From the NCBI GenBank assembly GCA_003116975.1, contig BGKB01000119.1, positions 62,001-126,000 of the forward strand: 64,000 nt of DNA, in the 5' to 3' direction. The position numbers and the translations under genes are program-made. The notes under the pieces were generated by a model. It was not told where the DNA came from and ran no database searches. It was given only the letters and a program-made list of their open reading frames with translations. The DNA is from Aurantiochytrium sp. KH105 (taxonomy: Eukaryota > Sar > Bigyra > Thraustochytrida > Thraustochytriidae). Positions 1 through 64,000 of this stretch are shown here, in pieces; position 1 is the first letter of the stretch, and every line of letters begins with the position of its first letter.

Positions 1-595
1 CGTGCCTACACCGCCCTCGAACTCCTCCCTCCCTGCTGCGCTCCTCCGCCCCTCGCCGCCGCCGCGCCTGCCGCCGCTCCTTGACCCGCGCGCGGCGCGC
101 GCCCTGGCGCTCCCGGGCCGCAGTGGCCAGGCAGGCAGGCAGGCCGCCGCCGCTGGGCGCGCAGAGGGAGGGCGTCCATCGGGCGCGGCGCGGGGCCGTA
201 GGAGGGGCTAGGCGCCGGCCAGGCCAAACCCGCGCTTGTGCACGCGCCGCCGCCGCGCGGGGGCAGTACCCTTTCGCCCCCTCTCTCTCCTTCTCCTCCT
301 CGCGCACGCGGCGCGACGCCACGCCACCAGACCCGACGCCACGCGACCCGACGCGACCCGACGCCACGCGACGCGACGCGACCCGACGCGACGCGAGGCA
401 ACGCGAGGCGACGCGAGCGAGCGAGCGACGCGCGGCCGACCGCAGAGCGCAGGGCGCTAGCGAGCGAGGCGCGGAGGCGCGAAGAGCAGGAGCGGCGCGT
501 GCCCGAGGAGCCCGGCGCGCGCGCGTGCGTGCGTGCGTGCACAGGCGCAGAGGCGAGGCCGGCGGAGACGCGCGGGGAGAAGGAGCACCGGCACG
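1..595. other. GC-rich upstream region of the cNBD-RGS gene
   Basis: No convincing gene is seen here. The stretch is extremely GC-rich, so open frames on both strands run through it by chance and give Arg/Ala-rich low-complexity translations. It presumably holds the promoter and 5' leader of the gene starting at 596. A (GTGC)n tract lies near 523-540. Confidence 0.6.
313..430. repeat. degenerate GACGC/GACCC pentanucleotide tract
   Basis: Imperfect tandem 5-bp units (gacgc, gaccc, gaggc) run for about 120 bp in the leader of the first gene. Similar drifting pentamer tracts recur upstream of other genes in the window. Confidence 0.8.
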
Positions 596-2299
596 ATGGG
601 GTGCGCGTCGTCGAAGCCCGACCTCATGGTGGACGAGGAGATGTCCGTGAAGGAGTTCCTGTCGGAGAACACCTTCTTCAAGAACCTGTCGCCGCAGCAC
701 ATCTCGCAGGCTGCGGCAAAGTTCATGGTGCGCGAGTACAGCGCGGGAGAGCGCATCATCAGCCAGGGAGACAAGGCAGATGAACTCTTCCTCATCGCCA
801 AGGGCGCCGTCAACTTTATCGCCGAGGGCGAGGACGGGTCGAAGAAGAAAATCCGCATGATGTCCGCCAACGAGGCCTTTGGCGAGTTCGGACTCATCTT
901 CGACACGCCGCGCTCCGTCTCCGTCGAGGCCATCACCGACGTCGTCCTGCTCGTGCTCACCCGCGATGTCTACAACAAGCACAAGGGAGACACCTGCCTC
1001 AAGAACCTCCAGCGCTGGGTCAACGCCACCGCCAGCTCCATCGTGGCAAGTGGCCTTCGCGAAATTGACTTCCTCAGCGACGTCGGCGAGAAACAGCTCA
1101 ACCTGATCGGCAGACTCTTCAGGTGCGAGGTCCTCCCCAAGGGCACCACGATTATCCGCGAGGGCGAGACCGGCGACCGCTTCTACATTCTTTCCCGCGG
1201 CTCCCTCGTCGTCACCACGCAGGATGACCTCGGCCTCTACGTCGAGCTCACGCGCCTCCGCCCTGGCGCCACCTTTGGCGAGCTCTCCCTGCTCAAGGAC
1301 CAGCCGCGTAACGCCACCATCACCACCCTCGAGGAGTGCGTGCTCTTCTCCCTCGGCCGCGAGGAGTTCGGCTACTTTATCAAGTCGCTCCCTACCCTCG
1401 GCGAGCGCCTCGAGCGCAGCGTCAACGAACGCTCCACTGTCAATGTCATTGCCGACAAAATCCCTGTGTTCAAATCCCTCTCCAAGCGCAAGCAACACCT
1501 TCTTGCCGAGGTCTGCACGATGAACCGTCACCCGCACGGGTCAATCATCCTCGAGGAGGGCGGTACCACGCCCCGCAAGTTCTTCATCATTACGCGCGGC
1601 TCCGTTGATGTTTTTGTGGGCGGCAACCGCGTGCGCACCCTCAACGCCGGCGACTACTTTGGTGAAATCAGTCTCGTGTCCGACTCGCCGCACTCGGCCA
1701 CCGTCTGCGTGTCAGAGGACGATGACGCCTACATGCTTGAGTGTTCCCAGGAGGACTTTCGTGCTCTTTTTGTTGGAGAACCCGCTGTGTTGGCCGAGAT
1801 TTCCCTGCGCGTCCTCGGCACGCGCGCCACGCTCGAGGATGTCCTGCGTCACCACCTTGGTCGCGAGGCCTTCCAGAAGCACATTGCCAAGGAGTTTGCC
1901 ACGGAAAATGTCGACTTTTGGGCCGCCGTCGAAAGGCTCGAGAACATTTCTCGCCGCAGGGTCCGCAAGTCTGTTCTCGGTGCGCTTCACGTCCAGGCCA
2001 GTTCCATTACCGAAAAGAAGCAGGGCATGCTGCGCGAGCAGGCGCTCCAAATCTATGACGAGTTCATTGCAGACGACGCTCCCTCTCAGGTCAACCTTCC
2101 CGCTGCCATGGTCGCGCAGATCAAGGCCAAGATGGATGCCGAGAATTATGACTTCAAAATGTTCTCGGACGCCAAGCAGGAGGTCTTCAGCCTCATGTCC
2201 AAGGACACCTTTGCACGCTTCCAAGCCTCCGACCTTTACCACGACCTCATGGCGCGCATTGGCGTCTACGAGCAAAACCGCCCCGAGGCGGACGCCTAA
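596..2299 (+). CDS. triple cyclic-nucleotide-binding domain plus RGS domain protein, putatively N-myristoylated
   Basis: The protein has 567 residues. The chosen ATG gives the N-terminus MGCASSKP, a classic myristoylation signal with an adjacent palmitoylatable Cys; the upstream in-frame extension has no ATG and is low complexity. Three cNMP-binding domains lie at about 27-130, 158-262 and 290-392. Their phosphate-binding cassettes read FGEFGLIFDTPRS (E97, R106), FGELSLLKDQPRN (E229, R238) and FGEISLVSDSPHS (E357, H366), so the third lacks the usual phosphate-contacting Arg. An RGS domain follows at about 411-556: AFQKHIAKEFATENVDFW, then IYDEFIADDAPSQVNL, then FARFQASDLYHDLM. By family knowledge, cNBDs bind cAMP or cGMP and RGS domains speed GTP hydrolysis by G-alpha subunits. 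I infer a membrane-anchored RGS protein gated by cyclic nucleotide. No kinase domain is present, which separates it from PKG. Confidence 0.85.
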   Translation: MGCASSKPDLMVDEEMSVKEFLSENTFFKNLSPQHISQAAAKFMVREYSAGERIISQGDKADELFLIAKGAVNFIAEGEDGSKKKIRMMSANEAFGEFGLIFDTPRSVSVEAITDVVLLVLTRDVYNKHKGDTCLKNLQRWVNATASSIVASGLREIDFLSDVGEKQLNLIGRLFRCEVLPKGTTIIREGETGDRFYILSRGSLVVTTQDDLGLYVELTRLRPGATFGELSLLKDQPRNATITTLEECVLFSLGREEFGYFIKSLPTLGERLERSVNERSTVNVIADKIPVFKSLSKRKQHLLAEVCTMNRHPHGSIILEEGGTTPRKFFIITRGSVDVFVGGNRVRTLNAGDYFGEISLVSDSPHSATVCVSEDDDAYMLECSQEDFRALFVGEPAVLAEISLRVLGTRATLEDVLRHHLGREAFQKHIAKEFATENVDFWAAVERLENISRRRVRKSVLGALHVQASSITEKKQGMLREQALQIYDEFIADDAPSQVNLPAAMVAQIKAKMDAENYDFKMFSDAKQEVFSLMSKDTFARFQASDLYHDLMARIGVYEQNRPEADA

Positions 2300-2850
2300 A
2301 TTCTCGGACGGCAGCCTCGCTCTCCACAATCCTCTTTTCCTCTTTTTACTCCCTCCATTTTCCCCTCTGTAGTGCTCTCCCATCCCGCATCTGTGATCGT
2401 TCGGACGTAGGCCGACAATTCTCAGTATTTTTCTTCTGTGTGATGTTTTTGCTTTTGCTTGCCATGGGTCCACCCAAACCACAATGTGATTCGTGTGCAG
2501 CTGCAGCTTGCGTGCTTCCTTTCCAAAACTTGCCTGCCAGTTCCCTTTTGCCCATTTCCTTGTCGCTGTATGCGAGCGTGGCACTCGCATCGATATCAGA
2601 CAGGATCGCAAGGAAAGTAGGCTCGCAAGGAGAGCAGGCAGCCTCCCTCCACGCCCGCTCGCGCGTGCGCGACCGAGGATTTTGACCATGGCCACTTGCA
2701 GACTTTGATCATTTGCAGCCTCTGACCAGTTTTCTCTTCGTGCGCGCCACACCAACGTAGCGCCGCGCCATTTAGCGAACGATCGAAACGTGTCCTCTTG
2801 CCTCTCACCTCGCTCGACGTTCCCGCCGCAGCCGCTCGTTCGCTCGCTTG
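2300..2850. other. intergenic: 3' region of the RGS gene and probable separated promoter of the short WD40 gene
   Basis: No gene is seen. The last part (about 2824-2850, cgccgcagccgctcgttcgc and onward) resembles the 5' leader of the full-length WD40 paralogue at 6615-6638. The promoter of the short WD40 gene may therefore sit here, cut off from its coding region by the transposon. Confidence 0.5.
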
Positions 2851-2853
2851 TTA

Positions 2854-2898
2854 GGGCAATCGCAATAAGCCGCTTTTTGGCGCCATAAATCTATAATT
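2854..2898 (+). repeat. left terminal inverted repeat of the Harbinger element
   Basis: It starts GGGCAATCGCAATAAGCCGC and ends in ATAAATCTATAATT. It matches the reverse complement of 4538-4582 at 43 of 45 positions. TTA lies immediately outside. Confidence 0.9.
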
Positions 2899-3213
2899 TG
2901 GATTTTTGGAAGATAACACTAAAAATTATTTTTACCGACGAAGCCATGTTGGCCAGCATGGATCTGGTTTTAAGAGTTTCTTTCAATTTCTTTTAAGGTA
3001 ACTCCATATGACATGCGAGGAAAATCTATAATGTGCACCTCTCGTTCTCATGCGAACCCTAGAATTGTCTAGCCTACCGACAAGAGAAACATCACGGCAT
3101 CATAATGATCATGATGGTAATGCAAGGGTCCACGTCGCGCTCCAAATCGATCGACAAAGCAGATACTTCGGGCTGTGCGCGCGGTCGGTGGCGTCATCGT
3201 AGTTGTCGCGACA

Positions 3214-3870
3214 ATGGCAAGCAGCTACGACGTAGAGGATTGCGACGGGGCCGCGACCTGCAATGAGTTTGCGACTAGTCTAGTCCAGGACCTATCTTGT
3301 GATGAGCCGAACGCGCGCAGAGAGAGAGGTGAGCGAGAGGGTGAGCTTGGTGAGCGTGGCGGCAACGAGAGAGCGGAAGCGAGCGATCGCTCTGGTGCCT
3401 ATCCTCCATGCATGGACATCGGAAACGATCACGATCCTTCCCACAAGCCTCGCGGCAGCGACACCCCTCGAAGCACCTCCCGTGGCGGCAGGGGCTTCTC
3501 GTACGCGAAGGCTGAAGATGAATGTCTCATCTCTGCATACGTAAATGTCTCAGAGGACAGTATCCGTGGAACGAACCAAAAGGCGGAGGATTTCTGGAAC
3601 TCCGTGCAGGCCAAGATGCTGGAGCTCATGGCGCGAAAAAATGTGGCGTCCCGTTCCCCAGTTGTCCGCACGTCGATTGCACTTAAAAATCGCGTGCGGA
3701 CTATCGAGCGGGAGTGCAAGCGATACATATTCTGCAACTTGCAGGCTCGCAAAACGACGAGGAGCAGCGGCTGGTCTGAATCAGACTATGTTGAGCGAGC
3801 CGAGAAGCTGTACTTTGAGGAGGGCCTTGCCAAAACTGGTAAGGACGCAAACTCCCTGAGCGCAAAAGAA
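3214..3870 (+). CDS. Myb/SANT-like DNA-binding protein of the Harbinger element (partial, runs into gap)
   Basis: 219 residues are visible before the N run. After a low-complexity Glu/Arg-rich N-terminal region, residues about 97-210 carry a trihelix-like module: FSYAKAEDECLISAYVNVS, then SIRGTNQKAEDFWNSV, then SGWSESDYVERAEKLYFEEG. This is the pattern of the accessory Myb-like protein of PIF/Harbinger transposons and of the plant NAM-associated or GST-T3-like proteins derived from it. In that family it binds DNA and helps bring transposase to the element ends. The start was taken at the first ATG in frame; the upstream frame has only a GTG. The C-terminus is lost in the gap. Confidence 0.7.
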
Positions 3871-4007
3871 NNNNNNNNNNNNNNNNNNNNNNNNNNNNNN
3901 NNNNNNNNNNNNNNNNNNNNNNNNNNNNNNNNNNNNNNNNNNNNNNNNNNNNNNNNNNNNNNNNNNNNNNNNNNNNNNNNNNNNNNNNNNNNNNNNNNNN
4001 NNNNNNN
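3871..4007. other. assembly gap of 137 N
   Basis: The run of N lies inside the transposon, where two opposed coding stretches meet. The length may be an estimate. A Harbinger transposase needs roughly 1 kb, so the gap could be under-sized. Confidence 0.99.
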
Positions 4008-4161
4008 CATGCTCCTCCAGAAAGCGCTTGCGCCGAGTCTGAAACCACCGAAGGACAAGCATAAGCACCGATTGCAAGACCTGGTTATTCGCCTCCAGAA
4101 TGGCATCAGACTCATCATCGTTGAAAAGTAAGAGGGCGTTGTAGTCGACAAATCCCGCCAT
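4008..4161 (-). CDS. probable N-terminus of the Harbinger transposase (partial)
   Basis: 51 codons run from an ATG at 4161 into the gap, giving MAGFVDYNALLLFNDDESDA and onward to QTRRKRFLEEH. The acidic then basic-helical character fits the start of a real protein, but no DDE residue is visible, so the identity rests only on its position in the element. Upstream (4203-4253) is an imperfect 25-bp direct repeat containing gcgcaatggt and gtcgtac. Confidence 0.4.
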
Positions 4162-4537
4162 CGCAGGCGCTGGGAGCTTCGACGACTTTCTTCTCTCGAG
4201 AGGCGTGGCGCAATGGTGGCGTCGTACGGATGGTAGCGCAATGGTTGCGTCGTACAACTCGTGGCGCTCGGGCCTTGAACTGAGCACCTCAGCCGCAGTG
4301 TTAAGGTTCTTTGTGCGATTGCAGAGTTGTCGCTTGTGCTGCTCGACTCCTCACTGGCACTGGCAACCCGAGTGGTCGTTAGACTAGGATAAACTTAGAC
4401 ATCGCTATCGTACGTTTTATCGTACGCAAGGTGGGACCGTGACAATGAGTCCAAAAAAGAATGCCCGATTTCGCCGCTCGGAAATATTAATTGTTTGTAA
4501 ACAATTGTTTACTTTATCGCCTGCTTACGCTCTAATT

Positions 4538-4582
4538 AATTATAGATTTATGGCACCAAAAAGCGGCTTATTGCGATTGCTC
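4538..4582 (-). repeat. right terminal inverted repeat of the Harbinger element
   Basis: On the minus strand it reads GAGCAATCGCAATAAGCCGC and onward, matching the left end. TTA follows at 4583-4585 as target duplication. Confidence 0.9.
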
Positions 4583-4635
4583 TTAGCGCGACGCGACCTC
4601 CTCAGAAACCCTCGTTCGCTTTCCTTGGCGCCGGC

Positions 4636-5676
4636 ATGGGCCGCATTCAAGGCGCCGTGTACGACGTTGCGCAGACCGCCGATCTCGTGCTCGCTGCCAG
4701 CTACAGCGATAAGTCCTTGCGCGCATGGAGCAAAGAAGATGGTGCTCTTGTCCTGGAAATTAAGACGCCCAACAACCAAGAGGCCAATACAGTGGCCGTA
4801 CAGGGCATGCTGACCGTCGTGGGAACGCAACGCGGCGGCGTCTTCCTCGTTGACCTTTCTACCGCCACTGTTCTGCACTCTTTGGAGGGCCACACTGGCG
4901 ATGTCACGAGCGTCGTCATATACGGTAGCAAGATCATGTCCGGATCCTCGGACATGACAATTCGCATCTGGGACAAGATTAGTGGCGAAAATACCTTGAC
5001 GATCGACGTTGGGAGCAAGGTGCACGAACTAGCCATCCATGAAAAGATGCTCGCGGCTGGACTGCAAGACCAAACCGTACGCGTCTTCGATCAGACCTGC
5101 GGAGATCAGCTTGACGTACTCACAGAGGCGAACGGCGAGGTCTTTGCTGTCGAAATTAACGCGCAGTGCTTGGTTAGCGGGTCCGTTGATAACAACGTGA
5201 GGATCTACGCCGTGCCTTCCTTTGAGCACGTAGACGGAATCTTCTTTGAGCTTGTCCGCGTGCTCAGGGGTCACACGTGGTGGGTGCTATCTGTCGCGCT
5301 TGATGGTGATTATATCGTAAGCGGTGCCATGGACGACACGGTCAGAGTTTGGAATGCGCCCAGCGGAAATATATTAGATTGGCGCCCTGAGCAGCTGCAC
5401 GTCTTGCAAGGCCACTCAGCCCAGGTGTATTCGGTTTCTCTCTTGGGATCGGAGATCGTGAGCGGATCTGCGGATGAGAGCGTGCGTATTTGGGACGCGA
5501 ATACGGGCCTTTTAAAGCTTGAGCTGGACGGCATGGAGGTCACACGGCCCATTGTGGAAAACTTGGCGTCATGGACGGAAGTCGACGTCTCGGATGAGGT
5601 TCTCAAGGTGGAAAAAGGAATGCACCAAAAATCGGCATTTTGGGGACATAGCAAAACGCGTTGTTCAATTATATAA
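4636..5676 (+). CDS. short WD40-repeat protein with a C-terminal CaaX-like motif
   Basis: The 346-residue protein aligns along its length with the WD40 part of the next gene: MGRIQGAVYDVAQTADLVLA against MGPIQGYVNGVAQSADLVLA. It holds about six or seven WD repeats (GSSDMTIRIWD, GSADESVRIWD). Homology fades after DGMEVTRPIVENL, before the Roc GTPase of the paralogue begins. It ends in TRCSII, with C343 placed as a CaaX box whose last Ile would favour geranylgeranylation. It is a tandem duplicate, and the Harbinger transposon lies 53 bp before its ATG. It could be a membrane-anchored WD40 regulator or decoy of the ROCO paralogue, or a decaying copy; the frame is clean. A poly-AAG run follows the stop. 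Confidence 0.75.
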   Translation: MGRIQGAVYDVAQTADLVLAASYSDKSLRAWSKEDGALVLEIKTPNNQEANTVAVQGMLTVVGTQRGGVFLVDLSTATVLHSLEGHTGDVTSVVIYGSKIMSGSSDMTIRIWDKISGENTLTIDVGSKVHELAIHEKMLAAGLQDQTVRVFDQTCGDQLDVLTEANGEVFAVEINAQCLVSGSVDNNVRIYAVPSFEHVDGIFFELVRVLRGHTWWVLSVALDGDYIVSGAMDDTVRVWNAPSGNILDWRPEQLHVLQGHSAQVYSVSLLGSEIVSGSADESVRIWDANTGLLKLELDGMEVTRPIVENLASWTEVDVSDEVLKVEKGMHQKSAFWGHSKTRCSII

Positions 5677-6706
5677 GAAGAAGAAGAAGAAGAAGATCCC
5701 GAGAAGCTCAACTACTCAACAAAGCGCACGACGACTTACTTATTTGCTTTGTCAACGACACCTGCACAACACAGTCTTTAATGATCATCATCTGAAAGGA
5801 AAGAAATGCCATTTTAAACACACTTGTATGAACGACTCCATGCCTCGCGAAAGCACGGTTACTGGCACGCACAATGCTATTCTTGATTTTCAACTGGCCA
5901 CGAATTTGTCATCTCTCTTGTATTTGCTCGCTTAGTTCACATCTGACACGGACAATCTGCAACATTTTGATCTTTTGCTTCTAGAATCTCTCGCGAGAAC
6001 GTCGTGACTGTCCTCGATTCGTCTTAAATGGCGGCTATCACGGGAACGTTCATCTTTTGCTCTTCATCAAGGCGTAAAAGCAGCTCAAAATTCGCTCCTC
6101 AATACGACGTTCACACAGGATCGACGCCAAACGTCACTTCATAACCGCTTGTTCGTGCTTGCATTGCTTGTGACTGTGAGTTTTTAGTTATAAGCCAGCA
6201 CTTTGCACAACGCAGTTTGCACAACTACCGCGGTTTGCACACCGGCACTGTGCACACAACCAGGATTCACCAAATTGACAACAACAACTTGACAACAACT
6301 TGAAAGCAACAAGCAACTAGAGAACTTGAGCGCCGCGCGTGCCAACGTGTGTGCGCTCGTGCTGGGCCTTCGCCCAAACACCGAGCACCCTCCCCTTCGC
6401 CCTCGCGCGCGCGCGACCGCGCGGCAGGCAGGCGCGCAAGGCGCAAGTCAGCCCTCACCCCCCTCCCTTCCCTCCTCTTTCTCCGCGCGGACGCCGCCGC
6501 GGAGAACGCGCCAAGGCCGCATCGGATTAGCAGCAAGCAGCCAGGCTCTCCGATTGCGCTCCCCTCGCCGCCGCCCCGAGTCTCTCTCTCTCCCTGCTTT
6601 CTCGTCCCTCCTCTCGCCGCAGCCGCTCGCTCGCTCGCGCCGCTTCTTCGCGCCGCTTGCCCGCCCTCCTGCCCGCCCGCCCGCCCTCGCTCCCCTCGCC
6701 GCCGCC
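5677..6706. other. intergenic: AAG microsatellite and leader of the ROCO gene
   Basis: It starts with a (aag)n run at 5677-5695. From 6190 to 6310 there are loosely repeated ttgcacaac and caacttgac units. The last 400 bp are GC-rich and end in gccgccATGg at the next gene. The plus-strand frame upstream of 6707 is open but low complexity and is treated as leader. Confidence 0.5.
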
Positions 6707-9700
6707 ATGGGCCCCATCCAAGGCTACGTGAACGGCGTCGCGCAGTCCGCCGACCTCGTGCTGGCTGCCAGCGGCAGGGACTGCTCGTTGCGTGCATGGA
6801 GCAAGAAGGACGGCGCCCTCGTCTTGGAGATGAAGACGCCCAACAACAAAAAGGCCCTCAGAGTGGCCGTGCAGGGCAACCTCGCCGCCGTGGGGACTCA
6901 AGAAGGCGGCCTCTTCCTGATCGACCTGGCCACGGCGTCCGTCCTGCACGCCCTCCTGGGCCACACCGGCACTGTCTACAGCGTCATCTTCGACGGCAAC
7001 GAGATCATCTCCGGGTCCGGCGACCAGACCGTCCGCGTCTGGGACAAGATCAGCGGCCGAGAGACCTTGAGGATCGACGCCGGAACGATCGTCTTGAGCG
7101 TTGCCGCCCACGAGAACCTGCTCGTGGCCGGGTTGTACGACAAGACCGTGCGCGTCTTCGACCGGGCCAGCGGCGGCCCACGCCACGTCCTCACGGAGGC
7201 GACAGGCTCGGTCAGAGCGGTCGCGATCGATGCGCAGCGCATGGTGAGCGGGTCCAACGACAACAAGGTGAGGGTCTACGCCGTGCCTTCCTTCCAGCTC
7301 GTCCGCGTCCTCGAAGGACACTTCGGCTATGTGCGCTCTGTCGCGCTCGAGGGAGACCGCATCGTGAGCGGGTCCGAGGACTACACGGTCAGACTCTGGG
7401 ACGCGCGCAGCGGAGACGCGCTGCACGTCTTGGAAGGACACTCGCGCGATGTGACCTCGGTCTCTCTCTTGGGGTCGGAGATCGTGAGCGGATCTTACAG
7501 CGTGCGCATCTGGGACGCGGAGACGGGCGCCTCGACGCGCGTGCTGGACGGCACGGAGGCCGTGCGGCCCATCGAGGAGGTGCTCGGCGGCCCCGCGACT
7601 ACTGCGGCGGTGGCGGAGGCGCTCAAGGCGGCGCTGGCGAACGGGGACCCCGCAGAGCTGGGCCGCTGCAAGCTCATGGTCGTCGGCCAGGGCGCCGCCG
7701 GCAAGACGTCTGTGGTGCGCTCGCTGCTGGACATACCGCCCGTGGCGGAGCACCTCTCGACGGTGGGCGTCGAGCTCACGCGCACCGATGCAGAGTCCTG
7801 GAAAGAGATCGAGAACCTTGACAGCGGATTTGAACGCCAGGTGTGTCGCGTAGCGGCGCTGCGCATGGCTGTGCAAGCGGAGCAACTCAGAAGCAAGAAG
7901 ACGCAATCACTGCCCAGGCGCGTCTCCCAAGACCTTTCGAATGCCGTCTTTGGACGCCGACGTTCTTCTGCGGCGGCGCGACCTTTCGTTGCAGAGGAGC
8001 AGGTGGAGCTGGTGCCCGAGGCCGAGATGGCGCAGCGGTTCGAATACGCGGAGATTGAGGACATGGCCGGCACGACGCAATCTGGCCAGAAGATCTTCTT
8101 TACGATCTGGGACTATGCGGGTCAAGAGGTCTTTTACGCGCTACACCACATTTTCCTTACGCGTGAGGGCGGCGTCTTCATGGTCGTCTTCGACATGCAA
8201 GAGCTTTTCGTCAAGCAAGACCAAGCCGTGGAGAATCTTTCCTTTTGGCTCAACTCGATCAAGCTGCATGCGCCGACTGCACCGATCCTTCTCGTGGGCA
8301 CGCACTATGACCAAGCGTCAGATGACGTTTACGACGTGGAGGATATCCTCGTCGAAAATCTGTTTGTTGACACAAATGAGAGCATTGTCTCAAACTCTGC
8401 GGAAGGCCTGAGCTTTTTCCCGATCGACAACATGAGCCGGGAGCCAGGCCATGCCTCAGAATTGAGAGCCGCGGTCGAAGCAAGCGCGTCGGGGCTTGAG
8501 GCTGTATCGCGAAAGATCTCGCTGCGCTGGCTCAAGGTGTTGGACGACCTGCTGAAGCTGGACTGCGACTATGTGCCTTTTGATACAGCACAAGAGATCG
8601 CGACCAAGTACCACGCCGGTGATCAGACCGACGAGCTCTTGAGCTTCTTCCACGAGCTCGGCACGCTCGTCCATCTCCGCGCAACGGACACCTTGCACGA
8701 CAGAGTCGTCCTGAACCCGCAATGGCTTCTGGACAAGCTTTCGCGCGTCATCGCAGATGAAATCCATGTCAAGCAGATGCGAAACAGTCGCGAATTGCAG
8801 AATGCTGGTCTCAAGAAAGACTTTTCTGTGCTGCGCAAACGTGGCATCGCCACGCTCAGTCTGCTGAAGTTTCTGTGGGATGACGAAGAAGTCGACTATC
8901 TGCGGGGTTTTATGCATGAGACAATGCTGATATCAGACTGGGCGTTCCCAGAAGAGGCACTGACGATGGGCCGCCAAGACGAACTGCTTTATTTGGTGAG
9001 CAGTTTGCTCAAGAACTCGAGGGACCGCAAACTCGAACAAGACATTGCGAAAATTCAGAGCGGGCTGACCTGCGTGTTGGACTTTTCCGACTTCTTTCTC
9101 CCGGACGGTGTCTTTGCACGTCTTCTTTCGCTTTGTGCCAAGCACAGTGGCGATTCGGGCGTGCGCCGGCGTCCTCCGCGCCTTGCGGGACGGGACGCCA
9201 TCATTCGTTTTGGTTTGTCGGAGTTTGCGCTGGTTGAAGAACGAGATCAGATTCGGCTCATCATGGTTCCCGGGACAGAAACCCCGGCAAGTACGCTCAA
9301 GACACTCATTAGCATGTTTCTCGGAGCGCGTGACGCCGTTTTCAAGGGTTTGCCCTGGCAACTGCATTTGCAATCACCCAACGACCCTTTCGCACTCGTC
9401 GAGTACAATGAATTGGTCGACGCTCGCAAGGGAGCGGCTACCACAGTCGCGTTGGTTGGCGTAGGGAATGCTTCTGTCGCCGTCTTTGACCCCTTCTTCG
9501 AGGAGGGTTCATTGACCGAAGACGAAAAGGACACTGGGACTGTGGAAAAGGCAAACATCCCGCTGGCTGCGGGGCTCGAGTATCACGTCTTTCTGAGTCA
9601 TCGTCAGGTTGACGCAGGCGATGCTTGCAATCTCATGGCAGAAAAGCTTCGCAACCGTGGACTTCGTGTCTGGATTGACCAGGAGACCGAGGGCAACCTC

Positions 9701-10009
9701 GCAAAGGACGCAATGAAGCGAGGCATTCGTAAGTCCAAGTGTTACTTGCTCTTCCTTTCCAAGACGGTGTTCTCCGAAGCCGTGAAAATGGAGCTGCAAA
9801 CGGCTTTGCAAGAGGAGAAACCTATTTTAGTTGTGCACGAGAGCGACCCAAGCCGCATTGGTTTTGCCCCTTTCTCCGCATACATTGCCGCAGCTCCAGC
9901 CTCGGCTAAACATCTTTTCGACGAGAAGGAGTCCATGCCTTTCCAGCGTCGCCGTTACCTGGCAGAGGCCTTCTACAAGGAGCTCATCGAGCGCATCAGG
10001 GATCTCTAG
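6707..10009 (+). CDS. WD40-Roc-COR-TIR protein (ROCO family)
   Basis: The protein has 1100 residues and an ideal gccgccATGg start. Residues 1-290 are WD40 repeats (GSGDQTVRVWD, GSEDYTVRLWD). A Roc GTPase at about 318-545 has P-loop GQGAAGKTS (327-335), switch II DYAGQ (469-473) and VGTHYD (530-535); THxD in place of NKxD is the ROCO hallmark. A COR-type dimerisation region follows to about 950. The C-terminus (957-1095) is TIR-like: YHVFLSHRQ, then LRVWIDQE, then LLFLSKTVFSEAVKMEL, with E1029 where TIR NADases such as SARM1 carry their catalytic Glu. Family knowledge makes Roc-COR a dimeric GTPase switch and TIR a signalling or NAD-cleaving domain. I infer a WD40 sensor that drives TIR output, much as in NLR or STAND systems. 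NADase activity is unproven. Confidence 0.88.
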   Translation: MGPIQGYVNGVAQSADLVLAASGRDCSLRAWSKKDGALVLEMKTPNNKKALRVAVQGNLAAVGTQEGGLFLIDLATASVLHALLGHTGTVYSVIFDGNEIISGSGDQTVRVWDKISGRETLRIDAGTIVLSVAAHENLLVAGLYDKTVRVFDRASGGPRHVLTEATGSVRAVAIDAQRMVSGSNDNKVRVYAVPSFQLVRVLEGHFGYVRSVALEGDRIVSGSEDYTVRLWDARSGDALHVLEGHSRDVTSVSLLGSEIVSGSYSVRIWDAETGASTRVLDGTEAVRPIEEVLGGPATTAAVAEALKAALANGDPAELGRCKLMVVGQGAAGKTSVVRSLLDIPPVAEHLSTVGVELTRTDAESWKEIENLDSGFERQVCRVAALRMAVQAEQLRSKKTQSLPRRVSQDLSNAVFGRRRSSAAARPFVAEEQVELVPEAEMAQRFEYAEIEDMAGTTQSGQKIFFTIWDYAGQEVFYALHHIFLTREGGVFMVVFDMQELFVKQDQAVENLSFWLNSIKLHAPTAPILLVGTHYDQASDDVYDVEDILVENLFVDTNESIVSNSAEGLSFFPIDNMSREPGHASELRAAVEASASGLEAVSRKISLRWLKVLDDLLKLDCDYVPFDTAQEIATKYHAGDQTDELLSFFHELGTLVHLRATDTLHDRVVLNPQWLLDKLSRVIADEIHVKQMRNSRELQNAGLKKDFSVLRKRGIATLSLLKFLWDDEEVDYLRGFMHETMLISDWAFPEEALTMGRQDELLYLVSSLLKNSRDRKLEQDIAKIQSGLTCVLDFSDFFLPDGVFARLLSLCAKHSGDSGVRRRPPRLAGRDAIIRFGLSEFALVEERDQIRLIMVPGTETPASTLKTLISMFLGARDAVFKGLPWQLHLQSPNDPFALVEYNELVDARKGAATTVALVGVGNASVAVFDPFFEEGSLTEDEKDTGTVEKANIPLAAGLEYHVFLSHRQVDAGDACNLMAEKLRNRGLRVWIDQETEGNLAKDAMKRGIRKSKCYLLFLSKTVFSEAVKMELQTALQEEKPILVVHESDPSRIGFAPFSAYIAAAPASAKHLFDEKESMPFQRRRYLAEAFYKELIERIRDL

Positions 10010-10034
10010 TTTCTTTCGTTTTTTTCTGTTTCTA

Positions 10035-10040
10035 AATAAA
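10035..10040 (+). terminator. polyadenylation signal AATAAA for the ROCO gene
   Basis: AATAAA lies 26 bp after the stop at 10009, in a T-rich context. It is consistent with a very short 3' UTR. Confidence 0.5.
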
Positions 10041-10414
10041 TCTTTTCAATGTTGATGTTTATGAGAGAATTGAATGTAGCCTCGAGGAAATGACTCCTTT
10101 CGTCGATTCCTGATTTCCATCAACTACACGCGGCGCTTGTACAACAGTAAATTTCCCCCAGGGCCACGAGTGTAATGTAATAATACACATGCTCACCCAA
10201 AACGACCAGAAAAAAAAATCAATGACCGCCGAGGGGTGTTTTGAAAAAACATTTCGAACACGAGGATGTAAAACATTTTTTTTCGCCGATTTGAGCCGGC
10301 AGGCAGTCTACTTAGTGTATACTACTAAGAGACTCTTAATATAGTTTGGGTTTCGCACACCGCGGCCACTGCGCTCGGCTGACAATCACCACGAAAACAA
10401 ACCCATTAGTATTT

Positions 10415-10447
<33 letters not shown>

Positions 10448-10496
10448 CGCAGCAGGCAGCAGCAGGCAACAGGAGGCAGCAGCAGCACGCAGCAGT
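10415..10496. repeat. CAG/GCA trinucleotide tract
   Basis: About 27 imperfect CAG units (cag, cac, cagg interruptions) lie in noncoding DNA. Confidence 0.85.
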
Positions 10497-10973
10497 ATAA
10501 CAGCTGATTAGGAAGTCCAAGCGCGCAACCATGACTAACGACATTCCTCGGGTGTCAGGGAGTTGAATCACTGGGTTAAATCTAAACTCTTGCGCAGAAA
10601 ACACTTTCTCCAACGAAGCTGCATCAGATGAGGCCGCTGATGGAGACAAGAGTACAACTTTGGACGAGATATGTGACACAAATGCAAGTGCGACTGTATC
10701 GTGGACGAGGCGTCGTCATTCGAAATCCCGTTGTTTGATGATGTTGATCCAGATGATTTGCTCGAGATCGAGGAGAATGCCGAGGAGCGTGGCGTTGTTA
10801 CTATCTGCGACGAGCCCACGCTCGAAGAGCTTTCGAAGCAAGGAACTTGGGGAGACGCGGGACGGGAAGGTGACGATCGTGTTGTATCGACCGATTCACG
10901 CAATTTCATCATCAAAGGTGAAGTGCCCAAAGCGACATATATATAGCGCGCGTTCGCTTCGCTTGGGAAAACC

Positions 10974-11429
10974 ATGAGTACCGACAGACTGAAGCGAGTG
11001 AGAGGATATGAGAAAGGGAGCGGGCGATCTAACGACACCTGCAGCACCAACCAAAAAGTGATGGAGGACCAGCCCAACGACCAGGGCTTTGATACAGTCG
11101 AACACCACGACTTCGCGGCGACTTTAGTGGATGTCGCAGGTATCCAGACCCTTGCTGTTTTTCTTATCGAAAACATCGTGGACGGAAATAAGGCATTATC
11201 ATGCGTCGAGGCATCCCGTCTCAATAAAGCCAGGGTTTTCACTGAAGGGCACATCATACGGCTCAACGAGGTGCCAGGGACTCCCTTTTTGAGGTACAAC
11301 ATAAATGATCCACATGCGACTGTGGAAATGATCAATAAGGTGGAAGTCGATGGCGCACTCGCCGTACCACTTCGGCCGGAGATCTCCGTCCCCAGCCGTC
11401 GTGGCAAGCCTCAAGCAAGTTTGAGCTGA
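10974..11429 (+). CDS. unrecognised 151-residue reading frame, doubtful
   Basis: The translation begins MSTDRLKRVRGYEKGSG and contains HIIRLNEVPGTPFLRYN. It has balanced composition and no motif I recognise. An open stretch with no ATG lies upstream in the same frame (10701-10946), acidic and gene-like (IPLFDDVDPDDLLEIEENAE). TATATATA lies 30 bp before the ATG and could be a promoter element or chance. This may be a small lineage-specific gene, a spliced gene, or a remnant. Confidence 0.3.
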   Translation: MSTDRLKRVRGYEKGSGRSNDTCSTNQKVMEDQPNDQGFDTVEHHDFAATLVDVAGIQTLAVFLIENIVDGNKALSCVEASRLNKARVFTEGHIIRLNEVPGTPFLRYNINDPHATVEMINKVEVDGALAVPLRPEISVPSRRGKPQASLS

Positions 11430-11599
11430 GCGTTCTGAAATTCGCGCAACAGACCCTGACTTNGACACTCGATGACCGCACAAGAACAACCAAAGTCAGC
11501 AAGCAGATAGTATTCCTATTGCTTTGACGGCAGCTGGGCCTGCGTGCGGCGCGGCGTAGCGGGCCGAAGGCGCGCGGTGTCGACGCGCAGGGGCAGACT

Positions 11600-14500
11600 A
11601 TGGCAGCCGCGTCGAGCGGGCGCACGGCGAGCGTCGGACCTGGCGCGGGTGATACCAATGAGACCTTGGGAGCCCAAACGCTCACGAACAACAACTCCGC
11701 CGCCGCCGCTGCCGCCGTTGGCGCGGAGGGCGCGGAGGGCGTCGAAGACGGTCTCCTGCTGTCGCAAGACTTTATCCGCCATGGACTCTCCAAGACAGCA
11801 GACCCGCTTCAGTTTGTAGATGAACTTCAGACGAGACATGGCTCGGGCTTGCAAGGATGCGAGCCTGTTCTCTGGCTGCTCGAGTCTCTTGGCATGCGGA
11901 GGAACGAGCTTCTACGCGGCCTTTTCCAAAACCTCAAGGCCAAACTTTTGACGCATGTGCGCACCTCTTCCAAGACGCAGCTCGCGGCCCTCCTGTCCGA
12001 GACTCTCCCACTACTTTCGCACCCTACGCTCGAAGAGGTGCCTCTACGAATTCTTAGCGCTATTTCCGAGCCTTCTCCCGATATCCTCGAGCAGCTCAGC
12101 CAGCTCGACACGACTGCTCTCGAAAAACTTCCCAAGGATGCGCGCCAGAGCCTATGGGAGGAGTATCCGGACACCTTTCTTGCACATGTTGATCCCATTA
12201 TCGAGCGCTTTGTCCACGACTCGGCTGCCACCACGTGGTGCGATGAAATGTTTCCCGATATCAACTTTCCTCCGCCCCACAAGCGACGGCAAAAGAGCAC
12301 TCCGCTGCAAGAACTCATTGGCGCCATTGGGACATCGGCGAAGCTTTACCGCTTCCTCGCGGACCGAATCCGCGAGCTTTTTGCTGATTCTGGAAACCTG
12401 CGACTCTGCGCGCTGCGCGCAGACCTGCTCATGGGCCTACACGACATATCGGCGCAAAGCGTGTTGGCCACAGAGCCCTGTCACGAGTTTGCCTGGCACC
12501 TTGACGCTTACGTCAAGGGCATTTGCTCCAAAGCTGCTCACGCTGCGCTCGACATGAACACGGCGCGTCTTCAAAAGACCGTGGTGGCCGAGATCATGAA
12601 ACTCATCTCGGGTCACCTCAAGCCGGGTCTTGCCTCAGCGTTTGCATCTACGGCCGACATTGACTCCTCTGCCAGCGCTCTATTCGCCAATGGCAAGGGT
12701 GGCCTCGGCCCCCGACCCGTTAAGCCATCGTCTGGGACGGCGCACGCACGTGCCTCGCCTGCGGGGGCCGCTGATCCTACCGGCGGATCCAACGCTCCCG
12801 CTCCTCAGGCTGCGCCCGCACCCGCGTCTGCGTCTCCTGAAAAGACCATCGACCTCAACACTGTCCTCTTGGAAGCATGGAAGAAGATTCGCAATGTTGA
12901 TCGTCACCGTCTCTTCCATTACCCCGTCGTCGAAACATACCCGGCTCTTAAACTCGCCTACGAAGCCAAGATTACTCGCCCCATGGACCTCCAGACGATC
13001 GAAGACAAGATCCGGCGCAAGGAGTACCAAAGCGTCGACGATATGCGCGCTGACCTCAACCTGATCGCCGACAATGCTCTCACCTTTAACGGTCCCAAGC
13101 ACAAGGTCGCCATTGCCGCACGAAGTATCATGAAGACCAAGGCCAAACCCTTCTTGAATGCGGCCGCGCAAAAGTATCAGAATGCCCTCATGCGGCAACG
13201 CGCGCTTGAGCAGGCACGCCTTGCGGAAAAGGGAAAAGCCGAAGCAGAGAATGCAAAGGGCCAAGCTTCCCAAGAGGGGCAAAAGGAGGAGGATTCATCG
13301 CCTCTCGCAAACGGAGAAGCCAATGGCGTTTCCGCGCGCGAGCCAGAAGAGGATGCGGAGCGCAAGCGCGAGCGCCGTGAAATGGAACGCAAGGCAAGAG
13401 AGCGAGCGGAGACCCAAGGTCTTCTGGCCAAGGTGGAAACTTCAGGCCGTCTTCGGCGCACGATTAGCGATGCCGCCATGATCCTCGCCAGCGGCTTCAC
13501 GGTAAATGCGCTTACAAGTCTGCTCTGGTTTCTCATGGGCGAGGATGTGGTCAAGCGCGAGCAGCTTCCTCGGGACTCGGAAACGACCCGGAACATTGTC
13601 TGGCTCCTGCAAACAGGGTCCTTTGCCCGTGAACTCGTTCTCGAGGCGGATCGGCGCGAAGTCGTCGTCAAGGCGCTCGATGTTGATACGGAACGCAAGA
13701 CACTCCCAGCGCTGGCCATGCTCATGTCGGAAGCGGTCGAAATGAACATCAAAACTTCCCCCGCGGCCGCGGGGGGCGCTGCCGGGACTGGGGCAACACA
13801 AGCACCAGCAGCAAGCGGAGGCGCGAGCAGTGCGGGTGTGGAGAATAGCGCTTCTTCCGCTAGCAAGAGCCCTGTGGACCCATGTCTGCGTGTCTCGATC
13901 AAGTCAGATTGGATTACGCGGAATGCATTGCTTTACTTTTACTGCCAACGAATCTGCCATCGAGACGTGGCCCTCTTGCCATCCATTGCTGATCTCATCC
14001 AAAACCAAGGAGCTATCGTCACAGAGCATCCTGCATTTTTGCATTCCCTGGTCACGGCGTTTTTTATTCAGTCGCAGCGTCAAAATACGGCAACAGGGCC
14101 CAGCTGGCAAAAGGGGGGCCCACACAGTCGGCCTGGGTTTCCTGCGCGGGCAGTCACGCATCATGTGTCGGGATCGGGCCTTCAGGCACCCCTGCCCGCC
14201 TCTTTCCTCAATCAGGCCATTGAGACGCTCTTTTTACCCGAGGTGCTACGCGTCGCGCCAACGACTACAGATTCGAGCAAGACTGCATGGGCCCACGTGC
14301 ACTTGACGCGGCTCCTCACGCTCGAGTACACGTTGCACACGCTCTCGCAGGCTGAAGTGCTTCGTTTTGCGCGTGCTGCGCTCATTAGCTTGTCTGGCAA
14401 GGCCCACGACGTTGAGCCAAACACAATCATGGCTTCTCCCGAGCTCAAGGACGTCATTTATGAACGTTACTGCGCGCCGGACTTTGAGCGCGCTCGACGC

Positions 14501-14782
14501 CAATACGAAAAACTTTTCCGACGCATGCCAACCTTGCGCACGCAGTGTGGTTTGCCCCCAATTGTTGGCGCGCACGAGGGCGGAACCGGGCCTTCGCCCT
14601 CGCCGTCGCCATCTCCGCTCGTGTCTCCGTCGCCATCTCCGTATGCGCCGTCGCCCTTTGCAGCTGGGTCTCCCGAAGATTCTGCTGCGGGATCATCACC
14701 GCCTCCGCGCAAGAGGTTGTTGGACCAGGCCGTCGAGGGTGGCCTTGAAAGTGTCAAGCGATCCAAGACGAGCCCAATGTGA
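11600..14782 (+). CDS. NELFB: NELF-B/COBRA1 homologue with an inserted bromodomain
   Basis: The protein has 1060 residues. It matches NELF-B on both sides of an insertion. The N-terminal part has LCALRADLLMGLHD (about 268-281) and TEPCHEFAWHLDA, close to the animal LRAELLMSLHD and DPCHKFTWCLDA. The C-terminal part has DAAMILASGFTVNALTSL (about 622-640) and EQLPRDSE, close to the animal MILCDPFAINTL and ETLPRDSP. Between them, at about 418-530, sits a bromodomain: FHYPVVETYPALKLAYEAKI, then PMDLQTIEDKI, then NALTFN, with N497 at the acetyl-lysine-binding Asn. A Gln/Lys-rich coiled stretch follows, and a Pro/Ser tail with basic PPRKR ends the protein. NELF-B scaffolds the negative elongation factor that pauses RNA polymerase II. 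I infer a NELF that can read acetylated chromatin. The frame is uninterrupted, which argues against a mis-join. Confidence 0.88.
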   Translation: MAAASSGRTASVGPGAGDTNETLGAQTLTNNNSAAAAAAVGAEGAEGVEDGLLLSQDFIRHGLSKTADPLQFVDELQTRHGSGLQGCEPVLWLLESLGMRRNELLRGLFQNLKAKLLTHVRTSSKTQLAALLSETLPLLSHPTLEEVPLRILSAISEPSPDILEQLSQLDTTALEKLPKDARQSLWEEYPDTFLAHVDPIIERFVHDSAATTWCDEMFPDINFPPPHKRRQKSTPLQELIGAIGTSAKLYRFLADRIRELFADSGNLRLCALRADLLMGLHDISAQSVLATEPCHEFAWHLDAYVKGICSKAAHAALDMNTARLQKTVVAEIMKLISGHLKPGLASAFASTADIDSSASALFANGKGGLGPRPVKPSSGTAHARASPAGAADPTGGSNAPAPQAAPAPASASPEKTIDLNTVLLEAWKKIRNVDRHRLFHYPVVETYPALKLAYEAKITRPMDLQTIEDKIRRKEYQSVDDMRADLNLIADNALTFNGPKHKVAIAARSIMKTKAKPFLNAAAQKYQNALMRQRALEQARLAEKGKAEAENAKGQASQEGQKEEDSSPLANGEANGVSAREPEEDAERKRERREMERKARERAETQGLLAKVETSGRLRRTISDAAMILASGFTVNALTSLLWFLMGEDVVKREQLPRDSETTRNIVWLLQTGSFARELVLEADRREVVVKALDVDTERKTLPALAMLMSEAVEMNIKTSPAAAGGAAGTGATQAPAASGGASSAGVENSASSASKSPVDPCLRVSIKSDWITRNALLYFYCQRICHRDVALLPSIADLIQNQGAIVTEHPAFLHSLVTAFFIQSQRQNTATGPSWQKGGPHSRPGFPARAVTHHVSGSGLQAPLPASFLNQAIETLFLPEVLRVAPTTTDSSKTAWAHVHLTRLLTLEYTLHTLSQAEVLRFARAALISLSGKAHDVEPNTIMASPELKDVIYERYCAPDFERARRQYEKLFRRMPTLRTQCGLPPIVGAHEGGTGPSPSPSPSPLVSPSPSPYAPSPFAAGSPEDSAAGSSPPPRKRLLDQAVEGGLESVKRSKTSPM

Positions 14783-15130
14783 AAAACGAATGATCGCCTG
14801 CAAGCGATGCAGCGATAAGTTCTACCACCTTTTACTGGTCATCTGAGAAAATGGGGAGCAGCAGACCAGAGCCCCAGAGCCAACCTTTTCACATCCACTA
14901 CCCTTATCATCCGATCACAATCACGACCTAGAAAGCGCACATTTCATCGCAGAAAGAAGTGCGGAAAGAAGAGAAGAAAGGGTGCCGAGAAGGGAAAAAT
15001 AAAAGGAGAAGTGGACGCTCAATGCGCGTTCAGGGTATTCGCGCATTGAGCCCCCTCAAAGAAAGAAGAAGAAAGAAGGAAAACAAGAGATCAAAAGAAG
15101 AAAAAGGAAAACGAAGGCAATCATAGGCTT
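14783..15130. other. short convergent intergenic region
   Basis: It is purine-rich (ga/aag) and holds the 3' ends of NELF-B and the SPRY gene, with a strong hairpin at 15017-15051. No gene is seen. Confidence 0.5.
15017..15051. other. 12-bp perfect hairpin between convergent genes
   Basis: GCTCAATGCGCG at 15017-15028 and its exact complement CGCGCATTGAGC at 15040-15051 flank an 11-nt loop. It lies 80 bp after the SPRY stop on the minus strand and 235 bp after the NELF-B stop on the plus strand, so it may act in 3'-end formation of either transcript. Confidence 0.75.
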
Positions 15131-16126
15131 TTACTGATCGGTGCGCTGCATCCACTTGATTTGCTCAGCAGAAATGGGGTCGTGTGCGGCATCGTAGGGC
15201 TCAAAGTGAACCGAGTCGCCCTCGCCATAAGAAAGCTTGAGTTGTCCATCGACGAGCTCGAGGTTCTGGATCGAAGTAATAACCTCGGCCACGCGCTCCT
15301 CGAGAGCAAGAACCTTGGGGGGTGGCATCATCTTGGTAGAGATGGCCGGGGAGCCTGTAGACTTGTGCGGCGCTTCGAGGGAAACCTCCGAGGAAATGGA
15401 GTTGGCGACCTTGGCCTGAACGCCGAGGTTGGCCTCGTTGGCAACAACCTTGATCACAACGGGCGGAAGCTCGTCCGTGTCTTCGCCGACGATGCTAGCC
15501 GCAGGCGCGACCCAGGCGCCGTGCACAGACTCACGGGTCTGGGAAGCAGAAGGGCGCGACAGGTCCTCGGCAGAAGGCGCAGACTTGCGCTCGATAACGA
15601 CCTTGGCCGGGCCCGTGCTAAAGCCCACCGTCGGGTACAAAGGGCCAACGTTGATGACCTCGAACTCGTCGATCGAAAAGGCCTTGCCGAGGCCCTCGCC
15701 ATTGACGGAGATGTAAACCTCGAGATCGTGGCGTTTGTTCTTGCGCTCGACCATCTCGGCACGGAGGCCGACAACGTCGCCCTGCTTGAGCGACGGTCCA
15801 AAGCCCTGTGCCAGAAGACTGCTGCCGTCGCTGAGGTTACCGCCGTAAGAGAGTCCCTTGAAGCTCCATCCGGCACCAAAGTTCTTTTCGTCGGTAAGGC
15901 CGATGGAAACGGGCATGGACGCGCCCTCGGGTGCCTCCGCAATGGTAAATTCAAAGTACTGCGCATCCGGCAGGCTGGGGGACAGGCCGCGGCCCTCCTT
16001 CCACATGGCGTTCATCCGCGTCGACTGCTTGGGCTTGGTCTCCACCCACGCCTCGTTGGCGCGTGCCTTGACGAGGCCCGTCTCCTCGCCCAGCCAGTAC
16101 GACATGGTCGTCGTGAACGCCGACAT
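15131..16126 (-). CDS. SPRY (B30.2-like) domain protein
   Basis: The 331-residue protein starts MSAFTTTMSYWLGEE. Residues about 50-190 form a SPRY domain: VSIGLTDEKNFGAGWSFKG, YGGNLSDGS, LKQGDVVGLRAEM, LEVYISVNGEGLG and YPTVGFSTG, the usual order of SPRY strands. SPRY domains are protein-interaction platforms in ubiquitin ligases and other adaptors. The C-terminal third is low complexity, then has a short segment (EERVAEVITSIQNLELVDGQ) ending in EQIKWMQRTDQ that I do not recognise. There is no RING or SOCS box, so no ubiquitin role can be claimed. The gene is convergent with NELF-B. Confidence 0.75.
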   Translation of the reverse strand: MSAFTTTMSYWLGEETGLVKARANEAWVETKPKQSTRMNAMWKEGRGLSPSLPDAQYFEFTIAEAPEGASMPVSIGLTDEKNFGAGWSFKGLSYGGNLSDGSSLLAQGFGPSLKQGDVVGLRAEMVERKNKRHDLEVYISVNGEGLGKAFSIDEFEVINVGPLYPTVGFSTGPAKVVIERKSAPSAEDLSRPSASQTRESVHGAWVAPAASIVGEDTDELPPVVIKVVANEANLGVQAKVANSISSEVSLEAPHKSTGSPAISTKMMPPPKVLALEERVAEVITSIQNLELVDGQLKLSYGEGDSVHFEPYDAAHDPISAEQIKWMQRTDQ

Positions 16127-18059
16127 CTCTGCGTCCTGCGCCGCGAGCGCTGCTCCGCTTGCCTCCGCTGCGCTGCCCTCGCGCTCGCTGGACTCCGTGC
16201 ACCCCAGCTTGCGATGCGCTCAGCGTCCGCGCACTGCCGATCTTCGTTTGCACGTCCTTCTTTCTCCGCCTTCGCGAATGGTGGTGGTTGTCGCTTTGCC
16301 AAGACGCTTTGCCAAATCAAAATCATTCATAACTAATAGCCTACTGGAGACCGACCATTGAGATAATACGATGAGGTTCGAGTAGGCCAAGGCCTCGGAG
16401 CGAGCGCGTTTCGTCGTGTGTCGTGTGGGAGAGGCCTCCGTAATCTCTCTCTCCTAAAAAACAAAAGAGAATCTTCAATCGCTATTTCGTTTTGCACGCG
16501 ATGGTATAACATTGTTTGCGAACGGGGCAAGGAAATCTTGGACCACGTCACACTGCACCACTTCAAGCCTGACAAAAACAATCAACAAAAGAGAAGAACA
16601 AAACTCATTGTAGCCGAGACTTGTCATTTATCGAATGTCGGTTATAGGAGCCGACTCTGACTTCGTATATACTGTGCTTTCACGAACGCAGAAATCGCAC
16701 AATGACATTTGGAGAAGAAAAAAAAGGCATCAAGAAAACAAGGAAAGAATAAGTCGTAGAATGCTAGACGCTTGTCGAGATCCGAACATTCTTCGCTCTC
16801 TTCAAGCGGTCAAAAGAGCAAAGTTGTGATTGGGCCCGTGATCAAACATAACCTTTTTCAAAAATTTAAAAAAAAAAAAGATGCTGTGGCAATGCCGACC
16901 TCAACTTACCGCAAACGAAAGCAGTCGCGTGTGGTGTCAACAAGTCTAGCTCCGCAAAATTCTGGAGCGCATTTACAATTTCTCGTGGTACGAAATGTGA
17001 CAAAGTTCCTGCGAAATTCTCCTCGTTCGGGAGGCACTCGGCGGTCGAAAGAAACGCGAACTTTTGAGCGAAAACTTTACAAAATGAAAGTTCTCCCGCA
17101 GCACTTCTCCTAACTTTAAATTAGAAGTACCTCAGCCACGTCATCTCACGCGTTTTCACACCAAAAAAACGAAAAGGATGATTCTCCCCCGTCGTCACTG
17201 AGAAACGTCATCCCCGCCACGACTTTTTCTCTCGATAAGGTATCCTGGTCCTCATCACATCATCATCTCCGTTCCCACTTCCCATTCGCACGTCCCACGC
17301 CGACATCCTTCTACGCCCTCCCGCCCCTCCCTCGCGCATCTCACCCCATCCGCGTCAGCATCGGCTGCGGCGCGTCGCCGTCACGCATGACGACGGACAG
17401 TCTTGAAGAGACCGTCTTCGGCGAAACCCCTCGGCCCCGAATCCGGGCGCGAGCCCCGAAAATGGGTCCGACGACGCAGGCTTATCCTCCTTATCGGAGC
17501 TATCGCCGCTGCAGCTGCCGGGTCCCCAAAAGCGCCTCCCCGGGGCCCCCGATTTCCAGCCTCTCACAGCAGCGCGCGCAGCTCAGACGAGCATCGCGAG
17601 CCGAGCCCGAGCTGCGCCGCCGCGGACCGTCGCGAGGCGGGTCCGAGGCCGCCGCCGCCCGCCCGCCCGCCGCCCGCGCAAAGCCGCGCCACGCCTCGCC
17701 ACGCCGGGCGTCTCGCGGCAAGCATCCCGCGACGCCAAGTGCGCCAACCACGCACGAGCAGCAGCTGCGCACGAGCTGCGCACGAGCTGCGTGCCCGCTC
17801 GCGCGCGGAGACGGCGCCGGCTGCGCGACGTGCCCTCGAGCCTGCCTGCAAGCCTGCCTGCAAGCCTGCCTGCAAGCCTGCCTGCGAGCCTGCTGCAGCA
17901 GTCGGCGCTCCTGTCGACGAGGCGACAGGCGTCTTCATCATCGTGGGCGCGACCGTGAGCAGCGAGGAGCTTTAGCTCGAGCTCGAACCTGGGCTTGCAC
18001 TTCTTTGCCTTGCGTTGCCTCACGCAGAGCAGAGCAACCCCCGCACGAGCACAAACACG
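16127..18059. other. intergenic region before the pseudouridine synthase
   Basis: The first 1.1 kb is lower in GC, with A-rich runs (16867-16879) and no gene. From about 17280 it is GC-rich with long Ala/Arg/Pro frames on both strands that start with non-ATG codons and have no domains. I treat these as leader or promoter DNA. Confidence 0.5.
17838..17893. repeat. 12-bp tandem repeat ctgcctgcaagc
   Basis: Four to five near-perfect copies of the unit run head to tail, all within a GC-rich leader. Confidence 0.85.
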
Positions 18060-19787
18060 ATGATGTCCATCATGGGCGCGGCGGCCGGAAGGCCCGTGCG
18101 CTTTTTGAGGGTACAGCGCACGGAAACGCAGCGTGGGGTGCGCGCGCTGAGTGCGTGGTTCGACGAGAATGACAAGCACTGCATCGGGTGCGGCATCGCC
18201 GGCGGCGAGGTCTCCGTGGCGCCAAAGAAGCGGCGCGTGGCAATTTTCCACGGCTACGTGGGGTCCAACTACAAGGGAAGCCAATTTAATATGCAGTACC
18301 CTGGAACCGTAGAGGAAACCCTGATGGAGGCGCTGTACCAGAGCGGCGGCATCAGCGGTGCCAACATGCGACGGCCATACAAACTCGGGTGGACCCGCAG
18401 CAGTCGCACAGACAAGGGAGCACACGCAGTGGGCAATGTCGTCGGTGGCGACATGCTCTTGCAGAGCGAAAACCCCTGGTTAGACGACCCGTACGGCCTC
18501 GAGTTGGCCAAGAGCATCAACGCGCACCTCCCGGAGGACGTGCGTGTGTTCTCCGTCCAGCGCGTGACCAAGAGCTTCCAGGCACGGACCTTTTGCAAGT
18601 CCCGGACCTACCACTATTACATGCCCGGATGGATCATCGGCATGGACGGGAGCTCAGGCGACGCTGCCAAGCTCGACTCCTTGCAGGAAATTCTCAACAA
18701 GTTCATTGGCAATCGTGCCTTTCACAATTTCACCAAACGATCTTTCTACCAGTATCGGCATGGCCACCGCCGAGGCTGGCGACGTGCACGCTCGAGGCTG
18801 GCAGAGAATCAGGGTGACTTGCGCTCGGACGTTGATTCCAAAGGGTACGGGGATTACGAAGAGTTTGCACAACCGAACGTAGACCAGCAAAGTCGTAAGT
18901 ACCGCGTCCACCATCGACACGACGCAGACTACTTTTATGAGGCGTCGAGGAATAGGCAACGAGGACGCTACAATGACGACGACGATGACTATGACGACGG
19001 AAGCGACGATGATGACGATGATGATGCGCATGTATCCGGTGCCAATGCAGGGGCGGACGGCGATGCTCACGCATCATCGCACGAAAACCGCAACAAGCTC
19101 TCTTCGCTTCGCTGGCTCGACACGCAGTCGTCGTCGGACCAGGTCACCTCAGCACACTACCGCCACGTGGAGAGTTTCAAGGTGAACGCAGTCCATCTGT
19201 CCCCGGAGGACCCTCCGGCGATCCGATTTGAGATCACAGCCAACTCCTTCATGATCAACCAGATTCGGCACCTCATTGGCACGGCCATCTGCATGACGCG
19301 GATTGGCGCGCCGCCAGTCTTTGCCGAGGTGCTCATGGCCCCGCCCGTGCGCATCCGCTTCCCCGCGGTGCCCTCTGAAACCCTTGTCCTTGCCAAGACG
19401 GCTTTCAATCCGCTGCGTCCCAGCGACCACGCGAGCAACCGCCTTCGTTTCGATGTTGTCGAGCAGCAGACGAATGAGTTTTACCGAACCCAGGTCAACA
19501 AGGTTCTTCGGAGCCACGTCAATTCTCCGGCGCTCTGGCAAAGCTTCATCGGGCTCTTTGACTCTGTTTACGCCCCCAACTTTGGCCCAGAGATCATCGA
19601 AAACTCACTAGAGCGCTATCGGGAGTGGCGCTCGCGACGGAACCACGAGGTTCCCGAGTTTCTCGCCAAGCACTCGCGTCCTGTCGCGACTGAAGAGCAG
19701 CAGGGTTCCGCGCGGTCGAGTCCAGCTGATGATGGCGACTTTGATCGCGATCTGCCCCGCTCTGCATCATCATCCGCAAGATTTTGA
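18060..19787 (+). CDS. tRNA pseudouridine synthase, TruA/Pus1 family
   Basis: The protein has 575 residues from ATG 18060. An in-frame non-ATG extension exists upstream, but this start gives an Arg-rich, acid-poor N-terminus (MMSIMGAAAGRPVRFLRVQR) that could be a mitochondrial presequence. Family motifs are clear: FHGYVGSNYKGSQ, the catalytic SRTDKGAHA with D118, FCKSRTYHYY, FHNFTKR, and ANSFMINQIRHLIGT near the end. The family isomerises uridines in tRNA. Between FHNFT and the C-terminal core sits a long acidic insertion (about 270-365) rich in Asp runs and RGRY-type basic patches, far beyond the usual family loop. No frame break is seen around it. Confidence 0.9.
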   Translation: MMSIMGAAAGRPVRFLRVQRTETQRGVRALSAWFDENDKHCIGCGIAGGEVSVAPKKRRVAIFHGYVGSNYKGSQFNMQYPGTVEETLMEALYQSGGISGANMRRPYKLGWTRSSRTDKGAHAVGNVVGGDMLLQSENPWLDDPYGLELAKSINAHLPEDVRVFSVQRVTKSFQARTFCKSRTYHYYMPGWIIGMDGSSGDAAKLDSLQEILNKFIGNRAFHNFTKRSFYQYRHGHRRGWRRARSRLAENQGDLRSDVDSKGYGDYEEFAQPNVDQQSRKYRVHHRHDADYFYEASRNRQRGRYNDDDDDYDDGSDDDDDDDAHVSGANAGADGDAHASSHENRNKLSSLRWLDTQSSSDQVTSAHYRHVESFKVNAVHLSPEDPPAIRFEITANSFMINQIRHLIGTAICMTRIGAPPVFAEVLMAPPVRIRFPAVPSETLVLAKTAFNPLRPSDHASNRLRFDVVEQQTNEFYRTQVNKVLRSHVNSPALWQSFIGLFDSVYAPNFGPEIIENSLERYREWRSRRNHEVPEFLAKHSRPVATEEQQGSARSSPADDGDFDRDLPRSASSSARF

Positions 19788-20852
19788 AGTGTGCTGCAAA
19801 ACAGCCCTCCCTGTGGCCATGTCCACGTGGTCGTTCTCGCGATGAAGTCGCTCGGAGGCTTACGCCATCGAGCGACTCGCCGCTCGCCAGGCTGTTTGTT
19901 GTGACCGTTCGTTTTGGCCTGACCTCGAGCAACTAGGTGCCCGAATAGCGTGCGTGCCGACGAGCGTACATTTCGCCAGCCCCTGTACCACTTCATTTCT
20001 CCGCGTGCGATCATCCAACTCTCTCACTCTTTTCGCTTTTTTTTTGGTTGCAGTCACCGCAAACCTTGCAAGCCGTTCACTTGTTGGATCAAGGGCCTAA
20101 CAATAAATGATTTATCGTGCTGACACACGTCGTCGTTCTTCTTTTTCCCGTGCGGCCTGTCGCTGCCGCGCAAGTGGGTCGAATGGTCTGTCTCCTTGTA
20201 CTTGCAGCAAGCCAGCTAGCTATAGCTAGCTAGGTCTTTGTGGACGATGGGTTAGCAGTACCTTTCTTGGCGTAAATGATCTGCCATGGCTGCGCTGCAC
20301 GCCATCGTCTTACTCCTCTCTTTGCAAGTCGTGACGGAAGTGCGTCGTCTCTGTTTGCCCCGCCCCGCGCGAGGTTTTCGCCTCGTCACAGCAACCCGTG
20401 TCCGGGTCATACATACAAGAAGCATTTTACGTTGTAGGCCAATCTATCTCTTGTCTTCTCTTCTCAGCTCTGCCTCGCCTCGACTCGCCTCTCGCGTCGC
20501 AGGATCCTTGCGCCCCGCCAGAAGCTTGATGGGAGTGAGGTGCCGCCCAGATTCGGAGGCTTGACAGGCCGAGGCCTCGCCTGCTGCCTCCGCCAGCTTT
20601 TACTGCTCCAGTCTAACTGTCACGACGTCGAGGGAAAAAACCCGCCATGGGAAAAATCGCGCCGCGTCCCTTTGGGCGTCCAGACGAGAAACGAGAGGCG
20701 CGCAAGCCGAGTCTGCGAAGGCAATCGCGAGTTGAGCCGAGCCGAGCCCAGCCCAGCCCAGCCCAGCCAAGCCAAGCGGAGTCCCGCGCCGCCGAGCTGC
20801 GTTGCAGCCCCGATCTGCCCCACCGCGTGTTGAGTTGTTGCTTCGTGCCAGG
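19788..20852. other. intergenic, microsatellite-bearing
   Basis: A possible AATAAA for the pseudouridine synthase lies at 20102-20107. A short gctagctagctatagctagctagg palindrome-like stretch lies near 20208-20231. A GAGCC/CAGCC pentamer tract lies at 20729-20780 in the leader of the next gene. No gene is seen. Confidence 0.5.
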
Positions 20853-21977
20853 ATGGCGCCGATCCGGGCGAACTCGACGAGGGTCGTGGCGGGTCATCCG
20901 TACGCCTGCGCGACGCCACCGCCGCAAGGAACATATGAAGAGGACGCGGAGGGGCGCAAGATGAAGCAACAGTCGCTGAGCCCGACGCTTAAGCAGGCAC
21001 AGGCACAGTCACAAACACAGTATACTGGCGAGATGACCCGCAAGGAAATGGAAAAGAAAAAGGCTGCGGCGCCCCAGCCGCCCAGATTCGTCGTTGGCGA
21101 CGTCGTTCACGTCGAGTCTCGAACCTGGCCCGGCATCAACAAGCCTGGTGGCGTGGGTAAAATCACGCGGTGCAATATGGATGGATCCTTTGCAATCAGC
21201 TACGTGCTGGGTGGCAGCGAAAAGCGCGTCCATCCACAGTACATGCACAGCTCGGCGGATATTCTCTTTCAGGCACAACGTCCCGTCAAGGAACGCGACT
21301 TTTACGCCGATTACCAACAGCAGCCAGCGCGCCGCAGGCCTGAGGAGGACGGAGCTAGCGTGGCCAGCGGCGACTCTGCTTCGACTCTTCGCACAGTGCT
21401 CTCCCGCAAAGGCAGCACCTCACCAAAGCGCGTTCGAATCATCTCTTCTAATCCACCTGCTCATGGTACGCCCTCACCGAAGGCGTATCGCCCCACGACA
21501 CCGACGCGGCGTCAGCAGCAGCACCATGACGCTGCCCAGAATCAGACACATGCTCAGGCCCGGGCGCCGAAATTGAGCACGAAAATGACCCCCAAGGCAC
21601 AACAAAAGCCTGCCCCAACGGAGCTGACCGTGCCGTCAACGCCCCCGCACGTTCAAAGTACGTCTTCGGATGTTCGAGCAGCATACCGGGCATCAACCCC
21701 GCCGCCTCCTTCGATGCGCACCAAGGAACAACATCAAAAGCAGGCTCACGCAACGCCGCCGAGGCCTGGAGCTGCTCCCAGCCCTGACACGCCAACTTCC
21801 ACGACCGGATCGGTCGTGTCTCAACAGCAAGAGAAGAAGGAAGTGGCCGTGCCAAGGCGCGACCCACCAAAGCGCAAACTTGAGACGTCGCCTCCGAGGT
21901 CGAGTTCTCCTGTGCTTTCCACCGCTAACCATGACCTTGACTCAAAAAAGAAGAAAATCAAGGTGGCAAAGAAGCAG

Positions 21978-22013
<36 letters not shown>

Positions 22014-22655
22014 GTGTCAAAGATCGAGACCGAGAGGCCTCTGAAGCAAGCGCGCACCACGGAAAGCCTAAAGCAAATTCGTAGTGCTCGCCATGAGCCG
22101 CCACAGACTGTGGAAAAGGTTGTGGAACAGGTCGTCCGAGACGCAAGCCGCGAGTCGCTGACTCGGGATTCTACTGTCCTTGGCCCGAGACGCGTGCGTT
22201 CAACCACAACACGGGGCGGCCCGGCCTCTCTTGTTGCGCAAATTCAGCTGCAAAATATGGAACGCATGGACCTTGCTCGCAAGTTTGAGGTCGAGCACAG
22301 CCAAACGCACAAAGTTCTCGTGGACGCGCTACATCAGCAATCTTCGCGCGATAACGCCACGTCCAAGACGCGACTCGAAGAGCTCTGTCTCCGCGTGAAC
22401 CGGTTCTGGCGGCCCATCGTTCCGGCAGGCACACTTGATCCGCGCATTCGTAAGCAGTTGTATCTGCACACGAGTAACAATTTTCGGCGCCTACGCAACA
22501 AGATGCTCGAGCGTCAAGCTATGGAGGCGAGTATTCTTCGTAGCAAGCAAATCCGCGAGCTCGTCGCGCTAGGATACGAGCTGACCCGGGAGCACATCGA
22601 ACAGTATGACATGTGTCCTCTCGTGAAGGTCGAATACAAGTATGGCCGCGACTGA
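20853..22655 (+). CDS. basic protein with a Tudor/SH3-like N-terminal module and poly-Gln, function unknown
   Basis: The 600-residue protein is taken from ATG 20853 (MAPIRANSTRVVAG). Residues about 75-135 form a compact beta-rich module (FVVGDVVHVESRTWPGINKP, GGVGKITR, SYVLGGSEKRVHPQYM) resembling Tudor/SH3-type chromatin readers. The middle is disordered, rich in Ser/Pro/Thr-Pro sites and Lys, with KKKKIKVAKKQQEQQ leading to a ten-Gln run (about 21979-22011). The C-terminus (about 480-600) is helical and folded-looking (ARKFEVEHSQTHKVLVDAL, then FRRLRNKMLERQAMEA). Nuclear location is inferred from the basic clusters. I cannot name the family. Confidence 0.65.
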
Positions 22656-23327
22656 TGAGCTGCATGCATGACCTGAGCCGTTCGAGCGAGAACCTAACCC
22701 TTTAATTACCCATGTAGTCGGATCACACCACCCCCCTAAAGTAAAATGATTTTACTTCCTGCTCTGCTCTGCTCTGCTCTGTCTGTAAAGAATGTTCTGT
22801 ATACATCAGCGACGCCTCCAAAGCCCTTTTTCCACTTCGAGAGAGAAGGAATGACATCTGGACAAGCGAGCTGGAAGGGAGCACGCACCCTTGACGTGAG
22901 CAAGCTGTAGCAAGGAAAGTGAGAACGACATCACACGCCGATAAATCTTGCTTGCAATAAACTCCGGTCATTCAAATCTGAATTGGACAAGCGAACAAAC
23001 GAGCACTGGCAACCAAGCAAAAGCGAACACAACAAAGAAAGGAAACTGGTCAGCGCGCGCAAGAATATGGTGATACTAACTGATACGCTGATGGAAATGC
23101 ATGCATGCTTCGTCGCAAGAGTCGTGCCGTGCCAGCAAGGCTCTCGCTGCGCGAACATCGCCTGGTAAATGAGAAAGAACCGAGTTGACGTCGGCACACA
23201 GACACAGCTCAAGTACTCTACACTGCCATCCCAAGAAGGGGGGAGAAAGAAGAGCTGCTTGGGCCGTACATGCGTCCGTGGCCTGTGCTTGCTCGATTTG
23301 AAAAGAAAATTACGTACAGCTCATCGG
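22656..23327. other. convergent intergenic region
   Basis: It holds the 3' ends of the Tudor-like gene (+) and the tyrosine phosphatase (-). A (CTCTG)n tract lies at 22760-22782, and an atgcatgcatgc palindrome near 23096-23107. No gene is seen. Confidence 0.5.
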
Positions 23328-24494
23328 TCAGGAGGACGGTGATCCGAGCTTTGCGCGATAAATGTCGGCGTCGTCCATTCCTGCAAAAGACTCCAACGAA
23401 GTTTTGGCATCCGCCTCGGTAGCGTCGGAGAGCGAGGTTCCGAAGAGCGCGAAATAAATTACCTGATACACCATGGCGTACTGCTCAAAGGTGAACACCA
23501 TTCCAGGTCGATGGTTGCGCAACTGCTTGAAAACGTCAAGGATATCCAATGTCGCAGGCTCAGAGGGCGCCTCCCTGACACGCTCTGCAATCCAGGCAAG
23601 GATGGCATCGATGGCAATGTAGGTCCCTGTGCGCCCGATGCCAGCGCTGCAATGGGTAACAATCGGGGTTGGTCCTGAACCGCCAGACTGCTCCGCAACG
23701 TCCGTACCCGCGGAGGACGCCTCTTCAGACTCAGCGCACGACTGTGCGGTATACTTGCGAACAATGGCGTGCAGATGCAGATAAGGCTCGAGGTCCTTGA
23801 CGCAGCCAAAGTCGGGCCATTTCGTATAGTGGACATGGTACACGGTTCGCGGCGGGGCCGAGGAAGCGAGCGACTTGAGAGAGAGCTTTCGGACCGAGAT
23901 GCCTTGGTCAAAGTCGCTTTCATTGAGCATGAGACATCGAACTTCAAAGGTGTCGCAGACTTGCACGTCGCCTTGCTCGAGAGGAAGGTAACGTTCTGCT
24001 TTTACCCGTGAGCGACCGTGGGCCTGCTCCACCCATGGGGTGAGCATGAGCACCAAGGGCGCGCGATTTTCCCAGATCATGCGCCAAAAGGCGTCAAAGG
24101 TGTGCTCGAGCGGCGCCTGCGCGGCAATGTACTGGACGTCTGGCAACCCTTGCAGGCGGACCCAGCTTGCATTGATGTAATCATGTTCTGACTGTGTGGC
24201 AAGTTTGACACGGGTGTCCTCGAGGCAGACAATGTCTGCATACCTGTTGCACGCGCGAATATGGGGCACGGTCTTGGTGAGTCGCTCGCGATACCCGGGG
24301 GCACAGAGCACCTCGCTTCGAGCGTCCATGAATTCTTTTTGAAAACCGGTCTCTGAAGCCGCGAGCGCTCGCGCGTGGGCGCCAAATTCGTCCACTTTGA
24401 CCACTTTCCGAACCTGCTCCGTCGGAGGCAAAAGGCCAAGCCTCACGGAGGGGCTTTCTGCCGCTGCTGCACGGTGGCTGCCATTTTCGGTCAT
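23328..24494 (-). CDS. classical protein tyrosine phosphatase
   Basis: The 388-residue protein is read from ATG 24494 (MTENGSHRAAAAES). A PTP domain covers about 60-365: NRYADIVCLEDTRV, DYINASWVRLQG (substrate-recognition loop variant), YIAAQAPLEHTFDAFWRMIW, the WPD loop in YTKWPDFGC, and the P-loop HCSAGIGRTGTYIA with nucleophile C282 and its Arg. Late motifs include LRNHRPGMVFTFEQYAMVYQ (Q-loop). All catalytic residues are present, so it should dephosphorylate phosphotyrosine. No transmembrane segment is seen. The frame stays open upstream to 25697, but that part is Ala/Arg-rich without domains, so the true start could be earlier. Confidence 0.9.
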   Translation of the reverse strand: MTENGSHRAAAAESPSVRLGLLPPTEQVRKVVKVDEFGAHARALAASETGFQKEFMDARSEVLCAPGYRERLTKTVPHIRACNRYADIVCLEDTRVKLATQSEHDYINASWVRLQGLPDVQYIAAQAPLEHTFDAFWRMIWENRAPLVLMLTPWVEQAHGRSRVKAERYLPLEQGDVQVCDTFEVRCLMLNESDFDQGISVRKLSLKSLASSAPPRTVYHVHYTKWPDFGCVKDLEPYLHLHAIVRKYTAQSCAESEEASSAGTDVAEQSGGSGPTPIVTHCSAGIGRTGTYIAIDAILAWIAERVREAPSEPATLDILDVFKQLRNHRPGMVFTFEQYAMVYQVIYFALFGTSLSDATEADAKTSLESFAGMDDADIYRAKLGSPSS

Positions 24495-25775
24495 GATCGC
24501 GGGTTGGGAGATCCGAGCTGTGTCCGACTTACGTGAGGCGGCAGGAGCGGTCGCGGCGGTGGTGTTCGCGGCGGCGACGCCGGCGTCCTCGGCTTTCGCG
24601 GCTTTCGCGTCGCTGGCGGCTCGTTGTGGACTCGCGCGCCGCGGCGCCTTTTGCGCATGCCGCGCGCTGCGCTTCCCGGCTGCGTTCCCCGTCTTTGCAG
24701 GCGCCCCGCGCGCGTGCGGGGCCGCCGCTGCGCCGCTGCCTCTTCCTCCCGCGTCCCCTTCGTCTCTCCGCCTCCCTCGCGCGCGCAGACGCCCGCGTCT
24801 CCGCGCTCTCGCCCGCACGCTCGCGCTCTCCGTCTCGGACTTGCCGCCGTCGCGCCCGTCCAACCTTGGAGAAAGAAGGAGCGCTGAGGGTGCGGAACAG
24901 GATCCTGCAACTGCGCAATGGCAGCCTGCAAGTCGAACTTTCCTCTTGGCAAGTGGCCCATTCCCCTCGCCAAGTGGACGCCGGCGCGCCACGACAGCCG
25001 CCACCTCGCGATCCAGAGACTGGATTTCCGGGTGACGAGGATAGCTTGTCCCGGATATCCGGGCGACTCCCGCGCCGCGTGAAGGCGAAGGTGCGAGGCT
25101 GCTCCGTGCCGCGCGCTCGTCACCGCGGTGCAGCTGTCGCGGCTCTGCATGTTCCTGAGCAACGAGATCAATATTCGAAAGAGATGCAGCGCTTTGGCTG
25201 CCTGCAGCTGTCTGCTGACAGTCCACAATGGTGATCACGATGATGATGAAGTGAAGTGAAGTTCGTGTCGCGAGACGTTCTCGAGCGCACTGCAGCGCCC
25301 AGAACAGTTGTTCATTTGCAATCCAAAAGTCCGACTTGTGACCGGGCCGGCGCGACTTGGACATTCGTCTTTGGCGCACTTGCGTAGCCGGAAAGGAACA
25401 GCCTGCAAGAGTAGAGTAGAGTCGAGCTCTCGCGAGGCAAAAAAAAACAAGCCAAGCCTCGGGCCAGGCAGGACAGCGCGAGAGGGAGCCTGACGACGGC
25501 GCAGCGAGCACGGGCGCGGCGCGGCGCAGGGCAGGGCTGCGCGGAGCGGGTCGCGAGGAGAGGCAGGCAGGCAGGCAGGCTCCCCGCGGGGCGTGCGAGC
25601 CTAGTTGGCTTTCTTTGCCTAACTCAGCCTTGCTTGGCTCCGCTCTGCTCCTTCGACTATCATACGGACGCCGAGGCGGAGGCTCTCGCTCGCGCAAGAG
25701 AAGGGCCCCGCGCGCGGCCGCGCAAGGCGGATCGAGGAGGCAGCAGAGGCGGCGGCGACGACGACTGTGGCCGCC
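24495..25775. other. GC-rich divergent region between the phosphatase and the AFF-like gene
   Basis: It probably holds two promoters. Open frames exist on both strands through high GC content. A CAGG tetramer run lies near 25560-25580. No independent gene is supported. Confidence 0.45.
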
Positions 25776-26753
25776 ATGGGCTCGAAGAAGACGCTGAGCA
25801 AATTTCAGCCGTCGCGACCGCTCGAGCAGCTCTTGCTCGAGCTGGCGGGCGTGAAACCTGGCGACTTGGACGATGACGCAGAGCCGGCAGCAGCGACGCC
25901 ATCGACGACAACCACCTCGGCCACAACGTCTCCCGCTCGCAAACGTTCAAGATCTACGAGCTCCTCGACGGGCGGAACTTCGGTGGCGGCAAATGTGGCT
26001 CCCAGACGAGCATTCGCGAACAAAAAACGAAGACCCGAGCAAGACGTCGACACGCTTATGACCGAGGCCCGACGACTGAAGCACCTTGGCGACAAAACCG
26101 AGGAGCCCGCCAAGTACATGCTCTATGTGCGTTCAAGTCTAAAGTGCATGGAGGCATGCCAGCTGTACATTCTGGATTCACCCGTGGAGAAACAAGTGGA
26201 GCTCTTGAGCAATACCGCGGAGCTCTTGGAGTTTTCTGCAAAGCGGTGTTTGTCAAAGTGCCGCAAGGCCTTGCATGGGCACAACCTCGGACTTTTGCGG
26301 CGATATGCGTTTACGGCAGCACTTGCGCACCGACTCGCTGCCACCACGCGCATGGCCCGTTTCGCCGTCAAGGCAGACAAGCTCAGCAAGGTTTGGATGG
26401 GCATCGACGCTACTCAGGCTAAAATACAGCGCGCGGACCACTTGCGCAGCACGGGCGTCAAGGTCTCCGCGACGGAGAGCCCTGCATTTTACGTCACGCC
26501 GGAAGAGCACTCGCACCTTACGCAGCAATCGGCGTTTGTCCTTGCAGAAGCTCGCGACTCTGTTCTTGGCATGGAGCTCTGGCAGTGTGCCGAGCAACTG
26601 GAGGAAGACATTGCCAACGTTTCTGCCGAACTTGCCGAAGAAACGCTGGGGGCTTTGCCGGACATCGGAATCATGCGATCGTCCACGAACTTGCTCGACG
26701 CGGTTGATGCTGCCCGTCAGGCGATTCGGGAGGACTCGACAAGGTTCTCTTGA
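25776..26753 (+). CDS. AF4/FMR2 C-terminal-homology-like protein
   Basis: The 325-residue protein starts at gccgccATGg. After a Ser/Thr-rich, basic linker (PARKRSRSTSSS and KKRRPEQ, a likely nuclear signal), residues about 85-225 are helical: LMTEARRLKHLGDKTEE, then SSLKCMEACQLYIL, then LLSNTAELLEFSAKR, then RYAFTAALAHRLAATTRMAR. This order resembles the C-terminal homology domain of AFF1/AFF4, where EAKKLKHDAD, ALSFIECG and YSETVELIRYAMRLK occupy the same places. AFF proteins scaffold the super elongation complex that releases paused polymerase II. The match is by eye only and distant, and the acidic N-terminal regions of animal AFFs are absent. It may instead be another TPR-like helical protein. 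Confidence 0.5.
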   Translation: MGSKKTLSKFQPSRPLEQLLLELAGVKPGDLDDDAEPAAATPSTTTTSATTSPARKRSRSTSSSTGGTSVAANVAPRRAFANKKRRPEQDVDTLMTEARRLKHLGDKTEEPAKYMLYVRSSLKCMEACQLYILDSPVEKQVELLSNTAELLEFSAKRCLSKCRKALHGHNLGLLRRYAFTAALAHRLAATTRMARFAVKADKLSKVWMGIDATQAKIQRADHLRSTGVKVSATESPAFYVTPEEHSHLTQQSAFVLAEARDSVLGMELWQCAEQLEEDIANVSAELAEETLGALPDIGIMRSSTNLLDAVDAARQAIREDSTRFS

Positions 26754-27257
26754 AGGCGAGGCGTGCTTTTACTAGCTTGATAGAATTGACTGACATGAAT
26801 GACTCTACTGAATTTTTGCAGATTCCTTTTGCTATCTTCATTTCTTCTTGGATATACGGAGAACTAACAGCAAGGCCTACTACTACTTCACCTGCTGCTG
26901 CTACGTCCCATCCCTCGTCCGTTCCTGTTTGTTTCAGGTGCGTACTTTGCACGGCCCAACATTTTACCCAAATTTGCAAGTGTATACGTTTACACTCCAA
27001 CTCTTCTTTAGCGAGCTACACATTGATAAATGTCGTGTTTTCCGTCGATGAGACGATGTCTCATCGATCGATCGATTGATGGCCTGTAAAAATGAGCAAA
27101 TGTAAATCTCGGGGTAGCCTACAAAAAAGACAATGCATGTTTGTTTCGTCAAAACAATGGGGTCGAAGGGAATAAGGAAAAGGGACAAGGAGAGAAGGAG
27201 AACGATGCGAGACGTTCGCCGCTTTGACGGATGAGAGCAAGGAGTACATGCTCCGTT
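26754..27257. other. convergent intergenic region
   Basis: The region between the AFF-like gene (+) and the PSMG4-like gene (-) is lower in GC. A perfect hairpin lies at 27045-27067, followed by an atcg-tetramer run. No gene is seen. Confidence 0.5.
27045..27067. other. 10-bp perfect hairpin between convergent genes
   Basis: TCGATGAGAC (27045-27054) and GTCTCATCGA (27058-27067) are separated by only GAT. It is placed about 290 bp after one stop and 190 bp before the other, like the hairpin at 15017-15051. Confidence 0.7.
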
Positions 27258-27794
27258 TTATTTTGCCGTGATCGACTTGTCGCCGGGCTTGAGCGCCATA
27301 CGTCGCGCGACCTCGGCCTCAACAGCCCTCCGTAATTCGATGTCGCCCTCAACGAGCGCACAAGAGACGTGAACGACGCTGTTTGGAAGTCCATTGCGTT
27401 TGGCAAGCCTCCGCGCCATGCCGTGCGCACCCTGCGCAGCGGCACCGCCGAGCTCGCAAACCGTCGAAGCAAATGGCTCAGCTCCGTCATAACGGCCAAC
27501 GAGTCCGGCGACAATGTGCGGAAGCACAGGTTTGGCGAGCGCAGGTCCTGTCCACACGAAGAAGCTCTTGTCCAGGCGCCAGAGCATGACGTAGGCGCGC
27601 TTGTCGGGCTCGTCTGGATCCTGCACCACGAAGCGCTCAATGCCAATGCCTAGCTGTGTCTGCGGCTGCGGCTGCGCGAGCGTCGCTGAGCTGCTCGTAG
27701 CAGCGTCGTCGCGCCCCTGAGCAAGGCTCGCGGCTGCAGCCGCGCCGCCCGCGGCCGCGGCCCCCGGTCGTGCTCCGTTCCCAGCGAGCACCAT
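27258..27794 (-). CDS. proteasome assembly chaperone 4 (PSMG4/PAC4)-like protein
   Basis: The 178-residue protein starts from ATG 27794. After an Ala/Gly/Gln-rich N-terminal extension, residues about 65-172 follow the PAC4 fold pattern: AYVMLWRLDKSFFVWTG, LPHIVAGLVGRYDGAEPFAS, MARRLAKRNGLPNSVVHVSC and then VEAEVARRM. Animal PSMG4 has SLFLWVG, AMCSRYDS, LAQRLARKTNKQVFVSYNL and VENRIKEEM in the same order. The family dimerises with PSMG3 to guide assembly of the 20S proteasome alpha ring. The N-terminal extension of about 60 residues is longer than usual. Confidence 0.75.
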   Translation of the reverse strand: MVLAGNGARPGAAAAGGAAAAASLAQGRDDAATSSSATLAQPQPQTQLGIGIERFVVQDPDEPDKRAYVMLWRLDKSFFVWTGPALAKPVLPHIVAGLVGRYDGAEPFASTVCELGGAAAQGAHGMARRLAKRNGLPNSVVHVSCALVEGDIELRRAVEAEVARRMALKPGDKSITAK

Positions 27795-28607
27795 GATCCT
27801 TTAGCTTTTGGTGCTTTTTTTCGACGCTTTTCTTCTCAACTTGCTTCGCGTTGCTCGTTGCCGAGGACTACAACTTGTCTTTGAAAATGACCCCGGCCAT
27901 ATGATCAGCAGCCAGAGTATACAGGAGTGCAAGTAAGCTTGACAGTACCTCTCATTGCGTATGACCTTGAAGCTTGCATGCCTTCCTTGGTGATGTGGAA
28001 TCCAAAGAAGGCGTAGTTGGCAAGATTAGAAATCGCCATGGAGGCACATATAGAGTCGCTCATGCGGATAAGCACTTGTGTGTTTATTCTGTCGAAGGTC
28101 AAGGACTTCTTGAGTGCTCTCAAGTACAAAGTCATACTCCCTTAAAGGTTGTATCATCGACAGAGGTAACTCATCTAAAGCTTTGATTGAAGGATGATTG
28201 TGACACGCGACTTTAACTTGGCCATCGAGGAGCGAAGCACCAAGCTCCCACCGACGACGATCGTTTGTTGTTCAAGGACTAAAAAGCTCGCAAGCCTACA
28301 AATCCTGATCCAAAGATTGATTCTGTGATGTCAACGACGTAGAACGGGTCGGAGACTCGTACCAGTAAGTCTATCGATTGTCTCATGCGTCTGCTGGCAA
28401 AGAATGGAAATAATGTTTTCGTTTATAGTATTGGCCCAATTGTTTATGTTAGTATACACGTCGCGAGCATGCGCGACAAGGCAACCGAAGTCGATCCCAG
28501 GTAGGGCTGAAGTTTTTTCTATCTTGCTTTAGGGCCGCAAAGGAGGATGACAATGTTGAAGTCCTTTGTCCTCGACTTGGCACAACGCGTCGACTCTGCG
28601 TTTGTGT
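27795..28607. other. intergenic, lower GC
   Basis: No gene or recognisable repeat is seen. The region is mixed-composition DNA between the PSMG4-like gene, transcribed away from it, and the small orphan gene. Confidence 0.5.
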
Positions 28608-28931
28608 TTACAGAAAGAGCAGGTCGTCGATGTCGTCGTTGCTGGGGCGTCCATCGCCGATCGGGTATCGGCTGTCGACGCAAGGCACGGGCTCGTAGAA
28701 GAATTCACCTCGCCGGTCAAGAATGACAAAAGGCTCCTCGGCCGTGAGCTCGGCATCGTTGGTGTTGAGCTTGTCCTGCACGGCAATGGGATCCGGGACC
28801 GCTGCCTGCTGCAGTGCGCGTACGCTCTGCAGGGTGCGAGGCGCGGGCACGGTCACGGCCTGCTGCATGGCTGCCAGCGACTCCCACGAGGTGTTGCGCA
28901 CATGGCGCGAGCGTGCCGCGCGAGCGAGCAT
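28608..28931 (-). CDS. small orphan protein, 107 residues
   Basis: It reads from ATG 28931 (MLARAARSRHVRNTSWESLA) to a stop at 28608. The composition is protein-like (EEPFVILDRRGEFFYEPVP), and an acidic tail ends DDIDDLLFL. No domain is recognised. The same frame is open upstream and encodes a charged, helical-looking stretch without an ATG (KQQRQAQQRQVKG, then VEVEVERRSAERR), so the real protein may be longer and start in an unseen exon. Confidence 0.45.
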   Translation of the reverse strand: MLARAARSRHVRNTSWESLAAMQQAVTVPAPRTLQSVRALQQAAVPDPIAVQDKLNTNDAELTAEEPFVILDRRGEFFYEPVPCVDSRYPIGDGRPSNDDIDDLLFL

Positions 28932-31900
28932 CCTCCTCTCCGCTGATCTCCGCTCGACCTCGACCTCGACCTGCGCAATACCCTTGACCTGTCTCTGCTG
29001 CGCCTGCCTCTGCTGCTTTCTCGCCGCGTCGTCGGCGCTCCGCAGCCGGGGTCCTCGGGTCTCCTCGTCGTGGCCGCGCGAGAGCGCTCGACAGCGGCAG
29101 GCTCGCTCGCTCGCTCGCGTGCTCTCGTGTCCGCGTGCTCGCCTCCGCGTGCTCGCTACCCTCGGGCGCTGCTCTGCGAGCGTCTGAAGCGAGTTTGCCG
29201 CGGCGGCGAGGACAGTCGCCGGAGCTTGTGGGTGGCTTGGCGCGCTTGGGTGGCTCGGCTTGGCTCGCTGTCGCGGCCTCGGCGGCGCTTTTCTTGCTTG
29301 CCTTTGGTCGCTTTGGGGCGTCTCACGGCCGGGCGGAAGAAGCGACGCCGGAGAGGAAGGCGCGCGAGGCTGGCTGGCTGGCGCTGCTGCAGCTGCAGCG
29401 AGGCTGCGGCGGGCTTGCTTGTGCTTTAGTTGCTTGCCTGCGCTTGCGTGCTTGCTTGCTGTGACCGCGTGCCCCTCGACGGCGACGGCCGCGTGCCGGA
29501 TGACGCCGCGAAGTGCGCAGGCAGCAACAGTGGCGGCTGCAGCGGCCGGCTACGGCGGCGGCGGGCTGGCTGCGACGGCGACGCGGAGTCGAGACGCGGT
29601 CGCGCGGAGCCGGAGCGGAGGACTCCGGAGGAGATAAGATGAGCTGAGATGCGATGCGATGAGCTGAGACGAGATGCGATGAGACGAGATGGGATGAGAT
29701 GGGATGAGATGAGGCGAGTTGAGATGAGACGAGACGCGATGGGATGAGAGGAGGCGCGGTGAGACGCTTCCCGGGGCCGGGCGAGCGCGCGAGCGAGGCC
29801 GCCGCGGGCTTGGTCTGGTCGCTTGTCTTGACGAGTCCTTTCGGGTTTGCAGCGCTTTTCGCGGCAAGAACGGACGCCGACGGTGGGGGGGGGAGGGAAG
29901 AAGAAGAAGAAAACTCTCTCCCTCCGTCTGTCTCTGTGTCTTTTTCAGAAGGACAAAAAAGGCGCGCGCAAGGTCGGGAGCCTTGTTCGCTCCGGCTGCT
30001 GCAAGCAAGCAAGCAAGCGAACGAGCAAGCGAGCAAGTTGCTCCTGCTTGCGTGCGACACGGCGGCCTCGACGGACTCGGCGCGATCGAGGTCTTTCTGG
30101 ACGCCGAAACGTGCGCGTAGACTTGCTGATTGGCCGGAGAGATCGATCGATGGCTGGATGAAGAAAACGCGCCGTCGCGGGTTCGTTCGCTCGGTGCGGT
30201 CTCTGCCTCCGCGGCTGCGGCTGCGGCTACGCTGCCGTGGCACGCAGGCACGCAGGGAAATGCAGGCAGGCGGCGCTTTGGCTTCGCTGGCGACCCGGGT
30301 TCAGGTTCGCTCGAGTTTGCGGACTGCCTGCCCGACGACATAGCGACCGAGACATCGCCGTCCTAAACCGACGCAAAGAGAGGAAGACAGACACACCTAA
30401 TACACCATTGCATGATCATACAGAGACACGGTCACTGAGACAGACAGATGATAGATCACCCGCTCCGCTCCGGGAAACCAACCCCCGGTCGCCGCGCAAT
30501 TTCCCGCCGCCGCGCGCCTCGGACGCGCAGAGCCCGGGCGGGCGGGGAGAAGCAAACTTCGGGCGCGGCTGCGAGGAGCTCGCGCGCCTAGCTTCCCGCG
30601 CGTCTCGTGGCTCCGAGTCTCCTCTCTCTGATCCCGCCAATTTATTTTTTTTGAAATGATGAAAAGAAAAGGATAAAAAAGTCCCTTCGGAATGAAAAAC
30701 TACCGACCGACCGACCGGAGCTGCACGGTGCGGCGCCAGAGCTCGGCCGCGTCGGGCCGCGCCGCGCGAGGCGAGGCGGCCGGAGCGGGAGGAAGGGAGG
30801 GAGGGAGGAATGAGCGAGCACGCGACGCGACGCGACGCGACGCGAGGCGGCTCCGGGACCGGCCGAGACGAGACCTAAGCGCGGGCGAAACGGCTGCGTG
30901 CGTGGGCGAAGCGGGGTCAATCAATTTGATGCCTTGCCACGGTTCTTGATTTTTATTTATTTTCATTTTTGAATTTCGGGTGATCAGCCAGTGGCCGTTG
31001 GACCCGGCTTCAACCTGAGGAGCTCGCTCGCTGGGGCGCGAAAAGCTGCTGGGCGAGGACTGGCCGGGACAGCGAGGCGAGAGAGATTTCCGCAGCCGGT
31101 CCGAGCGGCGCGTCCCAAGCAAAGTCTTGCAGCTTGCGCAGCGGCGGCTGCAGAAGGGAGTTGAATTGCGTTGGAGCGTGGAAAAGGGGGAGGAAAACTC
31201 AACCTCTATTGGAAAATAAAGGTTGGTAGTTAGCGGACGCTTTGTGCCTGCTGGCAGCCACCACACCCACCCACCAGCAGTGGCAGGGGAGCAACAAAGC
31301 GACCGTTCGCGCCGGCCAGACAGACGCAGACGCGGCGAGCGAGGAGAAGAGGGAGCAGCATCAAACCAACGGCCGGCAGCATCGTCCTCCGGCGGGGCGG
31401 CCACCAGTGCAGCAGCCAACTGGCTGCAGAGGTCGTGTTTTTTCCGCAGTGAAGCTGGCATCGCGGTCCAGGGAGTGCCGCCGCGTGTGAAGGCGGACCA
31501 CAGTGCGCCCGCAGATGCCATGTACATGCGTTCCGCCGACGTCCCCTACTCTTTCGGATAGCCAGGTCTACATGAACCTGGCCAGTGGATAGTCGATGTG
31601 GGCGAGTGGTGGAGGGGAACGGTAGCTTGCTCTGGAGGGGCCGCTAGCTTCTACTGCCGGCGGAGAAAGCATGGAGAGTGGAAGTTAGTGGGGGGAACTG
31701 CGGGCGCGTCGGCCTGATTCCCGCGCCGAACGCGGCCGTCCGGCGCCAGTGGAGACGCGACACGTGCCCTCTTAGCGATGTGTGTTTTCCTCAACGGAAC
31801 TGGACCGTGCGTCTGCGACGGTCAGACGCATCTCATATGTCCCCTGGAAGCGAGCTTCAGTGGAGCGTGGAGGGGATGCACCAGCGAATCGTGGAGAACG

Positions 31901-32580
31901 AAAGGCAAAGGGAACTTCCGTCAAGCCTACAGTGCTGTCCTCAAGTTCCCGCCGCAAGATGCGCAACCCGGTCTACGAATTCTGGGTCGCCTTGCGGAGG
32001 CTCGGAGGCTCCATAGCTTCCAGAGGTGCTGGCCAGGCGGGGCGCGTTTTGGACGATCGTGGGACGGACGCAAACCCGCCGCGCGGTGTGGCTGCGGCCG
32101 TCGGTGCTGGATGTCGCAGATGTCGCCGATTGTCGTCGTCGCTGTCGATTTCGATCTCAATCTTGGATCCGTTCGCTCGCTCGCTCGATCGATCGGTGCA
32201 CCTGCTACCGCTTCTGCAGGCTGCCATGTGGTTCCGACTGGTGCCCGGCCTGCCACGATTGTGAATGGCGTGAGGGCGCGTCCAGTCTTTCGCGGCGTTT
32301 CCAAGTGAAAATTTGCGTGCCTGGTCCAGATCGCCCCACGCGTCCCAGGTCCCACTCAGGCGTGGCCATCGCCGTTTCTCGCCAGCCAAGCAACGAGCAG
32401 TGAATCGAGACCAAGAGTCCTGCTTCTCAGCTCCGACATTGATGTTTAGAAAATCATTCTTTGAAAAGAATATATCAAGTCGTGGTCGCAGGAGTCGCAG
32501 AATTCGCAGAACTCGCAGAAGTCACAGGAGTCAGGTTCGATCAAAAGGTGGATCCAGCTTCACGCCTAGCCTTGCGAGGG
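28932..32580. other. 3.6-kb GC-rich, repeat-laden region without a convincing gene
   Basis: Open frames on both strands here are Arg/Ala/Ser-rich and have no domains. It contains pentamer tracts (29636-29757 and 30820-30846), ttgc/gctt runs near 29438-29460, aagc runs near 30001-30015, and gatcgatc near 30139. It could hold a noncoding transcript or very long leaders, but nothing supports one directly. Confidence 0.45.
29636..29757. repeat. degenerate GAGAT/GGGAT pentanucleotide tract
   Basis: About 24 units of gagat, gcgat, gggat and gagac run in tandem over 120 bp. Confidence 0.85.
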
Positions 32581-33756
32581 TCACGGCCCCGTGGGATTCA
32601 CTTTGGCCCCAACACGCGTCGCATCAGCGCCTGCATTCTCACGCAAATTCGGAAGCTCTCCGTGGAAAATCAAGTCACCGATCACGCGAAAGCACATGCC
32701 TCGGCGCTTCTTCAAAAGAGTCTCCTCGACCAGATCATCGTCCATCTTCATCTCCATCACTGCCAAGGTCCCAGCCATTCCCTGCATACCGCACACCAGG
32801 TATAAAAAGTGCAGATAGACGACATATCCAAAAAACACCCAGCAGCACGTTGTGTAGCCAAAGGGCGTGCATAGCGGCAAGCCCGGGTTATCACCGAGCC
32901 ACCCGATGCCGCCATCTGCTCCGATTGAAATAACAAACCAAAGCAGCGAAATGATACCCATAATGATTGAAGGGAATCGTCCAAAGAAGACCGAAAAGTG
33001 CTCAGCAAGCGAAATGGGCTCTGAACGTGGTCGCACGACAGTCGCATACACCCAGTCGACGCGACGATTTTGAAGTCGAGCAAGAACACGTGCAGTTGTC
33101 TCGCAAAACGCCATGGCGACAAAGAGAGACAAGAGGGGAAAGTATGAGCGGAAAACATACACAGAACCAATCGGAAGTAGGACCATGAGCTTCATCAAAC
33201 AAGTCGACGCGAGAGGCAAAGCTCCAGCCCATCCGTTCCCCATGCTGAGCCACGATGCTACATCTTTCGAGGGCCAGGTATAGACCCCGTACGCGTCCAT
33301 GAGAATCGAAGTGCCCATGAAGCCCCCCGAGAGTACCGTGAAAATGAAAGAAAGCTGCCCTGTCGGGGTACATGCCTCATCCATCGTCGTTTCTGTCGAG
33401 TTGTAGGCTTGTGCATAGTTGCGCGCAAACGGATACAAGTCATTTCCAAAGTTAGCCGCGACAATACCTGGCCCAAGGAAAACTGCCAGGGTGGTCATGA
33501 GGATCGCTTCGATCATTGACGGCAGACTGTCCAGTACATCATACTTTAGTGCGATCATGGTGGCGAACAGCTGCAAGACGCAGGCCACCGTCGCGAGCAC
33601 AAGCATATAAGAGACTTCGGCATCCTGCGCATAGTAATATATGGAAGTACTGACATCGTATAAATTGTTGCCGATAATGTTGATGCCCTCGGTCACAGCC
33701 ATGACTCTCGACCAGAATCGAAGATCTCCGTTTACGCCTTGCCAAACTCGAATCAT
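32581..33756 (-). CDS. multipass membrane protein, unrecognised family
   Basis: The 391-residue protein starts at ATG 33756 (MIRVWQGVNGDLRFWSR). About seven or eight hydrophobic segments are visible, among them YMLVLATVACVLQLFATMIA, MIEAILMTTLAVFLGPGIVA, MKLMVLLPIGSVYV, IIMGIISLLWFVISIG and TCCWVFFGYVVYLHFLYLV. The C-terminal tail is soluble and charged (MKMDDDLVEETLLKKRRG). The odd segment GADGGIGWLGDNPGLPLC precedes the last helices. I cannot assign a transporter or channel family, and no signal peptide is obvious. The gene is divergent from ZMYND10 with 832 bp between starts. Confidence 0.65.
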   Translation of the reverse strand: MIRVWQGVNGDLRFWSRVMAVTEGINIIGNNLYDVSTSIYYYAQDAEVSYMLVLATVACVLQLFATMIALKYDVLDSLPSMIEAILMTTLAVFLGPGIVAANFGNDLYPFARNYAQAYNSTETTMDEACTPTGQLSFIFTVLSGGFMGTSILMDAYGVYTWPSKDVASWLSMGNGWAGALPLASTCLMKLMVLLPIGSVYVFRSYFPLLSLFVAMAFCETTARVLARLQNRRVDWVYATVVRPRSEPISLAEHFSVFFGRFPSIIMGIISLLWFVISIGADGGIGWLGDNPGLPLCTPFGYTTCCWVFFGYVVYLHFLYLVCGMQGMAGTLAVMEMKMDDDLVEETLLKKRRGMCFRVIGDLIFHGELPNLRENAGADATRVGAKVNPTGP

Positions 33757-34588
33757 CGTCGGCAGCGATCACCTCAATCTTTTACACCCCCCCCCCAGAA
33801 GTTTGACCTCAAGCCTACGCGACTGACTACCTGTCGGCCCAGCGCCGGCTTAGCGTCTGCTCGTCTGCTCGTCTGCGTCCGCTGGTTTGCTTGTCAGTGT
33901 CGGCCCCGGCGTCAGCCTCGATCTTGGACGCACGTTGCCGCTTTGCTCTTTTTTGCAGCTTGACGTATACCACGTGCCGGCACACGTGCCGCGAAATGGG
34001 CCCTGTAGATTTCCAGTTTCTTGAGGGTGTGCGCACATGCACCCAGACTCTCCTTACTCGGGCCGCGGCCCGTTTACTTTGAATGTATACTTTAGAACGT
34101 GGGTCTGCCAGCGGCAGCGGACGTAGGAAGCGACGCTTGTTTTTTATGGCGACTGACCAATGGCCATAATGTTGAGTGGTGGAGAGACTGACAGTGCGAA
34201 GCGGTATGCGCTTGCGTCAGGGCAGAGATCGCCAGTCGAGTGTACAAGTCACGAATCATCATTCTTGTCGCCAAAGTCTTCGTAAGACATATAGGCTTAC
34301 TTACAGTAAGGCCCTAGCATGCGATGATGACGCTGTAAAAGCCGCGTTTATTTTCTCTGTAGGCTGGCTACATTAGGCCTAGGCCCTAGTTCCCGCCATC
34401 ACCGTCTTCTTCTAAAAAGCACTTGCGCCGACCTCAACGGTCTTCAAAGTCCCAGAATGTAGTACCACCGTATTGGACTCGAACGTTGAGCCCAAATCGA
34501 GAAAGAACAAACAAACAAGAAAGAGCCCAGGCGCTGGCAGGAGCTGCGCGCAGCACAGAGGTTCAAGGAAACGAAAAGAGAGGAGAAG
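33757..34588. other. divergent promoter region of the membrane protein and ZMYND10 genes
   Basis: A poly-C run lies at about 33787-33796, a gtctgctc repeat near 33856-33875, and the palindromic TAGGCCTAGGCCCTAG at 34374-34389. No gene is seen. Confidence 0.5.
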
Positions 34589-36433
34589 ATGGTGCTTCCC
34601 GCGCACGAGGCAGAGCGCACCATCGAGGCCCTCAAGGCCTTTCCCGTTGAGGAGGTTGGCTCGGCAACATGGATGAAACAGCATCTTGCCCTGCAGAAAC
34701 TCAACTTGCAGGCGCACGAGAGCGTGCAAAAGAACGAGGAAAACTTTGTGCTCGAGGGACTCGTCACACACGACAAGCTTCGTGTGGTCGTGCATGAGCT
34801 CGTTGTCATCGAGGCCTGGCGCGAGCACGTCCTCGCCGACGAGTCTGTCCAGCGCCACCTCGCAGAGCGCAACTCCATCCGCGGCTACCACGTCGCTTTC
34901 CATGAAGCCACCCTATGCAATCTGCTCGAAGTCGTCCTCTACCACGACTACGCCGCTCAGTCGTGTGGCGAGACCATTGTCGAGGTCGTTGATTACTGTT
35001 GTCGCCGTCTTCGATGGCTTTGTGAACGCTCGGTGCGCGATGACGTAAACAACGGTGACGACCTCGACGTATCAGGCGCCGATCAAGACCAAAACGCACC
35101 AGAGCTCGACACTCCAGAGGCACGGCTGCGCGATTTCCGTCGTCAGCTTCGCGACGTGGTCTGGCGCTGTAGCATCGCCGCGGTGTCTGTGCTGCGATTT
35201 ATTTGTGAGCACGTCACTCAGCTCCCGCTCAGCGTCATGACGCGCCTGCTTGACACGCATGACGTCCCATGTCTCGTCGTCCCATGCATCGAAAACCCGC
35301 CATGGACGCGCCGCACTTCGCAAGGCCAATGGGAAAAACTACGAGACCATACCTGGACAAAGGTCGAACCCAGAGACCTGCTTTTGCTCACTCCTCTCGA
35401 GGCGCAACCCTGGCTCATTCTCTTTAATTTGCTTTGCGAGGGGGAGGTTCGCAAACGCTATCACTTTCATTCATTCCGTAAAGATTCGCTCTTGCGCACA
35501 CGCAAGTACCTTAATCAGACTCTCGTCGATCAGCTCCCCGTGCTCGCCGATCTGCAGCGCACTTTTGATGAGCTGGTCATCATGGATGCGCCGCCAGCCA
35601 CGACGTCCTCGGCTTTGGTGCTTGAACAGGTCGCAGAGGTTCGCGATAGCCTCTTACGCGAAACGAACTGGAACCAGCAAATCCAAAGGGTTTTTCAAAC
35701 GACTTTTAAAGAAAAGGAAGGCCGTGACGACCCCCTCGTTCGCCAGCTCGCAGGCCTGTACAACGAAGACATTGTCGAGGAACTCCTTTCCGGCCGCAAC
35801 ACGGCGCTCGACGAAGAAAGCAGCGCACAAGCGTCTTCCTCCGGTGTAACCATCGAGCCCATCTCTGAAAACGAAAAGAACGCGAAGCAGGATACGGCAC
35901 GCGACCTCTTCCCTCGCCAAGTCACTCTTTCCCTGCAAACTGGCCGGAAAGTGCGCCTCGAGCCTATTGCAGAGTCTGGTACGGAACAAATCACAGCAAA
36001 GGGCCGCTTTGTGCGCTTCCAGCTCCATTGTCCCGACATCCAAGGAGCCGTGGCCCTTGATCAAGAGAACGCAGCAGCCAAAGGCAACGCTGCGCCAGAC
36101 AGTCAACTTGACATCTCGCTCCCCTTCACTGATAGATTTATGCTCAAGATGGTCGTCGAGCCATGCCGCCGCCGTCACAATCTTGAGAACGGTGAAACGC
36201 TCGAATCTCAGAACGAGATCACCATTTATTCGAAGAAGCCCAAGGCTAGCGTCGCTACCGAATCAGAGTTTTGGCAAAAGCTTGGCTCTCTCAAGGATGG
36301 TGCCGTTGCCCAGGTCCAATGTTTCGTGGAAGACACTTGCGAAAAAATTGCAGAGGACAGCTCAAATAGCGAAACGGCACATGCAACGCTTCGTCTCGGC
36401 GCAGTCTTTATCTCTCTTGCACAAGATGCATAA
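34589..36433 (+). CDS. ZMYND10: ZMYND10-like dynein axonemal assembly factor without a visible MYND finger
   Basis: The 614-residue protein starts from ATG 34589. The body matches ZMYND10: GSATWMKQHLALQKLNLQA, VLEGLVTHDKLRVVVHEL, YHVAFHEATLCNLLEVVL, EVVDYCCRRLRWL, QLPLSVMTRLLDTHDVPCL, ENPPWTRR, AQPWLILFNLL and NQTLVDQLPVLADLQRT. ZMYND10 works in the cytoplasm with LRRC6 and HSP90-type chaperones to preassemble axonemal dynein arms. Animal ZMYND10 ends in a MYND zinc finger. Here the C-terminal 200 residues are a beta-rich region with no cluster of paired Cys. The gene therefore implies motile flagella, consistent with a zoosporic stage, but a lineage-specific C-terminus. Confidence 0.85.
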   Translation: MVLPAHEAERTIEALKAFPVEEVGSATWMKQHLALQKLNLQAHESVQKNEENFVLEGLVTHDKLRVVVHELVVIEAWREHVLADESVQRHLAERNSIRGYHVAFHEATLCNLLEVVLYHDYAAQSCGETIVEVVDYCCRRLRWLCERSVRDDVNNGDDLDVSGADQDQNAPELDTPEARLRDFRRQLRDVVWRCSIAAVSVLRFICEHVTQLPLSVMTRLLDTHDVPCLVVPCIENPPWTRRTSQGQWEKLRDHTWTKVEPRDLLLLTPLEAQPWLILFNLLCEGEVRKRYHFHSFRKDSLLRTRKYLNQTLVDQLPVLADLQRTFDELVIMDAPPATTSSALVLEQVAEVRDSLLRETNWNQQIQRVFQTTFKEKEGRDDPLVRQLAGLYNEDIVEELLSGRNTALDEESSAQASSSGVTIEPISENEKNAKQDTARDLFPRQVTLSLQTGRKVRLEPIAESGTEQITAKGRFVRFQLHCPDIQGAVALDQENAAAKGNAAPDSQLDISLPFTDRFMLKMVVEPCRRRHNLENGETLESQNEITIYSKKPKASVATESEFWQKLGSLKDGAVAQVQCFVEDTCEKIAEDSSNSETAHATLRLGAVFISLAQDA

Positions 36434-36735
36434 TCATGATAATGTGATACTTGGAGATTAGTAGTCATTAGTACTCTGCTCGCCACACAACACGAGTTCA
36501 TCATCTCGGCTTACCCCCCCCCCCCCCCCTTCCCCCGCCGACCCATTGTGTCAACAAATTACGGTCGTGGTAGGCTTGGATGTCGGCCCAGGCTCGATTA
36601 GGAAATAGGCCGAGGCCCGCTGCAAAGGCCTGATAAAAAAAAATCATTGGGCAAGCAAATCGATTCGCGAGGAAAATCAAGACCTTGCTTGCCATAACAA
36701 CGCTGGCATTGGCAGCGGCTGCCTCGACCGCTGGC
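36434..36735. other. intergenic with homopolymer C run
   Basis: Sixteen C residues lie at 36514-36529, followed by tcccccgcc. No gene is seen. The frame of the next gene is open upstream to 36685 but has only a TTG there. Confidence 0.6.
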
Positions 36736-37449
36736 ATGGCCGCCCAAGAGGACGCCGCACCTGTGCTTCTCCTTGGCTGGCGTGAGTTCGCAGTCAATTG
36801 CTCACGCGGCGAGCTCAAGATCGCTGGCAAGCCACTCCTCGTCGACGAGGTTGCCAACACTGGCGAAGGCACGGGCCTCGTCGTTTGGGACGGGAGTATC
36901 GTGCTCGCCAAGTATGTCGAGCACGCCGTACCTCTTTCTCCACAAACTCGTGTGCTCGAGCTGGGCTGTGGCACGGGCGTCGTAGGCCTCGCAAGTGCCG
37001 CTCTTGGCGCTGGCGCAGTCTATCTCACAGATCTCGACTACGCGCTCGGGAACGCGCGCGAGAATGCAGCTCGAAACGAACACTTGACTGAGCGTGTTCA
37101 GGTCTTTGCACTCGACTGGACCGCAGAAGAGCTCGATCCTCGCGCTGTAGAGCATGGCGATCTCACTCACATTCTTGCTGCCGACGTCATTTGGATCCCA
37201 GAACTCGTCATTCCCTTTGCAGACACTCTTGCACGCATCGATAGCGCCAACCCTCACATCGAACATATTCTTCTTGCACATCAGACCCGCGCGATCCGCA
37301 CCGACGAGCTCCTTTGGGCAGAGCTTAAAGCTCGTTCTTTTCAGATCAAAGAGATTTCCGTTCAGGACTTTCACCCCGGATTTCAAAGCAAAAGGATCAA
37401 GATATACAGGCTTACTCGAAAATCCACGACATGCGAGGAGGCGCCTTGA
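36736..37449 (+). CDS. METTL21-type protein lysine methyltransferase
   Basis: The 237-residue protein is taken from the first ATG, 36736 (MAAQEDAAPVLLLGWREF). It is a class I SAM-dependent fold of the Methyltransf_16 family: GLVVWDGSIVLAKYVE, motif I VLELGCGTGVVGLASA, acidic TDLDYALGNARENAARN and LAADVIWIPELVIPFADTL. The family signature DxxY, as in METTL21, METTL22 and eEF2-KMT, appears here as DVIW, with Trp replacing Tyr. Known members methylate lysines on chaperones or translation factors; the substrate here cannot be read from sequence. The gene is convergent with the giant gene, 97 bp between stops. Confidence 0.8.
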   Translation: MAAQEDAAPVLLLGWREFAVNCSRGELKIAGKPLLVDEVANTGEGTGLVVWDGSIVLAKYVEHAVPLSPQTRVLELGCGTGVVGLASAALGAGAVYLTDLDYALGNARENAARNEHLTERVQVFALDWTAEELDPRAVEHGDLTHILAADVIWIPELVIPFADTLARIDSANPHIEHILLAHQTRAIRTDELLWAELKARSFQIKEISVQDFHPGFQSKRIKIYRLTRKSTTCEEAP

Positions 37450-37546
37450 CTTCCGCTACTCCCCTTTCCCCCTTCCCCCTCCCCATCCAAGAAGGAAAAA
37501 TCCCGCATACCATCATTACAAAGCGATGACGAATATATTTTTTTAT

Positions 37547-40500
37547 CTAAGCCCTGCGGGCATGAAGCTGCATGGGCTCGTCATCGTACTCGTCCTCATC
37601 CCCATCAGAAGAAGCGCCAAACTCATCGTCGTCGTTGCCGACGTCAACATCTCGGTGCCCTACGCCAGCGTCGTAGTCTTGCTCGAGACCATGCGGAATG
37701 ATGGACTGCGATACCCGTCGGCTCAGGACGTCAGGCCGTCTGCTTGCTGAAGCAATCTTGCTCTCACGACGCATGTTCAGTGCAAAGACAAGCACAGTCA
37801 CAAGTAGGAGTGCGCCTGCAGCAATCGATGCGCCCTTGAGTGCTTTGAGCGAGATGTTCATGCCCTTGGAATCCTCCGAAGAGCTGCTTCCGTCATCGTT
37901 GCCGTCTCCATCACCGTCGCCAACAGTGGTGGATCCTTCTTCGCACGGCTGGTCAATCAGAACGGTCTCAAAGAGGGCCATTTCCGCCTCCGTCACTTCC
38001 ATGCTGGACAATTTGAGCATCTTGCGCGCAACGGGCTGCAGGCAGTCGCCACCTACAGTGCAGGACAGTACCTTTTGCCAAGACCCTGGCGTTCCTGCTT
38101 CGGGAAGCGCAGCGGCTGTCGCAAAGCGCGACGCGCAATCGTCCGTCGAAGCCAAGGCGTCAGCCGGAAGCCACAGAATTAGACTGTCCAAAACACCCCC
38201 CTTCTTGTACAAGACTTCAACGATGTCGTCCTTGGAGCTGCGCGAGAGTTCGCACACATTTGCGATTGCCAGATCAGCATTGGCAGGGAAAAGCTGGGCT
38301 ACAAGGGGCAGTTGAGTCTGATATGCACTCACCACAGCATTCAGACATTGACCCTCATTCGCGCACGCCGAAGACTGACTTTTCAGCGAGGCGACGCAAT
38401 CCTCGTCCTCAAGGTCCACCATATTCAGCACCAGCTCCATGAGCACAGACCAGTGTTTGTTGAGCGTATTGATAAGAATATCCATATCGCTCAAGCTGTC
38501 CAGGTCCAAATCAGCGTATTCGCAGACGCCCTCAATGACCTCTCCAGTCTCCGCAGGCAGAAAGTTGCCCCACAGAGGGAGCGTGGTGAGATCAGAGACC
38601 AGAGTATTCAAACAGCTGTCCGAGATGTGGCACAGACTCTCCACTGGTACAGAGAGATATGTCGAGCCACTCACCAAGTCCAGCGCGAGCCGCTCAAGTT
38701 GCGCTGCGCAAGCTGCATCACCAGTTACGCTCACTGCAACAATGTAAATGAGCTTGGAAAGTGTATCTTGAGCAAAAGTCGCCCAGTCGCTCGCTTGAGT
38801 TGCAAAGGCGCAAACGCCGTCAAGGAGCGGCGCCAGACCCTTGGGCAAGTAGTCACCCACAAGTGGCGTGGTCTCGAGTCCAGAGGCAAGTTGTGACAGG
38901 CATTCCGGTCTACTGCACATCGAGGTCAGCGAGACGTCGGCCAAGAGCGCAAAGTCATTCGCGCAACTTGCATCCACGCCTGCCATGAACGCAGTGATTT
39001 GCAGCACCTTGGGTCCCTCCTCCTCGAGATAGAGGGCCAGCGATTTTCTAGATTCGACGTCTTCATCAACCAGAAGCGAGCACGTTTCCTGAATCAGCGT
39101 GTCCAGATGCGCGGGCACATACTTTCCGGCGAAAGGAAGCTCCGAAAGCTTTGATGCAAGACTCTCCAGACAGCCCGTAGAAGGCAACTTGGCGCATAAA
39201 GTGCGACCGTCAAGAGCTCCGCCACGACTCTTAAAGAGCGCCGCAGCTTCGTCCACTTCTGAAGCACAGCCCTCCTCGAGGTCGAGCAGACTCGCTGTCG
39301 AGGACATAAGCTGCGGGATCCGGCTCATTGCAACTTTGCGCGAAGTCGCATTCATGATTGCACAGGTTGTACCCAGTACCTCGCCTGTGCGGGGTTGTAA
39401 GAATTCGTTCACGATAGGAAGGGTCGACAGCTTTTCCGTGGCGTACTGCACGCATGCAGGGGTCACCTCTGAGCAAAAATCTCTCGTAGAGAATGTTTCG
39501 TTGTGCTTTGCAGCATAACTCACCAGCATGGTACCGCAACCGAGCTGCGTCGTGTTGATTGTGCTCTCCAGAAGACGGTTTGCCTCATTCTCGTCTCCAG
39601 GGGCGACTTCGTCGCCCAGAACTCGACCCAAAAGATCAAGAATTCTTGGCAACAACTTCATAAAGTTGCTCTCGGCGTCTTCGGACACTTCGACGTAGTT
39701 GCTCCCGTCCGTAGAACCCTGCAGGACACAAGCGTCCTGCAAAACTTCTCCCACTGTATCCGGGACGTACTCGCCGACCAAGGGCAGCTCCTGAAGTGAA
39801 CGTATCACGCTTGCCGTACAAGTGTCGTCCAGCACGCACAAGTTTCGCACGTTGACCGTTCCAGAACGTTCGTCGATGACATACTCTGTGATTTCTGCTT
39901 GGCACGCCTCAGTCAGGTCGAGATGCCCGCCCAAGACAATCTCGGCAAGAATATCCAAGAGCGTCGGAACGTGTTCCATGAGTGACGAAAGGCTCTCTTC
40001 GTCCTTGAGGACACCGCACAAGACGCCAATGAGCTGATCCGCGCCTGTTGGTAGATAGGCGCCCACGAAAGGAAGACTACGCATCGTCTTGACCACCTCG
40101 GTCGTACACTCCGAGTCGAGCCCGTAGCAGAACTTGATTGCGTCGAAATCATCGACGAGAACGTTTGCCTTGATCTGCACAGCGCACGTGTCCGACGGGT
40201 AGCCCAGCACAAAGGCCAAAACGTCAAGAAGGGAACCAAGGTAAGGGAGCAATGAAAACACCGTCTCCCCGCCGTCCTCCGACGCAAAGAGGCTGCATGT
40301 GACGACCAAGAGCTCATCGAGACCATCGGGCGCCAGACTTGGCAAGTTATCCGCCAGCTCTTGAACACACGCAGGACCAAGACTGGAACATACGCGCGAC
40401 GGCGTGCTCGTGTCGACCTCGCTCTCCGCGCACTCATGGCCGTCCAAGACAGATTCGATGATGCTCGCGAGGTGCGTTTCAATAAAGACACCTATGGTCG

Positions 40501-43500
40501 ATTCCCCGGACTGCACAGCACATAGATCCACAACAGCGTCAGACGCCCAGGATGGTATAAATTTACCAAGCAAGGGCACGATCGAAAGCTTGGCAATGTA
40601 CTCGCGCAAACAGTCGTCACCGAGAGAGCAGACCTCTGTTGTATTTGACAAGACAAGGCAACTGTCCTGAACCCCGGCAATGATGCCTGCATTGCGCATC
40701 AAAACAGGCATTTCATTCTCGAAAAACGAGGCTTGATCCAGGTCGTCACTCAAAAACAGCTTGCAGCCGCTGTCGAGACTCGCGATAAAGGCCTCGACCA
40801 CCCCGTCCGGAATGTGCTCGCCAATAAAGTCAATCTCCTCAAAGGCATCATTCAATTCCTGCACGCACATGCGAACTTCTTGCGAAGATCCACACACGAA
40901 AGTGACACCATCGATCTCGCTCGTCCGCGATGCGCTTGCTGGAACTACACCCTCTAGCTCCGCCAGACACTCTTCGCTCACTTGGGGCGCCAACTCATCG
41001 ATGAAGGGCATCGTCTTCATTGTACGGAGCGCATCCACAAAGTCAGGAATCTTGAAAATGAACTCTGAAAGGTTGATGCCCTCCATGCCTACGCCCATGT
41101 CCGACATGAGCGCACAAGACGGATCAATCACTTCATAGAGCAGAGAACGGACGAAGGCCTCGATAGATTCGTAGGCTTCGCCGCCGAATAGAGAGAACAT
41201 GAACCGAACTTGGGAAATTGTGTCCAGCTGATGCGCAAGATGGACCAGACAGCCAGTCTCCGTGGCATTCAAGGAGCACACTGTGCTCACGGTAGACGTC
41301 CCTGAAGAAATGGCATCGCTCAGATCGTCAATGGGGTCAAGGCACGACTCGCGAAATTCTGGCACGTACTCGCTCACCACCGGGAAATTCTGGAGCTCAT
41401 CAATGATGTGAAGCACGTCCCGGAGCGAGTAGAACAGAGACGCAGAACTCAGACTGCCAAGCTCGTTAAAAAGCGAGCAAGCGCGCTCGCGAATTCGAAA
41501 CGCGCTTTCCACAATCTCGCTCAGTGTATAGTCTTCCCCAAGCGAGCTCGATAGTGAAGCCATCATTGGCGTGGCAACTACGGCGTGCGCAACATCGCGA
41601 AAACATTGGTCTTCTTCATCATTGAAGGCGCACAGAATTCCCGTCAGACCGGAAAAGTCAAGCGAGCCGGAAATGCGCAGCAATCCCTGCTCTTTGGCGA
41701 GAGCAACACCTTCTTCGAGCTTCGTCGTGATACTTCCTGCAAAGAGTGTCTTGCACTCGTCAGAAAACACGGGCAGGTACGAAGACATCATGTCCATCTC
41801 CTCAAGCTGGTCCAGAATCGCCACAAGCTCCGGCAGAGCCGAGACAAAGCCGAGATAGTCCGTGTCTTCAGAGGAAGCGAGCACCTCGCACACCGTCGTT
41901 TCCATCAGCGTCAACACATTGGCCAAAAGACCTTCCGGAACTGTGTCCTTTACGAGGGGGAGCTGCTCAATGGCTTGCGATGCTGTGCGCATGCAAACAA
42001 AGTCTGATGAGGTTGAATTGCATAACTCGGCTGGCAGCGCATCGACGGTCCCTGTCGCGCTCAGCCGCGTTGCCATCGCCTGCAGCCGAACGTGACATGT
42101 CTCTCCGATCGTGACATCGTACAGGTCCAAACTTTGCGCGACCACGTCTACTTTTTCAAAGAGCATGAACAATGATGGAAGATATCGCAACAAGTCACTT
42201 GTGTCGATCGACTCTGCCTGAAGTGTATCACATACGGTCGGCACGAGGCCCAAAGTCGCGTTGAGGAGATCCTCGACCCCGGCCGTCAAATTCGTCGCGT
42301 CAAGAGAGGCACCAAGACCCACCAGGCATTTTGTTTCGGGCGTTGTGAGTCCGCACATGGCTTCCACAGGGTCGTCCACATTTGACGAGAGGCGAGTCGT
42401 CATGTCTTCGACGGTCTCCAGACAGACATTGGGGACCCATGGCACATATGCCCGCAGAGCCGGATATCCGTAAAGGGTTCGCATGAGCGTAAAAGCATGT
42501 GGAATCGCTGCAATGACACCGTCGAAGTCGATTGCCCCAACCTCATCAAGAGCCGAGCACAGCGTGAGCGGCAGCGCTTCCATGACGGAGCGAACAAGCG
42601 ACGCGTTGGTGGTTGTTACGTCAAGGTCTCCGTACAGCATGTCGCGTACGAGCGGCGTCGTTTCGAGGTTGTCACCTAGCAAGGCAACACATTCGCGGTC
42701 CGCACTTTTCATTCGGCAGAGCTTCTCCACCTTGAAGTCGGCCAAAAGAACGCTGATGCGCGGAAAGGAAACCGTCAAGCACTCACCTCCAGGAATTTCC
42801 GGGAGAAAGTCAGCAACAAGACTTGGCACAAGACGATTGGCCGCGTCTACAGCGACTAATATCGCGTCCACGTGGCCCAGGATACTCGTCACATCGACAC
42901 CTGTGTCAAAGGAAAGTGCTGAGCACGCTGCGTCCATCGGCTCTCCCAAAAGCTCGCTAATGAGGTTCGTTCTTCCCATCATCGAGCTCACAAAGCTCAC
43001 CTGGTCCAGGGTTGATCCGAGGCTGCGCACGCAGACCTTGTCTGGGTTCGTCAGGCCTGCGCAGAGAACCTTGAGCACGTCACCGCTATTGATAGCTTCC
43101 GCGATCGAAGTCAAGATGTCTCGTGAGCAGTCTTGTTCGGGGAATGCCGGAAGGTACGCCGGGCCAGCCGCGGCGGCGGCATCAGCGTAGATTTCTGCAA
43201 TGTCTGGGAGACTGAGAACAACATTTGTGATGTTCAGCGTGCCCTCGTCGTCTACAACACGTTCGATCACACCGCAAATGAGCGGAAGAATCTTCTCGAC
43301 AAAGACCTCCACGATCGTTTCGATGGACAAATCACCATCGCCCGCGAGAGGTCCGGCATCGAGCTGCGCGCCGATATCCTGCAGACATGTCCCAAGCGCA
43401 GCATCCCCAAGGACGACCCCGCACACTGTGCGCGGCAAGAGCGCCACGGCGTTGGTCTGCGCAGCCTCTGACGCCTGCACACTGGCCAAGGTTGACCGAA

Positions 43501-46500
43501 ACTCTGCCGCGCACGATGCATCCAATGAAGGCACCACCGAGGCAAAAGCCTTAAATTCGCGGAGCTGCTCGAGAATGGTAATCATGTCATCAAGAGCCAA
43601 AAACACATTGCCAAGCACATCAACGCCGTCAACGATTGCGCATGCGCGTGGCAGCGTCGCAAAGAGGGTCGAGACGAGAACTTTGAGGCTATCTGGGTCG
43701 TCGGTTCCGAGTTGCTGACTTGCGAGGTCAGCAATGAGTGAGACGTCCAGAATTCGGTCCACCAGATCAACGACGCAGAGTTGCTCCTCAGAGGTAATTC
43801 CACAGGTCCCCTCCACCACGCCGTCGTTTTCGAATCGGGGGACGAGCGAAGTCTTGAATAGCGACGTGCAGTTGCTGTCTATGTCGGGAATGTAGGCGCT
43901 CAAGGCGTCAATCTCATGGAGCTCGTCGACAAGGTCGAGGATCAGTGGAATGCTTGTCAAGATGGAATTGAAATCGAGGTCACCGATTGACATTGCCGCA
44001 GCGCAGGCCGTTGGTAGCGTGTCCACAACCGAGGCGGCAACACCTTCAGGGATTACAGCGGGCCAAGAGATCTCCCGGAAACACGTCTTGGTTGCATTGG
44101 GCATTCCGCACAGTACCGATGGAATCCCAGCAACGCCTACTGGCGATAGCTCCGCCGCGAGCAGCCCATAGGCGTCCATGCAATCATCCGTGATATCGGG
44201 AAGGTAGGGCTCGACAAAGGAAATGTCTCGCAAAGAGTCGACGAGAGAGACGGCAGCTGGCAGAAATGTGAGCACTTCATCGGCGCCCGGAAACGCACTC
44301 TGGTCGTCGAAAAGAGCGCATGCCAGAGGCAAGAGTTTAAGAAGATCGAGGGCAATGGCATGCGTGTTGGGGACGATACTGGCAATCCACTCTACTTGCG
44401 CGAGATTGTATCCCAAATCTGCCAGGCACGTTTTGGCATCTTCTTCCAGGGAACAAAGAGTTCCGACGATGGCCTCCTCAAGGTCGGTACTGCTACTTCC
44501 TTGCGTCTCCTGCACTGTCAGTGCAAGTTGACTTGCGACACTTGGGATCTCCCTTACACACGTGCTTGGCATGTCGGGAATGTACGAATCGAGCAGAGTA
44601 AAGTTGTTGAGGGTATTGAGAATTTCAAACGCCTGAGGGATCTGATCGGCAAGATCCACGAGCGTCATATCAGAAATGTGGTCGATGGCCTCGCAGGCCT
44701 CTGTCCGTACTGTCGTGACAGTGTAGCGAATGAGTCCGCGTCCTCCGATGAGCTCGCGGAGCATGTCGACGTCGTCGACGGCGTCGCCGAGCAGAGCGAC
44801 GCACTCGACTTCCTGGTCGTCGAAATCACAAACGGCGAGAGGCTGCGGATTGGCAGTAAATTTCGCTGATACAGAGGCGTAAGACGCGTCACAAGTCTCA
44901 TGCGGTATGACTGGAATGTATTGCGCCAGAACCGTAGGCATGGTTTCCTTGAGCGAAGAGATAAAGTTGAGGATTTCGGGAATTTTGGTCAGCAGGTTCG
45001 TGGCATCGACGGAAGCAAGTTCGTTGCCAATAATCTTGCATGCTCGCGGGATCTCTGTCTGCACCACAGACTGCAGGAATCCATCTGAAAGGCCCACGGC
45101 TTCTTGAAGGGCGTCGGCCTGGTCGATTCCATCCCCAATGGCGACCAGGCAAGCCTGCTCCGAGGGTTCAAGATCCTGACACAAAATTTGCAGCGCGAGC
45201 GAATGGTCGCCAACGACCTCGGATAGATGCGTTTGTAGCAACGAAACCACCTCGTCTGTGCAGTTCGCCGTTGGGAAAGGCGGCAAATATTCCTTGACAA
45301 AGTCTGGGAGAAGCGTGTTCGGCTGCAAGTCTGCATACAGACTGATAATCTCGGGAAGTTTCTCAATGGCGAGCGCGACGGATTCCATAAGTGGTAGTTC
45401 TGGCTGAAGGATGGCGCATGCGCTGGGAAGCAGGGTGTTTGGAATCGCCTGCACCACGCCCTCAGCGCCTAAGAGATCAACAAGTAGAGGGACTTGATCG
45501 ATTTCTGCACCGAGGCTCTCAAGACAGGTATAATAGCCTGCGTCCAGCCAAGTGACGCACATTTGCGTCATGAGCGTCCCCAGCGTCGCATCATCTTTAT
45601 ACACAAAGTTGACAAGGTCACCTGCGATTGTCTGAAAGCCTGCGCGGCAGCTTGCGTCGCGCGGAATCTGGGGCAGATACGCTTGAAGTGGGTACACTGC
45701 GTCGGCGTCATCGGAACCATCAACACTGACAGCGGTGAGCTCGTCGAAGACTGAAAGGAGACTGGGAAGGCTCTCTACGAGCGTGTCGACAGAGAAGGCG
45801 CCTGCGGCGTTCTTGAGTACGCGGCACGTCTGGGGAACGAGATCGTCGACGATCAGCTCCAGCGTCCCCTTTCCAATCTGCTCGCGAACGAACTCGATGC
45901 TATCCACGGCGCGCGAGAGATCAATCAGACACTGGTTCTTTCCAACTCGCGAACAGATCCGCTTCACAGTGTTCTTATCATTGCCGGCGATGATGTCGGC
46001 AATCCAGGAACCGAACTTTTCGAATTGTGCTGTGCAAACTCGATCAGCAAGCAGCGCATGGATATCGGGAAATTGCTGACGAAGCGGGACGATATCGAGC
46101 GCCGCGACGACAGCGAGCACTGCAGGGATCGAGCGAACGAGATCCTCAACACTGATATCGGCCCCATTAACTGCTTCGCAGACGCTTGGGAAAGCTTCGT
46201 GGAAGAGCGCGTAAAACGTTGCATTTGGTCCCGCGGAGGTGACCGAAGAAACAAAGAGAGACCGGACCAGTTCGCTGTTTTCCAGAGACTCGCCAATGCT
46301 GAGCATACAAGTCTGAGCTTGCCCGGATGAGAGACGACACAGCTTGCTGGGCAGGACACTCGAGTCCTCGACGCCCTCGAGCAGGTCTTGCGTCAGGTTC
46401 GTAATGACCTCTGACGAGCATGTTTCCTCAGGCCACGTAGGAACGTAATCGCTAAAAGCGTCAATCTTGCTCACACTTGCATACCATTCAACAATGGCTG

Positions 46501-48313
46501 GAAGCTGGGCAACAATTGTGGAAACGCTAAGATCGTCCTCAGCGAGGACCGCATTTGTAATCTCACACGCCCCGGGAAGCGTCTGCGTGATGACGGTCTT
46601 GAGCGTTCCTTGACCAACGACTTCTTGTGCAAATCCGATCTGGTCAATGCCATCGGAAAGGCTGACAAAGCACTCGTTGTTGTTGACGCTGTCGCTGCAA
46701 ACGAGCTGAATCATCGCCCGCGTATCGTCCAAAGCGGCCTCTGCTTCCTCGGCCAGCGTGGCAAAGGGCTCGGCGCAGTCGATCAGGGTGTCGTGGACAC
46801 CAGGCAGGATGGAGGAAAGCAGATCTAGACTGAGGCGCTTGTACACGCGCAAAAGGAGAGGTATCTGCGCGAAGATGTCACTAGGGGACAAATTACTCAA
46901 ATCGGAAAGCACCGAGCACAGCGAAGGAACAACCTCCTCGCTGAGCTCATGCAGATGGCCATTTCCGAGCGCAGAGGACATCCATTCGATCTCGTCAATG
47001 TTGGTGGCAATGATGGTGAGACAGTCGAGCGCGGTGGTCTCCCCGATCGAAGCGCAGATTGCAGCAGGGAGCTGGTCAGAGGACACGGCATTAGGTCCAA
47101 ACACCTGATCGTAGGCGCTTTGCGCCGCGGTAGCCAAAGGTTTTGCGCACGCTGCGGGGAATGCCGGGAGGTAGTCGTTGATGAGATCCCATGATGTCAT
47201 TTGACCAACGACGTCGAGAAGAAGCTCCAATTTGGTTGTCGTGGTGCTTCCTCGGGCGAGCGTGAAGAGATCCTCCCAGGACTCGACAAAGGTGAGCAGT
47301 GAGCCGTCACCAAGTAGGCCAATCTGCTTCATCGAGACGCAAATGTTCACAATGCCGACATGAATGGATTCGAGGAGACCTTGAATCTGTTCAAGGATGT
47401 CAACCACATCCGTCGGCAGAAACTGCTGAATTTCGTCCACGAGAGGAAATCCAATAATGAGGAGAAGCTCGAGCATGCAGCCACGGAATACGGAGACGTC
47501 CAGGCAGATTGCCTTGGGGTAATAAAAGACCGCCTCGTCTCCGTATTGAGAGTAGGCGGAGAAGTCTGTGGCGGTGGCTGCGCACGCTGAGGTAGAGATG
47601 ATTCCCGCAATGCCATCGAGGTCTTTGAGTAGATCGATAAAGTTGGGAATTTCCTCGAGCCAGTCGTCGATCGTCCATGAGCCGTCTGCGATCGTTTGCA
47701 CCTTTTCGAGGAGATTGCAGGTTTCCTCCATGTTGAGACCATTGAGCGCGATGGAAATGGACCAGCACACCCATTCCGTTGAACATTCCCCAGTGGAAGA
47801 GTCACAGAGGATAGGGAACTCAAAGAGTCGCCGTCCATGTGGCGCGCGGGGCTGCAAGGTCTCGAGTTGGTGCTCATCACGAGCAGCGATCTCGTCCTTT
47901 GAAGGGTTGAGCGCTGTATCAAAACCTTCTGCCTGGAGTCGGCGCGCAACGTCTGGAGACACGAAATAAGGCAGAACTTTGTACTCTTGCTCAACCGAAA
48001 TATCCTCAGAGACCCTCTCTGGGTATCTGGAGCGGAAGCTGTCGCGAAGGCGCCTCGCAAAAGAAATTTTTGCTCGCTCTACGTGGAGCTCTTTTTCAAT
48101 ATCGAGTGGGCCCTTGTAGTCGAGTTTGCCATTGCGCAAGTGCCTGGATGCCACGGCAAACTCGGCGAGCACCGCGCCAAAGTTAACGTATCCATCTGAC
48201 GCGGTAAACTCGCGTTCATACGTCCGTCGAAGAGGACTTGCATCAACCCCTGTGTACGACAGTAGTGCGCTGACCACGACTAGCGGGGCCAGCCACAAGC
48301 CGACGACTTTCAT
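37547..48313 (-). CDS. giant type I membrane protein with about 28 cysteine-bearing tandem repeats
   Basis: A single 3588-residue frame starts at ATG 48313. MKVVGLWLAPLVVVSALLSY is a signal peptide with likely cleavage near DAS (26-28). The N-terminal region carries YFVSPDVARRLQAEG and a dibasic-rich stretch. From about residue 385 to 3430 there are some 28 divergent repeats of about 100-120 residues. Each has LC-x(5-8)-C, then a helix ending PLV-like, then a Cys after P-x-(A/S) (LPxAC), then YLPxxP-x(2-4)-C. Example junctions: LCQDLEPSEQACLVAIGDGI, LCAGLTNPDKVCVRSLGSTL, MCSRPECLSQLASGLE. The second half uses a shorter form with CxxxC-type spacing and PLVGDYLP. A Gly/Asp/Ser stalk, one transmembrane helix (about 3492-3514, AAGALLLVTVLVFALN) and an acidic cytoplasmic tail follow. 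I recognise no family. A surface adhesion, scale or wall-linked role is inference. Confidence 0.85.
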   Translation of the reverse strand: MKVVGLWLAPLVVVSALLSYTGVDASPLRRTYEREFTASDGYVNFGAVLAEFAVASRHLRNGKLDYKGPLDIEKELHVERAKISFARRLRDSFRSRYPERVSEDISVEQEYKVLPYFVSPDVARRLQAEGFDTALNPSKDEIAARDEHQLETLQPRAPHGRRLFEFPILCDSSTGECSTEWVCWSISIALNGLNMEETCNLLEKVQTIADGSWTIDDWLEEIPNFIDLLKDLDGIAGIISTSACAATATDFSAYSQYGDEAVFYYPKAICLDVSVFRGCMLELLLIIGFPLVDEIQQFLPTDVVDILEQIQGLLESIHVGIVNICVSMKQIGLLGDGSLLTFVESWEDLFTLARGSTTTTKLELLLDVVGQMTSWDLINDYLPAFPAACAKPLATAAQSAYDQVFGPNAVSSDQLPAAICASIGETTALDCLTIIATNIDEIEWMSSALGNGHLHELSEEVVPSLCSVLSDLSNLSPSDIFAQIPLLLRVYKRLSLDLLSSILPGVHDTLIDCAEPFATLAEEAEAALDDTRAMIQLVCSDSVNNNECFVSLSDGIDQIGFAQEVVGQGTLKTVITQTLPGACEITNAVLAEDDLSVSTIVAQLPAIVEWYASVSKIDAFSDYVPTWPEETCSSEVITNLTQDLLEGVEDSSVLPSKLCRLSSGQAQTCMLSIGESLENSELVRSLFVSSVTSAGPNATFYALFHEAFPSVCEAVNGADISVEDLVRSIPAVLAVVAALDIVPLRQQFPDIHALLADRVCTAQFEKFGSWIADIIAGNDKNTVKRICSRVGKNQCLIDLSRAVDSIEFVREQIGKGTLELIVDDLVPQTCRVLKNAAGAFSVDTLVESLPSLLSVFDELTAVSVDGSDDADAVYPLQAYLPQIPRDASCRAGFQTIAGDLVNFVYKDDATLGTLMTQMCVTWLDAGYYTCLESLGAEIDQVPLLVDLLGAEGVVQAIPNTLLPSACAILQPELPLMESVALAIEKLPEIISLYADLQPNTLLPDFVKEYLPPFPTANCTDEVVSLLQTHLSEVVGDHSLALQILCQDLEPSEQACLVAIGDGIDQADALQEAVGLSDGFLQSVVQTEIPRACKIIGNELASVDATNLLTKIPEILNFISSLKETMPTVLAQYIPVIPHETCDASYASVSAKFTANPQPLAVCDFDDQEVECVALLGDAVDDVDMLRELIGGRGLIRYTVTTVRTEACEAIDHISDMTLVDLADQIPQAFEILNTLNNFTLLDSYIPDMPSTCVREIPSVASQLALTVQETQGSSSTDLEEAIVGTLCSLEEDAKTCLADLGYNLAQVEWIASIVPNTHAIALDLLKLLPLACALFDDQSAFPGADEVLTFLPAAVSLVDSLRDISFVEPYLPDITDDCMDAYGLLAAELSPVGVAGIPSVLCGMPNATKTCFREISWPAVIPEGVAASVVDTLPTACAAAMSIGDLDFNSILTSIPLILDLVDELHEIDALSAYIPDIDSNCTSLFKTSLVPRFENDGVVEGTCGITSEEQLCVVDLVDRILDVSLIADLASQQLGTDDPDSLKVLVSTLFATLPRACAIVDGVDVLGNVFLALDDMITILEQLREFKAFASVVPSLDASCAAEFRSTLASVQASEAAQTNAVALLPRTVCGVVLGDAALGTCLQDIGAQLDAGPLAGDGDLSIETIVEVFVEKILPLICGVIERVVDDEGTLNITNVVLSLPDIAEIYADAAAAAGPAYLPAFPEQDCSRDILTSIAEAINSGDVLKVLCAGLTNPDKVCVRSLGSTLDQVSFVSSMMGRTNLISELLGEPMDAACSALSFDTGVDVTSILGHVDAILVAVDAANRLVPSLVADFLPEIPGGECLTVSFPRISVLLADFKVEKLCRMKSADRECVALLGDNLETTPLVRDMLYGDLDVTTTNASLVRSVMEALPLTLCSALDEVGAIDFDGVIAAIPHAFTLMRTLYGYPALRAYVPWVPNVCLETVEDMTTRLSSNVDDPVEAMCGLTTPETKCLVGLGASLDATNLTAGVEDLLNATLGLVPTVCDTLQAESIDTSDLLRYLPSLFMLFEKVDVVAQSLDLYDVTIGETCHVRLQAMATRLSATGTVDALPAELCNSTSSDFVCMRTASQAIEQLPLVKDTVPEGLLANVLTLMETTVCEVLASSEDTDYLGFVSALPELVAILDQLEEMDMMSSYLPVFSDECKTLFAGSITTKLEEGVALAKEQGLLRISGSLDFSGLTGILCAFNDEEDQCFRDVAHAVVATPMMASLSSSLGEDYTLSEIVESAFRIRERACSLFNELGSLSSASLFYSLRDVLHIIDELQNFPVVSEYVPEFRESCLDPIDDLSDAISSGTSTVSTVCSLNATETGCLVHLAHQLDTISQVRFMFSLFGGEAYESIEAFVRSLLYEVIDPSCALMSDMGVGMEGINLSEFIFKIPDFVDALRTMKTMPFIDELAPQVSEECLAELEGVVPASASRTSEIDGVTFVCGSSQEVRMCVQELNDAFEEIDFIGEHIPDGVVEAFIASLDSGCKLFLSDDLDQASFFENEMPVLMRNAGIIAGVQDSCLVLSNTTEVCSLGDDCLREYIAKLSIVPLLGKFIPSWASDAVVDLCAVQSGESTIGVFIETHLASIIESVLDGHECAESEVDTSTPSRVCSSLGPACVQELADNLPSLAPDGLDELLVVTCSLFASEDGGETVFSLLPYLGSLLDVLAFVLGYPSDTCAVQIKANVLVDDFDAIKFCYGLDSECTTEVVKTMRSLPFVGAYLPTGADQLIGVLCGVLKDEESLSSLMEHVPTLLDILAEIVLGGHLDLTEACQAEITEYVIDERSGTVNVRNLCVLDDTCTASVIRSLQELPLVGEYVPDTVGEVLQDACVLQGSTDGSNYVEVSEDAESNFMKLLPRILDLLGRVLGDEVAPGDENEANRLLESTINTTQLGCGTMLVSYAAKHNETFSTRDFCSEVTPACVQYATEKLSTLPIVNEFLQPRTGEVLGTTCAIMNATSRKVAMSRIPQLMSSTASLLDLEEGCASEVDEAAALFKSRGGALDGRTLCAKLPSTGCLESLASKLSELPFAGKYVPAHLDTLIQETCSLLVDEDVESRKSLALYLEEEGPKVLQITAFMAGVDASCANDFALLADVSLTSMCSRPECLSQLASGLETTPLVGDYLPKGLAPLLDGVCAFATQASDWATFAQDTLSKLIYIVAVSVTGDAACAAQLERLALDLVSGSTYLSVPVESLCHISDSCLNTLVSDLTTLPLWGNFLPAETGEVIEGVCEYADLDLDSLSDMDILINTLNKHWSVLMELVLNMVDLEDEDCVASLKSQSSACANEGQCLNAVVSAYQTQLPLVAQLFPANADLAIANVCELSRSSKDDIVEVLYKKGGVLDSLILWLPADALASTDDCASRFATAAALPEAGTPGSWQKVLSCTVGGDCLQPVARKMLKLSSMEVTEAEMALFETVLIDQPCEEGSTTVGDGDGDGNDDGSSSSEDSKGMNISLKALKGASIAAGALLLVTVLVFALNMRRESKIASASRRPDVLSRRVSQSIIPHGLEQDYDAGVGHRDVDVGNDDDEFGASSDGDEDEYDDEPMQLHARRA

Positions 48314-49503
48314 CTTCGTTTGGCTCGTTCTGTTGACGCGCGCTATTATTTGCTTATATTCCCGCCTCCTTTTTTTTCGATCCCGAACAACAGCTGTAAG
48401 GTCGCGAACGTACGCTAGCTGCCAATCTTCGCTTAACCCGGACGAGAGAGTGCGCAGCTCCGCGCGTGGGCTTTTTGCTTCAACAATCTATTGAACGGCA
48501 GCCCTCTTTGGCGCATCCGCCTCCAGGCTGACCCGATCTACTTTTGCTGACAGCTGCAGCACTTTGCAAGCCCAGAATTAACGAGCAGGCCAAACGAACT
48601 CACAGCCAGATAGGCCTAGGCCTAGGGAGCGTCCACCATGCACAGGCTCCTTCCTTCCTCCATTGAGTCGTGAGAGAACGAGATCAGAACTTTGCACGGT
48701 TATACTAAATGAAACGGGCCAACGGTCTTGTGCGCAACGCATTTTTCTTTTTTTTTTCCACAAGTTTGGCCCTCGTCTCCGTCGAGGTCGAAAAACATCA
48801 AAGAAGATTGTATTGCATCGTTGAGAGAGAAAGAGAGTTCTCGACAAACAGCTGGCTGAATGGTTGGCAAGCGAAGCGCGACAGTGCGCCAAAGATGAAT
48901 TATAGCGAGCTCACCAGCCATAGTGCGTAGGCCTACATGCAACAGCAAGAGCGATGGCTGATCCCAAGCCATGGTAACGGACATTAGCGTCCCACTTTAT
49001 CCGGATGAGGTGGGGTCACGAATGAAGCGGGGTCACCTCTGGACACCAGCGCCTTGACCTTGCCTGTCGTTGCTCGAGAAAGGCAGAGTTAGCAGCGGTC
49101 AAGATTTGACAAAAGAAGATAAAAGGAAAAGTCCAAGATAGCGCTTTGGGACGCAAGCACGCACTTCGGCACGCGTGCGACGATGGCTCGGAACGGAGTG
49201 AGTGAGTGAGTGAGTGAGTGAGTGAGTGAGTGAGTGAATGAGGAAGGAAGGAAGGGAGGGAGAGGGAGGGAGGGGAGTCTGCAAGCGACACGTGTCCATG
49301 AACGTGGGAACCTTAACCAATAAGCGATATAATAGGATCGTTGGCGATTCATCGATCGATCGATCGATCGATCGATGGATCGAACATTCAAACAATGAAT
49401 CAATTCATCGCCTGATGCAAATACCGTTCGGCAAAACCAAAACCCGCGCGCAATCCTCTCACGTATTCTGGGAGTGGTGGCCAAGAAAAAAGCAAAGCAA
49501 GGA
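48314..49503. other. divergent region between the giant gene and the P450 gene
   Basis: It contains the palindrome TAGGCCTAGGCCTAGG at 48611-48626, gtaggcctac at 48927-48936, a (GAGT)n tract at 49196-49240 and a (GATC)n-type tract at 49351-49382. No gene is seen. Confidence 0.55.
49196..49240. repeat. (GAGT)n tetranucleotide microsatellite
   Basis: About ten copies of gagt with slight decay at the right end. A second tetramer tract (atcg)n lies 110 bp downstream. Confidence 0.9.
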
Positions 49504-51189
49504 ATGATTGGCTTTGATGCGAACGCCGCGCTGTCGCGCGCCCTGCGTCTTGCAGCAGGTTGCCTGGGTTCAAGTATTGTACTGGGCATTTTGTTGCGGA
49601 ATCTCTTGCGCATGCGTCGACGCGCGCTTCTGTGGAACAAGCTCCCCGGTCTTGCGCACGTCGCGCGACAAGGACATGTTCTGGGCGCGCTCGTGGGTGA
49701 AGACGTTATCCCACGTGGCAAGGCCGTGACCCCTGAGAACTTCCGCAGGGGCATTCTGCGCGGCATGCGTGAGTCCTTGCGCAAAGATGACAGCCTGCGA
49801 CGCCAAGGAATTGTCGCGGTGCACTATTTCAACGAACGTCTAAGTCGCGCGCTTCCTGTGCATAACATGCATGTGTTGGTGGTGCACAAGATGGAATACA
49901 TTCGGGAGATTTTGGCCGCCAAGAACCAGCACAAGTTTGCGAAAGGACGAAGCTACGAGGTCTTTGAACCACTGTTGGGCCATGGAGTCTTGAGTTCGTC
50001 GGGCGAGTGGTGGCATCAGCAACGCCGGGTGCTGGATCTTGCCTTCAAGGATCGACTTGTCAATCGAACGGTGCCGATCATGAATGCAACGACGGACAAG
50101 CTGGTTGCCAAACTAAGGGCCGTAGAAGCGACGGGCGGGACAATCAACATGACAGAGGAGCTCCTCAAGCTGACGATGGATGGTTTGGGCCACTTTGCCT
50201 TGTCGCACGAGTTTGGCAGTCTGGAAGCGGCGACTTCGGACGATGCGATCTTTTACAACGCCTTTGAGGTGATTCTGAGCACTCTGAACACGCGCGTCTT
50301 TGTTCCTCCTGCGCAGGCGACCCGCAACCTGCCCTTTGCAGCGAATCGCGAGTTTGACGCGGCCATGGCGATCTTGCGTCGCGAGTGCAAGAAGATCATG
50401 ACGCGTCGCGCCCTCGAGCTGACGCAACGACGCAAGGATGGCGTTGAGCCGCGCGACCTCTTGGATGTCATGCTGCTCGGTAACGTGACGGACGCAGATG
50501 GTTCGCAGCGTCCTCTCACGAGCAAGGAGGCCTTGGACAACATGTTTTCTGTCGTCTTTGCGGGTCACGACACAACCGCGGCCCTGCTCACGTTTGCAGT
50601 TTACCTTTTGAGTACATGCGACCAGCGGATCGTGAACAAGCTCCACGCTGAGCTCGACGCGGAGCTCGGCCCTGACGGGGCGTTGAGCGCAGAGTCGATG
50701 AACCGATTGCCATACCTAGATGCGATCGTCACGGAGGCGTTGCGCCTGTACCCATCTGCTTTGTTCACGCGCAAGGTGCTCGAGGACATTGAGCTTGGAG
50801 GTTTCGTCATTCCAGAGGGCTCCGAGCTCTTTGTGTGGCCGCAGCTGACGCAGCGGGACCCGGACAACTTTGACGATCCGGACGCCTTTATTCCTGAGCG
50901 TTGGACCGATCGCCTCCGTGAGGACGGACGCCCGCTCAAGATCGAGATGGCCTTGCTGGGTCGCGAGATGGCATATCTGCCGTTTTCGATGGGCCCGCGC
51001 AACTGCGTTGGGCGTGCCTTTGCGATTGCGGAGACCAAGGCGGTGCTTGTGCGCCTGTTGCGGGTCTTCGACTTTCAACACGTTCCCGACGAGGACTTTT
51101 CTCCGGACCCGGTCCTGAACGTTACCTTTAATGCTGCGCCCATGCGCATGCGGCCCGTCCTCCGTGCGGCCGGTGGCGGCAGCGCATAA
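49504..51189 (+). CDS. cytochrome P450 monooxygenase
   Basis: The 561-residue protein starts from ATG 49504 (MIGFDANAALSRAL); the frame upstream opens with GTG only. An N-terminal membrane helix (LAAGCLGSSIVLGILL) suggests an ER anchor. Conserved parts are SGEWWHQQRRVLDLAF (helix C WxxxR), the I-helix AGHDTT (353-358), the K-helix EALR (411-414), PERW, and the heme loop FSMGPRNCVGRAFA with C501 as thiolate ligand. All catalytic elements are present. The layout resembles the CYP4/CYP97-like microsomal group, which often act on fatty acids or isoprenoids, but the substrate cannot be read from sequence. Confidence 0.93.
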   Translation: MIGFDANAALSRALRLAAGCLGSSIVLGILLRNLLRMRRRALLWNKLPGLAHVARQGHVLGALVGEDVIPRGKAVTPENFRRGILRGMRESLRKDDSLRRQGIVAVHYFNERLSRALPVHNMHVLVVHKMEYIREILAAKNQHKFAKGRSYEVFEPLLGHGVLSSSGEWWHQQRRVLDLAFKDRLVNRTVPIMNATTDKLVAKLRAVEATGGTINMTEELLKLTMDGLGHFALSHEFGSLEAATSDDAIFYNAFEVILSTLNTRVFVPPAQATRNLPFAANREFDAAMAILRRECKKIMTRRALELTQRRKDGVEPRDLLDVMLLGNVTDADGSQRPLTSKEALDNMFSVVFAGHDTTAALLTFAVYLLSTCDQRIVNKLHAELDAELGPDGALSAESMNRLPYLDAIVTEALRLYPSALFTRKVLEDIELGGFVIPEGSELFVWPQLTQRDPDNFDDPDAFIPERWTDRLREDGRPLKIEMALLGREMAYLPFSMGPRNCVGRAFAIAETKAVLVRLLRVFDFQHVPDEDFSPDPVLNVTFNAAPMRMRPVLRAAGGGSA

Positions 51190-51512
51190 CTTCGGACCGA
51201 GCATTGGCGCTCGCTAACCGAGACTCTAGGCCCTACGAGAACTTACATGTAATGGCTAACTTGCTGTGTCTTCCTGCGCTGGGCTTCGATTTTGTCTCTC
51301 TGTTCTCCGGTTTTTGTTATCTGTGGTTCCGTTGACCCGAGCTGCGCCGCGGCGCTACCAGAGCAGAGACAAATCTCGCTCATCGAATAGCGCCGCGCCA
51401 TGACGCGCCATATGAAGGATCCGGCTGGCTGGCTCACCGCGACGGCCCGATCTGCATGCATCCATGCTATAATGATTATTGACTGGCCTTCGACAAATTC
51501 TGGAGGCTATGC

Positions 51513-51732
51513 ATTGTGTATTGCATTACATTACATTACATTACATTGCATTGCATTGCATTGCATTGCATTGCATTACACCGCATCGCAGCGCGTTGCA
51601 TCGCACCACACCATACATTGCCTTACATTGCCTCGCCTTTCCTCGTCTCGCCGCGCCTTGAACTGCACTGCACTGCCCTGCCCTGCACTGCGCTGCACTG
51701 CACTGCACTGCACTGCACTGCACTGCACTTCC
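51513..51732. repeat. 220-bp drifting pentanucleotide array (TTACA to TTGCA to CTGCA)
   Basis: The unit changes along the array: cattacattaca first, then cattgcattgca, then a decayed middle (cctcgccttt), then cactgcactgca. This is the pattern of point changes spread by local unit expansion. Confidence 0.9.
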
Positions 51733-52650
51733 ATCCGCCAGCCAAGCCAGCCATGCAGCTAGCTAGCTAGCCCTGATGCACGCATGGGAGGTCGCATCAA
51801 CCACGGCAAGATGGCCTTGCTGTCGCTCCCGTCCCTTTTCTTCCTCCCGAGCTTGCCAGCTTCCTGCACTCCTTCCTTCCCACAAGCAACGGACCACGCG
51901 GCTCGCTAGAAAACTTGCCGTGCGCTCTTGGCAGGACATGACGATGGTGGCGCGCCAGGCATGCATGCTTGTGCACGCATGAATTTCTGCATGGATGTAG
52001 CAGCACGGATGCTACGAAAGAAAAGGTGTCTGCAGCAGGTCCTGCAGCAGCAGCAGCAGCAGCACCACCACCACCACCACCGCCAGCAAGAGCTCGAGGT
52101 CTTCCTTCCCTCCGTGCTTCCATCCTTACTGCGGCCCGCCGCTCCAAGACGCTCGCCGCGGCGCGCCGTCGGGATGGACGGGAGCGGGCACGCCGCGCGG
52201 GCCTCCCTCGCGGGCCCGCCCGCGGCGCCGCGCGCGAGGTCCCCGCCCTCCGCGGCCCCTCCCTCGCGCGGTCTCCATGCGCGATGGCGATTTGCTTGAA
52301 TCGATGGCGGGATGGATGGATGCATGGAGGCAGGGATGGGATCCAAGAGCTCGCGCGTATCCTGCGCGCACGCGAGGCCGAGCGCGAGGCCGAGCGCGGG
52401 GCGGCGCGGCGCGGGGCGGCGCGCGCGAGAGAGAGGGCGCACGGGAGGGCGCACGAGAGGGCGGGCGCGCGCGCGCGAGCGAGGGCGGGCGGGCGGACGG
52501 GCCCGGCGGCAGACGTAGAGTACCTGGCGGGCGGATTCTCCACTTGCGGCGCTGCGCAAGTGCGGAATCGGGGCCAATAGGCACTTGCGCCGCCGTTTGC
52601 GCCACTTGTGCGCGCGGCGTGCCGGCCTGCCCGCCTCGGTGCGTCCGCGT

Positions 52651-52701
52651 TCGAATTCGAATTCAAATTCAAATTCAAATTCAAATTCAAATTCAAATTC
52701 G
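52651..52701. repeat. (AATTCA)n hexanucleotide array
   Basis: Eight units lie in tandem, with gaattcgaattc at the left edge, in otherwise GC-rich DNA. Confidence 0.9.
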
Positions 52702-54374
52702 AAACCCACCCCGGCTGGCGGCCATCAGCGCAGCGCAGCGCAGCGTGACCCCGCGCCCCGCCCCGCCGCGCGCGGATCCCTCGCGCCCGCCGCCGCCGCG
52801 CCCGCCTCGCCCCCGCGCGCCCGGCCCCCTTGCACCGCGCGTCGCCGCGCCCGGGTGCTGTCTGTCTGTCTGTCTGTCTCTGTCGGTCTCTGCGTCCAAC
52901 TCCGGTTTCATCCCGTCATCCAGCTCCAGCTCCAGCTGCAGCTGCAGCGCCAGCCCGCGCGACCTCGCCGGCGGCCAGGCAGGAGGGCTCGCACGCCAGC
53001 GCGCTCCGCCGCGTCTCGCCGCCGCGGGCTCCGCGCCCCCCGCCGCGCCTCGCGAGTCGAGTTGAGCCGAGCCGAGTCGAGTCGAGTCGAGCCGCCTGCT
53101 GCTTGCTGCTGCTTGCTGCTACCCGCCCAAAATAACAGGCCAGGAGGGAGGCCCTGCTTCGCGCACAGTACTACTACTCCGGCCGGCGCACGAGGCCTGC
53201 GCTGCAATCCAGACAGCCAACGCGCTACGGGTCTCTACTCGCGGCTAGGCCCGAGACCGCTGGCGAAGGAAGAGCAGGACTGCCGGTCCTGGCGCGTCGC
53301 CCTCGCGGAGCCTGAAAGCTCGAAGCCGCGCCGCAGAGCGGGCGAGCGAGCCAGCGAGCGGGCGCGCGACGGCGAGCGAGCTGCACGAGGCCGGCCTCCG
53401 CCAGCCAGCCAGAGCGGCCTGCAGAGGGCGAAAGCTACGGCAAACTGCCGGCGAGGACCGCGGGCACACGCGCGCACGCACGCTCGCTCGCCCGCGCCGT
53501 CGTGCCGCCAGGGCGCGACGAGGAGAGGCCTCGCGGCCAGGGCGCAGACGCGCGCAGGCAGACGCGCCGGACACGTGGACCGGGGCGGGGGAGAGGAAGC
53601 GAGCTGAGCGAGCGAGCGAGCGAGCGAGCGACAGCGAACGAACGAGCAGAGTCTGGGTTCTTCCTGCCTAGGTCAGGCCTAGGTCCCTAGGACTGTCTGT
53701 TAACGAAGAGGGTCCCGCCTGCTTGCTTGCTTGCTTGCTTGCTTGCCCGCCCGCTCGGTTGGTCGCGCGCTCGCTCGCTTGTTGGGTGGTCGCTCGGTCG
53801 GTTAGAAGCGCTCGCTCGGTCGGTTCTTGCGAGGAGAAAAGGAGGCCGCCGCGCGGTACCGCGCAGCGCTGCTGTGCGCGCAGGGGAGTAAGTAGTAGAT
53901 CCCCGCGGCGAGCAAGCTAGGGACCGCGAGCTAGCCAGACAGCGAGCCAGCGGTTTGGAGGCAGCGGGAGCTTTATGCGCAGAGGACCCCGCTGCTGCTA
54001 GAAGATAGAAATACGCGTATACTCGTGAACGGGACTTGGCTTGTTTTCCCGCGACCTTTGGAACCACACTCTCTCGGCTTCCGGGCGCGTCTGGAACGAC
54101 CACGGATCTGCTGCGCCTGCGCGCTGTCCACGTCAAACAGACTGGCAAAGCCAGGGGAAAGGTAATCTTTTTCCAAAGAGCTTAAGAAGCAGAAGAAAGA
54201 CAAGGTCAAGCAAGCAAACAAGCAAGCAAGGAAGCAAGCAAGCGCAACTCTCCGAGAGACATCCAGCTGCGCAAGAAAAGAAAGAAAAAGAGGTAACGAG
54301 CGTCCTCGAGCGCTCAGCCCTCGCGCCACCGTACAGACGCACAACGTAGTCTCTCTGACCCACCCGTTCTCCTC

Positions 54375-56048
54375 ATGATGACCACCAATAAGCGACCGCT
54401 TCCGGCGTCGTTGACATTCAATGGCGCCTCTCCTCTGAAAAAGGACACCTTTGCACAAGACCATCTTGGCAAGAAGCCCTCCGAAGATGCCGTGTCACCA
54501 GCCCCGTCGCCCACCAATCGCGGGCCTAGTCACCAACAGCAGCACAACAGTCTCAAAAACGCTGATTCGACCTCAGCCGCTGCCGTCGCGGCAGCTCGAG
54601 GCATGGCAACGCGCAAGGTTAGCAATCGGGACTTTAAACGGCTCATGACCTTGGGAACGGGGTCTTTTGCTCAGGTCGTCTTGGTGCAAAGTCGTCTGCG
54701 CGCCGATCAGGGTAAGCTCTACGCGATGAAAGTGCTCGATACGCATAAAATCATCAAGCAGAAACAGCAAGCCCATACCATGACCGAGCGCAGTGTGCTT
54801 GGACAAACCTCAAATCACCCCTTCATCGTCTCTCTCAAGTACGCATACAGGACCGCCTCGACGCTTAATTTGGTCATGGACTTTTGCAGCGGCGGCGAAT
54901 TATACTTTCATCTGTCACGCGTCGGCCGCTTTTCCGAGGGACGGGCAAAATTCTACACTGCAGAGCTTGTCTTGGCTCTCGAGCACTTGCACAAGTTTGA
55001 TGTTGTCTACCGTGACCTCAAGCCGGAAAATGTTCTCATTGCCAGCGATGGCCACGTCATGCTAGCTGACTTTGGTCTGTCCAAGGAAGGAATCCGCGAA
55101 TGTACAAATGGTACCGACACCTTTTGCGGCACGCCCGAGTACCTCGCCCCTGAGGTCCTCTTTCGTTCCGGCCACGGCACTGCCGTGGACTGGTGGAGCC
55201 TCGGCATTTTGCTCTTTGAGATGCTCACCGGTCTTCCACCATGGTATTCGAAGAATCGTCACGAGATGTTTGATGGCATTTGCCGACGCGAATTGGTCTT
55301 TCCCGATTCAACGAGTGTGCATATTTCCACGGCAGCCAAGGACCTCATTCGCGGCCTCCTCCAGAAAGACCCACGCCATCGCTTCGGTACCGGACCCGTC
55401 GAAGTCATCAAATTTCACGATTTTTTCCGCGACATCGACCTTGACGCTGTGCTGGCCAAGGACGTTCCGGTACCATGGAAGCCCGACACTGGTAAACTCT
55501 ACTTTGACGAAGTTTACACGCAGATCCCTTTCGAGTCTGCCGGGGGATCTGGGAACAAGATGTCGCGTGCTGGAAAACCACCACTTGCTCCCGGGGTCGG
55601 CGCCTCATCGTCTTCGTCTTCACATTCCTCCAACTCGCCCGTCAGCATGCGCGACGAGATGATGGCTGCCTCGCCGCTCTACCCTTCCAGTTTCATGGAG
55701 CACGCATTTAGCGGATTTAGCTACACAGATCCAGATGCGCTTCCATCCGAGTCGCCTCTCAACAGTTATCACAGCCATGGGCTCGGCAGCATTGGTGGCG
55801 GTAGTCGTCTGGCGCGCTCTCTCCACGCCCATCTCAATGAACGCGCGGGGACGACCACCGGAGCAGAGCCATTAGCCTCGGCTGCTCATGCGCACCATCA
55901 TCACACGCAAGCAGCCCCAGATCACACTTCGGGTCATCATGGCTCTCGAACTCGCGAGCTTTCGCACGTGGCGGGCGAAGAGCTTGCTGGTGGTGCTGGC
56001 GATGACGATTGCCTCGGTCAGTTTTCTCTCGAACTCGAGGACATGTGA
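54375..56048 (+). CDS. AGC-family protein kinase (AKT/SGK/S6K-like)
   Basis: The 557-residue protein starts from ATG 54375. After a disordered N-terminus, the kinase domain covers about 86-345: glycine loop LGTGSFAQVVLV, Lys K119 in AMKVLD, YRDLKPEN (D214), DFG at 232-234, and activation loop TDTFCGTPEYLAPE with T249 as the PDK1-type site. A C-terminal extension carries VPVPWKPDTGKLYFDEVYTQ and, after a Ser/Gly-rich insert, a hydrophobic motif FSGFSY (445-450) with S449 as the phosphosite. Both regulatory sites are thus kept, so it is probably an active, PDK1/TORC2-regulated kinase. There is no PH or lipid-binding domain at the N-terminus. A His-rich tail (HAHHHHTQ) follows. Confidence 0.9.
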   Translation: MMTTNKRPLPASLTFNGASPLKKDTFAQDHLGKKPSEDAVSPAPSPTNRGPSHQQQHNSLKNADSTSAAAVAAARGMATRKVSNRDFKRLMTLGTGSFAQVVLVQSRLRADQGKLYAMKVLDTHKIIKQKQQAHTMTERSVLGQTSNHPFIVSLKYAYRTASTLNLVMDFCSGGELYFHLSRVGRFSEGRAKFYTAELVLALEHLHKFDVVYRDLKPENVLIASDGHVMLADFGLSKEGIRECTNGTDTFCGTPEYLAPEVLFRSGHGTAVDWWSLGILLFEMLTGLPPWYSKNRHEMFDGICRRELVFPDSTSVHISTAAKDLIRGLLQKDPRHRFGTGPVEVIKFHDFFRDIDLDAVLAKDVPVPWKPDTGKLYFDEVYTQIPFESAGGSGNKMSRAGKPPLAPGVGASSSSSSHSSNSPVSMRDEMMAASPLYPSSFMEHAFSGFSYTDPDALPSESPLNSYHSHGLGSIGGGSRLARSLHAHLNERAGTTTGAEPLASAAHAHHHHTQAAPDHTSGHHGSRTRELSHVAGEELAGGAGDDDCLGQFSLELEDM

Positions 56049-56806
56049 GTTGTCTGCGTATAAATACACATACACACGTACCTTACCTGGCCCCGCCCTT
56101 GCCGCGAATGCTTTTTCATGATGAAATTATCAAAGCGGGCAACGGTGACTTTGGCCGAATGCAGCAACCCTCATTCTCCTTTCAGCAGCTTAAACTTCTT
56201 CTTGACTCCATGATTTCGTTTTAGCAGTTGTCTTTTTGTTCTTCTTCTTCTTACATTGTTACGATTGCACCATCATTGCATTTTATCGCATCGTCGATCT
56301 TTTGGCTTGCGCAGACCAGACTGTATTCGATGACAACAACCTCTTTGTGGGTGTGATTCGAAGCTCCACTCGAAAGGATTTCGCGAGCAAACGAGCAACT
56401 CGTGCAATTCGACACAGATCCTGTCTTGCAAACGAGGTTCAAAGGCAAGAAGAGAACATGAGTTTTTCTTCTATGCGCCAAAGATCTTCTGTTCTGATCC
56501 TTCTAAGAGGCTCGAATTTTTTGCGCAGACGATGTACACCGTTCGATCGATTGTATTCCTTTTGAGATGCTCGAATTTTTTGCGCAGACGATGTGCACCG
56601 TTCGATCGATTGTAAAGGTAAAAAAAATGATTTTGCATTACCAAGCTGGTAAGATAGCCAAATGTGTGGTGTCGTACTCTACCCACTCGTGGCGATACGA
56701 AAAAGGGCAATACGAATGAAATGTCTGGGCTCCGCCCAAGGTACGTACATGTGAAGAAAAAGAGTGAAATGAGGAGAAGACGGAAGCGGGCGTTAGTTGG
56801 CACGCG
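56049..56806. other. convergent intergenic region with a 60-bp duplication
   Basis: It is lower in GC, between the AGC kinase (+) and the ankyrin-BTB gene (-). A tandem duplication lies at 56511-56614. No gene is seen. Confidence 0.55.
56511..56614. repeat. tandem duplication, period 60 bp
   Basis: The block ctcgaattttttgcgcagac and onward to cgttcgatcgattgta occurs at 56511 and again at 56571. About 44 bp are nearly identical (tgtac against tgtgc), with a unique spacer between. Confidence 0.9.
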
Positions 56807-58903
56807 TCATGCCTCATCGTCCATTCCATCCGTTCTGGAAGTGATGTGCCGTCCGCTGCGAGAGCGCTCCGTGACGCTCGTCACACCCGTCGAAGAAGAC
56901 GACGACGACGACGAAGAAGAGGTGGAAGATCCAGCAGCTGGGGCCGGAACTGGGGCCGGTGAGGTGGACTCATCAGGTCCAGCTTCACCATCCTCCGCCG
57001 TGGAAGAGGCCGACTCGTCTGAAGATGTCGACGACGAAAGACCAATGCCCGCTCCCGAATCTGTCGAAGTCGATGTGGATGTAGACGTAGTTGCAGCAAG
57101 CCCCGAGGCGGACGTCGAGGAAGATGCAGGTCCGGTCGAGGAGGTCGGATCCGAGACAGGGCCGACAAGAAGTCGTCGCGGTGCCGACGTCGAAGATGTG
57201 ACCACCGAAGTGAGGCATGGCACAGGGGCAGAAGACACGGTGGACGCGCCGGGGCCCGAAGCCGTGCTCTCGCGCGGATAAGACACCGAAGGGGCCGAGG
57301 TGACGCCGTGGCGAGACGGCATTGCCACAAGCGGGTGCTGCTGTGCAGGGCTGTGCAACCCCTGCCAGGTTGGGACTCGCGCGACTGCGTGACGAGAGGT
57401 GCGCATACGCTTCTTCGGAGGCTTGGGCAGTGGCAGATGGTCGATAATCTCGCGCAAAAGATCAGCATCAAGACGGCTATAGTCGCCTGCCCGCGTCTCA
57501 TTAATAGTCTTGAGGTTCTCGGCGAAAAAGTCAAGCGCATGTCGCTTGAGCTCCGGGGCCTGAGCGGAATCTGCGATCGCAAGCACGCTCGCAGCGTTGT
57601 GCACCGTAAGGCTGCGTCCCAGCGTGACCGTACAGAGTTTCTTAAGACTCTGCACGTCATATCTGTTAGCAAGAACCAAGAGGTCTTGGGCCAGATGCAA
57701 TTGCGAGGGCTCAATCGAGTCTGTGTACATGAACTGCACGAAAGCGTGCAGGGCGTCCGGGTCGACTTCTTTGACCTCGACGACATTGTTTTGCGACTCA
57801 CGGAGCTTGGAGCTAAACATCGCGTCAAAGACCACGCTCCGCGAAGCAAGGACGACGCGGTGCACCTTGAAGATGCGCCCTTCGCAGTGCAGTTCAACGT
57901 CCGTGTACTTGCTGCCGCGATACAGCTCTACGAGGGACTCGGACAGCTGCGGCTCGTACGAGGAGAGCGCGAGGCCGCGGACCTTGGGGTCTTGACGGTT
58001 GATGTGCTCAAGTAAGAGGTCGCGGATGAGTTCGAGGCGCTTGGTGACGTCGTTGGCAATCACCTCGGCGCCGCGCGTGATTTCAATGAATTGGAGGACG
58101 AGACCCAGCGAATCGTATCCTTCCGGGAAGAAGGACTTGGTTTTGCCAGCAGCTGTTTGCAAATACCACTCGCCCTTGTAGCGACAGACCTTTTCCATGT
58201 CAGCACCGTACTCGAGGAGTGTCGTGATGAACTCCTTGACAAAGTCAGCAGTCTGGATACCGTTGCGGCCCTCGGATCCTTTCCAAGTGGGCATTTCCAG
58301 AATGGCAAGGTGAAGGGCGGTCCCGCCCTGACGCTGCTCGCCGTCCATGTCGTACATGTTGATGCTGATGTCCCGGTGTTCGAGGAGCACTTTGACCGTG
58401 TTGAGGTCACCCACGGTAATGGCTTGCCAAAACGATTTTTGGGCAGCGCTGGCTTTGCCCGAGGACACGGCAGCGCTCGCTGCGGCGCTCGCGGCTGCAG
58501 CGGCTGTTGCGCCATCTGTCTGTCCCAGAGTGTGGAGCTGCGGGTCCAGAACGGACGCATGTTGCACTTGCTGATGCTGTTGCAGCTGCTGATGCTGCTG
58601 CTGTTGTTGCTGCTGCTGCTGAAGCTGCTGGTGCTGCTGCTGATGATGATGGTGCGACATGACCTGCGGGCCTGTCGGTTCCTGGGGCGCAGTCGTAGCA
58701 TGCTGGATCGACAGCGGTCTCGTCGTCATGCTCCCATTCACGTGCGCGCCGACCGTCTGCATGTGCGTCTGAGCCTGAGCCTGCGTCTGCGTCTGCGCCT
58801 GCGCCTGCGCGTGCGCGTGCTGCTGCTGCTGCTGCGACCTCTGCGCGGCAGGCGCCTGCGCGAGCTGTTGTCCCAGGGACGTCACCGACACGCTCGCGTC
58901 CAT
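56807..58903 (-). CDS. poly-Gln ankyrin-BTB/POZ-BACK protein
   Basis: The 698-residue protein starts from ATG 58903. Residues 1-115 are Gln/His-rich (runs of up to nine Gln). Residues about 155-270 hold ankyrin-like repeats (FWQAITVGDLNTVKVLLEH, GGTALHLAILEM, FITTLLEYGADM). A BTB domain follows at about 322-430 (YTDVELHCEGRIFKVHRVVL, RSVVFDAMF, FVQFMYTDSIEP, LLVLANRYDV), then a BACK-like helix set to about 490. The remaining 200 residues are Ser/Thr/Pro-rich with acidic patches and a basic PPKKRMRTSR. BTB proteins of this shape usually recruit CUL3 ubiquitin ligase, so a substrate-adaptor role is likely. The ankyrin partner is unknown. Confidence 0.8.
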   Translation of the reverse strand: MDASVSVTSLGQQLAQAPAAQRSQQQQQHAHAQAQAQTQTQAQAQTHMQTVGAHVNGSMTTRPLSIQHATTAPQEPTGPQVMSHHHHQQQHQQLQQQQQQQQQHQQLQQHQQVQHASVLDPQLHTLGQTDGATAAAAASAAASAAVSSGKASAAQKSFWQAITVGDLNTVKVLLEHRDISINMYDMDGEQRQGGTALHLAILEMPTWKGSEGRNGIQTADFVKEFITTLLEYGADMEKVCRYKGEWYLQTAAGKTKSFFPEGYDSLGLVLQFIEITRGAEVIANDVTKRLELIRDLLLEHINRQDPKVRGLALSSYEPQLSESLVELYRGSKYTDVELHCEGRIFKVHRVVLASRSVVFDAMFSSKLRESQNNVVEVKEVDPDALHAFVQFMYTDSIEPSQLHLAQDLLVLANRYDVQSLKKLCTVTLGRSLTVHNAASVLAIADSAQAPELKRHALDFFAENLKTINETRAGDYSRLDADLLREIIDHLPLPKPPKKRMRTSRHAVARVPTWQGLHSPAQQHPLVAMPSRHGVTSAPSVSYPRESTASGPGASTVSSAPVPCLTSVVTSSTSAPRRLLVGPVSDPTSSTGPASSSTSASGLAATTSTSTSTSTDSGAGIGLSSSTSSDESASSTAEDGEAGPDESTSPAPVPAPAAGSSTSSSSSSSSSSTGVTSVTERSRSGRHITSRTDGMDDEA

Positions 58904-59593
58904 CTCGTCGCGCCGCCGCTCGCTCGCTGGCCCGCCCGCCGCCTCCCGCGGAGACGCGCTGCGCGCCGGGGCCCGCGCGGCCCTCGCCCCGCCCGCCCGC
59001 CGCCTCCCGCGCGCAGCCGGCGCTCGCGCGTCGCGTTGGCGGCGAGGAGTTGGAGCTCGCTCGCCTCGCCCGCCGCGCCCAGCCGGCCGATCGATCGGTG
59101 TATGTGCGCCGTGCCGCGAGCGTGCGCGCGCTGCCTGCGTGCGTGCGGCCGCCGGCCGGGCGTCTGCGCGCGGCCCGGGAGCTCGCGTGCGCGCGGCTCT
59201 GCTGCGCTCGTCGGCGCCGCGCTCTGGACCGCGCTCTCGCCTCGAGCACGCCGCGCCCGCGCCCGCGCGCCGAGCCGGCCGCCGAGCCGGCCGCCGCCGG
59301 CGGCACTACGCAGCGCGAGGCGCTCGCCGCGTACCCGGTCGCCTTCTCGCGTCGCGCTGGCCGGCCCGGCGGAGCAGGGGCCCGAAGGCGAAAGAGCGGG
59401 GGGACGCCCGGTTTCCCAGAGAGGGAGAGGAAAAGGGGAGACGCGTGAGCGCACCGCGGAGACGGCAAAGTCGGCAACAGGAGGAGAGCGAGCGCGAGAG
59501 AAGCAGCGGCCGAGAGAAGGAGGACAGCGACAAGAAGAGGAAGAGGAAGAAGAAGAAGAAGAAGAAGAAGAAGAAAAAGCAAAGCTTGGTTCG
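58904..59593. other. GC-rich divergent promoter region
   Basis: 690 bp separate the ankyrin-BTB gene (-) from the MSS51-like gene (+). Open frames run through both strands, Arg/Ala-rich. A (aag)n/(gaa)n tract lies at about 59534-59577 just before the next ATG. Confidence 0.5.
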
Positions 59594-60454
59594 ATGCGTG
59601 CGAAGGGCAAAGCCGCTGCCGACGCGCTCCGACGCGCGGTCAAAGAGCTCGAGGAGGACCACCTCGTGCCAAGACTTTGGCAGGCGGCAGAAAGAAAGGC
59701 CGTCTCCTCCGCCAACATCGACGATGCCGCAACTGCGAAGCAAGCGAAGGTGGATCCTCTCGAAAATTGGGACACAGTCGTGCAAGAGCTAGGTCTGGAA
59801 AGCTGGGTTGAAAGGCACGCCACGTCAGGAGGCGTGGCAGTCTTTACAAAATTGCTTTCGTACCCTTTGACACTTGCCAAGTATGCCCATGCACAGTGTG
59901 ACCTCGGAAAATCAAACAATGACAATATCCGCGTTAGCATCGTTGGCGCGCGCGCCGAGTCGTCGCTGCCGGCCCTGTACTGGGCTCACCTCGTTGCGCT
60001 CGCGCCAGACTCCGCTCGAGCGCAACAGTGGAACCTGCAATTTATTGGCCCAGATGTGAGTCTGAGCGGACCGCCAGTGCACGATGCCTTGCGCGATCGC
60101 GAGGTTTCCATTCTCGATCAAGTCAGCTTTGCAACCGCGCAGAGGCCGTTGGAGACCTGTGAGCTCCCCTCGCCGGACCTCTACGCCTTTTTCAATAGTG
60201 GCATTGGGCACCCCAAAGAATCAAAGCGCTGGGCACAAGCCCTTGCGGATCTCAAGGGATCGGGCCGACGCGCCCTTTTCACGAGCTTCCATGCAGACGA
60301 TCTGGCTCGCGATTTAAAAGCGTTGGAAGCGCTTGGAGCAAACATCAAGTTTGTGGAGCGTGAAAATTCTCTGAGATCATTGAGTCGTGAGCCTTCACCC
60401 GACCCTTCTGAGCGCGTCTTTGCCAACGCGGCTGTGGTTGTTGCAACGCTCTGA
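59594..60454 (+). CDS. MSS51/ZMYND15 C-terminal-domain-like protein
   Basis: The 286-residue protein is taken from ATG 59594 (MRAKGKAAADALRRAVKELE). The frame is open far upstream but low complexity and purine-repeat-rich. Residues about 105-280 resemble the C-terminal domain of MSS51 and ZMYND15: IRVSIVGARAESSLPALYWA, then WNLQFIGPDVS, then ALFTSFHADDLARDLKALEA. The pattern of I-V-G-A, then W, then F-I-G-P is the core of that family. Yeast MSS51 is a mitochondrial translation activator; ZMYND15 is a repressor adaptor. No MYND finger (no Cys cluster) is present here, so the function is open. Confidence 0.55.
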   Translation: MRAKGKAAADALRRAVKELEEDHLVPRLWQAAERKAVSSANIDDAATAKQAKVDPLENWDTVVQELGLESWVERHATSGGVAVFTKLLSYPLTLAKYAHAQCDLGKSNNDNIRVSIVGARAESSLPALYWAHLVALAPDSARAQQWNLQFIGPDVSLSGPPVHDALRDREVSILDQVSFATAQRPLETCELPSPDLYAFFNSGIGHPKESKRWAQALADLKGSGRRALFTSFHADDLARDLKALEALGANIKFVERENSLRSLSREPSPDPSERVFANAAVVVATL

Positions 60455-61037
60455 TTTTTATTATTATTAAAAACAAGAATTCCCACCCTGCGAGGACTGC
60501 TTTTTCTAAAAAGTAGGTCACGCCGAAGCCAAGTTGAGTCGACTTGAAGTCGAACCCAACTCATATGGACGTTTGAAGTTTCTAGTCAAGTCAAGTCAAG
60601 TCAAGTCAAGTCAAGTCAAGTCAAGTCAAGTCAAAGCTAGTGTCCAGTTGAGTTGAATTGAGATGGAGCCAAGTTTGGGTGGGGCAGGCCTAATTCACAT
60701 GTCAGTCAGAACAGCTTTAGATTATTTTTTGTTTGGAATGTCCAAGTGCAAGAAACAAACAAAAGGTGCGGAGGAATGAAGAGCGTACGATGGTGTCAAA
60801 TATGCCTTTCTTTGTTTTAAATGCACGCGACCGTCTCGCCGATTCTTCGAAAGAAGAAAGGAATGTTAAAAAAAAATGGGCGAAGAAAGAAAGGTTGAAA
60901 CCAATGAGCGCGAAAGAAGAGAAGGCGAGAAGTAGGTAAAGACGGGATTCCTCACAAAGAATGAAACAAGGTGGAGCACAGCTACAGACTTGAGCCAGAC
61001 TGAATCCGTTTTGCCTTTTTTTTGGGCGGGGGGGGAT
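60455..61037. other. convergent intergenic region with TCAAG array
   Basis: It holds the 3' ends of the MSS51-like gene (+) and the GRK-like gene (-). A (TCAAG)n tract lies at 60584-60634, and an imperfect inverted repeat (gttgagtcgactt against aagtcgaacccaac) near 60532-60561. No gene is seen. Confidence 0.5.
60584..60634. repeat. (TCAAG)n pentanucleotide array
   Basis: Ten perfect units lie in tandem, the most homogeneous pentamer array of the window. Confidence 0.95.
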
Positions 61038-62750
61038 TTAAAGAATGCTGCATGCGCCGCTCGTTACTGAAGGCTCGAGATGCGAAAGCTTTCCCTTTCT
61101 CTCGAGGCGAAGGACAGTTACCATGTCACGCTCGTGATTCTTTGAGCTGTAATTAATGTCCTTGACATCGTCCTCCTCGGTAAGCTTGAGTTTTTTGAAC
61201 TCGTGCTCTTTGCTCCGGCCCTGAAGTTCCTCCTGTGAAGCAGCATTGATGGAGTCTGCAGGTGGAGTCCAAGGAGGCGTAACCTTGGCGCCTGCCATCT
61301 GGGCCCAGTCCATGCTCTCGAAGAAGGGATGTGCCTTAAGAATCTCGACCGCTTTGGGGTTTGCACCAAGTCTCTTTGTCCTGTCGCGCTCGAGAAGTTG
61401 TAGGATCAGATCCTTGGCATCTTCCGGAAAGGGATCCTCGCCGCACAGCTCGGGGAATTTAATTTCGTATTGAAGCGTCGCCTCGTTGCGATCTTTGCAG
61501 CCGCTGTATGTCTCCGAGAAGCAGCAAATGCCACTGAGAAATTCGAACAACATGACGCCATAGCTCCACCAATCGGCGTCGAATCCGTACCCCTTCTTTG
61601 TGAGCATCTCTGGAGGCCAGTAACCCGGCGTTCCTGCCCTCCCTGTGAGCAATTTTTCGCCGATTGTTCGGGGCGTCCGCTTGGTCAGCACCGCCAAGCC
61701 CATATCGGAAATTTTGGTGTGGCCCTTCTCGTCGAGCAAAACATTCTCTGGCTTCAGATCACGGTAGAGGATGCCGAGGTTGTGCAGATGCTCGAGCGCG
61801 AGAAGGATTTCTGCTGCGAAAAACCTCGATCGCTCAAGTCCATAGCCATGCGCGTTCGCACGCAAGTGGAACATGAGATCGCCTCCAGTGCACAGCGGCA
61901 GACCGAGATAGAGGTCGGTACTGTCCATGAACGAGTACACCAGCGAGACACAAAACGGAGACGGCTTTTCGCCAAGTGTCTTGAGGATCTGAAATTCACC
62001 AACCACCATCTTCAATACCTTCTTTCCCTTGATGAGCTTCCTATTCATTCCCTTGAGTGCCACCATCTGTCCCGTGACGCGGTGCCGCGCTCCGCTCACC
62101 ACTCCAAATGCTCCTCGTCCAAGATCACGAAAGACGACAAAGTCATCCATGCACACTTCGCGGTCGCGATACCAGATTAATTCCTGAAAGCGTGTCGGAT
62201 ACGACTCATGCGCCTTGAAGAGCTCAAAGGCAGGCACGAAGACCTTTTCGCGAATGATCTCGGCGAGAGGCTTGAAAATCTCGTGAAGTGCTTCGGGCGC
62301 CTCGGATGTAAAGTCAGTCTCGTTGATTGTCGTGGCAATCGTGTCTATTGCTTCGTCCAGTCCAAGTTTGGGGAAGATCTTGCCGAGCTTGCTGAAACGA
62401 GCGTGGACATGCGTGGCTTCAGTCTTGCTAGGGGCTGTGCTTTGCATAAATTCGTCGAGAACATCGTGCGCGTCCTCAAACTGCTTGCTGCGCTTTTCTC
62501 CCCAGGTGTCCGGCTCCTGGTCCGACAATAGACAGCAAAGCAGAAATCGACCAATGCTGCAGCTTGAGACATCTTCTAGCTTAACTTTGCCCACGTACTC
62601 CTCGAGTGGTACGAGTGCATCCGAGTTCTTGGGAGGATGAGGGATCTTCTCTAGGATCGCTTTGGCAAGAGCCTCTTCAGGGTCCACGACAGTCTTGCGA
62701 ATGGCCTCATTGTATTGGTGGTCCTTGATGCATGCAGCAATGTCATCCAT
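61038..62750 (-). CDS. G-protein-coupled-receptor-kinase-like (GRK) kinase with C-terminal CaaX box
   Basis: The 570-residue protein is read from ATG 62750 (MDDIAACIKDHQYNEAIR); the frame upstream has only a GTG. An RGS-homology half-domain covers about 56-185 (SIGRFLLCCLLSDQ, then FEDAHDVLDEFM). The kinase domain (204-476) has LGRGAFGVV, K233, YRDLKPEN (D331), SDMGLAV at 348-354 in place of DFG (GRKs use DLG), and the GRK-type loop GTPGYWPPEM without a phosphorylatable AGC T-loop Thr. The tail ends GACSIL, with C567 as a CaaX prenylation site; final Leu favours geranylgeranylation, as in GRK7. By family, it should phosphorylate activated GPCRs at the membrane. The order RGS-homology, kinase, prenylated tail supports this over other AGC kinases. 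Confidence 0.85.
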   Translation of the reverse strand: MDDIAACIKDHQYNEAIRKTVVDPEEALAKAILEKIPHPPKNSDALVPLEEYVGKVKLEDVSSCSIGRFLLCCLLSDQEPDTWGEKRSKQFEDAHDVLDEFMQSTAPSKTEATHVHARFSKLGKIFPKLGLDEAIDTIATTINETDFTSEAPEALHEIFKPLAEIIREKVFVPAFELFKAHESYPTRFQELIWYRDREVCMDDFVVFRDLGRGAFGVVSGARHRVTGQMVALKGMNRKLIKGKKVLKMVVGEFQILKTLGEKPSPFCVSLVYSFMDSTDLYLGLPLCTGGDLMFHLRANAHGYGLERSRFFAAEILLALEHLHNLGILYRDLKPENVLLDEKGHTKISDMGLAVLTKRTPRTIGEKLLTGRAGTPGYWPPEMLTKKGYGFDADWWSYGVMLFEFLSGICCFSETYSGCKDRNEATLQYEIKFPELCGEDPFPEDAKDLILQLLERDRTKRLGANPKAVEILKAHPFFESMDWAQMAGAKVTPPWTPPADSINAASQEELQGRSKEHEFKKLKLTEEDDVKDINYSSKNHERDMVTVLRLERKGKLSHLEPSVTSGACSIL

Positions 62751-63651
62751 GTTTGGATTGTAGCGATCCTTCCTCCGCGCGTGTACTAGAGCAAACGACT
62801 GCACTGTGCTTGTGGCGCAATGAGCGTCGTTTACAGCTCAAGCGCTGGCCTCCGTCCAAAGTTGAGTTCTCGAGTGAAGCTCTTCAAGGTCGCGCGCGAT
62901 GCGCACCTGAATTCGCGAACTTATGCTTGAACTTGCTTGCTTGCAAGCGACAAGTTGCTTGGCGAACCTGGTGCCCACCTCACTGTGCGTACCCGCCCGC
63001 TCCAGCGTCCTTGTTTTCACGCCCTCCTGCGACCGCCCCGTCACCGCGGAGGCGCTCGCTGTCGAACGCGCGCACGCACGCTCGCACGCACACGCGCACG
63101 TCGGTAGACGTGACCCCCCGCCACCTCCGCGATGTGGACTTTGCTCAGCGACGCGGCGCTCTCAATCCGTTTTCTGACTTTTTTCGCAGAGACTGTTCAA
63201 GGTGTGTCCTCTCGCATGCCTGGTAGCTTGGTAGCTTGGCAGCTTGTCAAAAGGTGCGCTGTGGATAGACCTTCGCTTTTCCTTACTGGCCGTGGCCTGC
63301 ACTATCTCCGCGCGGACAGATTTATACGCTTGCTTCCAGTCGTTGGTACTTGACTGATTGTGATTCACCAAGCAACGGGACGTCCAACCGCTTGCGGCCT
63401 CGACATCAACGTCAGTTGGAAGACTCGAGTGCTTACCTGGTGCTTGGGTTTTAGCCTCGGCACTATAGGCCTCAATTACGGCGCGTCTGAGTCGCTAAAT
63501 GCCGCACAAGCTAGGAAGAATTCTGCTCGCAATCTTTGGCTTGGTTTGCTCGAAAACGATCAACACCTTTCTGATTAGCAGGCAGGCCGTGCGGCCGCGC
63601 CGAGGCTGTCGTGGAAATCAGCCTTGAAAGAACGAAAACGACACACACTCT

Positions 63652-63708
<57 letters not shown>

Positions 63709-64000
63709 GAGGCGCGGAGGCGGAACTTCTGTCTATCTCACATTATTGTCAAAAATCGAAATCTCGAATCAATCAGCCTGAGTTGACCGAGGACCTCGGA
63801 CGGTCAACGGATTCCTCAACGGATAGTTTTATTTTTGTTTTTTCGAAAGGTGGTATAATGGAAGGCCTAGGTAGTACTAGTAAGCCTAGGCGGTAACAAA
63901 AGGAAGGAAAAGAAAAGAGAAAAAGGGAACTCGGGGCGGGCGGGTGGGCGGGCGGGGGACGGAATAGGGGGCATTGAGGCCTTTGATACTTTATTTCAAG
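62751..64000. other. intergenic to window end
   Basis: No gene is supported. A CA/GA dinucleotide array lies at 63641-63709, and a TAGG palindrome cluster at 63863-63890 (aggcctaggtagtactag). TATAGGCCT occurs near 63465. A gtagcttg triplet repeat lies near 63224-63245. Confidence 0.5.
63641..63709. repeat. (CA)n(GA)n dinucleotide array
   Basis: A short ca tract passes directly into about 23 ga units. Confidence 0.95.

Follow-up and report, generated by a model that had tools for sequence, protein, structure and literature searches.

We found that a gene in the window (the whole stretch of DNA analyzed, 64,000 nucleotides of contig C119) encodes a single protein in which NELF-B sequence lies on both sides of a bromodomain. 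Separate profile matches, structural alignment, and conservation in genome copies and in relatives all support the identification of the product as NELF-B with a bromodomain inside it, as does a genome search in which we found no other NELF-B locus. The reading that we favor, with a probability of about 0.6, is that the bromodomain in this protein, the only NELF-B that we detected, links core NELF to acetylated histone tails at the +1 nucleosome. From the sequence, it is reasonable to infer that pausing would be tied directly to acetylated chromatin.

Layout of the NELF-B gene

The gene (11600-14782, + strand) is one open frame of 1,060 codons. A single uninterrupted frame had been claimed in the original prediction, and all of the landmarks named there were in the translation. 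NELF-B landmarks were found before the bromodomain (ALRADLLMGLHD at about residues 271-282) and after it (ILASGFTVNAL at about 628-638 and LPRDSE at about 656-661), and the bromodomain contains NALTFN, including N497. The features are listed below.

11600..14782, + strand: NELF-B with embedded bromodomain, entire gene (1060 aa, single frame)
11756..12634, + strand: NELF-B N-terminal half, residues 53-345 (best COBRA1 stretch is residues 149-306; human NELF-B 10-271)
12635..12844, + strand: linker 1, residues 346-415, poorly conserved (pLDDT <50 at 364-414)
12848..13189, + strand: bromodomain, residues 417-530 (Pfam match)
12914..12916, + strand: F439, shelf Phe; the WPF motif is RLF here (invariant in alignment)
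12959..12961, + strand: Y454, expected pocket Tyr (invariant in alignment)
13088..13090, + strand: N497, expected acetyl-lysine-anchoring Asn (invariant in alignment)
13190..13390, + strand: linker 2, residues 531-597, charged and partly helical (pLDDT <50 at 555-567 and 569-580)
13391..14554, + strand: NELF-B C-terminal half, residues 598-985 (Pfam COBRA1 and structural alignment)
14555..14779, + strand: Ser-Pro-rich tail, residues 986-1060 (pLDDT <50 at 990-1060)

We scanned pieces of the protein separately for the Pfam families COBRA1 (PF06209) and Bromodomain (PF00439). Residues 1-410 matched COBRA1 (4.1e-21; profile positions 6-165), residues 418-530 matched Bromodomain (5.4e-20; 71.6 bits, curated cut-off 21.7), and residues 601-1060 again matched COBRA1 (5.1e-6; profile positions 176-284; 26.2 bits, cut-off 22). 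That is, every piece was over its cut-off, and the original prediction did not fail where it might have, since both flanks matched COBRA1. The unsplit 1060-aa protein matched both families (COBRA1, 6.5e-29; Bromodomain, 3.4e-18).

Based on the predicted structure, linker 1 is probably disordered at residues 364-414 and the tail is probably disordered at residues 986-1060. The tail (14555-14779) contains Ser-Pro repeats (SPSPSPSP...YAPSPF) and is also SP-rich in the homologues P0002, P0003, P0005, and P0006. It might serve as a substrate for a kinase or as a WW-domain ligand. Elsewhere in the window, a 1,227-aa frame (6326-10009, + strand) has WD40 repeats, a Roc GTPase, COR-A, and TIR_2 in a single protein, and a 331-aa frame (15131-16126, - strand) has a match to META just below the cut-off (23.5 vs 24).

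We compared the window protein (P0001, 1060 aa) to human NELF-B. In a single-sequence search against human NELF-B chains, the match was broken between human residues 271 and 278, and the second NELF-B stretch taken alone was weak (E 0.37). A profile of five relatives from which the bromodomain had been removed matched human NELF-B at 2e-47 overall (0.0015 for the second stretch alone), with the break between human residues 275 and 293. Because of the positions of these two breaks, the claim that the insertion lies between two adjacent NELF-B helices is correct to within one short helix. In the predicted structure (mean pLDDT only 67, from 8 sequences; 50-63 at residues 53-110), both halves together have the NELF-B fold and the insert has a bromodomain fold. 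In the five best rows, the alignments of the model to human NELF-B covered 473-490 residues and extended to model residues 977-982. Residues 306-345 form a conserved helical stretch ahead of linker 1 for which the alignment has no clear human counterpart. This stretch, or the helix at residues 583-629, may correspond to human residues 276-292.

The NELF-B region is apparently present in two copies in the genome (76 Mb, 367 contigs), one on the window contig (C119) and one on contig C7. The frame was complete on both (1,060 aa on C119 and 1,066 aa on C7). There were four COBRA1 matches genome-wide, the two halves on each of the two contigs, in a six-frame search that ignored introns. No further COBRA1 locus was found in this search of 76 Mb, which an intron-rich second NELF-B might escape. 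Because no other COBRA1 locus was found, the NELF-B with the bromodomain seems not to be a spare paralogue, and the gene looks like a single-copy gene.

The two copies differ in the bromodomain segment (residues 416-530) by 7 synonymous and 0 non-synonymous changes (Fisher p 2e-5). The corresponding numbers of synonymous and non-synonymous changes were 9 and 1 in the N core, 26 and 9 in the C core, 2 and 3 in each of the two linkers, 2 and 3 in the N-terminal 48 residues, and 3 and 1 in the tail. The pattern in the insert indicates constraint at the level of codons, which fits an expressed domain and not an intron. In addition, a scan limited to four strong splice-donor motifs found none of them at 12601-13420.

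Relatives, and the pocket and origin of the bromodomain

Three protein searches, each of which scored about 8,000 candidates with no animal NELF-B among them, yielded at least eight distinct homologues with COBRA1 (P0002-P0007, P0015, and P0016). The domain order sought in relatives, COBRA1 and then a bromodomain, was present in all eight listed, with Bromodomain over the cut-off in each. A second COBRA1 stretch was over the cut-off in seven of the eight, the exception being P0016. Seven bromodomain proteins without COBRA1 (P0008-P0014) were excluded from the count. Because animal NELF-B was not recovered among the candidates scored, NELF-B proteins that lack a bromodomain may still exist in stramenopiles.

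The closest named protein among the matches listed was P0002 ("Negative elongation factor B"), 98% identical, from Hondaea fermentalgiana, a thraustochytrid (Labyrinthulomycetes). Compared to P0002, the protein encoded on C7 has 4 differences in 1,066 positions. The match supports the original guess of a labyrinthulomycete, and the source would be a thraustochytrid close to Hondaea. One other source is named among the eight homologues: P0004 is labeled Durusdinium trenchii, a dinoflagellate, a label that may reflect contamination. P0005 is called "hypothetical protein". In P0004, NELF-B of the bromodomain type is joined to a major-facilitator transporter, perhaps a combination of contamination and a joined gene model. 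Viral contigs were scanned for relatives and none were found. P0015 is very distant (24% identical) and yet has the same domain order; the branch leading to its NELF-B core is very long, at about 10 changes per column.

Identity to P0001 in the bromodomain was 73% for P0003, 55% for P0005, 51% for P0006, 63% for P0007, 50% for P0004, and 33% for P0015. In the N core, identity was 74, 53, 51, 56, 55, and 23%, respectively. For the same six proteins, identity was 11-59% in linker 1 and 14-41% in linker 2. That is, conservation of the bromodomain tracks that of the N core and not that of the linkers (P0016 was outside this count).

The Tyr and Asn of a bromodomain pocket hold the acetyl-lysine. 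Four residues, F439, Y454, F496, and N497, were invariant in all eight aligned rows and were also present in P0016; these include the Asn in NALTFN (N497) that had been proposed to contact acetyl-lysine. The WPF shelf, which is usual in bromodomains and not universal, is RLF in this protein, with the Phe alone kept. Because the pocket residues are kept, the NELF-B bromodomain most likely binds acetyl-lysine.

The best solved matches to this bromodomain are tied by sequence: 48.6 bits for the first bromodomain of TAF1, 48.8 for BRD9, and 48.9 for BRD4. We made a bromodomain tree with 43 rows (26 of 62 matches from the same genome, 9 from NELF-B, and 8 reference) for which the bootstrap had not settled. 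The 26 own-genome rows are one per apparent allele pair, with several partial or further matches omitted. Eight NELF-B bromodomains, all except that of P0015, formed one clade (100/100). The clade grouped with TAF1 bromodomains, including that of TAF1 from the same genome, at 88/86, which is not firm. Grouping with a bromodomain of C14, a multi-bromodomain frame from the same genome, was not rejected (p 0.362). The bromodomain of P0015 was placed elsewhere in the tree, and holding it with the other NELF-B bromodomains was not rejected (p 0.227). Based on the tree, a TAF1-like source is best placed, and kinship with a C14 bromodomain is also allowed. Recent copying from within the genome was not supported: the best match outside the NELF-B locus shared 40% identity across about 60 residues (E 6e-7).

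Other NELF components and a possible role at the +1 nucleosome

The genome also encodes NELF-C/D and Spt5. NELF-C/D is a 982-aa frame on contig C44 (L021:2244-5192; TH1, 8.8e-47), and a second copy is on contig C122. A NELF-A-like frame of 399 aa is on contig C8 (L025:592-1791, - strand). NELF-A_N is barely over its cut-off of 27 (29.6 bits in the genome search and 27.2 in the 399-aa frame), and no other family is over cut-off in this frame. A search for HEXIM gave no match, and the control was equally silent.

Residues 98-126 of the NELF-C/D frame on C44 form a WW-like segment that scored below cut-off in Pfam (0.0093). Compared to the PDB, where the top matches were WW-domain proteins, this segment gave 3.2e-8 summed over four NEDD4-like WW domains, each of them weak alone (best 0.64), and about 0.001-0.005 with single WW chains such as WBP4 and Pin1. 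It is possible that this segment is a second reader-like module in core NELF. In human NELF, K278 of NELF-B crosslinks to NELF-A and to K125 of NELF-C (PMC4940160). If the numbering there is that of the human chains, then the attachment point of the bromodomain and the WW-bearing N terminus of NELF-C/D would be neighbors.

In animals, NELF pauses RNA polymerase II very near the +1 nucleosome, and one of its subunits, NELF-E, binds to nucleosomal DNA (PMC12667398). In vitro, NELF causes polymerase to pause just ahead of a nucleosome (PMC11062913). One study infers that ancestral eukaryotes already had NELF-B and NELF-C/D, and it found strong evidence of NELF-E in metazoans alone (PMC11482795). 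In the mechanism that we propose, the bromodomain, set on flexible linkers between the N-terminal and C-terminal halves of the NELF-B fold, would leave the protein able to adopt that fold and to join NELF-C/D, judging from sequence and predicted fold. The pocket, given the residues that are kept, would bind acetyl-lysine, and the bromodomain would let core NELF bind acetylated histone tails at the first nucleosome. The effect might be to recruit or hold NELF at acetylated promoters, or to sense acetylation and thereby time release; the direction is not readable from the sequence.

Bromodomains can bind non-histone proteins, a general property that lends some weight to a different reading, unlikely but deserving of attention, in which the bromodomain reads an acetylated partner (for example, a subunit of NELF or polymerase, or Spt5) and acts in assembly of the complex instead of on chromatin. 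The insertion adjoins the position of human NELF-B K278, a residue with crosslinks to both NELF-A and NELF-C (PMC4940160; numbering assumed equal). Against this reading, the NELF-B clade is placed nearest to the bromodomains of TAF1 (88/86, not firm), which is an initiation factor that faces chromatin. In addition, long stretches separate the bromodomain from the core, 72 residues before it (346-417) and 108 after it (512-619 of P0001), and these might allow it to reach beyond the complex. We consider it quite improbable that the bromodomain is folded but structural, or has become a passenger without the ability to read acetyl-lysine. The RLF in place of the WPF shelf would fit such a domain, but conservation of the bromodomain resembles that of the core whereas the linkers drift, the Tyr, Phe, and Asn of the pocket are retained even by the 24%-identical homologue, and there were 0 amino-acid changes versus 7 silent changes between the genome copies.

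We give very little credence to an artefact, that is, to two genes misjoined or to a bromodomain that is in an intron or a separate transcript. Joined gene models do occur among these homologues, since P0004 is itself fused to a transporter. However, the frame was open in both genome copies, the four strong donor motifs were absent from 12601-13420, and the bromodomain appears to be constrained at the level of codons. Furthermore, a COBRA1 stretch precedes the bromodomain in all eight homologues listed, with linkers of different lengths (measured in seven of the eight). Based on the frame in both copies, the donor scan, the codon constraint, and the pattern of conservation, we rejected this explanation.

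Comparison with known systems

Our preferred reading, a bromodomain in NELF-B that links core NELF to acetylated histone tails, has a consequence that is testable and fairly surprising. Animals connect acetylated chromatin to the release of paused polymerase by way of separate proteins, for example BRD4 and P-TEFb. In contrast, the core pausing subunit itself carries the putative reader here, and in several diverged relatives too. A reader in a core subunit poses a clean, testable question: does NELF sense histone acetylation directly? Thraustochytrids can be cultured in the laboratory and some can be altered genetically, so organisms for such a test exist. The arrangement is also relevant to the question of how core NELF, composed of NELF-B and NELF-C/D, engaged the first nucleosome before NELF-E existed.

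A broader and tentative suggestion, which we hold to be possible but not probable, is that NELF-B with a bromodomain is an old alternative design for pausing that extends beyond the labyrinthulomycetes and, where a lineage lacks NELF-E, provides the grip on the first nucleosome that animals get from NELF-E, such that histone acetylation directly sets pausing. The suggestion that the design is old and reaches past this group comes from P0015, which has the same domain order at 24% identity.

COBRA1 and Bromodomain are both known families, and the combined protein is already in databases with both Pfam domains. We found no paper about a NELF-B bromodomain in the open-licence PMC literature, as judged by title and the start of the abstract. 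The word "bromodomain" is absent from the main text of PMC11482795, and "nelf" is absent from the text of PMC13289920.

Like human NELF-B (COBRA1; structures such as 8w8e, 8jj6, and 9j0n), the thraustochytrid protein matches in both halves by profile and by predicted fold. Human NELF-B is continuous at about residues 271-293, whereas the thraustochytrid protein has a bromodomain there on what appear to be flexible linkers and adds a long Ser-Pro-rich tail. Unlike the bromodomains of TAF1, BRD9/BRD7, BRPF1, and BRD1, that of NELF-B sits inside a pausing factor. Eight NELF-B bromodomains, P0015 being the exception, make up a clade of their own (100/100), and its link to TAF1 is only 88/86. A functional analogue that we propose is animal NELF-E, in its role as the grip of NELF on the +1 nucleosome. 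NELF-E touches nucleosomal DNA (PMC12667398), whereas the bromodomain of NELF-B would read acetyl-lysine.
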